From Planctomycetota bacterium (GTDB lineage Bacteria; Planctomycetota; UBA1135; GCA-002686595): a stretch of DNA of 64,000 nt. The translations under genes were made by a program, and so were the position numbers. The stretch is taken from the NCBI GenBank assembly GCA_947484275.1, contig CANKOY010000009.1, forward strand, positions 1 through 64,000. Reading direction: 5' to 3'. Position 1 is the first letter of the stretch. Each line of letters opens with the position of its first letter. The notes beneath the pieces are model-generated. The model saw only the letters and a program-made list of their open reading frames with translations, made no database searches and was not told the DNA's origin. Shown here piece after piece: positions 1-64,000 of the stretch.

Positions 1-46
1 CGCACAGCTCGCTCGAGTACCGACCGCCGGCACCACTGGCCGTGCA

Positions 47-91
47 GCCAGCAGAGCCGACCTCCGCTACGCTACGGCCGGCTCTGCTGGC
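47..91. repeat. 13-bp perfect inverted repeat with 19-nt loop
   Basis: The arms are 47-59 (GCCAGCAGAGCCG) and 79-91, its exact reverse complement. The element lies just beyond the premature end of the kinase gene that stops at 146. There is no U-tract on either side, so it is not a convincing intrinsic terminator. It may be a small palindromic repeat sitting at the point where the kinase coding sequence is broken. Confidence 0.6.
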
Positions 92-145
92 GCAAAACCC
101 GGCTTGGGCGCTAACATAGGAACTGGTACGATCACCGGGGGCGGG

Positions 146-2830
146 TCACGCCAGGGTCTCCGGGTCGTTGACGAACTCGTACCACTCGTGATTCGTGAGC
201 TCTTTGCGCGCGATGAAGAAGCCCGGCAGCGTCTGCAGGTGCGCCAGGCGAGGCTGGAAAGCCTGAAGATCGCCGCCAGCGACGAATTCCCCGGGCGGCA
301 CGTAGACGAAACCGTCCGGCGCGAAATCCTCGGGATACAGCTCGAGTTGCGCCACCGCATCGGCGAGGCGATCGACTTGCACGTGCAGGCGCTGCGTGGC
401 GAAGCCGCGGGCGCGCGCGACGACCAGATAGGACCCGGGTTCCACGGCCAGGGGCGCTCCGGGATCCACGCGATTCGCCGCGGAGCAGATTAGTGGATAG
501 GCGCTGGGCTCGCAGGTCAGTCCGCTGGCCTCGCCCGCTCCCACGGTCAGGACCACGGCTACCCCGTCACGGAGGCAATCGAGCTGGACCTCCATGGCCA
601 TGGGACCTTGGACGATCGCTGCCGGAGTGAGCGGCACATAAAACTCGAGATCGTCCCCGTACTGTCCCCCGTTCCCGGCGACCGTCACGCGCTGGGCCGC
701 CGCATGCTGGGGCGACGAGAGCGCCATCCAGTCGTACAGGGATTCCACGGACGTGTCATCGATGAACAACACGCGCGCGAGCGGGCCGGCGCCGCCGATG
801 CCCGGCGTGGTTCGTGCCGCGAACAGCACATTGCCGCAAGGCTCGCCCTGCACGCGCACAACCAAGTCGCCGGGACGCAGACCTGCGCGAGCTGCTGCGG
901 ATTCCGGCGCCACTTCGCGCGCCACCAGGCAATCGTCACCGGGTTGGAAGCCAGCGAGCTGCGTCGCGGTTTCGGCGCGGCCAAGTCCCGTGGTCGGCAC
1001 GGGGACCAGACGCGGAATCGTCTGTTTCGCGCGCAGCGTCGACACGTCCTCGTACCGAAACAGGAACAACTCCGCTTCCGCGGGAATCGCACTGACCACC
1101 AGCGTGCCGCGGCCGAGCAATTCGCGCTCGTGCAGGCGGTCACGGTCGTGTTGCCTGGCCGCGGCGGCCATGGCGATCGTCCACGGGGCATTGCCGTCGC
1201 GCACGGCGGAGCGCCAGCGGACCATGTAGTACTCGGCCAGTGCGTGCTCAGTGGCGTTGCTGACTTCGCCCCAGGCCGCTTCGCGTCGCGCCGCCCGCTG
1301 CAGTGCCTCTTCGTAGGTCACCAGGGTCTGCTCCGATTTGACTCGCAGCTTACCGAGCTCGCGCTCCTTGGCCGCGAAGGCCTCGCGCTCCTGCGCGGAT
1401 GCGGCGCGATAGAACAGGTCGAATCGCTCGGAAAAGAGCTCGTCGGAAAGTTCCTGAATCCGCCGCGCGTGAAGGGCGCACTGTGCCTGGGCAGCGCTCG
1501 CCTCCGTGCGCGCGGTCTCTGCCTCCGCGAGATCGAGGCGCTGGAGTTCGTTGCGCCGCAGCGTCTCGCGCTCGCGTTCGATGCGCGTTCTCAGCTCCAA
1601 TGCGACGGCGGACTTTGGATCGCGCTCGAGGGCGCGGGCGGCCGATTCCAGGGATCCGTCGAGATCGCCGCTGGCCAGCAACTGCCTGGCGCGCTCGAGG
1701 TTGGCTCCCACGGCCTGTCTCCGAGCCAGGGCCTGATAAGTAAAAGTCGAGGCGCCGATGCATGCGAACAGCAGCAAGGCAGCCACAGCCGTCGCTCGCC
1801 CTGGGTTGCGCTTGGACCATTTGCCGGCGCGCGCCAGCGGGCCTGCGGCCTTGGCCTGGATCGGCTCAAAGGCGCGCACGCGCCGCAGATCCTCGGCGAA
1901 CAGCTGTGCCGTCTGGTATCGGCGCGTCTGGTCGCGCTCCATGGCGACTTCGATGATCGTGCAGAGATCCTTGGGGATGCGCGGATTGATGCGCTGGGGC
2001 GACGGAAGGTCACCGTTCAAGATCACCTGGAACAGTTGATCCCAGGTCGTCGCGTCGAACGGCCGCTGTAGGGTCAGGCACTCGAACAGGATCACGCCGA
2101 GGGCGTAGACGTCCGTGCGTCGATCGACACTGCCGCGCGCGGCGCTGATCTGCTCAGGCGCGAGGTACAGCGGCGTGCCGATGATCTGCCCCGATTGGGT
2201 GAGCGCTTTGCCTTCGTCGCCTAGATCCCGCGCCAACCCGAAATCGAGCAGCACCGGATGGCCATCGGGCGTGACCATGATGTTGCCAGGCTTGACGTCG
2301 CGGTGCACGAGACCGGCTTCGTGGGCCACGTGCAGCGCGCGAGCCGCGTGCTCGATCAGTTTGATCAGGTCGTGAAGTTGTTGACCCTTGCTGGCGATGC
2401 CCGGGGTAATCGTCACGCTGTCGCCCACATTGGCTTCGACTTGCCCGTCGCCTGCGTTGCGGGCCTTTTCGAGGATTGCTGCCAGCGTCATGCCCTGCAC
2501 GTACTGCATGGCGATGTACGGGATGTTCTCCGCCGTGCCGACCTCGTGGACACCGCAGATGCCGGGATGCTCGAACTTCGATGTCAGTTCGGCTTCGCGC
2601 TGGAAGCGCTCGCGCACATCGCGCGATTCGACTCCCGCGCCGGAGAGCATCTTGAGCGCAACCTTACGGCGCAGCTTGACGTCCTCGGCCAGGAAGACGA
2701 CCCCCTGGGCCCCGCGACCGAGTTCTCGGAGCAACTCGTAGTGACCCAGGCGACGGACACTCGCGGGCTCGGCGGGCAAAATGGCCGACTTGGGATCCTC
2801 CGTGTCGCCTGTGCGTGTTTCTTCGACCAT
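146..2830 (-). CDS. Membrane Ser/Thr protein kinase with PDZ-like region and truncated sulfatase-modifying-type (FGE) C-terminus
   Basis: Hanks-type kinase of about 894 aa, predicted to phosphorylate Ser/Thr of unknown targets. The kinase domain fills about residues 30-310, with the Lys motif VALKML, catalytic loop HRDVKPGN, DFG and APE. A single membrane segment follows near 350 (AVAALLLFACIGAS), then an Ala/Glu-rich helical stretch, a PDZ-like segment (APESAAARAGLRPGDLV) and a PEGA-like part. The C-terminus begins a formylglycine-generating-enzyme-like domain (FVYVPPGEF, then ARKELTNHEWYEFVND) but stops about 45 residues in, where the family normally continues for 200 or more. The in-frame sequence after the TGA does not look like that domain, so the gene appears truncated. 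I chose the ATG at 2830 because the longer frame runs through the divergent gene starting at 2891. An ATG at 2884 would leave almost no promoter space. Confidence 0.8.
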   Translation of the reverse strand: MVEETRTGDTEDPKSAILPAEPASVRRLGHYELLRELGRGAQGVVFLAEDVKLRRKVALKMLSGAGVESRDVRERFQREAELTSKFEHPGICGVHEVGTAENIPYIAMQYVQGMTLAAILEKARNAGDGQVEANVGDSVTITPGIASKGQQLHDLIKLIEHAARALHVAHEAGLVHRDVKPGNIMVTPDGHPVLLDFGLARDLGDEGKALTQSGQIIGTPLYLAPEQISAARGSVDRRTDVYALGVILFECLTLQRPFDATTWDQLFQVILNGDLPSPQRINPRIPKDLCTIIEVAMERDQTRRYQTAQLFAEDLRRVRAFEPIQAKAAGPLARAGKWSKRNPGRATAVAALLLFACIGASTFTYQALARRQAVGANLERARQLLASGDLDGSLESAARALERDPKSAVALELRTRIERERETLRRNELQRLDLAEAETARTEASAAQAQCALHARRIQELSDELFSERFDLFYRAASAQEREAFAAKERELGKLRVKSEQTLVTYEEALQRAARREAAWGEVSNATEHALAEYYMVRWRSAVRDGNAPWTIAMAAAARQHDRDRLHERELLGRGTLVVSAIPAEAELFLFRYEDVSTLRAKQTIPRLVPVPTTGLGRAETATQLAGFQPGDDCLVAREVAPESAAARAGLRPGDLVVRVQGEPCGNVLFAARTTPGIGGAGPLARVLFIDDTSVESLYDWMALSSPQHAAAQRVTVAGNGGQYGDDLEFYVPLTPAAIVQGPMAMEVQLDCLRDGVAVVLTVGAGEASGLTCEPSAYPLICSAANRVDPGAPLAVEPGSYLVVARARGFATQRLHVQVDRLADAVAQLELYPEDFAPDGFVYVPPGEFVAGGDLQAFQPRLAHLQTLPGFFIARKELTNHEWYEFVNDPETLA

Positions 2831-2890
2831 TACGGCTGCCCGCCCCGCGAACCAGATTAGCGCCAGGGTCCCTGGGCGTACCATGGTGTC

Positions 2891-4834
2891 ATGGCCCCGG
2901 AAGTCGAACCCCATTCCTCGCGTCGCCCGGGGATTTCCCTCATGGGCGTCCTCGCCTTGGTCGCCGTAATCGTGGGCCTGGGCGTCTTTTTCGCGCTCAG
3001 GTCGAACCCTCGGCAGGATCTGTCGGCGGTGGCGGGATCCTCTGAGCCGCAGGTGCTCGAGGTCTCCAGAGTCGAAGCGCCCGTTGAAAGCGCACCACCT
3101 GCGGAGCGCGACTCGCGAACGCCCCTGGAGCCGGAAATTCCCGCCGTACAGGGCCGCGAGGCCCACCTCCGCGGCGTCGTCCTTTGCGCAGCAACGCGCG
3201 AGCCCTTGCCCGCATTCCTGTTGAGTGCCGTCAGCTACGCGGTGAAACCGCGCAACACCCTCTGGACGACCACGGATGCCCAGGGTCGTTTCGAGTTCCC
3301 GGCAAGTGTGCCCAACGGCAAGTTGAGTTTCGAACTGATCGACGACCGCAGCATCAAACGCGGCAACAGTCACTACGTTTCCATCAACTACGAGAGCGAC
3401 GGTGCCCCACTCGAACTGGTCGCAGCCTGTGGCCCGACGTGCTACTTCGAGTTCGAATTCCCGCCGGGCCTTGGAGTCGCGGATTTCGAAGTCTTTCTCA
3501 CGAGCGGCCGTCCATTCCAGGGATTGGCCTACGTGGGCGACGGGATCAGTGCGGCCCTGCGCGCGCCGAGCGCGGCGGCTCTACACCCGACGCTTCCTTG
3601 GGTCCGATTTGGGATCCTGCCCTATTGGCGTAGCGTTGGCTACGTCGAGTTGCGCTCCGAGGACGGCCGCTGGCGCGGCGGGGCCTGGATCGAGGAACTG
3701 CAGGGCGCCATTCGCGAACCGCTGAAGATCGCATTCGAGCCCGCGTGCTGGCTGGTGGCCCAAGTGGCGCTGCCCCCCAACGGCGACGTGGACTACGCGC
3801 AGTTTCGCCTGATCGAGCGCACACCGCTGGATTCTCTGCAGCGGCCACGTGTCAAGGGAGGCAGCTGTGGACCCGACGGGGACCTGCGCATCGAGTTTCT
3901 CGAGCCTGGCGAGTATCGCCTGATCACTCACGATGAGCACTGGGTGCCGTTCGAACGCGAAATCACGCTCGTTCCCGGTGAAAACGACCTGGGCCAGATC
4001 GCGCTCATCCCACGTCCCGTGGTGGGGGCGATTCGCGGCACGATCGAATCCGCAAGCGGCCTCTACGAGGGCGCCTGCCACGTAAGTCTCTCGAACACGC
4101 CATTCACGGACGAGGCGCAGTTCGATCACAGCCTTGACTTCGAGGATGACGGCAACGGCCGGCTCGTGGCGCAGATCGAATTCGAGAACGTCACCGCCGG
4201 TGAGTGGTTTTTGTACGTGCACTGCCACGACGGTTTCTCGCACCAGAATTCTCTGCTGACGGTCACGGCACCGATGGAGAACGTGCGCATCGTTCTCGAA
4301 GACCCTTCGGCGACGCTTGAAATTCTGCTGGTGGACGCTGTCAGCGGCGAGCCGATCTCCGAGGAGTGCCGCGTGTCGTGGGAATGCGGCGCAGCGTTCG
4401 ATGGCGACGACGGGCCGCGGATTGAAATTCCCGGGATGCCGAATCCTCCCGCGGGCCTTGTATTCATGGCTGAAGCCAATGGATACGTACCGGTGCGTGG
4501 CACCGAAGCGGATTTCAAGCGCGTTGCGGCGGACCCAAGCGCGCCCCCCCGAATTCGCGCCACGTGTCGCATGCAACGTGGCTTCGGCGGGCTGTTCCAC
4601 GTTCGCGATCGCTCGAGCGGGAGTCCGATCCAGGGCGCGCAGATTTTCATCGACGAGGTGCTCGCCGCAGAGAGCGATTCCAAGGGCGAATACTGGCTCG
4701 AACTGGCCAAGCATCCCGGGCGTGTCCGCGTCCAGAAGCCCGGCTGGCTCTGGGTTGCATCGCCGAGCATCGACCCGAAAATCGGCCAGCTCGTCGACGG
4801 ACCCGAATTTCAGATCAACATGGAGCGGCGGTGA
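2891..4834 (+). CDS. Membrane-anchored protein with carboxypeptidase-regulatory-like domains
   Basis: A 647-aa protein with one N-terminal membrane segment at about residues 20-37 (MGVLALVAVIVGLGVFFAL) and the rest predicted outside the cytoplasmic membrane. A region near residue 90 (LRGVVLCAATREPLPAF, followed by TTDAQGRFEFPAS) and one near 570 (GGLFHVRDRSSGSPIQGA, then SDSKGEYWLEL) fit the carboxypeptidase-regulatory-like beta-sandwich pattern of a Pro/Gly-rich strand followed by D-x-x-G-x-[FY]. Such domains are structural and non-catalytic. It is transcribed divergently from the kinase with a 60-bp gap, so the two may share regulation. No enzyme motif seen; specific function unknown. Confidence 0.75.
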   Translation: MAPEVEPHSSRRPGISLMGVLALVAVIVGLGVFFALRSNPRQDLSAVAGSSEPQVLEVSRVEAPVESAPPAERDSRTPLEPEIPAVQGREAHLRGVVLCAATREPLPAFLLSAVSYAVKPRNTLWTTTDAQGRFEFPASVPNGKLSFELIDDRSIKRGNSHYVSINYESDGAPLELVAACGPTCYFEFEFPPGLGVADFEVFLTSGRPFQGLAYVGDGISAALRAPSAAALHPTLPWVRFGILPYWRSVGYVELRSEDGRWRGGAWIEELQGAIREPLKIAFEPACWLVAQVALPPNGDVDYAQFRLIERTPLDSLQRPRVKGGSCGPDGDLRIEFLEPGEYRLITHDEHWVPFEREITLVPGENDLGQIALIPRPVVGAIRGTIESASGLYEGACHVSLSNTPFTDEAQFDHSLDFEDDGNGRLVAQIEFENVTAGEWFLYVHCHDGFSHQNSLLTVTAPMENVRIVLEDPSATLEILLVDAVSGEPISEECRVSWECGAAFDGDDGPRIEIPGMPNPPAGLVFMAEANGYVPVRGTEADFKRVAADPSAPPRIRATCRMQRGFGGLFHVRDRSSGSPIQGAQIFIDEVLAAESDSKGEYWLELAKHPGRVRVQKPGWLWVASPSIDPKIGQLVDGPEFQINMERR

Positions 4835-4880
4835 AGCAACGCTGCCAGCGTTCGCCGTCGACACCCGGTAGCGTTACTTC
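4833..4880. terminator. Putative bidirectional terminator between convergent genes
   Basis: Two convergent genes end at 4834 (+) and 4874 (-). The segment contains an 11-bp stem with one mismatch (GAAGCAACGCT at 4833-4843 against AGCGTTACTTC at 4870-4880). A competing perfect 6-bp hairpin, AACGCT-GCC-AGCGTT, sits inside it. The T-run is weak. Called from its position and the dyad symmetry only. Confidence 0.4.
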
Positions 4881-7744
4881 ACTGAGACTGGGCCGCGGAT
4901 GATCGACTCGATACGGCCGTCAGGTGTCAACACCAGCGTCGTCGGGAGCGGTAGTCGATCGAGGTCTACGATCTTGGAGATTTCGCCCGCGTCCGGACTG
5001 GAGTCGTCCGGCAGGTAAAAGGCGGTGAACTTGCCGCCGCGCTCGCGCAGCAGCGCGTCCGCCTTCGAGCGCTGCGTCGCGCCGTCGAGTCCGATGGCGA
5101 CCACACGTACCTCTCCGCGTTCAAAGATGTGCTGCAAGTCGGGAATCTCCGCTACGCAGGGGGAGCACCAGGTGGCCCAGAGGTTGACGTACAAGCGCTT
5201 GCCCGCAGCCAGCTTCACCGCATCGAATGTTGCCTCGACGCCCTGGCCGTCGAGCAGTTTCAAAGGGGGGAGCGCGTCGCCAACAGCAAGCTTGAGCCCC
5301 TGGGGTAGGGAATCGGGCAAAGGCCGAGGGCGGGCGAGCACAGGCTCTGATTTTCCGCTGCCTTCGACCAACAGCGCGCGCGAATTGGCCGCGAGCGATC
5401 CGAAGGACTCGCGCTTCGCCCCGGGCCAGATCACTTCTACTGCCGCGCTGTCCGACGCGCCCAGGCCGAAAACCAACTCCGCTGCCTGACTCGAAGCGAA
5501 ACCCGTTCCGCGGGCGAGCAACTGTGCCGTCTTGCCCTGGGCAGTTGTGACCACGACCACGGCGCCGATGGCTTCGTGCTGCGTGCTATTCGCGCGCAAG
5601 CGCAACTTGAGGAAGTGTTGAGACGCAGTGCCCGGCGTCGCCGCGTCGTTTCGCCACAAACTGTGGCGATCGCGCTGGATGTGGTGCACGAACAAATCAA
5701 CGTCACCGTCGTCGTCAAAGTCGCAGGCCAAAACGCCCCGACCATCGTTGGGCGAATCCGCGCCCGACAGATCAGAGGCGTCGAAGAAACCGTCGGCACC
5801 GCGATTCAACCACAGCTTGTCGCGCTCATTGCCGCTGAAGGACATGCCCTGGGCGAACAATTGTGAACCCTGCTCGGCGAGGTAGGCCGAGTCGTTCGCC
5901 TTGCGCGGCATGCCGATGCTCGAGTTCTGCTTCGCATCCAGGGAGGACGCCACCACGTGGCGCCAATAGGAGCTTCACGTGTCCGCGGCCGTTTCACCGG
6001 TGATGAACCCGTTGGCGCAGAAAATATCCAGGCGGCCGTCGAGATCGAAGTCGGCGAGCACCGCGCTCCAGGCCCAATTCGCGTCGACGCCGCCTTTCGC
6101 GGGGGCAAGACGTTCGAACGACGGGCCCGTGTCGGAGCTGCGCCCGAGGAAAATTGAATTGCCCGCGGCCATCTTGAGCAACTGCGAGCGGTGCTGCTCG
6201 TCACCCGCAATGCGCCCGAGGATGCGATTGCCCGCGGTGGAGGACATGTTTGCCACGTAGAGATCCAACTTGCCGTCGTTGTCGAGATCGCCCCAGGTGG
6301 CGCCCATGCCGTTGCCCAAGTCGCTGACACCGAGCGTCTCCGCCACATCCGTGAAGCGCCCCGCGTCGTTGCGCCAAAGGGAATTCACGCCGTAGTCGTT
6401 GGCGACATACAGGTCCTGATCGCCGTCGCCGTCGAAGTCCGCGGCGGCGGCGGCGTAGCTCCAGCGGGTGTCCGCGAGCCCCACCGAGCTCGCCACATTC
6501 TCGAAGCCCTTCCCCCCGAGATTGCGAAGCAGGAGATTCGGCGTCCCGTTGTTCGCGTCGGTCCACGAGTCGTTCGGCGCAACATCGGTGCGGCCGTAGT
6601 TCGCGACGAAAACGTCGAGCCAGCTGTCTCCATCGAAGTCGAACACGCTCAAGGAGAAACCGTGGCACAGCGCGTCGAAGCCAAGCTGCGCGCCGCTCTC
6701 CGTGAACTTGCCCTTGCCGTCGTTGACGTACAGCCGCAGGCGATTGCCGCCAGGTACTTTGCTGTCCGTTTTCCAACCGACGTCGGCCACGGCCAGATCC
6801 TGGTCGCCGTCGTTGTCGAAATCGAAGAAGACGGGGCCCGTGCCGCCGGCGGGCTCGGCGACGCCCGACTGCGCAGCGCGTTCGAAAAAACCGCCTTCGG
6901 GGCGAGACATGTACAGGAAATTTTGCGGGCGGCTGGGCAAGAAGATGTCGTAGCCACCGTCGCCATCCACGTCGGCGGAGGCCGCGCCGTTCCAAGCGAA
7001 TCCGTTTTCGGTCACGTCGGCAAAGCGCACGGACGTGTGCACGACTCCGGCCGAGGCGCTGACGTCGCTGAACAGCGCGGTCGAGCGCTCCGAAAGGTCC
7101 AGCGATGTCAATTCAAACAGCGCCAGTTGCCATTGATTGCCCGTCAACTCCACGCGCGCGTTGGCCCATGCCACAAGCGATCGCGGACCTCCGTCGATGC
7201 CGAGGCCGAGCATGGTGATCTTGAAGCGGATTTTTCCGGCCAGTGGCGCCTTCGACTCGAATTCGGCGCCCTTGACCTTCCACAGCACGAAGTCCACGCA
7301 GCGCCACGGGGCCACGTGCGACGCGATGCTCGACAGGAATTCGGTGCGGCCGACGATCCTGCGCGACTTGACTTCAAAGGTCGTGCGCTGCGCTGACAGC
7401 GAAAGGTCCTTGACACTCGCCAGCGCGAGCTCGCTCCATGACTGTCCGGCAAAGCCGGGCGTCAACCACTCCTCGGCTGCGAGAAAATCCCGCCGCCGAA
7501 GTTTGTCGGAGAAGTCGTACAGCGTGTTGGCGACGCTCTCGGTCCAGGTCTCCACACGTTCCATGTCGCGCACGGGATCCTCGGGATCCGCAATGCTGAT
7601 TTCGCGCGGCAGGATAGGCGCCTGGCTCAGAGTGACCGCGGCGGGCGAGGCGGGGCTCGGTTCGTCAGCGCAGGCCCAAAGCGGAAGCGCGGCGAGCAGC
7701 AGGCCAGCGCGCGAATGCCAGTGGGGTCGTCGATGGGGTTTCAA
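4874..7744 (-). CDS. CRTAC1-like FG-GAP/ASPIC lipoprotein fused to TlpA-type thioredoxin, with in-frame UGA (candidate selenoprotein)
   Basis: Read through one TGA at 5977-5975 this is a 956-aa protein; the halves on each side (589 and 360+ aa) are in the same frame. It starts with a lipoprotein signal (LLLAALPLWACADE). FG-GAP/VCBS repeats follow at about residues 230-590 (D-x-D-G-D motifs such as DVDGDGGYDIF), then another FG-GAP unit (DFDDDGDVDLF). The ASPIC/UnbV domain comes next (AIGAVVVV, LVFGLGASD, VEVIWPG). The C-terminal thioredoxin fold carries WCSPC, as in TlpA/ResA disulfide reductases acting outside the cytoplasm. The UGA is codon 590, in the context ADT-U-SSYWRHVV. A 6-bp hairpin with loop GTG begins 12 nt after it. 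CRTAC1-like proteins are usually uninterrupted across this junction. Alternatives are a nonsense mutation or a base error. One gene rather than two is well supported; Sec insertion is inferred. Confidence 0.8.
5948..5977 (-). promoter_or_regulatory. UGA codon plus SECIS-like hairpin in the CRTAC1-TlpA gene
   Basis: On the minus strand the TGA (5977-5975) is followed by 12 nt, then CGCCAC (5962-5957), loop GTG (5956-5954) and GTGGCG (5953-5948): a perfect 6-bp stem. The loop starts with G, 18 nt after the UGA. Bacterial SECIS elements are described as short hairpins whose apical loop has a G in its first two positions, about 16-37 nt from the UGA. The fit is by eye, with no folding calculation. 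Confidence 0.5.
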
Positions 7745-7864
7745 GGTCCCCCCAGCCTAGTAGGCCTCGTTCGTTTCGAGAAGTAGGCACTCGGAGCGGT
7801 TCACCGGCGCGGCGATTCGTGGCGCTGAATGCCGGTGCGACAGTTCGAGATCCGAGTTCCGGTC

Positions 7865-8659
7865 TCAGAGACTGCCACCAAGGCTGAAGGCAATTCCGTC
7901 GTAGGAGTTGTCGAATCCGAATACGACGAAGTTGGGATCCGGATCGCTTTCGTCCACGTGAAAACTGCGATGCAGGTACGAGACACTAGCGATGAAGTGT
8001 GAAAATCGCAGGCGTGGTCCGATCTCGAAGCCAAACATGCCGGCCTCGGATTCAAGGTCCTCGTCGATCCCTGGACCGGACAGGTCAATCGCGGTCTCGC
8101 CGCCGGCAAAGGTAAGCGCGGTGAACACGCTCAGGCTGAAGTCGTTCGTGCGGACGATGCTGACCTCCGGCTCCAACTGAAGGCGCAGTCCGAGCGAAAT
8201 CCAATCCACTTCGATTGAATTGTTCGGATCGTCCAGGGCGAGCACGTGGATCCAGGGACCAAGTCGAATCGGCATCAAGAAACGGTCGCCCGCCGCAACG
8301 TGGTAAAGAAAATACGGCGAGACCTCCAGGGTTGAAATCTCCTGCGGGTCGCCGGCCACATCCTCGAACAGATCGTCCTCGACGCCCATGATCTCAATCG
8401 AGAGGCCGCCACCGAAGCCGGCGCGCGAGTTGCCCTCAACCTGCACCGCCATCAGCGCGGCCTCTGTTCTGTCTTGAAGGTCGCCACCAGGAGTGTCGAT
8501 CTCGTGGTCGTAGGCGCCGCCCGACAGCGTGAGGTCCCCCTGGAACAGCGGTCGCGGCTGGCCGACGTTCCCGCGCGGTCCCTCCGCACCGCCGCTGCTT
8601 GCGCAACTGCAAAGGAAGGCGACCGCAATCTACACAACATCGAGGCAGCGAATTCTCAT
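7865..8659 (-). pseudogene. Lipoprotein or outer-membrane-type beta-barrel-like protein, interrupted by an amber codon
   Basis: The uninterrupted part from ATG 8452 encodes 195 aa rich in alternating polar/hydrophobic strands (FEIGPRLRFSHFIASVSYLH, FSLGGSL at the C-terminus), as in small outer-membrane beta-barrels. The same open frame continues upstream without a stop to codon 10 of a longer gene starting at ATG 8659. There MRIRCLDVV is followed by TAG (8632-8630) and then IAVAFLCSCASSGGAEG, a convincing lipoprotein signal with a Cys. Reading the TAG as sense (for example from TGG) would give a complete 264-aa exported protein. TAG serves as a normal stop elsewhere in the window, so the gene is probably broken or miscalled. 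Function unknown. Confidence 0.5.
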
Positions 8660-8832
8660 GGGGGGGAGGTTGGTGCTGTTTCGGGGGTTCACGACGGCTG
8701 AATCAAGCCACTCGAAATAGCCTCCATCTCCCATTTCAGGCCGTCAAGCCCGCGCGCGCAATTCAATGTCATCGCGAACCCAAGGCACCCAGCCCACCCT
8801 CGCTCGCCTTGCGCTTGGCGAGCCAGCGACGG

Positions 8833-10596
8833 TCAGGGCACGACTTCGACGCTGAGTTGATTGATCCACGTGCGGAACGCCGCGCCGGAATTCGAGGAGA
8901 GGACAATCAACTCGAGTTGCTGGGTGCCTGAAATGAAGCGCGACGCGTCGGGAATGGTCAGCAGCAACTCCTGTTGCGCCGATCCCACGCTGCCCACATG
9001 TACCCACCGAATGCGCTGCGTGAGCGGTTGAATCAGTCCCAGACGCACCGTGACTCCCGATTGCGGCCCACGCAGGTGGGCGCGCACGCGCAGGCGCTCC
9101 CCAGGCTGAGCAACGGTGTTGAAGACGAAACTGTCGGCCGCGAATGCCTGGGCGCCGACTTCCGCAATGCCTTGCGCGAACTCCAGTGCGTCGGGCATGA
9201 ATGTGTCAGACAGCGCGCCTGATCCCGGACCACCGCGCAGGTGCTTCGCGGTCACCGGCTTGCTGGCGTTGGCCGTGTGCTCGTTCTGGAGGATGGACGT
9301 GGATTGACTCAAAAGGAACGACGCCACCAGGTCCGGGTCTCCATCGCCATCGACGTCCGTGGCGTCAAGGGCGCTCAGGCCCTGGCCCGGCAAGGCATAG
9401 ACGCCGACGTGTTCTGGCTGCGGCGAAAACACGCTCGGTGCGGCAACCGCCGTGACGTTGAAGGCCACCACGAATTTCACCTGAGTGGCGTCGAACCAGC
9501 CGAGGTCCGAGCGACCGTCGGCATTGAAGTCGGCTGCGACGAGTTGCTGCGCGTTTAGACCCAGACCCGGGGACAGGACCTCGTCCATCCGAGGCGAACT
9601 CGTGCTGCCGCGATTCATCAGTAGTGTTAGCTCGCGCTGCGCTGACGTTGCCGCCAGATCGTAAAGGCCATCGCCGTTGAAATCCGCGCCGGCGAGGCTC
9701 GCGATCGAACTCGGCGCGCCACTTGGGGTGGTGAAGGCAAGGCGTTCGTAGGCCCAAGCGCTTGCGTCCTGAAAGTAGATGTGAAGTCCGCCGCCGATGG
9801 CGCTGCCGGCGGCCACCGCGATGTCCATCCGACCGTCGCCATTGAAGTCGCCGGCGACGAGGTCACTGGCGAACCCGAAGCTGTAGCTCGAGCCTGGCGG
9901 AAGTCCGGCAGCCTGAGCGGCCAACTTCGAGATGTTCGTGGGCTGAGCGGAGAAGAGCGGCACCGGCGGAACCGTCGAGCTAAGTCCGAGGCCAGCCTGG
10001 TAGAACAGCTCGTGACCGACCCCGACGCTGACCAGGTCGTCGATCTGATCCCCGTTCACATCGCAGAGCACGACTATCTCGCCGCCCGGCGCTAGATCCA
10101 CCGTGGGCTCGGGTGCGAGGAATTCGATCCTGCCCGGCGCGCTAGGCACCGTTTGGATGAACAGCTTGGCCGTGCGCACGAAGAGGCCGGGGCTGGAGGG
10201 CAAGGGGCGCAGGTGTGCGGCGATCAAGTCGAGTGCTCCGTCGCCGTTCAAGTCCACGGCGCGCACACTGCGCGGCGAAGGAAGCGAATACACCTGGGAC
10301 TCCGTTCCCTGGGGACCGTAAATGCCGCCGAGCGTGATCCCGAGCGTACCGCCGTAGGGATTGCCGTAGTCGATACCCAAGCGAATCAGTTCCGGCATCC
10401 CATCGCCGTTCAAGTCGGCCCAAGTTGCGTCCGCAGTGCGCGTGGCGAAGGTCAATTCGGCGGATTCCTGCCAGAAGTCGTAGGCGTGAGTTGCCGTGCG
10501 CTCTTCAGCGGGCGGCGGATTGCTCCAGACCTTGCCCGTCAGCGGACCCGTCAGCAGGAAAGCAGCAGCGAGGACCAAAGTGGATTGGCAGGCCAT
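8833..10596 (-). CDS. Secreted FG-GAP/VCBS repeat protein
   Basis: A 587-aa exported protein. I chose ATG 10596 because AAGGA lies about 8 nt upstream and the protein then opens with a clean signal peptide (STLVLAAAFLLTGPL). At least six FG-GAP-like units follow between about residues 50 and 440, each with a Ca2+-loop motif such as DLNGDGMPEL, DLNGDGALDLI, DFNGDGRMDIA, DFNADGRSDLG and DVDGDGDPDLV. This indicates an integrin-alpha-like beta-propeller. The last 150 residues are a beta-rich domain without a recognised motif, ending at WINQLSVEVVP. There is no catalytic motif; the likely role is extracellular or surface binding, inferred. Confidence 0.85.
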   Translation of the reverse strand: MACQSTLVLAAAFLLTGPLTGKVWSNPPPAEERTATHAYDFWQESAELTFATRTADATWADLNGDGMPELIRLGIDYGNPYGGTLGITLGGIYGPQGTESQVYSLPSPRSVRAVDLNGDGALDLIAAHLRPLPSSPGLFVRTAKLFIQTVPSAPGRIEFLAPEPTVDLAPGGEIVVLCDVNGDQIDDLVSVGVGHELFYQAGLGLSSTVPPVPLFSAQPTNISKLAAQAAGLPPGSSYSFGFASDLVAGDFNGDGRMDIAVAAGSAIGGGLHIYFQDASAWAYERLAFTTPSGAPSSIASLAGADFNGDGLYDLAATSAQRELTLLMNRGSTSSPRMDEVLSPGLGLNAQQLVAADFNADGRSDLGWFDATQVKFVVAFNVTAVAAPSVFSPQPEHVGVYALPGQGLSALDATDVDGDGDPDLVASFLLSQSTSILQNEHTANASKPVTAKHLRGGPGSGALSDTFMPDALEFAQGIAEVGAQAFAADSFVFNTVAQPGERLRVRAHLRGPQSGVTVRLGLIQPLTQRIRWVHVGSVGSAQQELLLTIPDASRFISGTQQLELIVLSSNSGAAFRTWINQLSVEVVP

Positions 10597-11115
10597 CTCA
10601 ATTCCTTGTGCAGGCGGGAGGGGAACCCATGGGCAGTCGGCGAACGGCGAACGCAGTACCGTCGCCACCTGTGAGGGGCGGCACGCCGTTGCGACGAGAG
10701 AACACCCTGATTCACCCTGGGGAACACGAAATCACCGCGACCTCCGTGCATCGGAGTGCCTCGTAAGCGCTGCGCACGGACTGTGAATGGCGCACGCGTG
10801 TTCAAGGTCAGCTGACAGTGCGCCGGTCCGTAGTGCTCGCGTTGGACTTGGAGACCCGCCGCAACTCCGGGTGATTGCTGCGAACTCACGCGCACTGCCC
10901 ACCGCGCGCGTTTCGAGCCCTCTGAGCGCGAATGACATCAGCGCGAAGGACGCTCGGCAGATCTGCGGGGTCGGTCCTCGCGCGCTACAGGGCGAATACG
11001 AAGGCCACGTTGTTCAACTTGAGTTGAAAATCGCGGTGCGCCAGCTCGCAGGCGTGGGACGTCATGTCCATGCAGCCACTGGCGGACGTAGCGCTCGACA
11101 CTCGCCTCAGGGAAC
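10597..11115. other. Intergenic stretch without a supported gene
   Basis: About 520 bp between the FG-GAP gene and yaeQ-like gene. Short frames exist on both strands, but none shows a ribosome binding site, codon bias or recognisable motif. It presumably holds the promoter of the minus-strand FG-GAP gene; no clear -35/-10 pair was found. Confidence 0.4.
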
Positions 11116-11664
11116 TCAGGCCTCGAACAGCGGCGTAGGGTGCAGCTCGGCGTCGTAGGACGCGCCCATGGTCGTGACGTAAAGGTGTCCGTCGCTGATC
11201 GACACGTCCCAGCGCATGTTGCGCTCCAGCCTGCCCTCGAGCTCGCGCAGGAAAGTGGGGGCGAAGACCGTCACCGGAATCTCCGCGGCGCGGTGGATGC
11301 GCTCGCCCGCCAGCGACGATCGCAAGAGGTCCAATCGGCGATCCGTGTACAGCGCCACGCGCTTGGTGGCCTTCGACGCGCGATGCAATCGATCTGCGGA
11401 CGGCGCGCCGACTTCAATCCAAGCCGTGCGCTGGTCGGTCAGGTCGTGGATCGAGATCGCGGGCTCCTCGACCGAGCTGATGCCGCCCTTGGAAAAGCGG
11501 ATCCCCTCGGCGTACTCGATGCAGTAGGCCAGGACGCGCACCAGCAGGAAGGCCGCGCTCTCCGACGGATGGCGAGCCACGCGCAGGTCTAGGGATTGGT
11601 AGACGCCGCGGTCGGAATCCGCGAGCTCGATCTCGAAGCGATGCATCGTCGCGGTCAGGGCCAT
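11116..11664 (-). CDS. YaeQ family protein
   Basis: A 182-aa protein matching the YaeQ family along its length: N-terminal MALTATMHRFEIELADSDRG, the conserved RHPSE segment near residue 31, the EGIRFSKGGISSVEEPAI block, and ITDQRTAWIEVG-type strands around 75. YaeQ proteins have a PD-(D/E)xK nuclease-like fold, and their physiological role is not settled. A much longer frame upstream overlaps the ankyrin gene antisense to its coding pattern, so ATG 11664 at the family's usual N-terminus was chosen. It follows the ankyrin gene on the same strand after about 90 bp. Confidence 0.88.
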   Translation of the reverse strand: MALTATMHRFEIELADSDRGVYQSLDLRVARHPSESAAFLLVRVLAYCIEYAEGIRFSKGGISSVEEPAISIHDLTDQRTAWIEVGAPSADRLHRASKATKRVALYTDRRLDLLRSSLAGERIHRAAEIPVTVFAPTFLRELEGRLERNMRWDVSISDGHLYVTTMGASYDAELHPTPLFEA

Positions 11665-11756
11665 CCGAACAGGGTAGCGCCCTGGGGCGCGGGCCGGACC
11701 CGTAGTTTCGCCAAAGCGCGCTAGGCGCACAGCGCGACTGGCGCGCGCGGGGACCC

Positions 11757-13190
11757 TCAGCCCCTCGCGCCAAGTTCGCGCAGGGTCGCCGCGGCGCCGT
11801 CGCGTTTCTTGGCGATCGCCAGTCCGAGCGGTGTCAGTCCGCTGCGCTCCTGTCGATACCCGACAGCCTGGAGGTCCGCCCCGCGCGAAACGAGGTAGCG
11901 GATCAACTCGGAATGATCGCGCATCGCCGCCCAATGGAGTGCAGTCTCCCCGCAGCTCTCCTGCTCCAGGTCGGCGCCGCGTTCCAGGAGCAACTCCGCC
12001 GCTGCCACGGACCCCTTGCCGATGGCCGGATACCACATCACTGGGAAATCGTGGGGGCCGCGCTCGTGGATCAGGCGCGGATCCAGGTCCAGGAGCCAGC
12101 GCGCGTGATCCAGATCCCCAAGACTGATGGCGTTGGGCAGGGAGAGCGGCGCGCCGTGGTCCAGGTGCAATTGGATGATCTCGCGCACACCGGTGTGGCC
12201 GCAGGCTTCGATCGCCAGTTCCGCGTCGCTAGAAATCGCGTGGATCAGCCGCGGACTCTCCCGCAGGAGCTCGGCCACGCGCTCGCGATTGAAGTGCGAG
12301 AGTCCCGTAATCTGGCTCTGGACCTTGGCGGGCACGTCTTCGATGATCTGCAGCAGGAAGCGCTCGCGGCTTTGATTGAAGGCGAATTGCGAAGCGCGAT
12401 GATCGCGAGGTATCGAGGCATGGTCTCGCAAGAGCTCGGCGCCCGCCTGCCACCCCAGTTCCAGGGCCAAGTCCCGCGCGCTGCGGCCGCGCTCATCGCG
12501 GGCATCCACATCGGCGCCCTTGCGCAGGGCTAGGCGCACCAGGCGCGCATCCTTGGCCCCGACGGCGCCGTGCAAGACGCTGTCGCCGCCCGCCTGGGGC
12601 GCGTTCACGTGACCACCGTTGCTGAGGATGTCCATGGCGGCCAACCAGGCGCCGATGGGGTCGACGCAGTCCATGGCGGCGCGCGCCGGCGTGACTCCGC
12701 GTCCTCCGGTCGGCCTTGCGTCCGAATCGCAGCCGAGGGAGCGCAGGCGGAACTGCTCGCCGCCTCCACACAACGCGCTCGCGAAGAGCGGAGTCCCGCC
12801 GATCGGGTGGGCCGCACCGATCTGAGCCGGATTGGCCGCAGCGAGTGCTTCGACCCGCGGCCAGTCCTCCGCGAGCACCGATTCGACCAGGTCGAGTTCG
12901 AGTCCGCGCGCGGTGAGCAGCGCAGCAATCGCCGGGAATCCGGACACGTGGGCCCAGACGAAGGCGGATCGCCCCGCGGTGTCCGTCGCCCGGGCGAGTC
13001 GCGCGTCACGATCGAGCATTGCCGAGACTCCGGCGCTGTCGCCGCGCTTGACCAGGGCCAGGAATTGATCGGACGAAGGCAGTTGTTCAGGTGCTGCATC
13101 CCGAGCGGGGGGCAAGCCTGCGCAGCTTGCCAGCGCCGCGCTGCCGGCGAGAAGCATCAGGATGCGACGGCGCGAGTAGTCAGGGGGCAT
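11757..13190 (-). CDS. Ankyrin-repeat lipoprotein with Tat-like signal
   Basis: About 477 aa. The N-terminus SRRRILMLLAGSAALASC combines a twin-arginine-like motif with a lipobox ending in Cys, so the protein is probably exported and lipidated. Several ankyrin repeats follow, for example GGTPLFASALCGG near 130, GDSVLHGAVGAKDARLVRLAL near 210, and CGETALHWAAMRDHSELIRY near 420. Ankyrin repeats mediate protein binding and no enzymatic domain is seen. In-frame ATGs at 13220 and 13238 are also possible; none has a strong Shine-Dalgarno. The gene is divergent from the one at 13381. Confidence 0.8.
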   Translation of the reverse strand: MPPDYSRRRILMLLAGSAALASCAGLPPARDAAPEQLPSSDQFLALVKRGDSAGVSAMLDRDARLARATDTAGRSAFVWAHVSGFPAIAALLTARGLELDLVESVLAEDWPRVEALAAANPAQIGAAHPIGGTPLFASALCGGGEQFRLRSLGCDSDARPTGGRGVTPARAAMDCVDPIGAWLAAMDILSNGGHVNAPQAGGDSVLHGAVGAKDARLVRLALRKGADVDARDERGRSARDLALELGWQAGAELLRDHASIPRDHRASQFAFNQSRERFLLQIIEDVPAKVQSQITGLSHFNRERVAELLRESPRLIHAISSDAELAIEACGHTGVREIIQLHLDHGAPLSLPNAISLGDLDHARWLLDLDPRLIHERGPHDFPVMWYPAIGKGSVAAAELLLERGADLEQESCGETALHWAAMRDHSELIRYLVSRGADLQAVGYRQERSGLTPLGLAIAKKRDGAAATLRELGARG

Positions 13191-13380
13191 AGGGGATGCT
13201 GTTCGACTGCCGTCGTCCATGCTGATGGGCTTGACCATGGGGCCATGCTCCACGGCATCCTCCCGCGCCTCAAGGCCCGCACCTGCGGATGGGATCATGA
13301 CTTACACGGACTTCGACCGGCCTCTCTCCCGCGGGACGGGTCGGATTGCGCGGATCAACACCCTATGCTCCGGATCCAAC

Positions 13381-13755
13381 ATGGACGACCAACCGATCTA
13401 CGTTTCCAAGCCTACGGTCAAGAGCCTGTGGCAGGAGTACCGCATCTTTCCGGACAAGCTCGTGCTTGGCTTGCATCTGACTGGGCCGATCACAGTGCCC
13501 TTCGACTACATCGAGGGCTTTTCCGTGCGCCCTGCGGGCGTCGTGTTCGATCTCGTCCGCCGTGACTACGGATTTGCGGAGATCATGCGCACGCTGAAGC
13601 TCGATCTTGCGGACCTGAATGAGCACGTGACGATCGAGCACAGCACCGGACATTGGCGCCATTTCCGCATCACGCCCGAGGACCCTGAGGAATTCGTGGC
13701 CGCGCTCGAGCGGGCGCTGACTGCGTTCAATGAGTCGCGCGGGAAGACCCCCTAG
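13381..13755 (+). CDS. Small PH-like-fold protein of unknown function
   Basis: A 124-aa soluble protein beginning at ATG 13381 (MDDQPIYVSKPTVKSLWQEY); upstream in-frame sequence overlaps the divergent gene's start. The pattern of alternating strands (YRIFPDKLVLGLHL, ITVPFDYIEGFSV) with a C-terminal amphipathic helix (DPEEFVAALERALTAF) suggests a bacterial PH-like fold; this is inferred from layout, not a firm family assignment. Its TAG stop lies inside the terminal CTAG of a degenerate copy of the window's inverted-repeat family. Confidence 0.65.
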   Translation: MDDQPIYVSKPTVKSLWQEYRIFPDKLVLGLHLTGPITVPFDYIEGFSVRPAGVVFDLVRRDYGFAEIMRTLKLDLADLNEHVTIEHSTGHWRHFRITPEDPEEFVAALERALTAFNESRGKTP

Positions 13756-13935
13756 AGCCGGTTGAAGTACTTCCGGTTGCGCTCGAGCGCGCTCCGGAAA
13801 ACCTGCGTCTCGGTCGAAAGGTGGTGCTCGACGTCCAGGAGGGCCGGCTGCGCGCCACCTTCTGTCGCGCGCCTTGTCTCGCCTTCCCACTGTTCCTCGT
13901 GGGAGGGGCGTGACCGTGTCGCTCGTCAGGGGCCG
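13752..13935. repeat. Degenerate fourth copy of the CTAG-ended inverted-repeat family
   Basis: The left end CTAGAGCCGGTTGAAG resembles the CTAGCAGCCCGTTGAAA terminus of the copies at 39591, 39941 and 52356. Internally, 13811-13890 aligns without gaps to 39651-39730 with 60 of 80 identical bases by my count. The right inverted terminus is not recognisable. The first TAG is the stop codon of the 13381-13755 gene. Right boundary approximate. Confidence 0.6.
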
Positions 13936-14256
13936 GCGCCCGCAAGTGTGCAGGGTGAGCCCGGGCAATTCACAGGCTGGCACCGGCGCCGGATTCCCAC
14001 ACCCGCGTGAAGCAGATTCTCAGCTCGGGGCCCGTTGATCCGCTCGCGCTGCACAAGGCCTGGCGAGCGACTGTTCGGGCGGCACCTCGACTGCCGAGCT
14101 CCTCGGCGCAGTGCCAGCCCATGGCGATCGCGCCGGGGCCGGCCGAATCCCGCCTCTGGCTGCGGGAGTTTCCCTGATCCCATGCCTCGCTCGAGGATGC
14201 CTCCCTGCAGGCGCACCTCGCGCGCTCGGGCGGGGGCTCGCAGCGCAAGTGAAGAC
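13936..14256. other. Intergenic stretch, nothing recognised
   Basis: About 320 bp between the degenerate repeat and the end of the mutarotase gene. Short open frames have no start signal or recognisable sequence. I see no terminator or promoter that can be supported. Confidence 0.4.
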
Positions 14257-15078
14257 TCAGCCCAACCGGATCGAGAGCGTGAGAGCGGCCGAGTTGCCGG
14301 GGCGGATCCAGGGTAGGCGCGAATCTCCGCCTGCGAGCGCGCCGCCAGCGGCGGTCCAGGGCTCGACGCAGATGAAATCCGCCTCGCGTCGGCTCCACAG
14401 CACCACGCGGTTTGCTCCGGACCACTGGAGCACGATCGGACGCAACCCAACACCGCGATGAAGCAGCGTGCCGGCAGCGGAATGGTCCTCAAGGTGCAAA
14501 TCGAGCTCCGTCAGATCGATGCCCGCGATCGGGCCGCGCATGCCGGAGACGTTGTCGTACGCCAGGGTGGCGTCTGTCTCGACGCGTGCGGCCGATTTTG
14601 CGGCGCGCGGCACGCTGAAGTACGGATGCAATCCAGCGTGGAACGGCATCGGTGTGCTGTCCATGTTGCTGGCCGAGAGCGCGAGATCCAATTTCCCCTT
14701 CGCGATCCGCGCGCTGAACCGCGCCCGGAATCGCCACGGGAACTGCGCGAGAGTTGCCGCGTCGTGCTCGAACTCGCATCGCAGTGCGTCGACGCTGCGT
14801 TCCACGACCTCCCAAGCTCGCGCGCGAGCAAATCCATGCTGGGCAATCCCATAGGTCTTGCCTTCGTGCTCGAACGAACCCTGGGGAAGCTTGCCGGCAA
14901 TCGGAAACAGGATCGGAATCCCGCCGTGCACATTGGCGTTCGGAACGGCCAGGGCCTCGTCGTCCACGAACAGCACTTCCTCGCCGCCCGCGAAAAATCG
15001 CGCGATCAAAGCTCCGCGTGAGGGAAGGATCTCAACGCACGATCCCTGATCGTCGCGCAGCGAAATCGTCTCATGCAT
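14257..15078 (-). CDS. Aldose 1-epimerase / galactose mutarotase-like protein
   Basis: A 273-aa cytoplasmic protein of the galactose mutarotase-like superfamily, which interconverts anomers of free or phosphorylated aldoses. Family signatures are HGGIPILFPIAGK near 65 (the conserved N/GG-PILFP block), QHGFARARAWEV near 95 with the conserved HGFAR, FHAGLHPYFSVP near 155 with the catalytic-type His in GLHPYF, and FICVEPWTA near 245 with the conserved E-P-W. These fit the YeaD/D-hexose-6-phosphate mutarotase branch. ATG 15078 gives the family-like N-terminus; ATG 15090 and 15117 are alternatives. Substrate not determinable from sequence. Confidence 0.88.
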   Translation of the reverse strand: MHETISLRDDQGSCVEILPSRGALIARFFAGGEEVLFVDDEALAVPNANVHGGIPILFPIAGKLPQGSFEHEGKTYGIAQHGFARARAWEVVERSVDALRCEFEHDAATLAQFPWRFRARFSARIAKGKLDLALSASNMDSTPMPFHAGLHPYFSVPRAAKSAARVETDATLAYDNVSGMRGPIAGIDLTELDLHLEDHSAAGTLLHRGVGLRPIVLQWSGANRVVLWSRREADFICVEPWTAAGGALAGGDSRLPWIRPGNSAALTLSIRLG

Positions 15079-15164
15079 GCAGCCGAGCATATCCGCGATC
15101 CGCGCGCCTTTCCCCACGACCCTGCAGTCGCGCGCAGATGTCTGGCCACCAACATGCGCGCCGT

Positions 15165-15201
15165 AAACGAAGGCGGCCCCGGAGTCACCTCCGAGGCCGC
15201 C
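15165..15201 (-). terminator. Intrinsic terminator-like hairpin downstream of the 15239 gene
   Basis: On the minus strand GGCGGCC (15201-15195) pairs with GGCCGCC (15178-15172), with a second inner stem CGGAG/CTCCG. TTCGTTT follows. Position, 38 bp after the stop of the gene ending at 15239, and the short T-rich run support a terminator. Confidence 0.6.
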
Positions 15202-15238
15202 CTGCGATTCATCGACGGCTCACGCCGCCGTCAAACAC

Positions 15239-17491
15239 TCACGGTCCGACCGTGAACTGCAGACCGTTCGACAACGTGGCGTTGTTCGGCGCTGCGAAAC
15301 CGTTGTCGCGACCCCAGAACTGGGCGCAGACCACCGCGCCCGGCGCAACGAGGAACGGAGCGGGGTTGCCGCCCAGTCCACCGACCGCGAACGAGTTCAT
15401 GTCGATCGTGTAGAAACCCGAGCAGTCGTTCGGCGGAGCATTGCCGGCTGAGTTCAGCCCGATCGAGCGCTTGATCGGCGCGGCGATGCAACGCAGACCA
15501 CCGCTGAAGGCCACCGCGGCCTGGCCGCCATCGGTGTAGATGCACAGACCAGGCTTGTTGTTGATCACGTTCTTGGCGTTGACCGTGAATCCCGACCCAG
15601 AGGTCGCCGAGGACGCGCCGACGCCGAAGATCTGCGGGGTGCAGCCAAGGGAGTTGACCTTGGCCGTGCAGTATTCGATCGCCGCGCTCAGCGGACCCGG
15701 GACGTTGATCAGTGCGGTCATTTCCGTCGGCGAGCCGGGCTTGAACAACTTGAGCGTCGCGTTGCCCGTGGTCGGTGCCGTGTTGGAATTGAAGCTGAAG
15801 GTGTAGGTCGTGCTCCAGCGCAGCGCGTTGGCATTGACGTTCGTCGCGTGGGTCGCACCCGACCAAGTCATGCTCGTGCTCGGGATGAACGTCTCCGACC
15901 AGTCGGTCAGGTCGTAGGGCTCACCCGAGTGGTAGTCCACGTCACCGAAGGTGCGGGACGTGCAGGTCGCGCCCGGGGGAATCGGGATCGTGAACGCCTG
16001 GGCGGAACGGTCCGAGCAGTTGTTGTGCACGGCGTACTCGTAGTGGTACTGACCGCCGCCGAGGTTGGTCACCTTGGAGCCGATCTCGAAACGGCCATCA
16101 CCGGGGACGTCCACGTTGACGACCGAGACGCCGGCCTCGTTCTGGGCCCACCAATGCACCGCATTGATGTAGGGGATCGTCGCGCTGCCGAAGGCGAGCG
16201 TGTACGGCGGCACGCCGACCGGCGTGACGATCTGACGCACCGAGTAGTTGTTCATCCGCACCGCGGCCGCCGGCGTGGTCGCCTCGTCGGTCATGATGTA
16301 GACGACTTCGCCCATGTAAATCGAGTTGGGGAACGTCGCCGGGTTCAAGTCGCTGTCGCGCACTTGTGTGCGACGGCAGATCACCGATTGACCTGACGGT
16401 GCCGTCGAACAGGTGTTCCAGGGAGCCGCCGGGTTCGGGTAGGGGTAGGTGAACGCCCCGGTCCAGGCCTGGACGTCCGAACGCGGCCCCAGGTTCGACT
16501 GCGAGCCATTGAGGCTGGCGCTGTAGGTGTCAGTCGCGAAGAGGCCGAGCCAGTCGCAGCTGCCATTCGGAATGTAGGTAGATCCCGGAACCAGGTTGGT
16601 GCAGCTCGGCGCGTCCGCGGCGCAGAAACCATGCTTGAGCCAGCTCATGCCGACCTGGCGCAGCTGCTTGTAGCCCTGGGGCGTGGTTTGCAGTCGGTAG
16701 ATCTGCTGACCGATCACAGGGTGCTGGTTGCACTGGGGACCGGAGGTGCAGTCGATCCAGATCGCCTCTGCGTCGCCAATGTTGCACGACACCGTGGTCA
16801 TCGAGTACGCGCTGATTCCGGCGACAGTGCCGTTTCTCGTGAGCGTACCGCCAATGGTGCTGACGATAATGTCCACGCCCACGGCTGCCGCAGCAGGTGT
16901 GGGATTCGGGATGAAGGGCGCAGCCGGTCCAGCGAACGGCGAGGCAAGGAGCACCAGATTGCCAACGTAGTGTTGGGTCGAGGACTGCACGCCGAGGTCG
17001 GCGAGCATGTCGTTCGAGAGGCTTACCTCGCCGACGAAGGCGAGGGCACCGTTCTCGCGCTCGATGATCTGGCGCGACTCGGCCGCGATCTCAAACACCG
17101 GCTTGCCGCCCATTTCATTGGAGAGCGAACGCAGCACCCAGTCGTTGCCTACGAACGAGACTTGCATGTCGCCCAGCCCGATCGAGTCGCCGTCCTCATC
17201 GGCAACCATCAGTTGCCCGCCTTCGCTCGGCAGGGCCTGTGAGAACATCGAGATCAGCTTGTCGCCCTCGAAGATGCCCTCGGAGATGCCGCTCAGCTTG
17301 ATCTTCCGCACGGCCGACTGCGTGCTGATCGACCAGCCCGCGGGCAAGTTCTGGTCAGCTGCGCTGTAGAGCAGCACCTCGCCAGAGAGGACATAACCAC
17401 GCACCGTTGCGGGCGTGTCGTTTCCGCCTGCGACGGCGGCTGAGGAGAGCGCGCATAGCGTGAGCGCATACGTGGCTAGGGTGCGATGCAT
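15239..17491 (-). CDS. Large secreted protein with shared Cys-containing C-terminal module
   Basis: A 750-aa exported protein with signal peptide ([16 protein letters not shown]) and AAGG upstream of ATG 17491. The N-terminal 250 residues are beta-rich ([20 protein letters not shown]) without a recognised family. The middle is Cys-rich and resembles extracellular proteins ([20 protein letters not shown]). The last ~145 residues, from [17 protein letters not shown] to [11 protein letters not shown], form a module also found at the ends of the CHRD protein (34996) and the M14 peptidase (36552). That is the mark of a surface or secretion-related C-terminal domain, or simply a common fold. No enzyme motif seen. 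The gene is followed by a good terminator hairpin. Confidence 0.8.
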
Positions 17492-17748
17492 GTGGCTAGG
17501 TACCTTGAATGGGGTTCGCGAAGAGAAGCCGAGACCGGCGTCGTGAACGAGCCAGGGGCCCTGTGGTCCCCAGATTCGTCCATGATGGGTATGTCTGTAT
17601 CAAATGTAACCGACAGACTGGTGAGGGGGGGCGGACCGGAGGAAATGAGCTTTCCCGACCGGGCAGGGCATCTTTCGGGCACCTTCTAGGTCCGGGTTGG
17701 GCCCGGGGCGTCCGGCCTTCCATGACAGCAAGGATACTTGGCAGCGAC

Positions 17749-19581
17749 CTACTGTCCGGGCTGTCGCGCGGCGTCGCGATGCCGGCGAGCCGCGGCGCCG
17801 TCACCGCGCAGTTCGGCAAGCTCGGCCAAACCGAGATGGCCCGGCCCATGCTCGGGTTTCAATGTCACGCAGGTCTGCCAGTGACGCTCGGCTGCAGGCA
17901 GGTCTCCGGACTCCGCATAGGCCCGACCGATCATGAAGTGCGTATCCGCGTCGGTCGGGTTGATGGCGAGGGCGGCCGTGTATTGCGCAATGCCCTCGGC
18001 AAAGCGACCGGCGGCGCAGTACATGCCCGCGAGATTCTCACGGGCTTCGAGGAACTCCGGTTGCACGTTCACAGCCTCCTCGAAGGCCGCGATCGCCCCG
18101 TCGAAGTCCCCAAGTTGTGCGCGGGCGACTCCGCGTTCGTAGGCGCTGCGGGCGCGCGTGACGTCAAGTTCCAGCTTTGAATGCTCGCGCACGGCGTTGA
18201 TTCGCGTCCGGATTCCGTCGCCGGTCAACAGGGCGAAAGGCAGGGCAACTGCGACGAATCCCCACCCCGCGCGGGTCGGGCGCTTCGCGCGCATCAGTTC
18301 GCGCGCCTGCCAGAGCGCATTGGGCAGGCGAACCATGCGCCAGATCTGCAGGGCGAAGAACGCCGTCAGGGCCGCCAGTGCGAACGCCAGAAGCAACGGC
18401 ACGCCTTCGTTCACCCCGGGAAACATCGGGTAGCCCCGGAACGCGAACAGCCCGATCAGGAAAGCGACGGCAAGCAACAGGTTTTCACCGAATCCCGGCG
18501 CGCCGGGGCGCTCGGCCTTGCCCCCGAACGCAAGAGCAACGACCACGGAAGGCGCCAGGAGCATCAGTGAAAACAGGGGCTGAAACTCTCCGCCGTGAAA
18601 CAAGAGCAGGGCGAAGGTGGACCACATGAAGGCTGCGGTCAGCGCGACGCCGAGGAATCGTGATCCGAGACTGGCTCCGGCCTTGCGCGCTGGCTTAGCG
18701 CGGGTTGTCCACAGCGAAGGCGCGCCAAGGCCCACGTACAGCGCGTCCGTGGGACAAACGCTGACGCAGTCGAGGCACTTCATGCAGCCGGGGTCGACGA
18801 TCGCCTTCCAGTCGCGCACTTCCTGGTGCACGCGCACATTGGATGTGCAAACCGCCGTGCAGTGACCGCAACCGTTGCACGCGTCCGTGACGCGAATGCG
18901 CACGGGCGCCAGTTGATCGGCAATGCCGAAAATCGCTCCGTAGGGGCAGGCGTAGGTGCAAAAACCCTTGGCGCCGAGGAAGTACACCAGCGCTCCGCCG
19001 CAGACCACGAAGGTCGTCAAGGCCATGGCCCAGCCTGGAAACGTGGCCCAGAACAGGTTGGTGGTGAGCTGCACCTCGCCCACGCCGACTCCATTTCCAA
19101 AGACCGCGCGGTGCAAGAGCGGCGCCAGGAACATGTAGACGAAGGCGATCCACGGCACGGCGCCAAGCAGGCCCAATTGCACGGGGCGTGGGCGCAGGCC
19201 GAGCTTCTCCAAGAGCCAGCGACAACCGTCCTGCAGGGCGACCAGGTGACAGGCCCAGCCGCAGAAGAACCGTCCGAAGATCGCCGTGGAGAGAATCGCC
19301 AGCGCGAAGAAGATCAAGCCCGCGTTGATCACGCCATGCTTGGAGAACTCCATCGATTCCGATGGCTCCAGGGGCGTCATCGTGCTGCCGGAATTCCACC
19401 AATGCGCGATGTGCAGGGCGATGGCGACGTGAACGGCGAGCAGAACTGTGGCGCGCCAGCGTCCCGCGCGCGACTTGCGCGGAACGACGCCGCTCTTCGG
19501 GTCGTCGGGCTCCGTGGCCGACGCCGTTCGCTCGCCACAGGTTTTGGGCACGGGCGGACTCTTGGGGGGGGCGCTAGCCAC
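17749..19581 (-). CDS. NosR/NapH-type membrane polyferredoxin with C-terminal TPR domain
   Basis: About 610 aa. Membrane segments alternate with the family's cysteine motifs: GRFFCGWACHL near residue 110 and GFCTYACPYGAIF near 215. Two [4Fe-4S] ferredoxin motifs follow, CNGCGHCTAVC near 245 and CMKCLDCVSVCP near 275. More membrane helices and a C-terminal TPR block (SAYERGVARAQLGDFDGAI and two further units) complete it. NosR, NapH and CcoG relatives pass electrons across or along the membrane to periplasmic reductases or assembly factors. The first Cys motif has His where Pro is usual. GTG 19581 overlaps the upstream stop by 8 nt and has AAGGA ahead; an ATG at 19626 is possible but overlaps more. 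The electron acceptor is not encoded nearby. Confidence 0.82.
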   Translation of the reverse strand: MASAPPKSPPVPKTCGERTASATEPDDPKSGVVPRKSRAGRWRATVLLAVHVAIALHIAHWWNSGSTMTPLEPSESMEFSKHGVINAGLIFFALAILSTAIFGRFFCGWACHLVALQDGCRWLLEKLGLRPRPVQLGLLGAVPWIAFVYMFLAPLLHRAVFGNGVGVGEVQLTTNLFWATFPGWAMALTTFVVCGGALVYFLGAKGFCTYACPYGAIFGIADQLAPVRIRVTDACNGCGHCTAVCTSNVRVHQEVRDWKAIVDPGCMKCLDCVSVCPTDALYVGLGAPSLWTTRAKPARKAGASLGSRFLGVALTAAFMWSTFALLLFHGGEFQPLFSLMLLAPSVVVALAFGGKAERPGAPGFGENLLLAVAFLIGLFAFRGYPMFPGVNEGVPLLLAFALAALTAFFALQIWRMVRLPNALWQARELMRAKRPTRAGWGFVAVALPFALLTGDGIRTRINAVREHSKLELDVTRARSAYERGVARAQLGDFDGAIAAFEEAVNVQPEFLEARENLAGMYCAAGRFAEGIAQYTAALAINPTDADTHFMIGRAYAESGDLPAAERHWQTCVTLKPEHGPGHLGLAELAELRGDGAAARRHRDAARQPGQ

Positions 19582-20380
19582 CAGCCGTCGGCGGGTCCTT
19601 GCCCTTTTCCGGAGGCGGACCGTCACCGCCGCGGCGGCGCTTGCCCTTCTCAGGTGGAGCTTGCTCGTCGCCGTCCTTGGCCCAGTAGCGACTCCAGCGT
19701 TGGGCGAGCTCGCGCGGTTCTGTCGCAGGTGCAGGGCGCACCTCGAGCTTGGCCTTGTTGTCCCGGTACCAGGCGAGCCACAGGTCGCGAGAGGCGCCCT
19801 GGTCAGCGCCGGTCAGTGCCCACATCGCCACGCGGAAGTCCTTCATGAACGGCTGGACCTTTCCTTGTCCGCCCATTTCCATCAAGTCGGTCAGGGCTTT
19901 GACGGCTTCCTTGGTGCGGATACGCGAGATGCCGAGGATGCGCGCTTCGAGCACGCCGGCGTCCTGGATCGACCAGGGATTGTCTGCCAGGATCTCCAAT
20001 GACCCGGGGTCGCCGTGCTGGCCGATGGCGCGCATCAGGCCCGCGTAGCCGAGGACGTCCTCCTTGGCCGCTTTGACCTTCGCGCGCCCGTGCAGTTCGT
20101 CCAGGGCTTTCTTGTGCTCGTTGAAGCGCAGCGCTTCGACCGCCGCGCCCCGCACGGCGGAGTCTTTGTCCGACAGACCGCGGGCGATCAGCCTGACGAC
20201 TTCGGCGTCGGCGATTTCCGCGCAGGACTCGATGGCGCGCAGTCGCGTGCCGACCTCGGGCTTGGAGAGTGCCTCGGTCAATTGCGCCACGGCCGCCTTC
20301 ACTTTCTCAGGATCCGGCGGCACAGGCTTGGGCGGATCCTGGATCAACGGGATCAGCGAGAGGAGCAGCGGGATCAACAT
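19574..20380 (-). CDS. Secreted HEAT-repeat protein
   Basis: A 268-aa protein with a short hydrophobic N-terminus (MLIPLLLSLIPLIQ) that may be a signal peptide or anchor. HEAT-like helical pairs follow (AIESCAEIADAEVVRLIARG, SAVRGAAVEALRFNEHKKAL). The C-terminal 30 residues are a Lys/Gly/Pro-rich disordered tail. The stop overlaps the start of the polyferredoxin gene, so the two are probably cotranscribed and may form a complex, HEAT repeats being binding scaffolds. No catalytic residues seen. Confidence 0.8.
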   Translation of the reverse strand: MLIPLLLSLIPLIQDPPKPVPPDPEKVKAAVAQLTEALSKPEVGTRLRAIESCAEIADAEVVRLIARGLSDKDSAVRGAAVEALRFNEHKKALDELHGRAKVKAAKEDVLGYAGLMRAIGQHGDPGSLEILADNPWSIQDAGVLEARILGISRIRTKEAVKALTDLMEMGGQGKVQPFMKDFRVAMWALTGADQGASRDLWLAWYRDNKAKLEVRPAPATEPRELAQRWSRYWAKDGDEQAPPEKGKRRRGGDGPPPEKGKDPPTAGG

Positions 20381-20413
20381 CGGGGCATTCCTGGCGGGTT
20401 CGTCGTCGGCGGA

Positions 20414-21322
20414 TCAGTGCTTGGAGAAATTGTCGACCACCTGGGGTCGAGAAGGCAAGTCCGCGGGCAGAGAGTTCGACTTGCGCAGGCTTTCGGCAAG
20501 ACTCCCATCGTAGTTTTGCTCCGGGTGAGCCTTCAGAGTCCACGTGGGACCGCCCTGTTTCCAGCGCAGAATCACGCGTTCGTCTGTGAGCTTCAACTCG
20601 GAGGCGTTGACGAGCAGGGCCAGCGTGAAGCGGGCATCCTGAGGGGTTTGTGCAGTTTCCTGGAGCAGGTCGTGCAGCAGGCGCACGGCGCAGGCACCCG
20701 TCATCGGCAAGTCGATTTGAAGCACGCCGTCCTTCAGGGACAGCCAGGAGCGCTTTTCTGTGGCCATTTCTCTCCAGAGTTCGCGCGTGCGGTCGTCGAA
20801 TCGATCGAAAACCGCGTCGAACCTGCGCTCAGCAATCAGCCCCTCGAGCCTGAGATGGAGTGCGCGCTCGAACAGTGAGATCATCCGCGCTGCGTCGGCC
20901 ACATGCAGGCTCTGGTGGAGTCCGAGGTGCTGGGTGTCCCCTAGGTAGTAGCCCGAGTTCTTGAATGTGATGGTCTTCAGGCTCTGCATCATTTCCCGCT
21001 CCCACGCCTGCCAAGGACCATCATCGTCCTGAGTGATCTCCTTGGACTTCGCCTCGAGCTTCTCGAAGTCGAAGTGGAACGGCCAGTCGATTAACATCAT
21101 CTCCCGGCGTCCCTTGCTGACGCGGCCAGCGAAATCGACGCTTGTGGCCGGATCGTCGCCGCTGGTTTGTATCCCGTCGTAGAGGATCAACAGGTCGAAG
21201 GCGTCCGCGGCGGGATCGTGACGCAGGTGGATTTCCTGCCGTTCGAACGCGATCGGCGCGCAACTGGCTAGGGCGGCCAACACACAGGCCGCGGCCCACA
21301 ACGAGAATTTTCGCGAATGCAT
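20414..21322 (-). CDS. Lipoprotein of unknown function
   Basis: 302 aa starting at ATG 21322 with a typical lipoprotein signal (WAAACVLAALASCAP; Cys about residue 20). The longer frame upstream lacks a signal peptide. Mature sequence is mixed alpha/beta with no recognised family (FDLLILYDGIQTSG, MMLIDWPFHFDFEK). It lies 33 bp upstream of the HEAT gene on the same strand, so it is probably the first gene of a three-gene operon ending with the polyferredoxin. Confidence 0.72.
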   Translation of the reverse strand: MHSRKFSLWAAACVLAALASCAPIAFERQEIHLRHDPAADAFDLLILYDGIQTSGDDPATSVDFAGRVSKGRREMMLIDWPFHFDFEKLEAKSKEITQDDDGPWQAWEREMMQSLKTITFKNSGYYLGDTQHLGLHQSLHVADAARMISLFERALHLRLEGLIAERRFDAVFDRFDDRTRELWREMATEKRSWLSLKDGVLQIDLPMTGACAVRLLHDLLQETAQTPQDARFTLALLVNASELKLTDERVILRWKQGGPTWTLKAHPEQNYDGSLAESLRKSNSLPADLPSRPQVVDNFSKH

Positions 21323-21646
21323 GGGACTCCGTCTTTGGGTTCCCAGTCGGGTCGATCGGCCCCGGGGATCGCGGCCGACCCCGACTTGAGCCTCCAGCGT
21401 GACGCCTGGGCTGCCCGCAGCCAAGTCCACAGGCTTTCCCAGCGAATTTCTTTCCTAGTCGCGGCTCCCACGGCGCCCTGAGCGCGTTTGCACAACTGAA
21501 CAGTCGCTTTGCGCGCGCGGCTTCTCGTCGCGGCAGTCATGGGCGCGGGGCAGCGGGCCGATAACAGGAAAGCTCACATTCCACGCTGCAGAACCGCCGT
21601 CGGCTCCGCGTGGGCCGAGTCCGCGGAGCGCCCCGCGATCAACCCA

Positions 21647-22225
21647 ATGCAACTCTCACTCCACACTCGGCTGCTCGCGTCATGTCCGGGAGGCTCGGCG
21701 CGCTCCCGTCTCGGATTCTCGATGATCGAGCTGATGGTCGTCATGGCCGTCTTGACCATGGCCGTTGGGATGTTCTCAAGCACGCTGGTTGCGACCTCGC
21801 GTCACAGCCGCATGAAGCGCGAGACAGCGATCGCGTCCGAGGGCGCGCGGCGTGCCTTGGAATGGATGCGCAGCCAGCCGTGCTCGATCTTGTTCGCGAT
21901 GTACAACGCAAATCCGGCCGACGATCCGGCCGGGCCGGGGACAGCCCCCGGAAGCAACTTCCTCGTGCCGGGCCTCTCGCCGCGCAAGGCCGACGCCGAC
22001 GGTTTTGTGGGCCAGATCATATTTCCCGTCACCAACGGCGTCCTGCGCGAGGACATGGTCAGTCCAGTCCTCGGCATGCCGCGGGACTTGAACGGCGACG
22101 ACGTCATCGACGATGCCGCACACTCGAGCGACTATCTGCTCTTGCCGGTGCACGTTCGCATTGAATGGAACGGCGTGGCCGGCGATGTTTCCTTCGATCT
22201 GTACAACCAATTCGTGAGGCTATGA
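21647..22225 (+). CDS. Type IV pilin-like (pseudopilin) protein, PilV/GspI type
   Basis: 192 aa. The prepilin signature is clear: a basic leader ending SARSRLG, then F-S-M-I-E-L followed by the hydrophobic helix MVVMAVLTMAVGMFSSTLVA with Glu at mature position +5. It is predicted to be cleaved and N-methylated by prepilin peptidase and inserted in the inner membrane. ATG 21647 leaves a short leader; the longer frame starts inside non-pilin sequence. The C-terminal part holds an Asp-rich loop (DLNGDDVIDD). It is the first gene of a tight operon with the next two pilin-like genes. Confidence 0.85.
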   Translation: MQLSLHTRLLASCPGGSARSRLGFSMIELMVVMAVLTMAVGMFSSTLVATSRHSRMKRETAIASEGARRALEWMRSQPCSILFAMYNANPADDPAGPGTAPGSNFLVPGLSPRKADADGFVGQIIFPVTNGVLREDMVSPVLGMPRDLNGDDVIDDAAHSSDYLLLPVHVRIEWNGVAGDVSFDLYNQFVRL

Positions 22226-22827
22226 CCAGGCGTCTCACTTCCGCGCGAGCGCGAGCAGGCTTCACGCTGCTCGAGGTCCTGATCGCGATCACGATCCTGG
22301 GGATGATCGCGGCCAACGTGGTGATGGTCACGCGTTCGAGCTCCAAGGCCTACGAGTCCGGCGCGTCGTTGAGCACGCTGGACATTCAACTCGACAACAC
22401 GATGGATCGCATCGCGATGGCGCTGATGGCCGCGCGCAAGGAATCGCTGACTCCGAACAATCCGTCGCCGCTGTGGACCGACTTCCTGATCTTCGATCAA
22501 AGCCAGGGCTTCGAGGGCGGGATGGAGGTGATCGGTGACCTCGAGCGCATCGAGCTCGTGCCGGGCCCTGAGCAAATCGTCTGGAAGCAGCGGCCGGGCG
22601 CCTTGGACGAACGCCGTGTCGTCTGGACGAACTGGGTGCGCGAACTCTTCAAGGACGAGATCGACAACGGAATCGACGACGACCTGAATGGACTCACCGA
22701 CGAGGCCGGGCTGAGTTTCACCATCGATGGCAGTCGAGTGACGATTCGCCTGACGCTGGAGCGCGACGGGCCCGAGCACTCGATTCTGAAGCGCACCCAG
22801 GAAACCACCGTGACCTGCAGGAATTGA
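22222..22827 (+). CDS. Type IV pilin-like (pseudopilin) protein, PilW/GspJ type
   Basis: 201 aa starting at ATG 22222, overlapping the previous stop as ATGA, which indicates translational coupling. The leader ends ARARAG, followed by FTLLEVLIAITILGMIAAN, a textbook type III signal peptide with E5. The globular part contains an Asp-rich calcium-loop-like segment (DNGIDDDLNGLTDE). Probably a minor pseudopilin priming a type II secretion-like or type IV pilus-like filament, inferred from the set of three. Confidence 0.87.
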   Translation: MTRRLTSARARAGFTLLEVLIAITILGMIAANVVMVTRSSSKAYESGASLSTLDIQLDNTMDRIAMALMAARKESLTPNNPSPLWTDFLIFDQSQGFEGGMEVIGDLERIELVPGPEQIVWKQRPGALDERRVVWTNWVRELFKDEIDNGIDDDLNGLTDEAGLSFTIDGSRVTIRLTLERDGPEHSILKRTQETTVTCRN

Positions 22828-22829
22828 CC

Positions 22830-24362
22830 ATGATGAAAGTTCGAGGAATCGGCGCGCGAGCACGCCAGGGCGAGCGGGGCGGAAGCGTCCTGGTGGTCGC
22901 GCTCCTGGTCGTCGTCGGCGTCGCGATGTTGGGCGCTTGCCTGGTGCAGTTCAGCGCATCGATGACCCGCAACCAGATGCAGGCCGTGGACAACAAGCGC
23001 GCCTTCTATTTGGCCGAGGCCGGCCTGAGCGAAGCCCTGCTGGGACTGCGCATGGGCAAGAGTGGAAACGTCGGCTCAGTAGGGATGCCCGCCCGTCTTG
23101 GCGACGGAATCCTGTGGGTCGAAGCCCTGGGAACGCCCGACAGGCGCATCGTGCTCAAGAGCAATGGTCTCTGCGGCGGCGGCCGCGCATCGCTCTCGAT
23201 CGTGGTCGAGCGCAGATCGGAATCCACCGCGGCGCTTGGGATTTTCTCCGACGGCGACCTGGTCGTGAAGAGCGGCAGCGTCATCGACGCCTACGATTCG
23301 ACGGCGCCCGAGCCAGAAGAACTCGTCGCGGGGTTCGGTGGGCTCATCGGAGTCCCGCCGCCGCCGCCGCCGATCGCAACTCGCGTGGGCAGCAACGGAA
23401 ACATCGACGTGCAGGGTACGACGCGGCTGACGACGCGCATCGCAGGCGATGTCACCCCGGGACCAGATGGCGTGGTCACCAGCGGAGTGGGCGTGACGAT
23501 CACCGGTTCCACTGCTCCGCGCATGGAACCGATTGCACTGCCTGAGATCACCGTGCCGAAGCTCGATTCGAAGGGTGATTTGATCCACAAAAGCCTCACG
23601 CCGCGGACCGTATACGCCGGCGAGAACCGCTACGACTCCATGATTGTGGGCGCGGGAGCCCAGGTGATCATCTCCGGGCCCCAGATCCTGGTGGTGGGCT
23701 CGATGGTGTTGGACGACACCGCCCGCCTGACGATCGACACGGCGCTGGGCAGCGTGGAAATTCACGCGACGGAATACTTGAACTTCGGCCTGGGAAGCAC
23801 GGTGACCACCGTGCTCGAGGATCCATCGAAAGTGCGTTTCTTGATTTCCGCCTCGCAAGCTGTCGATCGCGATGGCGACGGGGTCGTCGATCCGCCCGTG
23901 ACGATCAACTCGACCGGAAAAATGTACGCCACGCTCTACGCGCCGATGGCGCCGATCGCCCTCGGCAATTCCCTGGAGTTGTTCGGCGCGATCACCGCCT
24001 CGAGCCTGAGCCTGAGCCAAGGTGCGAAACTGCATTTCGACGAGGCGCTCCTGTCCGACGACGGCGCAGGCGCGGGGAACGTGCAACTGCTGTCGTGGCG
24101 AATCATCCCGCTGCCCGACGTGCCCCTGGCCAGTCTGCGGATCGACCCGCTGGTGGCTCTCAGGCTGCAGGGCACAGTGTTGACGAAGCCCGCCGACTCG
24201 CACCAGTTGATCGACTTCGCGATCGAGTTCGCGGATCTCGAGGGCAGGACTCGTACGTTCATCGGTGAAGAAACCCAATTCAACTGGACCCAGGTCCAGA
24301 CTGTCGTGACAACCACGCGCCGGGGGGACGTGAACTTCGATGCGGTCGTCGATGCGCCTTGA
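22830..24362 (+). CDS. PilX-like minor pilin with C-terminal dockerin-like stub
   Basis: 510 aa. The N-terminus (GGSVLVVALLVVVGVAMLGACLVQF, then AFYLAEAGLSEALLGL) matches the PilX N-terminal pattern, including the AFYLAEAG motif. The long middle is beta-rich (GNIDVQGTTRLTTRIAG). It contains a Ca2+-loop-like motif (DRDGDGVVDP) and ends RRGDVNFDAVVDAP, the beginning of a dockerin-type repeat cut short by the stop. ATG 22830 follows the previous stop by 2 nt. It completes a three-gene pseudopilin operon. Confidence 0.82.
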   Translation: MMKVRGIGARARQGERGGSVLVVALLVVVGVAMLGACLVQFSASMTRNQMQAVDNKRAFYLAEAGLSEALLGLRMGKSGNVGSVGMPARLGDGILWVEALGTPDRRIVLKSNGLCGGGRASLSIVVERRSESTAALGIFSDGDLVVKSGSVIDAYDSTAPEPEELVAGFGGLIGVPPPPPPIATRVGSNGNIDVQGTTRLTTRIAGDVTPGPDGVVTSGVGVTITGSTAPRMEPIALPEITVPKLDSKGDLIHKSLTPRTVYAGENRYDSMIVGAGAQVIISGPQILVVGSMVLDDTARLTIDTALGSVEIHATEYLNFGLGSTVTTVLEDPSKVRFLISASQAVDRDGDGVVDPPVTINSTGKMYATLYAPMAPIALGNSLELFGAITASSLSLSQGAKLHFDEALLSDDGAGAGNVQLLSWRIIPLPDVPLASLRIDPLVALRLQGTVLTKPADSHQLIDFAIEFADLEGRTRTFIGEETQFNWTQVQTVVTTTRRGDVNFDAVVDAP

Positions 24363-25749
24363 ACACGGCGTATGGCTAGGGGCGGTCGGGATCTTCATCT
24401 CGCTGCTTTTCCCGGCTGCAATTTTCGCCGGGGCAACTTCGGTGGCTTCCGCCGTTCGCTTGCCCGGCGCGATTGCAGCGTCGGAAGCGCAGGCCGAGGC
24501 CATCCGCAACGTTGTCGCCGTGCTGCGACCCGCCAGGCCCGCCGCGGCTGAGCTGATGGCCAGTCGTCTGGCGATTTTGGGCGCGGGACACATCCCCGCC
24601 ATTTTTCAGATCTTCCATCGCGGCGCCGCACCTGGCCCCGACGGCTCAGCAGAGGCGAAGGACGTGGCCCTCGAACCGGCCCAGGAGCGCGCGCTGCTCT
24701 TGGCCATGAAGCGCATGGGACCAGCCGTGAACCGGTACTTTCGCGAACTTTCGCGCCTCAGCGGGGATCGCGAAGTTCGCATGAGCGCGGTGCGCGCCTT
24801 GGGTGAGATCGCCAGCAGCGCGGAACTGCGACTGATGCTCGACCTGACACGCCCCAAGCCCGAGGAAATTTCTCCCGCGGATTCAATCGCAGTTACGGAG
24901 GAGCTTAGCGACGCCGATGCCGATCGATTCCGTGCGGCGATCGAAGCCATGCTGCTCCGCGATGCGGACGCACTGGCCCAGGTCGAAAGCCTGCTGCCCT
25001 TGGCGGAAGCAGAGTATGCGTCGCCGATGATCCACGCCGTGGCGAACCAGAACTCGCGCAGTGCCTTGGCGGTGCTCACGCGCCATCTCGGCTCCCGGCA
25101 GGAACTCGACGGTCTGCTCTTGACGGACATCGGCAAATGCGCTGCCGCTCAGCCGGCGCCGTTCACCCAGGACGTCAATGCCGCAGTGCGACGCTACCTG
25201 AGCGCATCCACGGCGGAACTCGTGCGCGAAGCGGCGCTGGTGATCGGCCGGCTCGAGGACTCAGACGCCCTGCCCAACCTGGTGACGCTGTTGTCCCATT
25301 CCGATCGCGGCGTACGACAGAACGCGCACTGGTCCCTGAAGAGGATCACGGGGCTGTACTTTGCCGCGGACCCGAAGGCTTGGTCGCCCTGGTTGGAGTT
25401 GGAGATGGCGTGGTGGCGCGATACCGCGCCGAAGCTGTTCGAGAAGCTCGAGCGGGCCCCCATCGGGGAAGCCATGGCCAGCGTGCAGCAGATCGCCCGT
25501 CGTCGCTACCCGCGACATACCTTGGCGGGTGAGTTGACTCGCGCCCTGACCCATCCCGAGGCTGAGGTCCGACGCCTGGCGTGCGTGGCCCTGGGGCAAT
25601 TTCGGTCGAGGCCCGCGGTGGAAGGCCTGATCAATGTGCTCGATGACCCGGATCCGGAACTGCGCGCAGCCGCCCACCGGGCCCTGCGGTCGATCACCGG
25701 CACCGACTTGCCCCCCGAAAGGGCCTCCTGGATCGCGGCGGGCCTCTGA
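24352..25749 (+). CDS. HEAT-repeat protein of the pseudopilin operon
   Basis: 465 aa. An N-terminal hydrophobic segment (GAVGIFISLLFPAAIFAG) suggests export or anchoring. Helical repeats span the length, with clear HEAT units such as EVRMSAVRALGEIASSAEL near 145, AELVREAALVIGRLEDSDAL near 290, and AEVRRLACVALGQFRSRPAVEGLI near 405. It overlaps the end of the PilX-like gene by 11 nt (ATG 24340 would overlap more), so it belongs to that operon and may be a scaffold for the pseudopilin system. No catalytic motif. Confidence 0.82.
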   Translation: MRLEHGVWLGAVGIFISLLFPAAIFAGATSVASAVRLPGAIAASEAQAEAIRNVVAVLRPARPAAAELMASRLAILGAGHIPAIFQIFHRGAAPGPDGSAEAKDVALEPAQERALLLAMKRMGPAVNRYFRELSRLSGDREVRMSAVRALGEIASSAELRLMLDLTRPKPEEISPADSIAVTEELSDADADRFRAAIEAMLLRDADALAQVESLLPLAEAEYASPMIHAVANQNSRSALAVLTRHLGSRQELDGLLLTDIGKCAAAQPAPFTQDVNAAVRRYLSASTAELVREAALVIGRLEDSDALPNLVTLLSHSDRGVRQNAHWSLKRITGLYFAADPKAWSPWLELEMAWWRDTAPKLFEKLERAPIGEAMASVQQIARRRYPRHTLAGELTRALTHPEAEVRRLACVALGQFRSRPAVEGLINVLDDPDPELRAAAHRALRSITGTDLPPERASWIAAGL

Positions 25750-25849
25750 GGTCCGGCCCAAGGCCGCGACAGGGTCCCGTGGCGCTCAAGCTCAGGGAGC
25801 GTCAGGTCGATTCTCCCGGACCGGCCCCCTCGGCCCAGGAGGCGTCCCC

Positions 25850-26317
25850 ATGACACACCGTCGTACCGTCAAGCTGATCCTTCCCGCGCTGCAGCTCAAG
25901 CTGATCGCAGCGTTCCTCGGGTTGTGGGTCATCGCGCTCGTGCTGCAGTACCTGCTCCTGATGAGCGTGCTTTCGAAGGCCGCGGGTGAGCTGCCGCACG
26001 ACGGGTTGCTGTTGATGGACAACCTCGGGCCGATGTTGCTGCGCATCTTCGCCATCTCAGCCGGTGCGATTCTGCCGCTGACGTTCCTCGTGGGAATGCT
26101 CGTAACACATCGCTTCGCCGGGCCGATCTACCGCTTCCAGGTTTATCTGAAACAGGTCGTCGCCGGGCAGAAGCCGCCGGATTGCAAGCTGCGCGACGGC
26201 GACGAATTGCTCGAACTGTGCGCGCTGATCAACCAGGCCACCGCGCCCGTGCGCTGCAGGGTCGAGCCGCGAGCAGAGACGCCGCTCGCCAAGACTGGAA
26301 TGCGGGCCGTGGGCTGA
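25850..26317 (+). CDS. Small two-helix membrane protein with HAMP-like linker
   Basis: 155 aa with two predicted membrane helices (about 16-40, LIAAFLGLWVIALVLQYLLLM; about 65-88, IFAISAGAILPLTFLVGML) flanking a short external loop. A HAMP-like cytoplasmic segment follows (THRFAGPIYRFQVYLKQVVAG). Such proteins resemble sensor halves without an output domain. It sits 13 bp before the CHASE4 histidine kinase and is likely an accessory of that pathway. ATG 25850 fits the first helix; the longer frame overlaps the previous gene. Confidence 0.75.
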   Translation: MTHRRTVKLILPALQLKLIAAFLGLWVIALVLQYLLLMSVLSKAAGELPHDGLLLMDNLGPMLLRIFAISAGAILPLTFLVGMLVTHRFAGPIYRFQVYLKQVVAGQKPPDCKLRDGDELLELCALINQATAPVRCRVEPRAETPLAKTGMRAVG

Positions 26318-26330
26318 GAGGCGACCCGCC

Positions 26331-28262
26331 ATGCAGCTGCGTTCGAAGGTCGTCCTGATCCTGTCCTCGGTCGTCGTGCTCTATGCCGTGGTGGATCACG
26401 CCATGCAACGGGTGCTGATCTCGCCGAGCTTCGGCGAACTGGAGCGCGAAGAGGCGCAGCAGGACCTGCAGCGCACAGTCGAGGCAATTTCCAGCGAGGT
26501 CCAACATCTGGACCAACGCTGTTTCGATTGGGCCGCCTGGGACGACACGTATCAATTCGTCGAGACCGGAGACGCGGCGTACATCAAGTCCAACTTGGGC
26601 CGCACCGCCGTGCTGCGCGATCACGTCGACTTCCTCGTGATCTGCAAGCCCGGCGGTGAGGTGGTCTGGTCCGACATCCACTCGCCCGGTGGGGGACCGC
26701 GGCTTGCGATGCGCGAGTTTCCCACCGAGCGCCTCTCGAGTTCGCACCCGCTGCTGGCGGAAAACACCAAGCTCGGCCGAAACGACTCGCCCGAAGCGGG
26801 CCGAGCATCGGGACTGGTCATGAGCGAGCACGGGCCGATGCTGATCGCCTCGCGCCCGATCCTGACCAGCCAGGGGGCGGGACCGGCGCGCGGCACCGTG
26901 ATCATGGGGCGCTTCCTGGGCCCCGAGATGATTGCGGAACTGGCCGCGCAGACCAGCGTGCAGTTCGAAGTTTGGCCCCTGGAGGGCAACACGATTCCCG
27001 CGAAGGAGCGCGAGTTGCTCGACGAGATCACCGCTTCGCCCGTTCCGGTCATCCGCGCGCGCGACAAGGACTTCCTCGACGTCTACGCCACTAAGGACGA
27101 CATCCAAAAGGCGCCGGCACTGCTGATCCGCGCCAGCGTCGATCGCGCAATTTCAGCCCGCGGCGCAACTTCGATTCGCTACGCGCTGATTTCGACCATT
27201 GCCGCAGGCCTGTTGCTGCTATTGGTGCTGCTCAGCGTGCTGCAGAAGACGGTGCTCAAGCCGATCGCGCTCTTGACCCAGCACGCCGTGGAAACGGGCC
27301 GGAACGAGAACGCGACCGCGAAGCTCGCGCTGAAACGCGACGACGAGATCGGAATCCTCTCGCGCGAGTTCGATGACATGCTGGAGAAGCTCGCGCAGTC
27401 GCGGGCCGCGGTCGTGGAGGTGGCGCGAGCCGCAGGCAAGTCCGAGATTGCCACAGGAATTCTGCACAACGTCGGCAACGTCCTTAACACCGTGAACGTC
27501 TCGGCAACGCTCGTGGCCGACCGAGTCAAGAATTCGCGCGTCAGCAAACTGCAGCGCCTGGCCAGCGTCGTCGAGCAGCAGGCGGACAACTTGGGCGCGT
27601 TCATCTCCCAGGATCCCAAGGGCAAGCACTTCGGGCCCTACCTGACCGAACTTTCGCGCCTGATGACCACGGATCAGGAGACCATCGCCCGGGAAGTGGA
27701 CGTGCTCAATTCAGGGATCGAACACATTCGCCAACTGGTGGATTCGCAGCAGGCCTACGCGCGCCGCTCGGAATTGCGCGAGCCGACCCAAGTCACCGCG
27801 CTGATCGATTCAGCGCTGAAAATCAGCGAACAGGCCCTGGTGGATTGCCGCGCGACCGAGGTCGTGCGCCAGTACGAGGACATTCCCCCGCTGCCGCTGG
27901 ACAAGCACAAGTTGCTCGAGATCCTGGTCAATCTGTGCAAGAACGCGCGCGAGAGCCTGCAGCGCAGCCAGTGCGCGGCGCCGCGGCTCGTGGTTTCGCT
28001 GCGGCGCACGGATGACGCGGACGGGAACGAACGCATCGCCATCTCCATCGCCGACAACGGCGAGGGCATCGGGAAAGCTGGACTGGTGAAGATCTTCCAA
28101 CACGGCTTCACGACCCACAAGGAAGGCCACGGCTTCGGACTTCACGGCGCAGCGAACTCGGCCACGGAAATGGGCGGGAAGCTCAGCGCCCGAAGCGACG
28201 GGCCGGGCCACGGCGCGACTTTCACACTCGAGTTGAATCTCGAATCTCTCACTGCCGCATGA
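26331..28262 (+). CDS. CHASE4-type sensor histidine kinase
   Basis: 643 aa. TM1 lies at about 7-24 and the CHASE4-type sensor domain at about 35-280 (RCFDWAAWDDTYQFVETGD is its signature W-D motif). TM2 follows near 285-305 and HAMP to about 360. The dimerisation/phosphoacceptor region carries His379 in GILHNVGNVLNT, and the C-terminal HATPase has N box NLCKNARESL, G1 DNGEGIG and G2 HGFGLHGA. The HNVGN-type H box is a recognised variant. It should sense an extracytoplasmic ligand and phosphorylate a receiver, most simply the next gene, whose start overlaps its stop (ATGA). Confidence 0.88.
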   Translation: MQLRSKVVLILSSVVVLYAVVDHAMQRVLISPSFGELEREEAQQDLQRTVEAISSEVQHLDQRCFDWAAWDDTYQFVETGDAAYIKSNLGRTAVLRDHVDFLVICKPGGEVVWSDIHSPGGGPRLAMREFPTERLSSSHPLLAENTKLGRNDSPEAGRASGLVMSEHGPMLIASRPILTSQGAGPARGTVIMGRFLGPEMIAELAAQTSVQFEVWPLEGNTIPAKERELLDEITASPVPVIRARDKDFLDVYATKDDIQKAPALLIRASVDRAISARGATSIRYALISTIAAGLLLLLVLLSVLQKTVLKPIALLTQHAVETGRNENATAKLALKRDDEIGILSREFDDMLEKLAQSRAAVVEVARAAGKSEIATGILHNVGNVLNTVNVSATLVADRVKNSRVSKLQRLASVVEQQADNLGAFISQDPKGKHFGPYLTELSRLMTTDQETIAREVDVLNSGIEHIRQLVDSQQAYARRSELREPTQVTALIDSALKISEQALVDCRATEVVRQYEDIPPLPLDKHKLLEILVNLCKNARESLQRSQCAAPRLVVSLRRTDDADGNERIAISIADNGEGIGKAGLVKIFQHGFTTHKEGHGFGLHGAANSATEMGGKLSARSDGPGHGATFTLELNLESLTAA

Positions 28263-29626
28263 GCGCGAACATGGAATACAAGCCCAACCGCAGGATCCTC
28301 GTGATCGACGACAACCTCGCGATCCACGAAGACTTCCGCAAGACGTTGATCGACCCCGCGGGAGCTTCGACGGAATTCGTCGACGCGGAAGCGGCGTTGT
28401 TCGACGACGCGCCCACGGCCGCGCCCGCAAACGCGCCGGCCCAGGAGTACGAACTCGATTTCGCGGCCCAGGGCCGCGAGGGCTTCGACAAGGTGCGCGC
28501 GGCATTCGACCGCGGCGAGCCCTATGCCCTGACCTTTGTCGACGTGCGCATGCCGCCGGGTTGGGACGGGGTCGACACGATTGCGAAGTTGTGGACGATC
28601 GACGCTTCGCTGCAGGCGGTGATTTGCACGGCGTTCGCCGACTACTCCTGGCAGGACATGATCGCCAAGCTTGGCCGCACCGACAGATTGCTGATCCTCA
28701 AGAAGCCCTTCGACCCGATCGAAGTGCGGCAGTTGGCCAGCGCCCTGACCGAGAAGTGGAACACGTCGCGTCGCGAGAAGATGGCCCTGGACTCCGCGCT
28801 GGCCTCGGAACTGGAAGCCCGCGCCTACGCGTCGTCGCTGGAGACCGTCAACCGCGCGCTTGAGACTTCGCGTCAGGCGGCCGAGGCGCAATCGCAGACC
28901 AAGTCGAGGTTGCTCTTGAGAATGGCGCGGAATCTGTACTCGCCCATGGACGCGATTTTTGAGGCAGCAGACAAGGTCCGCCACGCAAACGAGTCCGACG
29001 AGTCCGCCTGGCTCTCGAATCTTGGCGAACTGTGCCGCGACGGCGGCGGTTTGCGCCGCAGTCTTCAGGACGTACTTGACCTGTCAGAGATGGAGGCGGG
29101 CAGTCTGTCCCTCGAACGCGCGAGCTTCTCGCCCCGTGAAGCTGCCAAGCAAGTCATCGAACAGTGTCGGGAAGGCGCGGCGGCTCGGAGTCTCGCGTTG
29201 GAGCTCGAGTGCGCGAGCAATGTCCCCGCCCTCGTCAGCAGCGACCTTGCTCGCGTCAAGCAGATCCTCGGTCACTTGCTCGACAACGCGATCGAGCACA
29301 CTCCGGCCCACGGATTCGTGCGCATGATCGTCAAGACGTCCAAGGCCTCAGGTTGGCCCGAGCCCATGTTGTGCTTCGAGGTCATCGACTCCGGCGCCGG
29401 CCTGACGCGCGACCAGGAAGGCATGCTGTTCGAGCCCTTCTGCCATACCGGCGACGGTGATTCCTCGCTGCCCGGGCACTTCGGCCTGGGGCTCTCGGTG
29501 TCCAAGCGCCTCGCCCAGCGCCTCGGCGGGGATCTGACCGTTGAGGCCGCCGGAAACACGGGCTGTCGTTTCGTGCTGACGCTCAAGGCCTCGGTCGAGA
29601 GCCCGGGCGTCGCCCCGCAGCAGTAA
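28259..29626 (+). CDS. Receiver domain fused to HisKA/HATPase lacking the phospho-acceptor histidine
   Basis: 455 aa. The N-terminal receiver (residues ~10-150) has the acidic pair in VIDDN, phospho-acceptor Asp95 in FVDVRMPPGWDG, and conserved Lys in ILKKPFDP. A coiled linker (EARAYASSLETVNRALETSR) leads to a HisKA-like region where the usual M-S-H-E-[IL]-R-T-P reads MARNLYSP, with Arg224 replacing His. The HATPase domain keeps N (LLDNAIEHT), G1 (DSGAGL), F (LFEPF) and G2 (GLGLSVSKRL) boxes. It therefore looks able to bind ATP but not to autophosphorylate on the canonical His. Phosphate probably comes from the upstream kinase, whose gene it overlaps. Confidence 0.85.
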   Translation: MSANMEYKPNRRILVIDDNLAIHEDFRKTLIDPAGASTEFVDAEAALFDDAPTAAPANAPAQEYELDFAAQGREGFDKVRAAFDRGEPYALTFVDVRMPPGWDGVDTIAKLWTIDASLQAVICTAFADYSWQDMIAKLGRTDRLLILKKPFDPIEVRQLASALTEKWNTSRREKMALDSALASELEARAYASSLETVNRALETSRQAAEAQSQTKSRLLLRMARNLYSPMDAIFEAADKVRHANESDESAWLSNLGELCRDGGGLRRSLQDVLDLSEMEAGSLSLERASFSPREAAKQVIEQCREGAAARSLALELECASNVPALVSSDLARVKQILGHLLDNAIEHTPAHGFVRMIVKTSKASGWPEPMLCFEVIDSGAGLTRDQEGMLFEPFCHTGDGDSSLPGHFGLGLSVSKRLAQRLGGDLTVEAAGNTGCRFVLTLKASVESPGVAPQQ

Positions 29627-29632
29627 CGAGTT

Positions 29633-31390
29633 TCAGGCCGCGAATGCTGCAGGAACCGAGCCCCGCAGCAGCGCGGCCATGGCCACGGCTGACACGGGTC
29701 GACTGATCAGGTAGCCCTGGATCTCGTCGCACTGCAGGATGCGCAGCAGCGCCAATTGACTGCGGGTTTCCACGCCCTCGGCCACCACGCGCAGTTTCAT
29801 GCTCCGAGACATGAGGATGATCGCGGTGACCAACGCAGCGTCGTCGCTGCGGGTGGTCATTTCGCGCACGAAGGATTGATCGATCTTGATTGCATCGATT
29901 GGGAAGCGCTTGAGATAGCTGAGCGACGAGTAACCGGTGCCGAAGTCGTCGATCGACAGGTGCAGGCCCAGATCCTTGAAGCGTTGGAGCAGCGCCACTG
30001 CGGATTCCGCGTCGCGCATCAACAGGCTCTCGGTGATCTCAAACTCGAGCCAGCGCGGGTCGAGGCCGGTGGAATCAAGAATGGCCACCACGGAGTCGTA
30101 GAGATCCCGTTGACGGAATTGCACCGACGACAGATTGACCGCCATGCGGATCGGCGGAATGCCGGCCACCTGCCAGCGACGATTCTGTTCGCAAGCCGTG
30201 GCCAGGATCCACTCGCCGATGGGGATGATCAGTCCGGTCTCCTCGGTCAGGGGAATGAAGTCGAGCGGCGAAACACGCCCGAGTTCGGGGTGATTCCAGC
30301 GCACCAGGGCCTCGACACCGACGATCTGCCCGGACTTGATGTCGACGCGCGGTTGGTAGTCGAGTTCCAGTTCGTTGCGCTCCAGCGCGCGCCGCAGCCC
30401 AAGTTCCAGGGCCAGCCGACGGGAGGCCTTGGCCTCGAGCTCGTGCCTGTAGAACAGCCAGTTGTTCCGGCCTTCCTGGTTGGCGCAGTAGGCCGCCTGT
30501 TCCGCGGCCTTGAGCAGCGCTTCGGCGGAGAGTTCGACGTCGGGATAGCAAGCGATGCCGATGCTGACCCCGAGGATCGTTTCCTGTTCCCCGACTTGGA
30601 ATGGCACGGCCATTAGGTCGAGAATTCGCTGACTGATGCGCGAGAGATCGCTGGTTTCGCGCGCGTCGCGGATCAGCACGCAAAATTCGTCCCCGCGCAG
30701 GCGCGCGACGCTGACGCCGTCGCGATCGAGGCCCAGACTGGCGAGGAGGTCGCCGTCGCGAATCCCGATCCGCAGGCGGCGTGCCACGTCCAGCAACAGG
30801 CGCTCGCATTGCGCTCCATCGAGGCTCGCCGTGAGCGCCTTGAAGCGGTGCAGGTCGATGCACAGGACTGCCGTGCGCCGCTCCGACTTCTTAGAGCGCT
30901 CCATACACTCGCGCAGGTCCGCGAGAAGTTGGGCTGGCCCCACAATCGAATTTGCATCGCGCAGGTCGGCTGCGAGCGTTCCGTGGGCGCGCAGGACAAA
31001 GCGCATGCGCTGCGCGATCTCTGAGCCAGCGATCTGCGAGCCAGCTGGGGGCTGCACAATGAAGTCCGCTGCGCCAGCGTCGTAGGCGCGCTGCATTCCG
31101 CGGGCGTCCATGCCGTCGATGAGCAGGACGATTGGCGTGTGACGTTGGGCACAAGCGCCGCCGAGCAGCCCGCAGACGCGGACCGGATCGGGCTCCGAGG
31201 GAAGCGATCCAGCGATGACGAGGGCGGGTTCGAGGCGCTCCAACGCGTCCACGCAGGCTTCGAGGTCCGCAGCCTCTGCCACTCTCAGACCGCCGCGTTC
31301 GAGGGCGGCGCGAAGCTCGAGCCGCGCGCGGGCAGCGCCGATTCCGAGCAACACGAGGGGTGCTTCGCGCTGGGGGGATTCCAGTTGCAT
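29633..31390 (-). CDS. Receiver-like / degenerate GGDEF / EAL protein (probable c-di-GMP phosphodiesterase)
   Basis: 585 aa. Residues 10-130 form a receiver-like domain. A GGDEF domain at about 155-315 follows, with the signature reading RLRGDEF (first Gly replaced by Arg), so cyclase activity is doubtful. An EAL domain at about 330-575 keeps VEALVRW, MAVNLSSVQF, FEITESLLM, IDDFGTGYSSLSYL, IKIDQSFV and AEGVET. These residues bind substrate and metals, so c-di-GMP hydrolysis is likely. It is convergent with the signalling operon at 25850-29626 and ends 7 bp from it, suggesting a functional neighbourhood. Confidence 0.88.
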   Translation of the reverse strand: MQLESPQREAPLVLLGIGAARARLELRAALERGGLRVAEAADLEACVDALERLEPALVIAGSLPSEPDPVRVCGLLGGACAQRHTPIVLLIDGMDARGMQRAYDAGAADFIVQPPAGSQIAGSEIAQRMRFVLRAHGTLAADLRDANSIVGPAQLLADLRECMERSKKSERRTAVLCIDLHRFKALTASLDGAQCERLLLDVARRLRIGIRDGDLLASLGLDRDGVSVARLRGDEFCVLIRDARETSDLSRISQRILDLMAVPFQVGEQETILGVSIGIACYPDVELSAEALLKAAEQAAYCANQEGRNNWLFYRHELEAKASRRLALELGLRRALERNELELDYQPRVDIKSGQIVGVEALVRWNHPELGRVSPLDFIPLTEETGLIIPIGEWILATACEQNRRWQVAGIPPIRMAVNLSSVQFRQRDLYDSVVAILDSTGLDPRWLEFEITESLLMRDAESAVALLQRFKDLGLHLSIDDFGTGYSSLSYLKRFPIDAIKIDQSFVREMTTRSDDAALVTAIILMSRSMKLRVVAEGVETRSQLALLRILQCDEIQGYLISRPVSAVAMAALLRGSVPAAFAA

Positions 31391-31606
31391 TCGACAGGCT
31401 CGCGAGGGGTCGACCGGGCCTGAATGGGGCTCTTCGACCGCCCGGGGTGGGATTCTGAAACGGCCGAGATCTGGGCTTCCGCAGTACGGCTTCCGCCCCC
31501 CCCCGAGGGCCAGGAAACGGCTGTGCGCCGGACGAGGGCCCCCGGGCAGGAACGCGCCTAGACTAGGGGCCTTGTCCTCGCCGAATCAGCGGCGCCTGGA
31601 CCTGCG

Positions 31607-32905
31607 ATGGAACCCCACGAACTGCCACTGCGAACCCGCGGCCTTCCGCGCGTCGTGGTCCTCGGAGGGGGATTCGGCGGGCTCAGCGCGGCGCGCGCAT
31701 TGAAGCGCGCGAACGTCGACGTCGTGCTGATCGATCGGAACAACCATCACGTGTTCCAACCCCTGCTGTATCAGGTGGCCACGGCCGGCCTGTCGCCGGG
31801 CGACATCGCTTCGCCGATACGGCACATCCTACGGGGACAGCGAAACGTCCAGGTGGTCATGGCCGAGGCCCGGGCCATCGACGTCGAGAAAAAGCGCGTC
31901 ACTCTCGATGTGGGCGTGCTCTCCTACGACTTCCTGATCGTCGCCGCCGGTGCGACACACTCATACTTCGGGCATGACCACTGGGCGCCGTTCGCGCCGG
32001 GGCTGAAGACCCTGGAGGACGCGCTCGAGATTCGACAGCGCGTGTTGCTGGCCTTCGAGCGCGCCGAGCGCGCCGCAGATGCGCGCGAGCAAGCGCGACT
32101 CCTCACCTTCGCAATCATTGGCGCGGGACCGACCGGCGTTGAATTGGCCGGGACGTTGGCTGAGATCGCGCGCCACTCCCTGCGCCACGAGTTTCGTCGC
32201 ATTGAGCCCGCGTCCGCGCGGATTCTGCTGATCGAAGGCGGCCCAGCGCTGCTGTCGGCATTTCCCGAGGACCTGCGTCGCAAGGCGGAGCAGTCCTTGC
32301 GCGAACTCGGCGTCGAAGTCCGACTCGGGGCGCAGGTCAGCGAGATCACCTCCGGCATTGTGCGCGTCGGGGAGGAGCGTATTGAAGCGGCGACAATCCT
32401 GTGGGCCGCGGGCGTGTCCGCGGAACCCCTCGGCCGTTGCCTCGGCGCGCAGCAGGACCGCGCGGGGCGCGTGCTGGTGCGATCCGACCTGACGATTCCC
32501 GGCCGCAAGGATGTTTTCGTCGTCGGCGACAGCGCGGCTCTGCAAGTGAAAGGCCGCTGGCTGCCTGGCGTCGCCCAGGTCGCGATGCAACAGGCGCGCT
32601 GCGCGGCGGGCAATGTTCTGCGCACCCTGGCGGATCGCCCGACGAAGGAGTTCGCGTACCGAGACTACGGAAACCTGGCGACCATCGGTCGGGCGCGGGC
32701 CGTGGCCCAACTCGGTCGCGTGCGTTTCAGCGGCTACCCGGCCTGGTTGTTCTGGCTTCTCGTCCACCTCATGCAACTTGTTGGGTTTCGAAATCGCTTG
32801 GTCGTGCTCGTGCAGTGGGGCTTCTCCTACTTCACCTACCAGCGCGGCATGCGGCTGATCGCCACTGGCGCGCGCGCGGCCTCCAGAGCGGATGGGGTGC
32901 GGTAG
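31607..32905 (+). CDS. ndh: Type II NADH dehydrogenase (NDH-2)
   Basis: 432 aa. The N-terminal FAD-binding motif VVVLGGGFGGLSAARAL and the NAD-binding motif FAIIGAGPTGVELAGTLAEI near 170 define the two dinucleotide domains. AATILWAAGVSAEPLGR and FVVGDSAAL near 300 are typical of NDH-2, as is the N-terminal NNHHVFQPLLYQVATAGL segment. The C-terminal ~60 residues contain a hydrophobic stretch (GYPAWLFWLLVHLMQLVGF), the usual membrane association region. It oxidises NADH and reduces quinone without proton pumping. The gene stands alone, divergent from the EAL gene. Confidence 0.93.
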   Translation: MEPHELPLRTRGLPRVVVLGGGFGGLSAARALKRANVDVVLIDRNNHHVFQPLLYQVATAGLSPGDIASPIRHILRGQRNVQVVMAEARAIDVEKKRVTLDVGVLSYDFLIVAAGATHSYFGHDHWAPFAPGLKTLEDALEIRQRVLLAFERAERAADAREQARLLTFAIIGAGPTGVELAGTLAEIARHSLRHEFRRIEPASARILLIEGGPALLSAFPEDLRRKAEQSLRELGVEVRLGAQVSEITSGIVRVGEERIEAATILWAAGVSAEPLGRCLGAQQDRAGRVLVRSDLTIPGRKDVFVVGDSAALQVKGRWLPGVAQVAMQQARCAAGNVLRTLADRPTKEFAYRDYGNLATIGRARAVAQLGRVRFSGYPAWLFWLLVHLMQLVGFRNRLVVLVQWGFSYFTYQRGMRLIATGARAASRADGVR

Positions 32906-32940
32906 GCTTTCGCACTCGAGTTCCCTGACGAATCCACAAG

Positions 32941-33996
32941 ATGCACGCGTCGCTAGCCACCTTCCTGTTGCTCGGCCTGAATCTGCTCGCGGTCCAGTTG
33001 CCAGCGTCCGATCCCGCGGAGGCTGCATGGGCGGCTGCCATGGCGCTGAAGCAGCGCTCGTCCCACGAGGAAGCCGCCGCTTCGTTCGCAAAATTCAAAG
33101 TCGATTTTCCAGGGTCGCCGCGCGCCGTGGCGTGCACCGTGGAGGAAGGCGTCTGCTGGTTCGCGGCGGGTCGCGCTGTCCAGGTGTTCCATCAGACGAC
33201 GGCCGCCGCGCAGGAGCGCTTCGACCGCGCCCTGGGACTGTTCCGCAGCGTGGCCAGCGAACATGCCCAGGCTCCCGAGGCGCCGCGCGCGTTCTACATG
33301 CAGGGCTCTACGCACTTGTTCAGCGGCGAGCTTCAGGCGGCGGAGTTGGACTACTCGACCGTGATCGAGAAATACGCGGCCGATCGCACCTACTTCGGCA
33401 AGGCACTCGATCAACGTGCGCTGGTGCGCAGGCATCTCTTGCTCGTCCAACCAGCGATCCTCGACCTGCGGCGCTGGATCAAGGAGGTCGCGGAGCCTCC
33501 CGCGATGCTGGCGAAAATGAACGGCCAGCTGGCGCGGGCGCTGATGCTCGACCGTCCGGCGCCGGCGTACCAGGGCGATGTCTGGTTCAACGGCGATCCC
33601 GTGCCGTTGGAATCCCAGGCGGGCAACCTGTTGGCACTGTATTTCTTCGCCACCTGGTGCACGAACTGCGAAGCGGAGTTGCCCTACCTGCAGGAACTGG
33701 AGCGACGGTATGGGCCCCAGGGCCTGCGCGTCCTGGGCGTCGTCAACCGCGAGAAGGAACAGACGCCCGAAATTGTGCGCGCTTACCTGGCTGAGAAGCA
33801 CATTTCCTTTTCGGTGCTGCAGGACGGAGGCGCCACCAGCCAGAAGTACAGGGTTGGGACGATTCCCATGCTCGCGCTCATCGATCGCCGCGGCGTGCTG
33901 CGCTGGTGCGACAATCCGTCGGTTCTGCCCAAGGCGACGCTCGAGCGGCTCGTGAACGAGGGCTCGTCGCTCGGGGACAAGGGCGGCGCGAAGTAG
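32941..33996 (+). CDS. Exported TPR-like / TlpA-type thioredoxin-fold protein
   Basis: 351 aa with a signal peptide (LATFLLLGLNLLAVQLPA). Residues 25-200 are helical, TPR-like (AFYMQGSTHLFSGELQAAEL). The C-terminal ~150 residues are a thioredoxin fold with the active site WCTNC, cis-Pro region VGTIPMLALIDRRG and typical strand order, as in TlpA/ResA. It is predicted to act outside the cytoplasm as a thiol-disulfide oxidoreductase. It begins 35 bp after ndh on the same strand. Confidence 0.87.
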   Translation: MHASLATFLLLGLNLLAVQLPASDPAEAAWAAAMALKQRSSHEEAAASFAKFKVDFPGSPRAVACTVEEGVCWFAAGRAVQVFHQTTAAAQERFDRALGLFRSVASEHAQAPEAPRAFYMQGSTHLFSGELQAAELDYSTVIEKYAADRTYFGKALDQRALVRRHLLLVQPAILDLRRWIKEVAEPPAMLAKMNGQLARALMLDRPAPAYQGDVWFNGDPVPLESQAGNLLALYFFATWCTNCEAELPYLQELERRYGPQGLRVLGVVNREKEQTPEIVRAYLAEKHISFSVLQDGGATSQKYRVGTIPMLALIDRRGVLRWCDNPSVLPKATLERLVNEGSSLGDKGGAK

Positions 33997-34081
33997 GGCG
34001 GAGGTGCACAGGGTTGGCGCGAATCGCTAGGCTCTCCCCGTCCCTCGCTGTCCGAAGCCCCTTGCCACGGAGTTCTCGTCC

Positions 34082-34456
34082 ATGGATTCGAAATCGATTC
34101 CGCAGTTTCGCAATGATCCGGTCCTCGTGCTGATCCTGGGTTTCCTGACCTGTGGCCTTTACATGATCTACTGGAACATCAAGGCCGCTTAGGTGCTCAA
34201 CGCGGTGGCCGGACGCGAGGTCATTTCGACGCCGGTGGCGGTGATCGCCGGCTGCTGCATGCCGGTGGGCCTCTACTACTACTACATGGCCGGGCAGGCT
34301 CTCGTGGAACTGGGCCGCGTGCTGGGGCGCGAGGAGGCGCTGCGGAACAAGGGCACGTTGCTGGTCGTCCTTGGATTCTTCGTCTCTCCAGTGTCTGCCA
34401 TGATCGTGCAGGGCCACCTGAACGAGTTGTATGACGCACAGCAGAATCAAGCCTGA
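34082..34456 (+). pseudogene. DUF4234-type membrane protein interrupted by one amber codon
   Basis: From ATG 34082 the frame encodes PVLVLILGFLTCGLYMIYWNIKAA, then TAG at 34190-34192. It continues in the same frame for 87 codons with GCCMPVGLYYYYMAGQALVEL and a third hydrophobic helix (LLVVLGFFVSPVSAMIV). The paired LGFLTCGLYMIYW / CCMPVGLYYYYM segments are the DUF4234 layout, so this is one 124-aa gene with a single nonsense codon (GAG, AAG or CAG to TAG would do it). A GTG directly after the TAG could start a shortened protein. TAG is used as a normal stop in this window; decay or a base error is the likely cause. Confidence 0.7.
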
Positions 34457-34928
34457 GCAGGGGCTCGACCGCCGCGCGATCCGATTCCGCCTTGCCGCGA
34501 TTTCGGTCGTGGCTGCGACGCTCGTTGCGAGCTTCCTCTACGCGCCCTGGGTGAGCGACGGGCCGGTCATGTGCGTGTCGCGCCTGATGGTCGGGATCCC
34601 ATGCCCGTCTTGCGGCTTGACGCGCTCGTTCTGCGCCATGTCCCACGGCGCAGTGGGGGAAGCGTTTCAATTCCACGCCTTCGGGCCTTTGCTCTTCGGG
34701 CTGTGCGCACTGGCGATTCCGATCATGGCCGCAGAGCTCTGGCGCGGCCGTCGTTTCGAGCTTGTGGCCAAGTACGCCTTCTCCTCGCGCGCCGCATGGT
34801 CCCTGGCGATCCTGTTCGCGGGCTACCACATCACGCGACTAGTGCTCGAGGGCTCGTCCGGTGAGCTGCTGGCGTCGATGCAGCACTCCGTTTGCGGCGA
34901 CTTGTGGGGCGAGCTATCGCGCCGGTGA
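34431..34928 (+). CDS. DUF2752 family membrane protein
   Basis: 165 aa, overlapping the end of the DUF4234 gene by 26 nt. It has three hydrophobic helices and the DUF2752 signature GIPCPSCGLTRSFCAMSHG near residue 55, with the CPxCGLTRS core and the following small-residue/Gly helix. Function is unknown; DUF2752 and DUF4234 genes often occur together, consistent with a membrane-associated pair. Confidence 0.88.
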   Translation: MTHSRIKPEQGLDRRAIRFRLAAISVVAATLVASFLYAPWVSDGPVMCVSRLMVGIPCPSCGLTRSFCAMSHGAVGEAFQFHAFGPLLFGLCALAIPIMAAELWRGRRFELVAKYAFSSRAAWSLAILFAGYHITRLVLEGSSGELLASMQHSVCGDLWGELSRR

Positions 34929-34995
34929 TGGTGCCCGTCGACGCTGCCCCGGGCACCTCTCGGGATTGAATCCTCCGTCGCTAGTCGTGGCACCG

Positions 34996-36213
34996 TCAGG
35001 GGCCGACGATATACGAGAGCGCGTTGCTGAGCAGCGATCCATGTGCCACGGTGTCGCGCGCCCACCATTGAACCGTCACGGGCGTGCCCACGGTGGACAG
35101 GAACGCCGCGGGCGTGCCGCCTCCGAGGCCGGCGGCGAACTCATTAAGGTCCATCGATAGAACGCCGTCGCACGAACCAGGCGTTCCGTTGACATCAAAT
35201 TTGACCGGACCGCGTTTCAGGGGCGTGCCGATGCACAGCGTGCCGCCGGAGAACGGCGTGGCGGCGGGGCCTGCGTTGGAATACAGGAGCAAACCTGACT
35301 TCTGCGCGCGGGCATTGATGCAACCGACGCGAAAGCCCGTGACGGCGGAAGCGCTCGGGCTCCCCAGGAACAGCATCGCCGGCGTACTCCCGCAGGAATT
35401 CACCTTGCCAGTGCAGTACACCTCGGGGTTCGACGATCCGGGCAGAATCTGGCCGCGCAACTCACCGGCAGGAAAACCGCTGCTCGTGATCTCGATGTAG
35501 GCCAGCCCCGCGAGCAACGCCGCTTCATCCGCCTCCGCGTAGTTCCATGTGGCGAACTTGTGCGTGCCCGCGGGAAGCGTGTGCAGGATCAGCCCCGTGC
35601 CGCCTGCTGGCGCGAAGCCGTGCACGTTCGCTTGGAGTTCCGCACCCGAGTAACCGCCCGCGTCCAGGGTGATCACCGCCGTGTTCGTCGTGGTGTCGAT
35701 GGCGACGAAGCCTGTCCCGGAAGCCGCCGTCGTGACGGCCGGTACCACCTGCGCACCATCGAGCGTGATGACCATGAACACTGCATCGTCCACCAACGTG
35801 AACTGACCGCGAATCTCGCCGGGCACGTACAGTTGACTGTGGATGTTCCAGTACGTCAGGCCGGCGATGATGTCGGCTTCCTGACTCTCCATGTAGTTCC
35901 ACACGCTCGGCCCCTGGGTGTCGAGGGGCAGCGGATGGATTGGCGGAACTCCCGAGACCCCTGGCGGCGCCATGCCGTGGATGTGGATTCCGTACTGTCC
36001 CGGCGCGATCCCGTTGAAGCGAATGTCGCAATCAAGGCGATTGGCCGCGCGGTCCATGATGCCCCAGGCCGTGCCCGTGGCTGTGGACGAGTTCGGCGGC
36101 GTCGACTGGGCCCCTTCGAGGTCAGCGCGGAAGCAGAGCTTCTGCGCGGCCGCTGCTGGAGCGAATGCAGACCCGAGGAGGAGGACGGCGCAGATAGAGC
36201 GTTGCATGGTCAT
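34996..36213 (-). CDS. Secreted protein with two CHRD domains and the shared C-terminal module
   Basis: 405 aa with signal peptide (CAVLLLGSAFAPAAAAQ). Two CHRD-type beta domains follow: residues ~25-145 (LEGAQSTPP, IHIHGMAPPG, GEIRGQF) and ~148-260 (LDGAQVVPAV, AELQANVHGFAPAG, GELRGQIL). The final ~140 residues (VYCTGKVNSCGSTPAM through LSNALSYIVGP) are the Cys-containing module also present at 15239 and 36552. CHRD domains occur in animal chordin and in many bacterial secreted proteins, where their role is unknown. ATG 36207 is an alternative start. Confidence 0.88.
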   Translation of the reverse strand: MTMQRSICAVLLLGSAFAPAAAAQKLCFRADLEGAQSTPPNSSTATGTAWGIMDRAANRLDCDIRFNGIAPGQYGIHIHGMAPPGVSGVPPIHPLPLDTQGPSVWNYMESQEADIIAGLTYWNIHSQLYVPGEIRGQFTLVDDAVFMVITLDGAQVVPAVTTAASGTGFVAIDTTTNTAVITLDAGGYSGAELQANVHGFAPAGGTGLILHTLPAGTHKFATWNYAEADEAALLAGLAYIEITSSGFPAGELRGQILPGSSNPEVYCTGKVNSCGSTPAMLFLGSPSASAVTGFRVGCINARAQKSGLLLYSNAGPAATPFSGGTLCIGTPLKRGPVKFDVNGTPGSCDGVLSMDLNEFAAGLGGGTPAAFLSTVGTPVTVQWWARDTVAHGSLLSNALSYIVGP

Positions 36214-36551
36214 CGCAAGGTCTCACTTTCTTTGGTGGGGACGGCCCGTGGTCCCTCTAGGCGGCGTGGAGCGGGGCCCGTCCTGAAGCACGCCGTGTCA
36301 CGGCACATGCGCCACTAGCGGGTTTCCTAGCTTGCCCTGCCCGGCGATTTCGTCACGGGGTTTTGGCAAATCGCCGCACCCCCGCATCGACGGCCAGCAA
36401 CGGATTGCACGGGAGCGCACCCTCGCCCGTCGCCCAGACGGGCCCCGACACTCGCGCGGCGGCGAACGCGGTAGGCTTAGGCGCGCCCCGGGAGGGCGCT
36501 GCCCTGCTCGCTCCTTAGTCCCCGTTTCGACTGCGGTCTCGGCCGCCGGTC
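36214..36551. other. Divergent intergenic region
   Basis: About 340 bp between the CHRD gene (-) and the M14 peptidase gene (+), both encoding proteins with the same C-terminal module. It must hold the two promoters, but I cannot point to convincing -35/-10 elements. No coding sequence recognised. Confidence 0.4.
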
Positions 36552-38447
36552 GTGGGCTTACCTGTGACACGCACAAACGACTCATCGCCTTATCGGTGGA
36601 CCCTTGGCCTGCTCGGTGGACTCTTGTTCCCGGGCCTCGCCCCGGCGCAGCTGTCCACCCATGTGCTTCTCGAAGCGGCAGACGCGGGGGCGTTGGCGCA
36701 CTCGCTCGAGGACCAGGGCTTCGATGTCATCGAGGGCTCGGTGAGCGCGACCGCGCTTGAGTTGGTGTGCTCTCCGGCGAGCCTGACGTATCTGCGCGAG
36801 CGCGGGTTCGCGCCCACGACAATCGCGATCGGCCGTCCCTACCAAGAGATCCAAGCGTCGCAGCAAGGGCCTGAGGCGGTGCCCGTGGGGTATCCGGACG
36901 GCGCGCAAATCCAGGCGCAATTGCTGGCTGCTGCGGCGGCCTATCCCTCGCTCGCAAAGGTCTACGACCTGACGGCGCGTTACGGGATGGCGCCCACGGT
37001 TGGCGGCAGACACCTCTACGCCATCAAGATCTCCGACAACGTTTCGACCGAAGAGGACGAACCGGCGTTGCTGCTCGTCAGCGCTCACCATGCGCGCGAG
37101 ATCGTCACGCCCGTGATCGCCTTGAACGCGCTCGACAAGCTGCTCGCGCTTTACGGCGTCGATCCCGCCGTCACCGCAGCGATCGATGGTCAGGAGATAT
37201 GGATCGCACCCAACTGGAATCCCGACGGCTACGACCACGTTTTCACCGTGGACAATCTTTGGCGCAAGAATCGCCGCGTCTTTCCGTCCGGCGTGGGCGT
37301 GGATCTCAATCGGAACTATCCGTTCGGTTGGAATTCGCCCTGCAGCGGCAGCACCACTGTCAGCCAGGACACCTACCGGGGGCCAAGCGCTGCGTCGGAG
37401 GTAGAGACGCAGACGATGGCGGCGTTTTCAGCGGAGCGCCGCTTCGCGAAAGTCGTCGACTACCACTCTTTCGCCTCGGAAGTGCGCTACGGCTACGGCT
37501 GCTGGACCCATCCGCTCGCGAGCTTCCTTGCGACCGAGGCCGCGGACTTGTCCCAGGCCAGCGGATACATGGGCGACACGGCCCTCTCCTGTTGTACGGC
37601 GGGCAACATCCACCTGCACTCAGCGACGACTGGCGCGTTCGCATTCCTGATCGAGACCCACACCTCGTTCCAGCCCACTTACGCCAGCGCGCAATTGGAG
37701 GCGGACAAGGTGTGGCCCGGGCTGCTCTGGCTCCTCGCGCGACCGCTGTCGATCTCGGGGCACGTCACCGACGCTTGCACCGGAGAGGCGATCGCATCGA
37801 CGTTGACGTTCAGTGGCGTCAACTACGTCAATGGCGAGGTCAATGGCAGCGGCGGCAGCTTTGGCCGCTACCATGCCGTGTTGCCGCCCGGAAATTACAC
37901 CGCGCAATTCAGCGCTCCAGGTTACGCCACCGCTAACCGCCCGTTCAGTGTTACGGCTGCCAGCGCCCACATCGAGGATGTGGCGCTCGTTCCCCTGCAG
38001 AATGCGACTGTCTACTGCACTGCGAAGCTCAACAGCCTCGGCTGCCTCCCTTCGATCGCCACCAGCGGCGTGCCCAGTGCGAGCGCAGCCCTCGGTTTTG
38101 TCATCAGCGCGAGCAACGTGCGCAATCTGAAACCGGGGCTGCTGCTCTACACCACCAGCGGTCAAGCAGCTGGCCCATTCCAGGGCGGATTCCTGTGCGT
38201 GGCCGCACCGGTGCGCCGTTCGATAGGACTCAATTCCCAGGGCTCGCCCGCGGGAGCCGATTGCACCGGCGTCTACGCGATCGACTTCAATGCCTTCGGT
38301 CGCGGACTGCTGGGCGGGACACCGATGGCGGCGTTGTCGGTTCCCGGCACCCAAGTGCACAGCCAATTCTGGGGACGCGATCCAGGCTTCGCCGCTCCGA
38401 ACAACACCACGCTGAGCAACGCCGCAAGTTTCGTGATCTGTCAATAA
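36552..38447 (+). CDS. Secreted M14-family zinc carboxypeptidase with shared C-terminal module
   Basis: About 631 aa from GTG 36552 (GTG 36564 is an alternative). The signal-peptide region is [18 protein letters not shown]. The M14 catalytic domain covers about residues 110-400. It has the zinc site HHAREIV (H-x-x-E), the substrate Arg/Asn region [10 protein letters not shown], zinc-ligand His in DYHSF, and catalytic Glu in [10 protein letters not shown] carboxypeptidase-regulatory-like beta domain follows ([18 protein letters not shown], about 410-485). Last comes the ~140-residue Cys-containing module ([16 protein letters not shown] to [11 protein letters not shown]) shared with 15239 and 34996. 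Predicted extracellular peptidase. Confidence 0.9.
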
Positions 38448-38649
38448 CCGGCCCGTGGTGGTGAGGAGCCGCGGTCCGCAACCACGGGACCGGCCGTCGA
38501 TGGAATCAAGGATCCTGCCCTTGATGGCTGGGCCATAAGCAGGTGGATCCACCCTCCATTTGAGGAGCCGCCGATGCTCCACTGGTGTCCCTGGCCAGGG
38601 GTTGCGTTGCGATCATCGCCTGCGCCCTGCCCTCCACGGGATCGCTCGC

Positions 38650-39387
38650 ATGAAACTCACTCCGATCTGCATTGCCATCGCGATCTTTGCGGCGTCCTTC
38701 GTCACGGGTTGCTACGCCGTTCGAACCGTTCCTCTGGAACCACCGATCGCTCGAAAATTGAGGCATCCCGATTCGTTCGCCCTACTCCCCGCTGGCGAGC
38801 AGCGATGCAGCATAGGGGACGTGCTCTTCACGTGCGCGCGGTACAAGGACGGCGCTCATGAAGAAGTCGGCGTCGATCGCCGTCCAGGAACGCCGCCCTT
38901 TCCCGATTCACCCGGCTGGAGCGGCACTCATCAATTCACAGCGGAAGATGGCGCGAAGCTCACGGTCTTCACACATCCCGAGTTCTACAAAGGCAAGGTC
39001 GGAGTCATTCTCGACGGCGACGACATGCTGGCCACCTCGGCACCCCTGGTGCAAGTTGAAGGCTCCAGTACAGGACGTCGCTGGGCGTTGGAAAGCGAGC
39101 GCAAGTTCTTCTATGTGCCGACTGTCCTGCTTGAAGTTTGGGGAGTCCGTTTCGGAGGAAAGAAGGGAAGCGACTATGTATTCGAGATCATTGACCGGCC
39201 GAATCCCAACGTGACGGAGGTGGTCCAGTCGCTTCAAGTCGCCGAAGCCGAGTTTCTCAGCGGATTCGTCGTGAGGGGCGTCATGGTGGACGGCATCTCC
39301 GACGACGGTCGCGGGATCATCTCGTATGTGCTGACGGACATGCGTGACGCGAAAGCGGAACTCCCGAAGGCCGGCGCGAGCATGTGA
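38650..39387 (+). CDS. Lipoprotein of unknown function
   Basis: 245 aa from ATG 38650 with a lipoprotein signal (ICIAIAIFAASFVTGCYAV). The mature part is beta-rich (TVFTHPEFYKGKVGVILDGD, FFYVPTVLLEVWGVRF), with no recognised family or catalytic motif. The upstream in-frame extension lacks signal character. Codon usage appears slightly less GC-rich than its neighbours, by eye. It stands alone between the M14 gene and a repeat-rich gap. Confidence 0.7.
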   Translation: MKLTPICIAIAIFAASFVTGCYAVRTVPLEPPIARKLRHPDSFALLPAGEQRCSIGDVLFTCARYKDGAHEEVGVDRRPGTPPFPDSPGWSGTHQFTAEDGAKLTVFTHPEFYKGKVGVILDGDDMLATSAPLVQVEGSSTGRRWALESERKFFYVPTVLLEVWGVRFGGKKGSDYVFEIIDRPNPNVTEVVQSLQVAEAEFLSGFVVRGVMVDGISDDGRGIISYVLTDMRDAKAELPKAGASM

Positions 39388-39590
39388 TGGAGCGTGCCGA
39401 ACGTCCTCGCGCGTACCCGTGGCGCCGGAAGCCAGGGCGCGCAGAGTTCCCGAGCTCGCGTCGCGCACATCCTGCAATTCAAATCCGCTCCCTGTACTCC
39501 TCGATTTCCGCGCGCGTCGGCCACTGGAACGCCGCGAGGTGCTCCGCGACGGGGCGATCGGCTGCGATGGTCACTGGCGCTTGGAATGCT

Positions 39591-39769
39591 CTAGCAGCCC
39601 GTTGAAAAAGCCCCTACTACGCCAGTGCGTGTTTCGGCGCTGCGGCGTCGCGCTCGGAAAGTCGTGCTCGGCGGCCAGGAAGGCCGCTTCAGCGCGATTT
39701 TCTGTGGCGCTCCCTGCCACGCCTTCACACGCCCTGTCTCGCTACGGGCCTTTTTCAACGGACTGCTAG
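39591..39769. repeat. MITE-like inverted-repeat element, copy 1 (179 bp)
   Basis: The left end CTAGCAGCCCGTTGAAAAAG (39591-39610) and the reverse complement of the right end (39769-39750) agree at 19 of 20 positions. A central palindrome GCGGCC-AGGAA-GGCCGC lies at 39671-39687. It encodes nothing: short frames through it are the source of spurious ORFs. It lies in the 630-bp gene-free stretch 39388-40016, which otherwise holds only copy 2. Confidence 0.85.
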
Positions 39770-39940
39770 TGTCTCAGCGGCGCTTGCGTGACTTCCGCGG
39801 TTCACGCCAAGTCTGACGTCGAGCGGGGAACCCTGACACTGTCCCTTGGCGCAGTTTCCTACCGACGAGCGCGAATTCATGCGCCTCGGCGTGGAGTCAT
39901 CGGGCCGAACTCAGCCGAACTGACCGCCACCTCCCCTGCG

Positions 39941-40019
39941 CTAGGAGCCCGTTGAAAGAGTCCCGTCGCGAGGCGAAGAGCGCGAAGCCGCAGCAGGGCG
40001 CTTTTTCAACGGGCTGCTA
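39941..40019. repeat. MITE-like inverted-repeat element, copy 2 (short, about 80 bp)
   Basis: The left end CTAGGAGCCCGTTGAAAGAG and the reverse complement of the right end (ATAGCAGCCCGTTGAAAAAG) match with three or four differences. The interior shares CCGTCGCGAGGCGAAG with the right interior of the 52356 copy (reverse strand), so this looks like an internally deleted relative. Its last TAG (minus strand, 40019-40017) is the stop codon of the Tat-exported protein gene. Confidence 0.8.
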
Positions 40020-41534
40020 TGCCAGCAGTCGTCGCGCCTCGTCAACCCCAGGTGCCGGGAAGCCTTGGTGGCTGGCCATCACGCGCGTGAGTGCGACGAG
40101 GTAGATCGCGCGGTGCGCCGGCTGGGCGCGCCCGTGTTCCTCCTGTGCGGTGCGGAAGAATTTTTCGGCGTGCAAGGCGCCGTCCTCGCTGACGGCGAAA
40201 GGCAGTAGCACCGAGAACAGCGCTTCCGGTCCATGGCCCAACTCGCAGTAGCGCCGCGCCGCCGCGCAGGCTTGCTTCTGATCGCGCGCGCGAATGTGGC
40301 TGGCACACTGATCGAGCAGTGCACCGGGCTCCGACACCGTCGGCGCAATGGCGTCGTGATCGTGGGCGTGCGCAGGGAAGCCTCCCGCTTGCTCGGCCGT
40401 GTGGTAAGCCCCGGCGATCAAGCTCGCAAAAGCATTTTTCGCGCTGCCGACGCGCGCCAGGCAGCGCCAGGCATTGGCCGCGTCCGATGCGTGGACGCCG
40501 ATGGAGGCGCCGTGGACGCTGCCGATCGGTTTGCCCGCGGATGCGCGCTCCTGGCCCAAATCGTGGAGCAACAGTCGCGCGCTGGCGAGCGACAGGGCTC
40601 GGCCTACATCCTCAGGATCCGTTCCCGCCGCCAATGCCTCCGCCGCCGCCGCCGCCGCCGCGGTTCTATCGCTGGCGTAGAAACTCGCTGCGAGGCGCTC
40701 GAGCGTCGCCAGGTCCGCGGGCCGCGTGCCGCGCTCGCGCTCGTTCAAGCCGTGGCGTGCCATCAACTCCGCCAACAACGCGCGGAGCGTTTCCGGCGAA
40801 TGGCCTCGGCCGGCGCGCGCGGTGTCCTCGTCGATGCAAAAGCGCACGGGTTGGCGCAGCAAAGTCAGGCCGTGCTCACTTCCTGTCAAACGCAGCAAAT
40901 CGTAGGCGCGCCAGGCGAGCACGACGCGGTGAACGTTCACCTCATCGCGCACCACCGTTTGGATTTCCTCCCAGGCCTGCGCGGTCGATTCTGATTCTGC
41001 GACCGCGAGGTTTCTCTCGGCCCGCTCAAGCTTGCGCGCGCGCAGCGCTTCGGCCAGCGTGCCCTCACCCCTGGGGTCTTGGATCGGCGCCAGCGCATCG
41101 TCCGCACTCCGATTGGCGTCGTGCAAGAAGCGCGTATTGCGGTGCAGCACCTTGAGCACCGGCAATGCTTCGAGTCCCGCAGGCATCTGCGCCGCCACCT
41201 CGTAGCTCGGCACCAGGGCCATCAGCGCGTGATAGCCGTTGTAATCCGTCCCACCGTGTCCGCGCGCGTTGGCCAAGGCCCCAGCTCCGACGAGATCGGA
41301 CAACGGCGTCCCGGACTTCAGCTTCTTCACCAAGAGCGGCAAGAGCGCGTCGGCCTCGGTCCCTTGCATTAGGTCCACCAGCGGATCGAGGGCGCCAAAG
41401 CGCAGGCGCTCCCTCGCGAGCAGCATCGAAGACGCGCCGAATCCGGCGCGCTGCACCAGGGCAAGTCCAACTGAGGCATAGAGGGTCTGCCTGCAGATGC
41501 CATTCAAGAATTCACGGCGACTCGAAGTGTTCAT
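40017..41534 (-). CDS. Tat-exported helical protein of unknown function
   Basis: 505 aa starting at ATG 41534 with AGGAG 7 nt upstream. The N-terminus SSRREFLNGICRQTLYASVGLAL is a twin-arginine signal (SRREFL), so the folded protein is exported. The mature protein is almost wholly helical and Ala/Leu/Arg-rich (ATLERLAASFYASDRTAAAA), with several His-rich spots (YHALMALVPSYEVAAQM, HAHDHDAIAP) but no family I recognise. The terminal TAG belongs to the adjacent inverted repeat. Confidence 0.72.
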   Translation of the reverse strand: MNTSSRREFLNGICRQTLYASVGLALVQRAGFGASSMLLARERLRFGALDPLVDLMQGTEADALLPLLVKKLKSGTPLSDLVGAGALANARGHGGTDYNGYHALMALVPSYEVAAQMPAGLEALPVLKVLHRNTRFLHDANRSADDALAPIQDPRGEGTLAEALRARKLERAERNLAVAESESTAQAWEEIQTVVRDEVNVHRVVLAWRAYDLLRLTGSEHGLTLLRQPVRFCIDEDTARAGRGHSPETLRALLAELMARHGLNERERGTRPADLATLERLAASFYASDRTAAAAAAAEALAAGTDPEDVGRALSLASARLLLHDLGQERASAGKPIGSVHGASIGVHASDAANAWRCLARVGSAKNAFASLIAGAYHTAEQAGGFPAHAHDHDAIAPTVSEPGALLDQCASHIRARDQKQACAAARRYCELGHGPEALFSVLLPFAVSEDGALHAEKFFRTAQEEHGRAQPAHRAIYLVALTRVMASHQGFPAPGVDEARRLLA

Positions 41535-41806
41535 GCTCTGCTCCTGGCAAGACCCGCGCGGATTCGAGGGAACGACTCTCCGCCAGCAGCCTACGTGTCC
41601 GCGAGGACCAGTGCGTGTTTCCATCCGGTAATGACCTGTGGTGGATCGGGAACGCGGCTTTTCCCCGCGGCGTGCGATACGCGTGACCAGGGCCTCTCGG
41701 CGACGCCAGAGCACGTATTCGTCGCGAAGTGGCCCATGGCACGGTCGTTGCGATCAGGGGTCTGCACGAATTCAAGAAACCGCGACCTCCAGCCCACGAG
41801 TCAGAC

Positions 41807-43933
41807 ATGCAACGAATTGCCAAGAACCCACTGCTCTTCACCGGCGTCTTCGCGGCGAGCCTTGCGCTGCCGTCGCTCTCTTTCGCCCACGGCGGAACGT
41901 ACCGCGGGCCCCAGGACACCGTTCCGCCCTCGGGCGGCGGAGGCGGTCAAGGTGGAGGCGTGCCGACGCCTGGTCCCGTGGGTCCGGGCGTGCCCGGTGG
42001 AGGTCGTCAGACGCCGGGTGGCGTGACCCCTGGGCAGCCGGCCGGTGACCCCGCCGGCGGCCGACGCAACACTGGCGGCGACGGCGCAGGAGCCGACCTC
42101 ACGGGCTGGGAATACTGGTGGGCGTTCAATCGCGATCCGTTCCTGAACCTGAAGTCGCACATCGCGTCGCTCGGAGTTCAGACGGGTTCCGAAGAGCACT
42201 ACCTCGGCCGCGGGGAGAGCGTCCAGTCGCGCGACATGCTGCGCGTGAGCGAGCAGAAGGTCCGGGGTGATATTGTCCCGCGCTTGCTCGCGGCGCTGAA
42301 GAGCGAATCGTCCAACGACGTGCAATCGAGTTGCATGATCGCCCTGGCGAAAATTGGGGAGGCCAAGGGTGAGGACGGCAAGTCGCCGATCGCAGAGGCG
42401 ATTCGTCCTCTGCTCATCGACAAGAGCCAAGAGGTGTCCGAGACCGCTGCTGTGGCCTTGGGCATTCTCGCAGACAAGGCGAACATCGGGCTCTTGACTG
42501 CGGTGCTCGAAAACGATGACGCGCGAATGCGTTCGCTCGGTGTGGGACAAATCGGCGACGTCAGCGTGCGCACGCGTGCCTTCGCTGCCTACGGCTTGGG
42601 CCTGATTGGCTACAAGGCGTCGGCCACGGATCGCGTGCAAATCCTCGCAACCCTGCGCAAGATCCTCGACGGCGAGGGCAAGCGCATGGCGCAGCGCGAC
42701 ATCCAAGTCGCCTGTCTGACCGCCGTGGGTCTTATGCCCCTGGCCCACAGCGCGACCGATTTGGAGGGCATTGACGGAGTCAACACGACGCCAAATTCCA
42801 TGGAGACCCTGCAGGAGCAGTTGCGCTACTTGCTCGCCTACTACGCTGACGAGAGCAACAACCACCTGATTCGCGCCCACGCTCCGACTGCCATGGCGCG
42901 CCTGCTATCCGTCAGCGATTCCGCCGCCGTGGCGATTCTGCGCGAAGAGGTGGCCGGCATCCTGTCGAAGAGCCTCACGCGCGAATCGAAGGACACCAAC
43001 GCCATCCAGCAGAGCTGCGTCCTGGCGCTGGGCATGATCGGCGACTGCGACGAGGATGCAGTGGACAAGTCGATTCGCGCCAAGCTCATGGGTGTCAAGG
43101 ACGAGCTCATGGATCAGCAGGTGCGCAATTTCGCCCTGATCGCCTTGGCCCAAGCATCGGGACGGCCCGGAACCGGACTTGGCGATCCCATCGACGGCGT
43201 GAACACGAAGAACAAGCGCGAGAACTCGCGCTCGTTCCTGCTGGCGCAACTGGGCCAGGGCAAGAGCGCGGTCTATCCGTGGTCGGGAATGGCCCTCGCC
43301 GTCATGGAGCGCGGACTCGACGACGCGCGCCTTGCTTCGTCGCCCGAGGTGAAGCAGGCGCTGCAAAGTGCACTGGAGCAAGCGGGTTCGCCGTCCCATC
43401 AGGGCGCGTTCGCCATCGCTTGCGGACTGGTGCGCGATCCCGCCGCCAAAGATGTACTGCTGCGCAACCTCGAGCGCGTGCGGGACGTCGAAGCGCGTGG
43501 CTACACGGCGGTGGGCCTGGGCCTGTTGGGCGACCGCTCGGCGCTGCCGGCGATCCAAGAGGTCGTGCGCAAGTCGAAGTACCAAGCGCCGCTGCTGAAG
43601 AGTGCGGCGATTGGTCTTGGGTTGCTCGGAGACAAGGACCTCGTGGAGGAACTGGTGGTGATGCTCAAGGGCGCCACGGGTTTGTCGTCCCAGGCGGCGA
43701 TCAGTTCGGCCCTGGGATTCATCGGCGACTCGCGCTCGGTGGACCCCTTGATCGAAATGATGCAGGACCAGGAAGTCACCGCACTAGCGCGCGCCTTCGC
43801 GGCGGTGGCGCTCGGCATCATCTCCGACAAAGAGCCGCTGCCCTGGAATTCGAAGATCGCGGTGGGCAGCAACTACCACGCGAACACCGAGACGCTGACG
43901 AACCAGACCTCGGGGATCCTCGACATACTGTGA
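41807..43933 (+). CDS. Large secreted HEAT-repeat protein
   Basis: 708 aa from ATG 41807 with signal peptide (FTGVFAASLALPSLSFAHG). A Gly/Pro-rich low-complexity linker follows (residues ~35-95), then a long array of HEAT/PBS-lyase-type repeats. Examples are SCMIALAKIGEAKG, SETAAVALGILADKANI, VRTRAFAAYGLGLIGYKA, ARGYTAVGLGLLGDRSAL, LKSAAIGLGLLGDKDLV and ARAFAAVALGIISDKE. It is a scaffold-type protein outside the cytoplasm. A fragment starting at 43971 repeats the mature N-terminal HGG...PPDT...PP theme and may be the remnant of a partner gene. Confidence 0.87.
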   Translation: MQRIAKNPLLFTGVFAASLALPSLSFAHGGTYRGPQDTVPPSGGGGGQGGGVPTPGPVGPGVPGGGRQTPGGVTPGQPAGDPAGGRRNTGGDGAGADLTGWEYWWAFNRDPFLNLKSHIASLGVQTGSEEHYLGRGESVQSRDMLRVSEQKVRGDIVPRLLAALKSESSNDVQSSCMIALAKIGEAKGEDGKSPIAEAIRPLLIDKSQEVSETAAVALGILADKANIGLLTAVLENDDARMRSLGVGQIGDVSVRTRAFAAYGLGLIGYKASATDRVQILATLRKILDGEGKRMAQRDIQVACLTAVGLMPLAHSATDLEGIDGVNTTPNSMETLQEQLRYLLAYYADESNNHLIRAHAPTAMARLLSVSDSAAVAILREEVAGILSKSLTRESKDTNAIQQSCVLALGMIGDCDEDAVDKSIRAKLMGVKDELMDQQVRNFALIALAQASGRPGTGLGDPIDGVNTKNKRENSRSFLLAQLGQGKSAVYPWSGMALAVMERGLDDARLASSPEVKQALQSALEQAGSPSHQGAFAIACGLVRDPAAKDVLLRNLERVRDVEARGYTAVGLGLLGDRSALPAIQEVVRKSKYQAPLLKSAAIGLGLLGDKDLVEELVVMLKGATGLSSQAAISSALGFIGDSRSVDPLIEMMQDQEVTALARAFAAVALGIISDKEPLPWNSKIAVGSNYHANTETLTNQTSGILDIL

Positions 43934-43970
43934 TCGCAGTCGTCGAGCCCACCAGACGGATCAGCGCACC

Positions 43971-44130
43971 ATGGAACCGCACCACTTCGCGCTGATCCTC
44001 GCATGCAGCCTCGCCGTGCCGGGCATTGCCCATGGGCACGGCGGGCGCTGCTATTTTCCTCCTGACACGGCGCCGCCCGCAGCTTCACACGCCGACGGAA
44101 ACCACGCTGGAGGCGCGCCCGTCCGCAGCC
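43971..44130 (+). pseudogene. Truncated start of a secreted-protein gene
   Basis: ATG 43971 opens with a convincing signal peptide (LILACSLAVPGIAHGHGG) and a YFPPDTAPPAA segment resembling the mature N-terminus of the preceding HEAT protein (AHGGTYRGPQDTVPP). The open frame then runs antisense through the radical-SAM gene and loses all coding character. This looks like the 5' end of a cotranscribed gene cut off when the opposite-strand radical-SAM block joined here. The right boundary is uncertain. Confidence 0.4.
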
Positions 44131-45619
44131 CCGTGTGCTTCGCAGCGAGCTGCGAGTTGCCTGCGAAATGTCAGATGCCGCCTGCGAGTGAGCTCGACCA
44201 GGGGACGCCACGCGCGGTGAACGAGGCGGTGTTCGATCAACTGTCGCCAGAGCCAGTTCGAGCGCTTGTACAAGTACGACATGGCGAGGTACGGGAGCAG
44301 CGCGCGGCCGTCGGCGGGCCTGCGATGCCAAATCGAACGATGGGAGAACAAGCGCCGGTAGCACCAGGCGTAGCCCTCGGCCAACTGCTCGACCTGCATG
44401 TGGCGCGGCTGGAACACGACGTGGGACGTGTCGTAGCGCGACCAGTCGCGGTGCAAGAGTCGACCTTCCGCTTCGAACTGACGGAACAGCGGCGTGCCCG
44501 GGTAGGGCGTCAGGATGTGGAACGTCGCGCACTCCAGGCGCTGGGCCTCGATCCAGTCCACGAGTTCCGCGAAACAATCCGCGTGATCGTGGTCGAAGCC
44601 CAATACGAAGCTGCCGTTGACCTGGATGCCGTGGTCGTGCAGCAGGGCGACGCGCTTTGCGTATTCCTCCGGCCGCGGCGTTTTCTTGCGCGCGTCCGTG
44701 AGGTTGGCCCCGCTGAGGGATTCGAAGCCCACGAAGACGCCGGTGCAACCGGCCAGGGCCATTTCGCGCACCAGGGTCGGATCGTCGGTGGTGTCGATCG
44801 AGATTGCCGCGCTCCAGATTTTTTCAAGGGGCTTCAGGGCCTGACACAGCGCGCGCAGGTATTCGGGATTCGAGCCGAGGTTGTTGTCGACGAACACGCC
44901 GTAGGGTTGTCCGTCAGCTTCGAATTCGCGCGCGATCTGGGCTGGATCGCGGACCTGGTAGGGCAAATGCAGCCGTCGGTGGCGAGGTAGCAGAATCCGC
45001 AGCGGTTGTGGCAACCGCGCGTCGCGATCAGGCTCGTGGTCGTCAGGAACGAAGCGCGAGGCAGGAGTGAGCGTCGCGGCGCGGGTTCGTCGCGGCAGGG
45101 CAGAGTGAATCCACCGCGATACATTGGTTTCAAGCGGCCGTTCGCAATGTCGCCCAGGATCGTGCCCCACAGTTGCACGCCTTCGCCGATGGCCAGCGCG
45201 TCGGCGTGGGGAGCGCACTCCTCGGGGCACGAAAGCACGTGCAATCCGCCGAGAATCACTGTCGCTCCGCGCTTTCGATACCACGCGGCCAACTCGAACG
45301 CGCGGCGGGCGAAGGTCAGGTGAACGCTGATGCCGACGACCTGCGGGAACGGATCCGAGGGCGGCGAACCTTGCAGCAGGTTTTCGTCCCAGTACTCCAC
45401 TTCCCAATCCGCTGGCGTCGCGGCGGCGATGCTTGTCAGTGCGAGAGTCGGCGTCAGCACGTGCTTGCCGAAACTCGCGTGGGGGTCCTTGGGATAAAAG
45501 GGGTTGAGCAGCAGCGCCAGTCGCGCGCGCGGGGGCGGGGGCCGGAGCGTGGGATCGAGCCGCGGTGCTTCGCGCATGGGGCGCGGTGAATTGAGTGTGT
45601 TTGCACGGAGCTTGTTCAT
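44085..45619 (-). pseudogene. B12-binding-type radical SAM protein with a frameshift
   Basis: The first part (45619 to about 44975) encodes a B12-binding-like domain (ALLLNPFYPKDPH, VVGISVHLTFARRAFELA, GATVILGGLHVLSCPEE) and the radical-SAM cluster motif CHNRCGFCYLAT. Coding then switches to another frame near 44972, continuing HLPYQVRDPAQIAREFEADG, FVDNNLGSNPEYL, FVGFESLSG and FHILTPYPGTPLF to 44085. One missing base around GACGGCTGCAT (minus strand) explains the switch. Intact relatives are about 500 aa and bind a [4Fe-4S] cluster, SAM and often cobalamin. Either a recent pseudogene or a single-base assembly error. The last ~20 residues may be foreign. Confidence 0.75.
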
Positions 45620-45782
45620 GGGCAGCAGCGTGGCTCATCGACTTTGCTGCGCAAAGCGCAATCCCCGCAACGGTCCCAGCCTCTGGGCCACGGCGGAAGT
45701 CGCCGAATGCCGGGAAGGGCGCCCGGTGCTCGTTCGTCTCCTGTGAAGTCCTGATTCGAAGCCACTTTCCACGGAGCTGACG

Positions 45783-46520
45783 ATGAACACTGCGTCCCGC
45801 ATCGGCCTGTTCGCGATCTTCCTCGGCGCTTGCGCGGCGCCCCAGAATTACAACCACGAAAGAGCACACGCGCGGGCGCTTGCACCGCTGCTGAACCTGG
45901 CCTCCGGGCCGCTTTTCCCGGCGCCGTCCGGTCCACTGAGCCTCCAGGGCGACGGTGGGCGCCCGCTCAACATGTTCGAGGTGCTCGAACGGCTCTCGAG
46001 CCTGACGAACGTGACGTACTCCAGCGACGCGCGGATCACCGAGCAATTGAAGGCGACGCCCGTGGCGCTGACCCAGTCCGGCAAGGTGTCGGGCGAGGAT
46101 GCGTACGCCTGGGTCGAATCGTTGCTGAGTCAGAGCGGATTCACGCTCGCGATGCTGCAGCAAGGCAAGCGGCCGCTGGTCGGCGTTTACTCGACCGGCA
46201 GCCGCCCCGGTAGCGCGCCGCCGTTCCTCGTGGTGGACGTCGCGCAGATCGACGAATGCCGCGCCCATCCCGCGCTGCTCGTTTCGATGGTGGTCAGCTT
46301 GCCCCACACCGACGTGCGCGCGCTCGGCAACAGTTTGCGCACGCTGACCCAGGACAATGGTCCGAGCATGGTGACTCCCGTGGGCACCACGAAGAGTGTG
46401 GTCATCGGCGGCACAGGCCGCTACGTGGCGGACACGGTGACGATGCTCCTGACGGTCGACCAGCGCGCTGGTGAGGGCAAGGCCCTGGACCCGAACTCGC
46501 CGCCGCCCGCTGGCCCCTGA
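45783..46520 (+). CDS. Lipoprotein resembling secretin N-terminal domains
   Basis: 245 aa with a lipoprotein signal (LFAIFLGACAAP). Residues ~55-125 (MFEVLERLSSLTNVTYSSDA, then AYAWVESLLSQSGFTLAML) follow the N0/STN-like pattern of secretins. Residues ~150-230 (AQIDECRAHPALLVSMVVSL, VRALGNSLRTL, VVIGGTGRYVADTV) follow the N1 pattern. There is no C-terminal secretin beta-barrel, so this is a stand-alone N-domain protein, perhaps a periplasmic adaptor. Family call by pattern only. Confidence 0.62.
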   Translation: MNTASRIGLFAIFLGACAAPQNYNHERAHARALAPLLNLASGPLFPAPSGPLSLQGDGGRPLNMFEVLERLSSLTNVTYSSDARITEQLKATPVALTQSGKVSGEDAYAWVESLLSQSGFTLAMLQQGKRPLVGVYSTGSRPGSAPPFLVVDVAQIDECRAHPALLVSMVVSLPHTDVRALGNSLRTLTQDNGPSMVTPVGTTKSVVIGGTGRYVADTVTMLLTVDQRAGEGKALDPNSPPPAGP

Positions 46521-46552
46521 GGAGTTCGCGGGCGAGGACGCGCCCTTGGTGC

Positions 46553-46638
46553 CAGGGACGCAGGAAACTTGATCGAGAACCTGCGGTATCACCGCTGGTC
46601 CGGAGGATCTGGCCATGATCAAGTTCCCTGCGTCCCTG
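46553..46638. repeat. Long inverted repeat with 22-bp arms
   Basis: The arms 46553-46574 (CAGGGACGCAGGAAACTTGATC) and 46617-46638 are reverse complements at 21 of 22 positions. The 42-bp centre contains a further hairpin GCGGT-ATC-ACCGC at 46583-46595. It lies between two lipoprotein genes, ending 33 bp before ATG 46672, so it could be a terminator for the first, a leader hairpin for the second, or a small mobile palindrome. It is unlike the CTAG-ended family. Confidence 0.7.
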
Positions 46639-46671
46639 ACTCCACTCGCTGCATCGCCGAGACCCGAAAGA

Positions 46672-46947
46672 ATGCGACGCACGCGGAATGCGGCGAGCGT
46701 CGCGGCAATGTGCTTCCTCGCCAGCTGCGCCGCGCCGCGCAAGACTCACGAGCCGTGGGTCTACGTCATGTCGCGTTACTTTTATTCCGACATGGGCGAC
46801 AGCGGCGAGTTGTTCGCATCCCTGGCAACCGACTGCAATTCGGAAGGCGCTGCGGTCGCCGCGCTGTGCGTGTTCGCCCTGCCCTTCGCGCTCGATACGG
46901 TCCTCTTGCCGGTCACGATTCCGCACGACATGGTGTGGGTCAAGTGA
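46672..46947 (+). CDS. Small YceK/YidQ-like lipoprotein
   Basis: 91 aa from ATG 46672 with lipoprotein signal (ASVAAMCFLASCAAP). The sequence SRYFYSDMGDSG and the C-terminal block CVFALPFALDTVLLPVTIP match the YceK/YidQ pattern of a hydrophobic [DP]-x-P-[FL]-x-LDT-x-x-LP segment. These are small lipoproteins of unknown function. In-frame ATG 46615 lies within the inverted repeat and is less likely. Confidence 0.72.
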   Translation: MRRTRNAASVAAMCFLASCAAPRKTHEPWVYVMSRYFYSDMGDSGELFASLATDCNSEGAAVAALCVFALPFALDTVLLPVTIPHDMVWVK

Positions 46948-46954
46948 GGTTGCA

Positions 46955-47416
46955 ATGACGTGGAAGGCGAACTTGCCGGTGCCGATGCTTGTGCTGCTGC
47001 TGCTCGCGAGTTGCACCGCGCCCGCAACTGTGGGGCGCTTGCACTTTGGCGTTGTGGCGGACGCAACAACGCCCGCCGGAGCAGAGTTGCAAACCTTCGA
47101 CCACCACGGGACAGCGAAGGATGAGGAGGGACCGGTCAGCGTCGAGCTGCCGCTCTTGAAGTGCGAGGTGCGCTCCACGGCCCTGGGGCAAGACAAGTAT
47201 GGCTACCCCGGTGTGACTGTCGAGCTTCGCAGTGAGGATGCGCAGAGCTTCAGGACCTTCACCGCGAGAATCAAAGGCCGCGAGATGGTCGTAATTGTCG
47301 GATCCGCGGTGAGGTTCAAGGCCGTCGTGGCTGATGAGTTGCCCGGGATCGCCTTCTTGTCAGGGGGCTTCAGCACCGAAGAGGCCATGGCGCTCGAGGC
47401 CGCGATCCGCCGCTGA
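46955..47416 (+). CDS. Lipoprotein with SecD P1-head-like domain
   Basis: 153 aa, 7 bp after the YceK-like gene. A lipoprotein signal (MLVLLLLASCTAP) is followed by a ~100-residue domain: VELRSEDAQSFRTFTARIKG, then MVVIVGSAVRFKAVVADELP and FLSGGFSTEEAMALEAAI. This matches the SecD P1-head pattern (L-x-x-E-x-x-x-x-F, then V-L-D-G-x-V-x-x-x-P-x-I, then I-S-G-x-F-T-x-E-E-A). No membrane helices of SecD are present, so it is a detached head domain on a lipid anchor. Role unknown. Confidence 0.65.
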   Translation: MTWKANLPVPMLVLLLLASCTAPATVGRLHFGVVADATTPAGAELQTFDHHGTAKDEEGPVSVELPLLKCEVRSTALGQDKYGYPGVTVELRSEDAQSFRTFTARIKGREMVVIVGSAVRFKAVVADELPGIAFLSGGFSTEEAMALEAAIRR

Positions 47417-47514
47417 CGCGCGCGGCGCGGTTTTGCGCGTGTCCATGGAGCCAGGTCCTTGCCTCGGGCTCGGCGATTGGCAACCGTGAGCGGTCGAGCC
47501 TCCCGCGCGAACCG

Positions 47515-49179
47515 ATGACCCGCATTCCTCTCCGGTTGAAGAGCGCCGCGCTCGTGTTTGCCCTGGCGCTTGTGACGCGCGTGCTGTTCCTCTACGCGAC
47601 CTCCGATCGCGGTTGGCCGCACTCTGTGTTCTATGAGGGCGATGCCACGGTCTTTGCCCGCTGGGCCCAGGCCCTCGACCGCGGAGAGCCCTTCGAGTTC
47701 GACTTGCCGATGCGCACGCCGGCGGTCGCCTTTGCCCTGCATTGGCTAGCGCCCGGCGTGATCGCCGCGCCGTTCACCCTCCTGAAGCTCCTGTGGTGCG
47801 CTATTTCCGCCGCGACCTGTGCCATGGTTTTCGCGGTCGTGGAACGCGAGCGCTCCGCCCGTGCGGCGTGGATCGCCTCGATCCTGACCTGCTTCTCCTT
47901 CGGCGCGTACGAGTTGGCGACGTCCCTGAACAGCGAGGCGCCCTACGCATTTCTGCTGGTGCTGCTCCTCGGCGCGACGTTGCGCTGGGTTCGCGGGCCG
48001 GGGCCACTGCTTGCCTTGGCGATCGGAGTACTCCATGGAATCGCGCTGCTCCTGCGCGCCGAACACACGCTGCTGCTCGCGGGCTTCCTCCTTTGGTGCG
48101 GACTGGCGCTCCGCAATCGGCGCGCGTGGGTTGGCCTTGCCCTTACCGCCGCCGCGGCGTTGCTCGTGTGTCTGCCGTGGGTCTGGCGCAGCCACCTTGC
48201 GACACAGCGCTTCAACGCCGTCGCGGCCGAGGCGATCGACTTCCAAGCCGCTGTGCCGCCGTGGACCGACGATGCCCGCGAGTTCTTGGGCGGTCTTCCG
48301 GCCTTTGCGCGCGAGGGGAATTTCGCCTACGCGTCATTCCTTGCCCGTTCGAAGGCCGTTAAGGAGGTGGACCGTGCCTACCTGGAGCGCTATTTCGACG
48401 AGCAATTCGCCTACGTGCCCGAGCCGCTGGCGGAATGGACTCTCGCTTCCTCCAAGGGCGCCCTGGATTTCGCACTGGCGAATCACCCCGAGTCACGGGG
48501 CGGATTTTCGCGGGCCGCACTGTTCGACGGCACCGACGCGGCACCGGAGTTCGCCTTCGGCAGACCCAGTCACCTGAAGCTCTACAACCACGGTGTCGAT
48601 GTGGGGCTCGGCTGGATCCGAGCCGATTTCGGCGCCTGGGGGCGGCTGGCGGGGCAGAAGTTCGAGCGCTTCTTTGCCGGCGCCACACTGGGCTTCACTG
48701 CATACGACCTGCCCCACAGCCGCGCGAACCTTCGCCGCCCGGTCGACCTGGCGACGCCGATCGAAAGCAGCACCGTGTTCCGTGTCCTGCTCGCAATTGG
48801 CGTCCTCTGGGGGATGCTGCTCGCTTGGCGCGGCGGCCTGGGCGGTCTGTGCCTGCTCGTGATCGGCTACAAGCTCGTGATCACGGCGCTCTACTACGGC
48901 TATGCGCGTCAGGCCGTCTCGATCCAGGCGGTCTTCTTCGTCTTCGCAGCAATCGCGATCGATGCGCTGCTGACGCGCGTCAAGCTCCCCGCGAAATTGA
49001 CCCTGGGGCTTGGCCTCGCGACCGTGATCGGATTGCTCGGATGCGACATTTCCAACTTTGGCGCCGACACGGCCTACGACATCCGCGCCACCGATCCGAA
49101 GACCGTCATCTCGACCACGGCCGAGTGGGGGACCGGGGCCTTCGAGTGCACCGAGGAGATCCAAATCACTCCGCGCTGA
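47515..49179 (+). CDS. GT39/ArnT-like membrane glycosyltransferase
   Basis: 554 aa with about ten hydrophobic helices. The first external loop has the acidic signature VFYEGDATVFARWAQAL near residue 40, comparable to the catalytic Asp/Glu loop of GT-C enzymes (ArnT, PMT). The helical region to about 220 (ISAATCAMVFAVVERERSAR, YAFLLVLLLGATLRWV) fits dolichyl-phosphate-mannose transferase-like proteins. Predicted to transfer a lipid-linked sugar outside the inner membrane; donor and acceptor unknown. Confidence 0.75.
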   Translation: MTRIPLRLKSAALVFALALVTRVLFLYATSDRGWPHSVFYEGDATVFARWAQALDRGEPFEFDLPMRTPAVAFALHWLAPGVIAAPFTLLKLLWCAISAATCAMVFAVVERERSARAAWIASILTCFSFGAYELATSLNSEAPYAFLLVLLLGATLRWVRGPGPLLALAIGVLHGIALLLRAEHTLLLAGFLLWCGLALRNRRAWVGLALTAAAALLVCLPWVWRSHLATQRFNAVAAEAIDFQAAVPPWTDDAREFLGGLPAFAREGNFAYASFLARSKAVKEVDRAYLERYFDEQFAYVPEPLAEWTLASSKGALDFALANHPESRGGFSRAALFDGTDAAPEFAFGRPSHLKLYNHGVDVGLGWIRADFGAWGRLAGQKFERFFAGATLGFTAYDLPHSRANLRRPVDLATPIESSTVFRVLLAIGVLWGMLLAWRGGLGGLCLLVIGYKLVITALYYGYARQAVSIQAVFFVFAAIAIDALLTRVKLPAKLTLGLGLATVIGLLGCDISNFGADTAYDIRATDPKTVISTTAEWGTGAFECTEEIQITPR

Positions 49180-49275
49180 GGCTCAGGGCAGGTCGACCGT
49201 TCTCGACCCTACGCCCAGGCTCATGATTCGTCCGGGGTGGCTATAGTGGGCGCGTCCTTTTCGGAGAAACCGAGC

Positions 49276-50892
49276 ATGCGCCAATTGCGTCCCTGGATCG
49301 CCGCCCTGGTCCTCGCGCTTTTCGTCCCAGATCTTTGCGCCCAGGGTGGCTACGACACGACCAAGTTCAAGGAACTCGGTCTGGAGCTGCCACTGCCGCG
49401 CGACTACGAGCAGATTCCGACTCAGCCGGACGAGGATTGGGTCGTGCTGTATTTCGCCGAGCGCGTACCGAAGGACAAGGACAAGAAAAAGGCCCTGCGT
49501 CCCGAGCTCAATGTCGTCTGGATCGATTGGGTCAAGGATGGACCGGTTACGCCCGGGGGCTCGACGGACGCGCCGCCCGCGCCTGAGCCGGAAGATCCCG
49601 ACAGCGGGGTGCCCGCTGAGAAGCAGGGAGGAGAAAAGCCGGAAGAGAAGCCGCCGCCTCCTCCGCCGCCGATCAACACATTCGAGCGCTACGTGACACA
49701 GAAGCTGCCCATGTGGTCGCTGAAGGACGCCAAGGGCGCGGATCCGGAAAAGGGCTGGCGGCGCTTCGAAGGCACACTGGAGATCGACTCCAAGCGCGGA
49801 CCGGATGCGCGCGGCGTCGCGATCTGGTTCGTCAGCGACAAACGCACGATCGCGCTCTACGGAATCTGCGGCAAGGAGGACCTGGAGAAGCAGCAGAAAA
49901 TCTGGCGCACGATGGCCGACAAGCTCGAGATCGGCGAGCCCGAGGACAATTCGAGCGAAAAGTGGACGCGCTACTACTCCAGTCGCGATGTGCTGGACGC
50001 GCCTTACCGAAGTGACGTGCGCTCAAAGCTCGTGCGCGGCTGGAACGCGGAGGACACGAAGAACTACATCCTGATCTTCGACACCAAAGACAGGCCGCTG
50101 ATCCGCTTGATTTCCACCGAGCTCGAAGCGATGCGCGCCGAGTACGAGCGCCTGTTTCCGCCCAGCGCGCCGGTTACCGCGGTTTCGGCCGTGCGCATCT
50201 GCAAGGACAAGGCCGAATACCATCAATACGGCGGCCCGCCGAGTTCGGGCGGCTATTGGAATTCCGAGGCCCAGGAGCTCGTGTTCTACGACTACGAAAA
50301 CGTCAAGGGCAAGGCGAACACGGGCAAGGCGAACTCGCGCATCGTGCTGTACCACGAGGCGTTTCACCAGTACATCCACTACTCCTGCGGCGAGCTGGCG
50401 CCGCACTCCTGGTACAACGAAGGCACCGGCGACTACTTCTCGGGTTCAGTGATTTCCGGCGGCAAGGTGATGCGCATCGGCGTCAATCCTTGGCGCATCG
50501 CCACAATTCAGGCGGCGATCGAGTCCGACCAGGACGTCAGCTGGGAGAAGATCATTCGCTACGAGCAGGGCCAGTACTACGCCAACGCGCGCATCTGCTA
50601 CGCCCAAGGTTGGTCGATGATCTACTTCCTGCGCACGGCGAAGGCGGTCGAGAAGAATCCGCAGTGGAAGAAAATCCTGCCGGTGTACTTCGACGCCCTG
50701 AAGGAAACGTGGAAGACCGAGCATGCCGCGCTCAAGGCCGCCGGAGGACTCGATGATCCGAAGCGCAAGGCGGAAGCGCAGGCGCGCGTGCGGGAGGCGG
50801 CGGTGACCAAGGCCTTCGAAGGTGTCGTGCTCAGCGACATCCAGAGCGCCTGGAGGGAGTACACCATGACCCTCAAGGTGCCGAAGAACTGA
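49276..50892 (+). CDS. Secreted DUF1570-like HExxH metallopeptidase
   Basis: 538 aa from ATG 49276, with GGAG about 8 nt upstream and a signal peptide (IAALVLALFVPDLCAQGG). A Pro/Glu-rich linker at ~95-130 (EKPEEKPPPPPPP) precedes the catalytic part. That contains YHEAFHQYIHY (HExxH; zinc ligands and catalytic Glu) followed after ~12 residues by SWYNEGTGDYFSG, whose Glu is the likely third ligand, the gluzincin layout of DUF1570-type proteins. It is predicted to be a periplasmic or extracellular zinc protease. The next gene encodes a second member of the same fold. Confidence 0.82.
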   Translation: MRQLRPWIAALVLALFVPDLCAQGGYDTTKFKELGLELPLPRDYEQIPTQPDEDWVVLYFAERVPKDKDKKKALRPELNVVWIDWVKDGPVTPGGSTDAPPAPEPEDPDSGVPAEKQGGEKPEEKPPPPPPPINTFERYVTQKLPMWSLKDAKGADPEKGWRRFEGTLEIDSKRGPDARGVAIWFVSDKRTIALYGICGKEDLEKQQKIWRTMADKLEIGEPEDNSSEKWTRYYSSRDVLDAPYRSDVRSKLVRGWNAEDTKNYILIFDTKDRPLIRLISTELEAMRAEYERLFPPSAPVTAVSAVRICKDKAEYHQYGGPPSSGGYWNSEAQELVFYDYENVKGKANTGKANSRIVLYHEAFHQYIHYSCGELAPHSWYNEGTGDYFSGSVISGGKVMRIGVNPWRIATIQAAIESDQDVSWEKIIRYEQGQYYANARICYAQGWSMIYFLRTAKAVEKNPQWKKILPVYFDALKETWKTEHAALKAAGGLDDPKRKAEAQARVREAAVTKAFEGVVLSDIQSAWREYTMTLKVPKN

Positions 50893-50905
50893 GGCGCAAG
50901 CGTTG

Positions 50906-52306
50906 ATGCGAGTACTGCTGTCCTGGCTGATCGTCATCGCCGCGCTGCTCGTGCCCTGGGCGAGCGCACAGTCGAATAGTCCCGCGGCCCAGTGGGAAAG
51001 TAAACGGCTCAAGCTGCAGATCGAGCAGAGCCAACGTCACCTCGAGTACGGAATGGAACTGCGCAAGCAGGGCCTGACGATCCAGGCGGCGGCGGAGATC
51101 ATTCGCGCGGCGGAGCTCGGCAAGGGCCGTCATCCGGGAGCGACGACCGTGCTCTCGATCATGCGCCAGTACGACGCGGCGTTTTGGAAGCGCTACGGCT
51201 CCCGCGCGTCGCCTGCCAAAGTCGAGATGTACGACAAGAAGGCGCGCGGGTTCGCGGCGACGGAGGAAAAGGAAATCCTGGACCTGGCCAATTGGGCGAA
51301 TTCCAAGAAGCTCGAGGACGAGGCCCAGGAGGTCTACCTCGAGATCCTGCTGCGCCGCGACGAGGCCCTGGATTTCGATGCCAAGGATCAAATCGTGCTG
51401 CCCGCAGGCACGATCCCCAAGGACGCCTCCGCACGGATCAAGGCGGGCGCGATTGCGATCAACGGCCGCTGGTACGTGCGCGATGAGTTGCTCGCGAAGT
51501 TGCCGGAACTGAAGGAGGTCTTCGAAGTCTCCAGCCCTGAACTGCGCGTGCGCACCACCACGACCGAGGAACAGGCGCGCGAATTGCACAACATGTGCGT
51601 GAGTCTCTTGCCGGCGTTGGCGCTCGACATGGGCGCATCCCCTCAGCGCCGGCTCTCGCTGCTCGTGTTCGGCAAACGAGCGGAGTACGAGATGACCTGC
51701 GACGCGCTCGGCTTCGGCGGGCACAGGGTCGTGACCGGTTTGGCTTCATCCTCCCCGTTCGTCGCCCTGGTTTGCGCCGAGGAAACGCCGGTGGAAGTGC
51801 TGAACGCGGTTTGTCTGCACGAGCTGACGCACTTGTTCTGCTTCGCCGTTTCCCACAGCGTTTTCCCGCACTGGTACAACGAGGGCTTCGCCGAGACTTT
51901 CGGCGGCGCGGATACGTTTCGCTGGGACGGCACGAAACTGACCGTTGCGGGGATGTTCGCCCGCGAGCGCATCGACGCGCTCAAGCTCGAGGGCGGCACG
52001 CTGCCTCTGGCCCAGATGTTCGCCACCGATCCCTTGACCCTGTGGACGCGCAGCAAGGACGCCGGGCTCGCTTTCTATGCCCAGGCCTGGGCATTCGTGC
52101 GCTACCTGCGCACCGGCGCCGGAGCAGAAATTGCCACGCGTTTCGATCAGTGGGAAGCGCGCTGCCTCGGGCAGGCCATGGGCTTCGAACTGGGCGCGAA
52201 ACGTTCGACGCAGAGCGGTCCCGCGGGGGATCTGTTCCTCGAACTGTTCGGCAAGGACCTGCCGAAGCTGGAACTCGGATTTCAGGCCTGGCTGCGCGAG
52301 CTTTGA
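50906..52306 (+). CDS. Secreted HExxH metallopeptidase, second of tandem pair
   Basis: 466 aa from ATG 50906 (a TTG immediately upstream is less likely) with a signal peptide (WLIVIAALLVPWASAQ). A helical N-terminal half is followed by the catalytic motif CLHELTHLFCF (HExxH) near residue 308 and HWYNEGFAETFGG about 20 residues later, again with a Glu third ligand. The motif spacing resembles the preceding protein, though overall similarity looks low, so they are diverged paralogues or convergent members of the peptidase MA-like group. It lies 13 bp after the upstream gene, in the same operon. Confidence 0.82.
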   Translation: MRVLLSWLIVIAALLVPWASAQSNSPAAQWESKRLKLQIEQSQRHLEYGMELRKQGLTIQAAAEIIRAAELGKGRHPGATTVLSIMRQYDAAFWKRYGSRASPAKVEMYDKKARGFAATEEKEILDLANWANSKKLEDEAQEVYLEILLRRDEALDFDAKDQIVLPAGTIPKDASARIKAGAIAINGRWYVRDELLAKLPELKEVFEVSSPELRVRTTTTEEQARELHNMCVSLLPALALDMGASPQRRLSLLVFGKRAEYEMTCDALGFGGHRVVTGLASSSPFVALVCAEETPVEVLNAVCLHELTHLFCFAVSHSVFPHWYNEGFAETFGGADTFRWDGTKLTVAGMFARERIDALKLEGGTLPLAQMFATDPLTLWTRSKDAGLAFYAQAWAFVRYLRTGAGAEIATRFDQWEARCLGQAMGFELGAKRSTQSGPAGDLFLELFGKDLPKLELGFQAWLREL

Positions 52307-52355
52307 ACTGCGCGGCGGCGGAAGCGCTCCGTCACCGCGACCGCCACCCTCAGGC

Positions 52356-52547
52356 CTAGCAGCCCGCCCGAAAAAGTGCCCTGCTGGCGCTTCGCGCTCT
52401 TCGCCACGGCGTCGTCACACTCGTCGGGCCGTGCTCAGCGGCCAAGAAGGCCGCCTCCGGCGTCCCCCCGTAGTCCCTTCGGCGTGTTCCTAGCCACGAC
52501 GAAGATCGCTTCGCCTCGCGACGGAATTTTTTCGGGCGGGCTGCTAG
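52356..52547. repeat. MITE-like inverted-repeat element, copy 3 (192 bp)
   Basis: The left end CTAGCAGCCCGCCCGAAAAA and the reverse complement of the right end are identical over 20 bp. The GTTGAAA core of the other copies is replaced on both arms by GCCCGAAA, a paired change that keeps the stem. The interior 52431-52457 is 24/27 identical to 39664-39690 of copy 1, including the GCGGCC...GGCCGC palindrome. Its right-end TAG (minus strand 52546-52544) is the stop codon of sdhB. Confidence 0.88.
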
Positions 52548-53284
52548 CCCGTGACCTTCGAGATCAGCGCACGCAGAGGATCGAAGAAGCGATCCACCAC
52601 GCGCTCCTTGAGCGGGATGATCGCGTTGTCGGTGATCGTGATGTTCTCGGGGCAGACCTTCGTGCAGCACTTGGTGATGTTGCAGTAGCCCAGGCCGTCG
52701 GTCTTGCGCAGGTCGCCCAGGCGGTCCTCGACGTCGAGCGGATGCATTTCCAGGGCCGCGGTGTAGACGAAGAAGCGCGGGCCGATGAACTCGTCGTGCT
52801 TGTGGTGGTCGCGCAATACGTGGCACACGTCTTGGCACAGGAAGCACTCGATGCACTTGCGGAATTCCTGCACGCGATCGACGTCCACCTGGCTCATGCG
52901 CCAGGTGCCGTCCGGCGCATCCGGCGCCCGCGGCTTGAATTTCTTGATGCGTTTCTTGACCTCGAAGTTCCACGACACGTCCGTGACCAGGTCGCGGATC
53001 ACCGGGAAGGCGCGCATCGGCTCGATCGTGACCGGCTCGTCGAGATTGAGGTCTGTGAGCCGCGTCATGCACATCAACTTGGGCATGCCGTTGACTTCCG
53101 CCGAGCACGAACCGCACTTGCCGGCCTTGCAGTTCCAGCGCACGGCGAGATCCGGTGCGGATTCGGCCTGGATCTGGTGAACGGCGTCGAGGACCACCAT
53201 GCCCTCGCCGACCTCGGTGGTGTAGTCCACCGGTTTCAGACCGTCCTTGCCGCCGCGCGTGATCCTGAATGTTGCTTTGGCCAT
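52544..53284 (-). CDS. sdhB: Succinate dehydrogenase / fumarate reductase iron-sulfur subunit
   Basis: 246 aa. The [2Fe-2S] domain has NCKAGKCGSC and a later C in MCMTRL. The C-terminal dicluster domain has CIECFLCQDVC and CCTKVCPENI, providing ligands for the [4Fe-4S] and [3Fe-4S] clusters, so electron transfer from SdhA to quinone appears intact. ATG 53284 overlaps the sdhA stop by one nucleotide (TAATG). The stop codon is contributed by the downstream inverted-repeat element, so the C-terminus (ALISKVTG) may have been trimmed or set by its insertion. Confidence 0.95.
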   Translation of the reverse strand: MAKATFRITRGGKDGLKPVDYTTEVGEGMVVLDAVHQIQAESAPDLAVRWNCKAGKCGSCSAEVNGMPKLMCMTRLTDLNLDEPVTIEPMRAFPVIRDLVTDVSWNFEVKKRIKKFKPRAPDAPDGTWRMSQVDVDRVQEFRKCIECFLCQDVCHVLRDHHKHDEFIGPRFFVYTAALEMHPLDVEDRLGDLRKTDGLGYCNITKCCTKVCPENITITDNAIIPLKERVVDRFFDPLRALISKVTG

Positions 53285-55107
53285 TACGCCATCTCCGCGA
53301 TGATTTTCTTGTGCTCGTCGGTCATCGGCGGCAAAGGCACGCGCGAGAGTTTCATCTCGCCGTCGCCCCCGCGTTCGATGCCCAGGTTGAATGTGGACCA
53401 GGTGTCGCTCTTCTTGGGGAAGTCGTCGCGGAAGTGGGCCCCGCGGCTTTCCTGGCGTTCGAGCGCACAGATGGTGACCGCCTCGGCGACGGTCAGGAGA
53501 TTCTCGAGTTCGAGCGCCGTGTGCCAGCCGGGATTGAACTCGCGGTGACCTTCGACGCTGACTTTCTTGGCGCGCTGCCGCAGGACTTTCAGGCCCTCGA
53601 TCGCGCGGCGCATCTCGGCGTCCGTGCGCACGATGCCCACGAGCTCCTGCATCATTTCTTGCAGGGCTGCCTGGACCACGAAGGCGTTTTCCGCGCCGGC
53701 CGTACCGCTGCGCTCGAACGGTTCGAGCGTCTTGCGCACGAGTTCTTCGACCTGTGACTCGTTGACCGCCAGGGCCTTTTGCTCCTTGGCGTACTTGGCC
53801 GCGTACTCGCCCGCGCGCTTGCCGAAGACCAGCAAGTCCGACAGAGAATTGCCGCCGAGGCGATTGGCGCCGTGCAGTCCCGCGGCGCTTTCACCCGCGG
53901 CGAACAGCCCGGCCACGCGCGACATCTGCGTCGTGGGGTCCACGCGCACTCCGCCCATGACGTAGTGCGTCGTCGGGCCGACTTCCATGGGCTCGGTGGT
54001 GATGTCGAGGCCCGCCAGTTGCTTGAACTGGTGGTACATGCTCGGCAGCTTCTTCTTGATGTGTTCGGGCGCGTTCTTCAGGCGCTCCTTGATCCACGAA
54101 ATGTCGAGAAACACACCGCCGTGGGGACTGCCGCGGCCGGCCTTGATCTCGCGCACGATGCAGCGTGCCACGTGGTCGCGGGTCAGTAGCTCCGGCGGCC
54201 GGCGCGAGTTCTTGTCGCCCTGGGTGTAGCTCCAGCCCTCTTCTTCATTGTCCGCGGTGGAGCTTTTGTAGTTCTCCGGGATGTCGTCGAACATGAATCG
54301 ACGTCCGTCCTTGTTGCGCAGCACGCCGCCTTCGCCGCGCACGCCCTCGGTGACGAGGATGCCGCGCACGCTGGGGGGCCAGACCATCCCCGTGGGGTGG
54401 AATTGGACGAACTCCATGTCCATCAATTCCGCACCGGCACGGTAGGCGAGCGCTTGGCCGTCGCCGGTGTACTCCCAGGAGTTGCTCGTGATCTTGAACG
54501 CCCGGCCGATGCCGCCGGTGGCGATCACGATCGCCGGCGCCTTGAACACGCGGAAGCGCCCGCGCTCGCGGTCGTAGGCGAAAGCGCCGCAGACCCGTCC
54601 GCCTTCCTTGAGGATCTCGACCACCGTGCACTCCATGTGCACGTCGATGCCCTGGTGGATGCCGTGGTCCTGAAGCGTGCGAATCATCTCCAGGCCGGTG
54701 CGGTCGCCGACGTGGGCCAGACGCGGATAGCGGTGGCCGCCGAAGTTGCGCTGCAGAATGCGGCCGTCCTTGGTGCGGTCGAACACCGCGCCCCAAGCTT
54801 CCAGTTCGTTCACACGCGCCGGAGCTTCCTTGGCGTGGAACTCTGCCATCAGCGGGTTGTTCAGATACTGCCCACCGCGCATCGTGTCGGCGAAGTGCAC
54901 GCGCCAGTTGTCGCGGTCGTCGACGTTGCCCAGCGACGCCGCCATGCCGCCCTCGGCCATGACCGTGTGCGCTTTGCCGAGCAACGACTTGCACACGAGT
55001 CCCACGCGCGCGCCCGTGGCCGAGGCTTCGATCGCCGCGCGCAGGCCCGCGCCGCCGGCGCCGATGACGAGCACGTCGTGCTCGATGATCTGGACTTCAG
55101 TTTTCAA
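53284..55107 (-). CDS. sdhA: Succinate dehydrogenase / fumarate reductase flavoprotein subunit
   Basis: 607 aa. FAD-binding N-terminus HDVLVIGAGGAGLRAAIEAS, the flavin-His region HTVMAEGGMAAS, and active-site regions GHRYPRLAHVGDRTG and VQFHPTGMV. The C-terminal GLHGANRLGGNSL motif is typical of SdhA/FrdA. The start is TTG 55107: it overlaps the sdhC stop as TTGA and has GGAGG at the right distance, whereas the upstream ATG would lie inside sdhC without such a signal. Oxidises succinate (or reduces fumarate) at the membrane with SdhB and SdhC. Confidence 0.95.
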   Translation of the reverse strand: MKTEVQIIEHDVLVIGAGGAGLRAAIEASATGARVGLVCKSLLGKAHTVMAEGGMAASLGNVDDRDNWRVHFADTMRGGQYLNNPLMAEFHAKEAPARVNELEAWGAVFDRTKDGRILQRNFGGHRYPRLAHVGDRTGLEMIRTLQDHGIHQGIDVHMECTVVEILKEGGRVCGAFAYDRERGRFRVFKAPAIVIATGGIGRAFKITSNSWEYTGDGQALAYRAGAELMDMEFVQFHPTGMVWPPSVRGILVTEGVRGEGGVLRNKDGRRFMFDDIPENYKSSTADNEEEGWSYTQGDKNSRRPPELLTRDHVARCIVREIKAGRGSPHGGVFLDISWIKERLKNAPEHIKKKLPSMYHQFKQLAGLDITTEPMEVGPTTHYVMGGVRVDPTTQMSRVAGLFAAGESAAGLHGANRLGGNSLSDLLVFGKRAGEYAAKYAKEQKALAVNESQVEELVRKTLEPFERSGTAGAENAFVVQAALQEMMQELVGIVRTDAEMRRAIEGLKVLRQRAKKVSVEGHREFNPGWHTALELENLLTVAEAVTICALERQESRGAHFRDDFPKKSDTWSTFNLGIERGGDGEMKLSRVPLPPMTDEHKKIIAEMA

Positions 55108-55904
55108 AGGATCCTCCAGTCGGTCCAGATGCCCATGGAACACAGGCGAATGTAGAGATCAGAGAAACCCACGGAGCACAGGCTGAACCAGGCGAAGTTC
55201 ATGTGCTTGGGGTTGATGCAGGTCACGCAGCTGTAGGCCTTGAGCCGCGCCGGGTGCTTCGACAGCACGTCGATCGAGCCGCCGAGCAGGTGACGCAGCG
55301 AGTGACAGCTGAACGTGTATCCGCCGAGGAGCACGGTATTGACCGTCAGGATGATCGTCCCAAGGCCGATCCCAAAATGCTCGACGCCGGTCACCGGGTC
55401 CTTGAACCACAGTGCCAACCAGACGTCGTGGGCCAGCAGCACGATGAAGGCCAGTGCGATGTACAGGAAGTATCGGTGCGCGTTCTGCAGGATCAGCGGC
55501 AGCGAATTCTCGCCGCGGTACTCGTTGCGCGGCTCGCCGACCATGCAGGCGGAGGGATCAGACCAGAACGCCTTGTAGTAGGCGCCGCGGTAGTAGTAGC
55601 AGGTGAAGCGGAACAGCCCCGGTGCCCACAGGATCAACAGTGCGGGCGAAAACGGAATGAAACTAGGCCAGAAGCCCGGCTTGGGGCCGAACCAACTGTG
55701 GGGCGAGTCGCCAAAGATCTCGGGCGAGTAGAACGGCGACAGGTAGGGGCCGTGGGTGTAGTGCGCTCCCTGGAACGCCGCCCAGGTCGAATACACGATG
55801 AACGTGGACAGCCCGAGGAACACCCCCAGGGGCTGAAGCCACCACATGTCGCGCCGCGCCGTCGCGCCGAACGCTTGCCGCTCACGAACACCAGTTAGAG
55901 CCAT
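55104..55904 (-). CDS. sdhC: Succinate dehydrogenase cytochrome b subunit
   Basis: 266 aa from ATG 55904 with GAGGG upstream. Five hydrophobic helices and candidate haem-ligand histidines in NAHRYFLYIALAFIVLLAHD and SCHSLRHLLGG, the latter characteristic of the single-peptide cytochrome b type found with this SdhA/B form. It anchors SdhAB in the membrane and passes electrons to quinone. First gene of sdhCAB, divergent from the AhpD-like gene. Confidence 0.88.
   Translation of the reverse strand: MALTGVRERQAFGATARRDMWWLQPLGVFLGLSTFIVYSTWAAFQGAHYTHGPYLSPFYSPEIFGDSPHSWFGPKPGFWPSFIPFSPALLILWAPGLFRFTCYYYRGAYYKAFWSDPSACMVGEPRNEYRGENSLPLILQNAHRYFLYIALAFIVLLAHDVWLALWFKDPVTGVEHFGIGLGTIILTVNTVLLGGYTFSCHSLRHLLGGSIDVLSKHPARLKAYSCVTCINPKHMNFAWFSLCSVGFSDLYIRLCSMGIWTDWRIL
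55105..55117 (-). promoter_or_regulatory. Ribosome binding site deciding a TTG start for sdhA
   Basis: GGAGG at 55117-55113 lies 5 nt before TTG 55107-55105, which itself overlaps the sdhC stop (TTGA). This fixes the unusual start codon and implies coupled translation. Confidence 0.75.
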
Positions 55905-56141
55905 CGGTCCCTCGTCCACGTTTTTCGCCGGTTCGGCGCGCAAGTCGCGAGGGCAAAGGCCCCGCGCGCGCCGATCAGATCGCTGATTGTGTAGCTAGGC
56001 ATTTTTGCGGCCGGTGGCCGGGCAAGTCAACCAGAAGCTCTGCGGGGCCGCAATTTCCGTGAGATCCGCGCGCCAGGCCGGGTTCCCGCCGGGTCGCGGC
56101 ATGCTCGCCCCGTGCTATCCTCCAGGGCCCGGTCCGCTCCC

Positions 56142-56726
56142 ATGACTTGGATTCAAACAACTGCGCCGGCGGGCGCCGAGCAGGCGCTGCGCAAGGCGAT
56201 CGAGATGCAGCGCGCGCTGTATCCGAAGGAGTACGCGCAAGCGGTGTCGCCCGGAGGCGACAGCATCGTAACCGCCCACGCGTTGATGCCCGCGGCCCTG
56301 TTCCACGTGTTCGCGAGTTTCGGCGAGATGATGTCGCCCGATCTGCCCCTCAGTCGCGCGCAGCACGAGATGATCGCCACGGTGGTGTCGATCACCAACC
56401 GCTGCTTCTACTGAACCGAGGCCCATGCGGAGCTGCTCCGCAGGGTCACAGGCGATGATGCCCTCGTCCGGCAGTTGCTCGACGATCACCGGACAGCGGC
56501 CCTGAGCGAGCGCGACCGCGCGATGCTCGACTACGCAGTGCTGCTGACGCGCGATGCCGTCGCGATCTCGCCAGCGGAACACGACAAGTTGCGCGCCGTT
56601 GGCTTCGACGAACGCGCGCTGCTCCAGATCACGCTGATCGCGGCTTGGTTCAACTACATCAATCGCGTGGCGGATGCACTCGGCGTCGGCCGCGGAGCCC
56701 TCGGCGGGCATGAATCGCTGAAGTAG
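56142..56726 (+). CDS. AhpD-like (carboxymuconolactone decarboxylase-type) selenoprotein with CxxU
   Basis: 194 aa read through a TGA at 56412-56414 (codon 91). The N-terminal part ([32 protein letters not shown]) and the continuation ([46 protein letters not shown]) together give a complete alkylhydroperoxidase AhpD-type protein. In the family the active site is CxxC followed two residues later by His. Here it reads C88-F-Y-U91-T-E-A-H, so UGA sits exactly at the second, redox-active Cys. AhpD-like proteins with CxxU are among the known bacterial selenoprotein families. A SECIS-like hairpin follows. ATG 56142 chosen; an upstream GTG at 56112 is unlikely. Predicted thiol/selenol peroxidase. 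Confidence 0.87.
56412..56441 (+). promoter_or_regulatory. UGA codon plus SECIS-like hairpin in the AhpD-like gene
   Basis: TGA 56412-56414, 12 nt spacer, then GCGGA (56427-56431), loop GCTGC (56432-56436), TCCGC (56437-56441). The stem can extend by one pair, leaving loop CTG. With the 5-nt loop, G is the first loop base, 17 nt from the UGA. Spacer length is the same as in the CRTAC1-TlpA gene. Judged by eye. Confidence 0.65.
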
Positions 56727-56757
56727 CGCGCATCCCGCGCAGCGGCCCCGCGGCAGA

Positions 56758-57474
56758 TCAAGGGGCCGTCAGCCAGGCAGTGAACTTCGAGCGTGGAAGT
56801 GGCGTGCTCATCCAAGACGTGTCGGGCAGCGGCGCGTGCAGCAGGTCGCGCACGGGTACCAGCTGCTTCAAGCTCTCGCGCGACAGACTGCCCTTCTTCG
56901 TGCGCCAGCGGATCTCACCGGACTCCTGAATGCGCGCTACCACGCTCTCGGTCAGACGACAGTCCCCAGCGACGTAGTCGAGCACGAGCTGGTGATTCCC
57001 AAGGGCCCACTGTCGCGGCGCATCGGCGCCGTGCATCAGTTTCTTCTCCGCCAGACCCATGCCGTCCGCCACGGCGGCAAGTCCCACGGGATAGCCCTTC
57101 AGGACGAAGAACTGGAACATGGGGTCGAACAGATCGAGAGCGATCTGGCGCGCGAGCTCGACGTCTTTGGCCGCGGCGCCGAGCCAGCGCAGGTCGAAGG
57201 ACAGGCCGTTCCACGCGCAGACCATGGCGCCGGCCACCTGAGCCTCGCGCAAATGCAAGAGCACCTCGCGCGCCCCCGCTGCATCCAATGCCCGCAGTGG
57301 ATTTCCCCCGGCGTCTCTGGCGTACCAATGGCGCAATTCACCGCGATCATCGATGGCTGCGGCGCAGGAAATTTGGAACGGCCCGTACTTGTCGAGGTCT
57401 TCACCGGGCGCGAGCTCAAGTTCGTCGGCGATTTCGATGTCAAAGGCCAGGCGTCGCCCCCTCTGCGCGCTCAT
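56758..57474 (-). CDS. RNase H-fold 3'-5' exonuclease-like protein (DEDD type)
   Basis: 238 aa. Motif I FDIEIA near residue 10 (Asp, Glu), motif II NGLSFDLRWL near 92 (Asp), and motif III YVAGDCRLTESVV near 165 (Asp) place the four acidic residues of DEDD exonucleases, close to predicted PolB-like 3'-5' exonucleases. It should cleave nucleotides from DNA or RNA ends with two metal ions; the natural substrate is unknown. The start overlaps the stop of the YciI-like gene by 4 nt, indicating cotranscription. Confidence 0.78.
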   Translation of the reverse strand: MSAQRGRRLAFDIEIADELELAPGEDLDKYGPFQISCAAAIDDRGELRHWYARDAGGNPLRALDAAGAREVLLHLREAQVAGAMVCAWNGLSFDLRWLGAAAKDVELARQIALDLFDPMFQFFVLKGYPVGLAAVADGMGLAEKKLMHGADAPRQWALGNHQLVLDYVAGDCRLTESVVARIQESGEIRWRTKKGSLSRESLKQLVPVRDLLHAPLPDTSWMSTPLPRSKFTAWLTAP

Positions 57475-58196
57475 CGCGGATCCTTGGGGCTTTCGGCGCC
57501 CATCTGAGCCAGATGATCGCTGGCAAACCAGTCGTCGAGCGTGTGGGGGCCCAGGCGCTCTAGCAGCGCAGAGAAACGGTTCTTGGCCTCGGCGACGTTG
57601 GCCGCGTCGAGCAGTGCGAAGCTGCGCTCACCGTCGAGACGCGCCAGCAGGTACACGCCCTCAGTCGCTGTCATCTGCCACAGCTCACGCTCGGCGCGCA
57701 GATGATCCTCGGCAGTGAGCAGCACATAGGTTCGCGCGCCGCTGCCTGGAGCGAGCTTGAGTCCCTCCGCCAGGGCGCGCTCCTCACGCTTCAGATCGCG
57801 CTCGAGCGCCTCCCGCAGGGGCGCGCCCGTGGCCAGTGCGTGGTACTCGAGCACGAATACCCCGGCCTGCGCTGCGGGATCCGTCTCAGCCCAGGCCTTG
57901 GCCTGCGCTTCGTTTGCAGTGTCGAGCACGAACAGTCCGCGCAAGTCAGTGGCGTGCCGAGTCGCACCGAAGGGGCCCGCCACCACGAGTTTGCGCTCGC
58001 CGGCGAGGCGCTGCATGTTGGCGAAGTGGCCGATGAAGGCCTGGCGGTTCAGAGCTTCGGAGAGTTTTCCGGTGCTCGGCCCGGACCTTAGGAAGACGAG
58101 CGTGTACTCGCGTTCCGGCGTTCGGGTGGGCGCACTGGAGCACGCGGACAAACAGGCCAATACCAACAGGGCGGCGGTCCATGCGATTCTGATCAT
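57471..58196 (-). CDS. YciI-like lipoprotein
   Basis: 241 aa with a lipoprotein signal (ALLVLACLSACSSAP). Residues ~30-120 (YTLVFLRSGPSTG, AFIGHFANMQRLAGERKLVVAGPFG, ETDPAAQAGVFVLEY) match the YciI domain layout, including the H-F-x-x-M and AGPFG turns. The second half repeats the general fold more weakly. YciI proteins are small ferredoxin-like fold domains of unknown or lyase function, and an exported lipidated version is uncommon. Its end overlaps the exonuclease start. Confidence 0.7.
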   Translation of the reverse strand: MIRIAWTAALLVLACLSACSSAPTRTPEREYTLVFLRSGPSTGKLSEALNRQAFIGHFANMQRLAGERKLVVAGPFGATRHATDLRGLFVLDTANEAQAKAWAETDPAAQAGVFVLEYHALATGAPLREALERDLKREERALAEGLKLAPGSGARTYVLLTAEDHLRAERELWQMTATEGVYLLARLDGERSFALLDAANVAEAKNRFSALLERLGPHTLDDWFASDHLAQMGAESPKDPR

Positions 58197-58240
58197 GGGC
58201 CAATCCTATCCAGTTTGGCAGCGGTGTAGGATCGAGGCGC

Positions 58241-58822
58241 TTGTCTTCGCCCATCGAAGTCCTGACGCAGCGTCTCGCACGGCACACGCCCGTGGAGATC
58301 GCGTTGCCCGCGAACGAGCAGGCGGCGATCGCGGTGATTCTCGTTCCCGCAAGCGACCTTGGAGGGCTGGAGTTGCTGTTGATTCAGCGCGCAATTCGCG
58401 AGGGCGATCCGTGGTCTGGCCACATGGCGCTGCCGGGAGGGCTGCGCGACATGGGGGATGCGGACCTGAACGCGACGGCCGTGCGCGAGGCGCGCGAGGA
58501 GACAGGCATCGATCTTGCGCAGGCGCGGTTCCTGGGTCGACTCGATGACCTGCGGCCGATCCGCCAATCTCAGCGTTCGCTCTCGGTGCGGCCCTTTGTC
58601 TACTGCGCTGACAGTCGGCCGGACTTGACGTCCAGCGCGGAAGTGGCTGACGCCCTGTGGGTGCCCCTGGGGCGCCTGCGTTCCTGCGCGGGCGAAGCAT
58701 GCGTGGTCCATCGAGGCGCGCCGTTGAACGTGCCTGCCTACTTGGTGGACGGTCGCACCGTCTGGGGCATGACCCAGCGAGTGCTCTCCGCGCTGCTCGA
58801 CCTCAGCGACTCAGACCGCTGA
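58241..58822 (+). CDS. Nudix hydrolase, CoA-pyrophosphatase type
   Basis: 193 aa starting at TTG 58241, as no suitable ATG precedes the domain. The Nudix box reads GGLRDMGDADLNATAVREAREETGID in sequence order G-x5-D-x7-REAREETG; the first Glu of the box is Asp, while the metal-binding REAREE core is intact. The preceding LLIQRAIREGD and SGHMALPGG fit the UPF0035 (CoA pyrophosphatase) motif. It is predicted to hydrolyse CoA or related nucleoside diphosphate compounds. It is divergent from the YciI-like gene with a 44-bp gap. Confidence 0.82.
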   Translation: MSSPIEVLTQRLARHTPVEIALPANEQAAIAVILVPASDLGGLELLLIQRAIREGDPWSGHMALPGGLRDMGDADLNATAVREAREETGIDLAQARFLGRLDDLRPIRQSQRSLSVRPFVYCADSRPDLTSSAEVADALWVPLGRLRSCAGEACVVHRGAPLNVPAYLVDGRTVWGMTQRVLSALLDLSDSDR

Positions 58823-58831
58823 TTCTCTCGA

Positions 58832-61800
58832 TCAGCGAGCCTTCGCGGTCCAGCCCTCGGCGATGCGCCGCAGGTCAGGGGCGGTGTCCAATTCGTCGCC
58901 GAAGTAGTGGCGCTCCAGGGTCGCGATCTCCGCTCCCAAGGCCTGGTGTTGCTCGGGCGCCAGACCGTTGTGGGCCTGGATGTCGCGCAGGAGACCCAGC
59001 ACCGTGAACGCGTTCACGTTCCCGGGAACCTGGAAGCGCGCCGGGCCTTCGAGCTTGGGCCCTGTATTGCGCCGCATGAAGAACAGGCCTGCCGCGAGAC
59101 CCGCCGCCCCGACGAGCGCCCACCACAGCCAACTGCGATCCGCCTTGGCGTACTGGCTCTCGAGGGTCACCGTCTCTGCGACGCTCACCAGGTCGGCGTC
59201 GACGAAGCGAAAGCGCTCGTTCGTTTCCGCCTCGTTGCGCGGAGTGCCGAAGCTAAAGCTGGTGGGGGGCTGCGCGAGGCCTTCCTTCGCGCGCAGAGTT
59301 AGCGTCCAAGTGCGCTCGGAGTTCACTCCGGCGTCCTCATCAGCGAACTTCACCACCGACACTCCGTGGTCGTCGGTGCTGGCGATTTCGAAATCCTGCG
59401 GCGCCAGGTCCAGGGTCGCTGCCAGGTCCGGAACGAGGCCAACTGCCGTAGCTTTGATCTCGAGAATCAGCTTGCCCGTCTTGGCCTGACGCTCGTCGAG
59501 AGTCTGCGTCACCGAGAGCTTCTCGAAGGGCCGTGCTTCGGCATCCTTGCCGGCCGCATCGATCACCAGCGCCTGGGATTCCACCGGCAAGACCGCGTAG
59601 CCGGTCGTGTCGAGGAAATCGAGGTCCATGCGAATCGGCGGAATGCGATCGATCGCCTCGCTGCGCGGCTTGAGCAGCGCGTAGGCGTAAGGAGTCACGC
59701 GCCAGCCGTACTCGGCTTCGGCCTTCGAGCGCACTTGGGGATCGTTGAACGTGACCGAGAGCACCTCGAAGTGCTCGCTCAGGGTCGTGCGCAGCGTTTC
59801 CTCGAATTTGTCGCGGTAGTCCTCCAGGGGCCGACCGTAGTTGTAGCCGAAATTCTGGTTGTTCTGGTTCTGCAGGTACTTCGCGAATCCGCCGGATTCG
59901 CGCTCGATTTCGCGCGTGTGTCGCAGATCGATCGCCAGTCCGAAGGGCTGGTCGCGTCCGACGCGATCAGAGCCGTCGATCGTGGCGCGCAGTTGGATTT
60001 CGGTGACGAGATCCTTGTAGTAGTCGAAAACCTGCCGTGCCTCGCTGGCGAGCTTGTGGTCGCCCACGATCGCCAGGCCCTCGCGCACGTAGCGGTACTT
60101 GATCGGCGGTCCGACGTTGCTCATGCGCGCGAAAAGCGTGCTGGCGAACATTCCTGTGTGTCGTTCGGCGCTCGCGCCGGGCAGCGCATTCAACCCATCG
60201 CGGATCAGCGCGATCTGCGGCACAGCCAGTAATTTGTCGGCCTCGATTGCACCCAGGTCGCTGGCGCCGAGGGCTGCGTAGAACCAGATGTCGAAGGCCG
60301 CCGTGGTCTCCTTCTCCTGATCCATGGTCGGCACGGCCGCTGCGTACAGTTGCGCAGCTTTTTGGAAGCTCTCGAAAGTCTTCGCTCGGCGCGCGCTGAA
60401 CTCAGCGTCCTTCTTCAGTTCCCCGCGGTAGTTGTTCTCGTCGTGGGCCAGGGCGGCCTTCACCAGCCAAAGCTCCCAGCTGTCGGGGTGCTGAGCGAGC
60501 ACAGAATCCACGGTGGTTTCGCCCAATGCGTAGCCCCGCAGCACTTCAGCCTGGATGTCCTTCTGGTGGCGGTTGGTTTTTTTCTTCTCCTGCAGGGCCG
60601 GATCGCGCCAGACCTGCACCAGGTTTCCGCGCATGGTCTGCAGGATGCCCGCGATCGTGGCGGGCTTGAGGCCGGAGATCGGCCCGAAGATCGACTCGAT
60701 GTTCTCCAAGCGGAAGACCTCGGCGCTCGAATGCACCGCTGTGAACGCGCTGGCGATCAGCGCATCGTCGAGTTCCACCGGCAGCTTCCGCAGACGCGCT
60801 ATCCACCCCGACAGTTCCTCGAGGTTGCGCTCCTGCTTCGAACGCGTCAGGGGGATCCCGCTGGCGCGCTCCTCGAAGCCGTAGAAGAACATGTACTGGT
60901 TCGTACGGTTGCGCTCCGAGTTCGGGTTGTGCTTCGAGGTCCACACGCGCAGGAACTCATCGACGAGGCCCTTGGCCTGGCGCGGGAGCGTAGTCGCCAA
61001 CGATTCGATGTACGGGAAGGCCAGGGCCTCCTCGCCGACCTTCAGGTACAGCTGCGCGAAGATCATCTGGAAGCGCGGCGCCAGAGTCGCGTCCGTGTGC
61101 GCCAACCACTCAGCGCTCGGCCGGGCCTCCAAAATCGTCCCGGTCGTGATCGCCGTGGGCACGTTGCCTCGGTAATTGCCGCCCCAGTTGTTGTAGAAGA
61201 AGTTGCCGTAGCGGTCGCGCTGCATTTGCGGACCCAGGGACGACGATTCGTCGTAGGTGTAGGAGACGGTCGCCTCGCGCAGCCAGTTGTTCGCCAGCAG
61301 TTCGAGTTCCTTGGACCAGGTGGCGGCCAATTCCGGCGCCGCGGCCAGCAGCGCTTTCGCCGCGGTGGTCTGCAGCTCGAGCAACTTCTGGCGCCGGTCC
61401 ACGTTGGTTGCTTCGGCCGCCAAGGAAAGGGACGCCGCCGAGCCGATAGCGGCCAGGATTTCCATGCCGCGCTGGGGCCGCGAAGTGAAACTCTCGTCGA
61501 GCCAGGCCTGACCGAGTTCCTTCTGGATCTTGGGCGCGATGTCCACGGCGCGCGTAAGGGCTTCCTTCTTTTCTTCTTCCACGACTTCGCCGACTGCCAG
61601 CACCGCCTGAGTTGCGGCCCAGGCGGACTCGAGCCACTTGACCTTCTTGTCGTGGGCGTACTCCGCGAGGCAGTGGCGCGAGATCAGATTGAGCCCCTCA
61701 CGGTCATTCTCTTTCTCGGCGAGTTCCTGGGTCGGGAGCAGCCCGGCAAGGAAGCGCGGTTCGTTGGCGCCAACCAAGAGGCGCGCCAAAAGACGCTTGT

Positions 61801-62677
61801 CGACGCCGAAATTCGGCTCCTCCAGGCGCGGTGCGATGCGCTCCAGGAAACTCTCCAATTGATGACCGCTGTCCAGGGACAGTCGCAGCAATTGCCCCAG
61901 AGTCGCGATGCTCGCCTGTTCGAGTTTCTTCGGCGCGGCCTGAGCCAGCCCGACGATGTCCTCGGGTGAGAACTGGTTTTTCTCCACGAACATCTGGCCC
62001 TGCTGCGGCACCTGCGGGCGCTGCTGGGGACCCTGGAGCAGGGACTGCAGCATGCGGTCGTAGCCGCCCTTGGCTTCTGCTTCGGTCAACGTGGCGAGGT
62101 AGGCCTTCACGGCAGCCCAGTCCCCAAGGGTCACGTTGCGCGTCAGCGCGGCCATCTCATCGACGATGGCCTTGGCCTCGGCGGCTTTCTTTTCTGCCTC
62201 TTCCTTGGCCTTCGCGGCTGCTTCAGTGGCGGCAAGTTTTGCGGCAGCCTGGGCAGCGAGGCGTTTCTCAGCCTGTTCCGGAGTCTCGCCCTCCGGCCCC
62301 GCCGGTTCCTCTGGCGCAGTGGGCGCCTCGCTGGGCATCGGAGCTTCGGTGGCGGGAGCCTCAGGGGCTTCCGCGGCGGGCTTATGCTCTTCCGGTTTCT
62401 TCGGCGGCGTTGCCCAGACGGAGAGTTGCGTGGAAGCGCGTCGGTCGAACTCGAGCTTCTGCAGTGCTTGCAGGCGTGCGCTCGGCGGCGCGTTGACGCC
62501 TCCCGAGCCTTCGGGCCCCGCCGACATTGCTCCCTGCATCTGCGCCGCCATGGCGGAGGCGAACATGCTCATCTCCTCCTCCCCGTCGGCGTAGCCGATC
62601 ATGCGGATCTGGCCGCGCGCAGAGGGAGCCGCGAGAACGAACAAAAACGCCGCGAAACCGCAGGAAATGAGCCGCAT
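58832..62677 (-). CDS. Very large exported membrane-anchored protein of unknown function
   Basis: 1281 aa. Signal peptide (CGFAAFLFVLAAPSARGQ), then an Ala/Glu/Pro-rich segment and a coiled coil (~130-185, AAKAKEEAEKKAAEAKAI). About 700 residues of helical repeat-like sequence follow (TPR/HEAT-type by composition). A beta-rich region lies around 1000-1180 (AVLPVESQALVIDAAGKD). A membrane helix near 1195 (WLWWALVGAAGLAAGLFFM) has a basic cytoplasmic tail. The beta-rich region before a C-terminal helix recalls BatD-type aerotolerance proteins, but I cannot confirm that. It lies downstream of the TPR-like gene, 63 bp away if that gene is read through its UGA. Confidence 0.72.
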   Translation of the reverse strand: MRLISCGFAAFLFVLAAPSARGQIRMIGYADGEEEMSMFASAMAAQMQGAMSAGPEGSGGVNAPPSARLQALQKLEFDRRASTQLSVWATPPKKPEEHKPAAEAPEAPATEAPMPSEAPTAPEEPAGPEGETPEQAEKRLAAQAAAKLAATEAAAKAKEEAEKKAAEAKAIVDEMAALTRNVTLGDWAAVKAYLATLTEAEAKGGYDRMLQSLLQGPQQRPQVPQQGQMFVEKNQFSPEDIVGLAQAAPKKLEQASIATLGQLLRLSLDSGHQLESFLERIAPRLEEPNFGVDKRLLARLLVGANEPRFLAGLLPTQELAEKENDREGLNLISRHCLAEYAHDKKVKWLESAWAATQAVLAVGEVVEEEKKEALTRAVDIAPKIQKELGQAWLDESFTSRPQRGMEILAAIGSAASLSLAAEATNVDRRQKLLELQTTAAKALLAAAPELAATWSKELELLANNWLREATVSYTYDESSSLGPQMQRDRYGNFFYNNWGGNYRGNVPTAITTGTILEARPSAEWLAHTDATLAPRFQMIFAQLYLKVGEEALAFPYIESLATTLPRQAKGLVDEFLRVWTSKHNPNSERNRTNQYMFFYGFEERASGIPLTRSKQERNLEELSGWIARLRKLPVELDDALIASAFTAVHSSAEVFRLENIESIFGPISGLKPATIAGILQTMRGNLVQVWRDPALQEKKKTNRHQKDIQAEVLRGYALGETTVDSVLAQHPDSWELWLVKAALAHDENNYRGELKKDAEFSARRAKTFESFQKAAQLYAAAVPTMDQEKETTAAFDIWFYAALGASDLGAIEADKLLAVPQIALIRDGLNALPGASAERHTGMFASTLFARMSNVGPPIKYRYVREGLAIVGDHKLASEARQVFDYYKDLVTEIQLRATIDGSDRVGRDQPFGLAIDLRHTREIERESGGFAKYLQNQNNQNFGYNYGRPLEDYRDKFEETLRTTLSEHFEVLSVTFNDPQVRSKAEAEYGWRVTPYAYALLKPRSEAIDRIPPIRMDLDFLDTTGYAVLPVESQALVIDAAGKDAEARPFEKLSVTQTLDERQAKTGKLILEIKATAVGLVPDLAATLDLAPQDFEIASTDDHGVSVVKFADEDAGVNSERTWTLTLRAKEGLAQPPTSFSFGTPRNEAETNERFRFVDADLVSVAETVTLESQYAKADRSWLWWALVGAAGLAAGLFFMRRNTGPKLEGPARFQVPGNVNAFTVLGLLRDIQAHNGLAPEQHQALGAEIATLERHYFGDELDTAPDLRRIAEGWTAKAR

Positions 62678-62740
62678 CTGAACTACGCCGCGAATCGCGA
62701 CGCTCCAGGAAGGTGTTGCGAGGGGCCGCGACTGATGGAA

Positions 62741-63499
62741 CTACGAACCGGAACCGTCCGGCGGCGGACCCGAACTCGCGCCGCGCGCGTCATTGGCATT
62801 CTGACCCTTACCCTTGGACTTGTTCTTGCCTTGGCCGCGACCGCGACCACTACCGCAACCGCGTCACTGCGAAGGCAGGGGCAGACCCTGAAGATCCTCG
62901 AGGTCCATGCGAGCAAGGCGAATCGAGGACTCCAGGTTTTCCTGGTTGGCCTTCGCGATCAGTGTCTCGCCGGCTCGCTCCGCCTGTTCCGCCAGCAACT
63001 TGTAGTTCTGGCGCGAGGCCTCGATCTCGGGCTCCCATTCGTCGGCGGGCGCGCCTTCGAGGCGCATCAGCCAAGTGCGGTAGTACTGCGCGTTAGCCAG
63101 GGCTCCGCGCGCGTCGGCGAGCAGCGCGGCATCCGCCTTCGGGTCCTGGGTCAGCTCTTCCACGATGCTGCCGAACTCGCGGTGTGCGTCGGGCAACTTG
63201 CTGAGGAACATCTGGGCCTTCGCGCGCTCTAGCCGCAGCTGGCGCGATTCGATCACGCTCGAGGGCGGCAGATGCTCAAGTGCGTCCGTGTAGGCGCTCT
63301 CGGCCTTTGCCCACAGACTGCGCGCGGCAGCGTCGCCCTCGGCGGCGGCGAGCTCCCGCGCTTCGCGGACAAACTGCTGTGCTTGGCTGGTCGCATCGGC
63401 CGCGCGATCCATGCGCATGCGATCGACGCCCGGACCGTAGTGATAGGCGGCGCCCGCAGCGGGCAGCAGGAGCCAGATGAACAGAATCAGTTTTCTCAT
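62741..63499 (-). CDS. Exported TPR/coiled-coil protein with in-frame UGA and Gly-rich UxxC tail (candidate selenoprotein)
   Basis: From ATG 63499 (GAGG upstream) a signal-anchor (LILFIWLLLPAAGAAYHY) leads into helical TPR-like sequence (AAARSLWAKAESAYTDALEHL, LADARGALANAQYYRTWLMR) up to LPLPSQ at residue 211. Codon 212 is TGA (62866-62864). The same frame continues for 40 codons as RGCGSGRGRGQGKNK, then a Lys/Gly-rich tail to GPPPDGSGS and a TAG at 62743-62741. That tail has the look of a genuine low-complexity C-terminus. Reading the UGA as Sec gives U-R-G-C, a UxxC redox-type motif. If the UGA is a real stop, the CDS is 62864-63499 (211 aa). Function unknown; possibly an adaptor for the large protein encoded downstream. 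Confidence 0.6.
62833..62866 (-). promoter_or_regulatory. UGA codon plus SECIS-like hairpin in the TPR-protein gene
   Basis: TGA 62866-62864, 15 nt, then GGTCGC (62848-62843), loop GGTC (62842-62839), GCGGCC (62838-62833), a 6-bp stem with one G-U pair. The loop opens with GG, 21 nt from the UGA. The region is a simple GGTCGC-type repeat, so a chance hairpin is possible and this is the weakest of the three. Confidence 0.35.
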
Positions 63500-63678
63500 G
63501 GCGAACCTCAGGGCCTGATCCGGATGTGAACGGCGCTTGTCGTGCCAGGAAGGCGAGCCCCAGTCTACCGAGGACCTATCCCACCTGACATCCGGGTTTC
63601 GGCCGGCGGGGGAGGTTTCCACCAGGGGAACACAGTCGCGAGCTCTGAACGCCTCCCGTGGGCACGTACGAGCCCTGT

Positions 63679-64000
63679 TCAGAGCCCGATCAGCTGGCGC
63701 CAGCGCGGCTGTTCGCCGAGAGCTTCCATCACCGCCGCGGCGAAAACCGCGCAGCCCCTGTCCCGGAAGTGCACCGAATCGTTGAAGTGCTCGCGATCGC
63801 CCGGAACAGCCGTGGCGATATCGAGGAGCAGGACGCCCTTCTCCGCGGCCACTTCGCGAGTCACGCGATTGAACTCATCGAAGGCGTCGAGGAGCAGCTC
63901 GGCCGACATGTACGGCATGTAGTAAAAGGACGTGTTGCAGGCCTCCGTCAGGCGCGCGGGATCCTGACCACGGCGTGCCTGGGTCGAGAATGTCAGCAGA
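63679..64000 (-). CDS. SGNH/GDSL-type hydrolase, C-terminal part (5' end outside window)
   Basis: The frame is open from the window edge (reading LLTFSTQARRGQDPARL) to a stop at 63679; about 106 residues are visible. The C-terminal catalytic block NDSVHFRDRGCAVFAAAVMEAL contains the D-x-x-H pair of SGNH hydrolases, preceded by a GVLLLDIAT strand. An internal ATG (63918) is not the true start. SGNH enzymes are esterases or lipases; here the Ser block lies outside the window. Same strand as, and 180 bp upstream of, the TPR-like gene. Confidence 0.75.
   Translation of the reverse strand, partial: LLTFSTQARRGQDPARLTEACNTSFYYMPYMSAELLLDAFDEFNRVTREVAAEKGVLLLDIATAVPGDREHFNDSVHFRDRGCAVFAAAVMEALGEQPRWRQLIGL

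Follow-up and report, generated by a model that had tools for sequence, protein, structure and literature searches.

Can the single in-frame TGA that divides a long reading frame in this planctomycetal contig be read as selenocysteine (Sec) and, if so, what kind of protein carries it? The frame lies on the reverse strand of the window, i.e. the whole 64,000-nucleotide stretch of DNA analysed here. Read from 7744 to 4874 (-), it consists of 589 open codons, one TGA at 5977–5975 and a further 366 open codons, with a TAA stop at 4876–4874. The resulting gene (4874–7744, inferred TTG start) has 956 codons including Sec590, giving a read-through product of 956 residues in which the TGA context is NGFITGETAADT-U-SSYWRHVV. 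An earlier note on this locus had described two same-frame open stretches split by this TGA, the context ADT-U-SSYWRHVV, a perfect 6-bp hairpin with a GTG loop 12 nt past the TGA, and the domain order FG-GAP, ASPIC/UnbV, thioredoxin; all four descriptions held when checked by frame reading, hairpin position (5962–5948) and Pfam.

The protein begins with an N-terminal signal sequence and a lipobox-like L-W-A-C (LPLWAC, Cys25; 7670–7744 (-)), and the Cys25 column was 97% Cys in a close set of homologues; that the product is an exported lipoprotein is inferred from sequence alone. An FG-GAP beta-propeller (approximately residues 249–690; 5675–7000 (-)) was identified by five Pfam FG-GAP stretches (PF13517/PF01839) and a Foldseek match to murine CRTAC1 (9etn), and is followed by an ASPIC/UnbV domain (residues 725–789; 5378–5572 (-); PF07593, 6.9e-13), so that the CRTAC1-family criterion of FG-GAP repeats and then ASPIC/UnbV is met. 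The C-terminal part is a TlpA/ResA-type thioredoxin domain (Redoxin/AhpC-TSA; residues 821–953; 4886–5284 (-)), supported by PF08534/PF00578 and by ResA structures in both sequence and fold comparisons. It contains a WCSPC motif (Cys860 at 5167–5165 and Cys863 at 5158–5156, (-)) and a proline conserved in 96% of members at the cis-Pro position (Pro934; the cis geometry itself was unchecked), and thus satisfies the criteria for a TlpA/ResA-like thioredoxin (i.e. thioredoxin fold, CxxC and conserved proline). A second FG-GAP protein is encoded nearby upstream (window 8836–10668 (-)), with no ASPIC match and no in-frame TGA.

Homologues with 44–67% identity over the full length were recovered by genome scan, mostly from Planctomycetota MAGs. 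Of the 24 closest relatives, all but three had a stop at codon 590 with similarity on both sides, TGA in each case. The family was present in 81 of the 392 Planctomycetota genomes searched; nearly all matches contained one TGA, and TGA-bearing members were found in 76 of the 392. Alignment placed an in-frame TGA exactly at the codon-590 column (5975–5977 (-) in the window) in 128 members, nearly all from Planctomycetota, with the usual motif N-G-[FY]-x-[TS]...D-x-U-[S/T/P]-x-[FY]-W around the Sec. Identity to homologues was the same on the two sides of the TGA (before/after: 67.5/66.4%, 58.5/61.2% and 56.3/57.3%), which meets one criterion for a bacterial selenoprotein, namely that the in-frame UGA and the coding sequence to either side of it are conserved. 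Outside Planctomycetota the family is represented by a single locus from Myxococcota (L025), whose hairpin fails the simple SECIS rule; Myxococcota was not surveyed as a phylum, and the wider spread rests on this locus alone. Some sub-branches carry TPR repeats after the thioredoxin. No conserved operon partner was found in the 44 loci examined, and no neighbour points to a substrate. One member (L140, 1274–4213 (+)) has three in-frame TGAs, the third followed at the usual spacing by a perfect hairpin, GCGCCAGGUCCUGGCGC; this may be a multi-Sec protein or an assembly error. A CRTAC1 family gene has also been reported to flank hydrazine-synthase-like genes in other bacteria (PMC12758564); its membership of the Sec family was unchecked.

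The RNA downstream of the TGA provides the second line of evidence. The SECIS hairpin (5946–5964 (-)) has a GUG loop located 18 nt after the TGA, and its 6-bp core, CGCCAC-GTG-GTGGCG (5962–5948), grows to an 8-bp stem (5964–5946) that includes a G-U pair. The bSECIS consensus (PMC13188914) consists of a loop of 3–5 nt starting with G, a stem of 6–8 pairs and a distance of 17–18 nt from UGA to loop, and the family hairpins are alike in loop size, initial G, stem length and loop distance. Using this consensus and an energy limit of -7.5 kcal/mol, a rule-conforming hairpin was found after 104 of 129 TGAs of the family genes (these include a few outside the codon-590 column), compared with 10% of codons drawn at random from these genes; many of the failures fell just above the limit (-7.3 vs -7.5). 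Covariation was assessed across 113 sequences sharing one register, in which the stem pair +15/+25 (CG 52, GU 24, AU 21, GC 5, UA 3) had the highest mutual information among all column pairs, the pair +17/+23 occurred as AU, GC or UA, and the loop base at +19 was G in 112 of the 113, while in slid registers the paired share dropped from 95% to 72% or less. The most powerful control comes from within the family: non-Sec homologues keep the W-R/Q peptide without the full stem, and all six core pairs were intact in 104 of 116 Sec members vs none of 17 non-Sec members with the same peptide. A further criterion, a structurally conserved SECIS hairpin directly after the UGA, is thereby met. Ten loci (L164, L175, L176, L180, L183, L195, L203, L210, L218 and L222) have a SECIS-like loop 20–21 nt after the TGA; their sub-branches show U-P-P-F-W-K or different contexts, and the P-P-F-W-K-type sub-branch departs from the consensus both in this distance and in its shorter stems. 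An Rfam scan of the window returned no match, so the hairpin is not part of any catalogued RNA family.

The machinery for Sec insertion, another criterion, is present in the window's own genome, where selA, selD and tRNA-Sec (anticodon tca) lie within 10 kb on contig C12 and selB is on contig C15. The clustered selD (G000 C12:49124-50077, L227) itself has one in-frame TGA. Among sampled Planctomycetota genomes with a TGA-bearing member, 76 of 76 had selA or selB, so that this check proposed in the earlier note, like the one for recurrence of TGA at the column, was passed. For selA by itself the figures were 71 of 76 vs 175 of 316 other genomes (p = 2e-11, uncorrected for relatedness), and the five TGA-bearing genomes without it are incomplete assemblies, each with a selB that scores above the family cut-off. 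UGA serves as the ordinary final stop in 62 of the family genes; the genetic code is therefore not reassigned, and this explanation was ruled out. The pattern also exceeds what chance would give. A mechanical scan of the window required of a TGA that both arms be open and coding-like in their third-position GC, and that a hairpin obeying the SECIS rules at -7.5 kcal/mol or below be present. Only three met all requirements (5977, 56412 and 29086), and a recognisable protein spans both sides only at 5977 and 56412. The latter lies in an AhpD/CMD-type gene (56142–56726 (+); NRCFYUTEAH; hairpin GCGGAG-CTG-CTCCGC), which belongs to a known selenoprotein family and supports Sec use on the same contig. 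Taken together, the UGA at codon 590 is almost certainly decoded as Sec, although this is a conclusion from sequence alone, without peptide data.

An AlphaFold2 model built with 23 sequences, in which residue 590 was modelled as Cys (pLDDT 87, pTM 0.84), places Sec590 within the propeller, in an insertion between strands 573–577 and 643–647, where it forms the first residue of a helix (590–601). The earlier note's placement of the Sec at the junction of propeller and ASPIC domain therefore failed. Foldseek identified murine CRTAC1 (9etn) as the best solved structural match, followed by ResA for the C-terminal domain. Murine CRTAC1 shares the arrangement of FG-GAP propeller and then ASPIC (sequence E 4e-26, fold E 7e-26), but it has no thioredoxin domain and lacks the Sec-bearing insertion, its residues 283 to 298 aligning to profile positions 509 to 658. 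The periplasmic reductases TlpA, ResA and CcmG share the WCxxC domain; in the window protein, however, this domain is fused to a propeller, and the Sec resides in the propeller rather than in the CxxC. The closest known selenoproteins in domain content are UGC-containing TlpA and UxxC redoxin (PMC13188914), which carry Sec in their thioredoxin active site, whereas in the window's family the thioredoxin retains two Cys and the Sec is located ∼270 residues upstream.

The residues that replace Sec are unusual. In non-Sec homologues the codon-590 residue was N, R, E, D, H or S, and none had Cys, so that the usual (but not required) selenoprotein criterion of a Cys form is unmet. In a tree of 144 propellers, Sec occurred on both sides of the midpoint root, with six changes on well supported branches; the simplest reading, though unproven, is that Sec is ancestral and was lost about six times. 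All sampled genomes with only non-Sec matches have selA, and the replacements are therefore gene-level events.

Loss of Sec was usually accompanied by changes in the fused thioredoxin. Its CxxC was present in 102 of 116 Sec members vs 1 of 16 non-Sec members (Cys860 and Cys863 in 88 and 87% vs 6%); most non-Sec members either had no thioredoxin domain or kept the domain without the CxxC, and a member with Ser at the Sec column (L220) retains the motif. In independent contrasts the CxxC followed Sec in 4–5 of six cases and never went the opposite way; six are too few, and the sign test did not fall below 0.05. The association has exceptions: a fused thioredoxin with CxxC is missing from 14 of the 116 complete Sec members, approximately ten of them having no detected thioredoxin domain at all. 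Sec therefore cannot always depend on a fused thioredoxin, and a strict Sec–thioredoxin fusion rule was rejected. Two Sec members without the domain (L145 and L166) have extra Cys at Sec+5 and Sec+13 (WCQVVASTxC), which could be alternative resolving Cys. The intramolecular selenol/disulfide relay proposed in the earlier note thus gains support from the Sec–CxxC association, but a fused relay is not universal.

The computation supports Sec decoding as far as sequence can, along with the family, the domain order and the Sec–CxxC association. Our preferred reading goes further: the gene likely encodes a selenoprotein of a large, apparently undescribed family that acts as an oxidoreductase recycled by its fused thioredoxin, where the redox chemistry, its direction, the substrate and the electron source are all inferred. 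Under this model, SelB and tRNA-Sec would decode the UGA at codon 590 via the downstream hairpin, and the product, an exported lipoprotein with a CRTAC1-type propeller, would act in the periplasm. The helix N-terminus at Sec590 would stabilise a selenolate, which may attack a propeller-bound substrate, perhaps a peroxide, disulfide, sulfoxide or organometal (its identity is not known). Cys860 of the fused thioredoxin would then reduce the oxidised selenium and Cys863 would resolve the intermediate, with a DsbD/CcdA-type membrane shuttle as the predicted electron source; a membrane protein of the DsbD type is present. Counting against the oxidoreductase model are the absence of peptide or activity data and the D/E/N/H replacements, which would fit a metal or ligand site.

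Those replacements suggest the main rival, a possible alternative in which the Sec is real but serves as a metal or substrate ligand, or has a structural role, in the Ca-rich propeller, with the thioredoxin used for another purpose, e.g. to maintain the selenol in reduced form or to act on other proteins. In its favour, the residues found in place of Sec are D, E, N, H, R or S, with no case of Cys; the Sec site also has Ca-binding DxDxDG loops on either side, and the CxxC is absent from 14 Sec members. Against it, the CxxC was lost alongside Sec in 4–5 of the six independent contrasts, even where the thioredoxin fold was kept. Furthermore, the model puts Sec at a helix N-terminus, a position that is frequent for redox Cys and Sec.

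The other rivals dispute the decoding itself. It is very unlikely that selenium plays no part and that the UGA is instead read as another amino acid or gives both truncated and full-length protein in regulated proportions. The unrelated residues at the Sec column of non-Sec homologues would be compatible with this, but selA or selB accompanied the TGA in every one of the 76 sampled genomes, the hairpin both fits the bSECIS model and covaries, and truncation at residue 589 would cut through the propeller. A sequencing error, a pseudogene or two separate genes can be all but excluded. While a lone TGA in an assembled MAG could in principle be an error, the same TGA recurs in independent MAGs from many genera at 45–67% protein identity on both sides, and this recurrence with equal identity on either side led us to reject all three.

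To the best of our knowledge, the family has not been described. Neither FG-GAP, ASPIC nor CRTAC1 appears among the 119 prokaryotic selenoprotein families inventoried in May 2026 (PMC13188914, Table 1), no NCBIfam 20.0 model scored above cut-off for the ten members scanned, and the NCBIfam models cited in PMC13188914 from Haft and Tolstoy 2025 gave no match. No relevant paper was found in the literature searched for selenoprotein or selenocysteine with FG-GAP, or for selenoprotein with ASPIC and Planctomycetes; matches to CRTAC1 were human or animal papers, and the family goes unmentioned in the deep-Sep paper. These searches support the earlier note's view that FG-GAP/ASPIC proteins are not among the classical selenoprotein families, and its overall claim of a candidate new family stands, with amendments regarding the Cys column and the location of Sec. 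The discovery methods described in PMC13188914 look for Sec aligned with Cys, and we infer that the family is missing from the lists because it offers no Cys forms to such methods. A bolder reading, which could as readily prove wrong as right, is that it constitutes a new class of selenoenzyme with a catalytic Sec on a CRTAC1-type propeller, built-in thioredoxin recycling and no Cys form, missed by Sec/Cys-pair searches.

With these results, the known selenoproteins gain a widespread family whose Sec lies in a beta-propeller of the FG-GAP/ASPIC kind, which existing lists do not include. They suggest that Sec/Cys pairing, a main discovery criterion (PMC13188914), misses families without Cys forms; if our reading is true, searches of this kind are blind to a family found in approximately a fifth of the sampled Planctomycetota genomes. 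Standard gene finders would cut the proteins at the UGA, and ‘CRTAC1 family’ entries in such genomes may therefore often be truncated, an inference for which databases were unchecked. Lastly, with the proposed relay, an ASPIC/FG-GAP protein gains a first biochemical role that can be tested.
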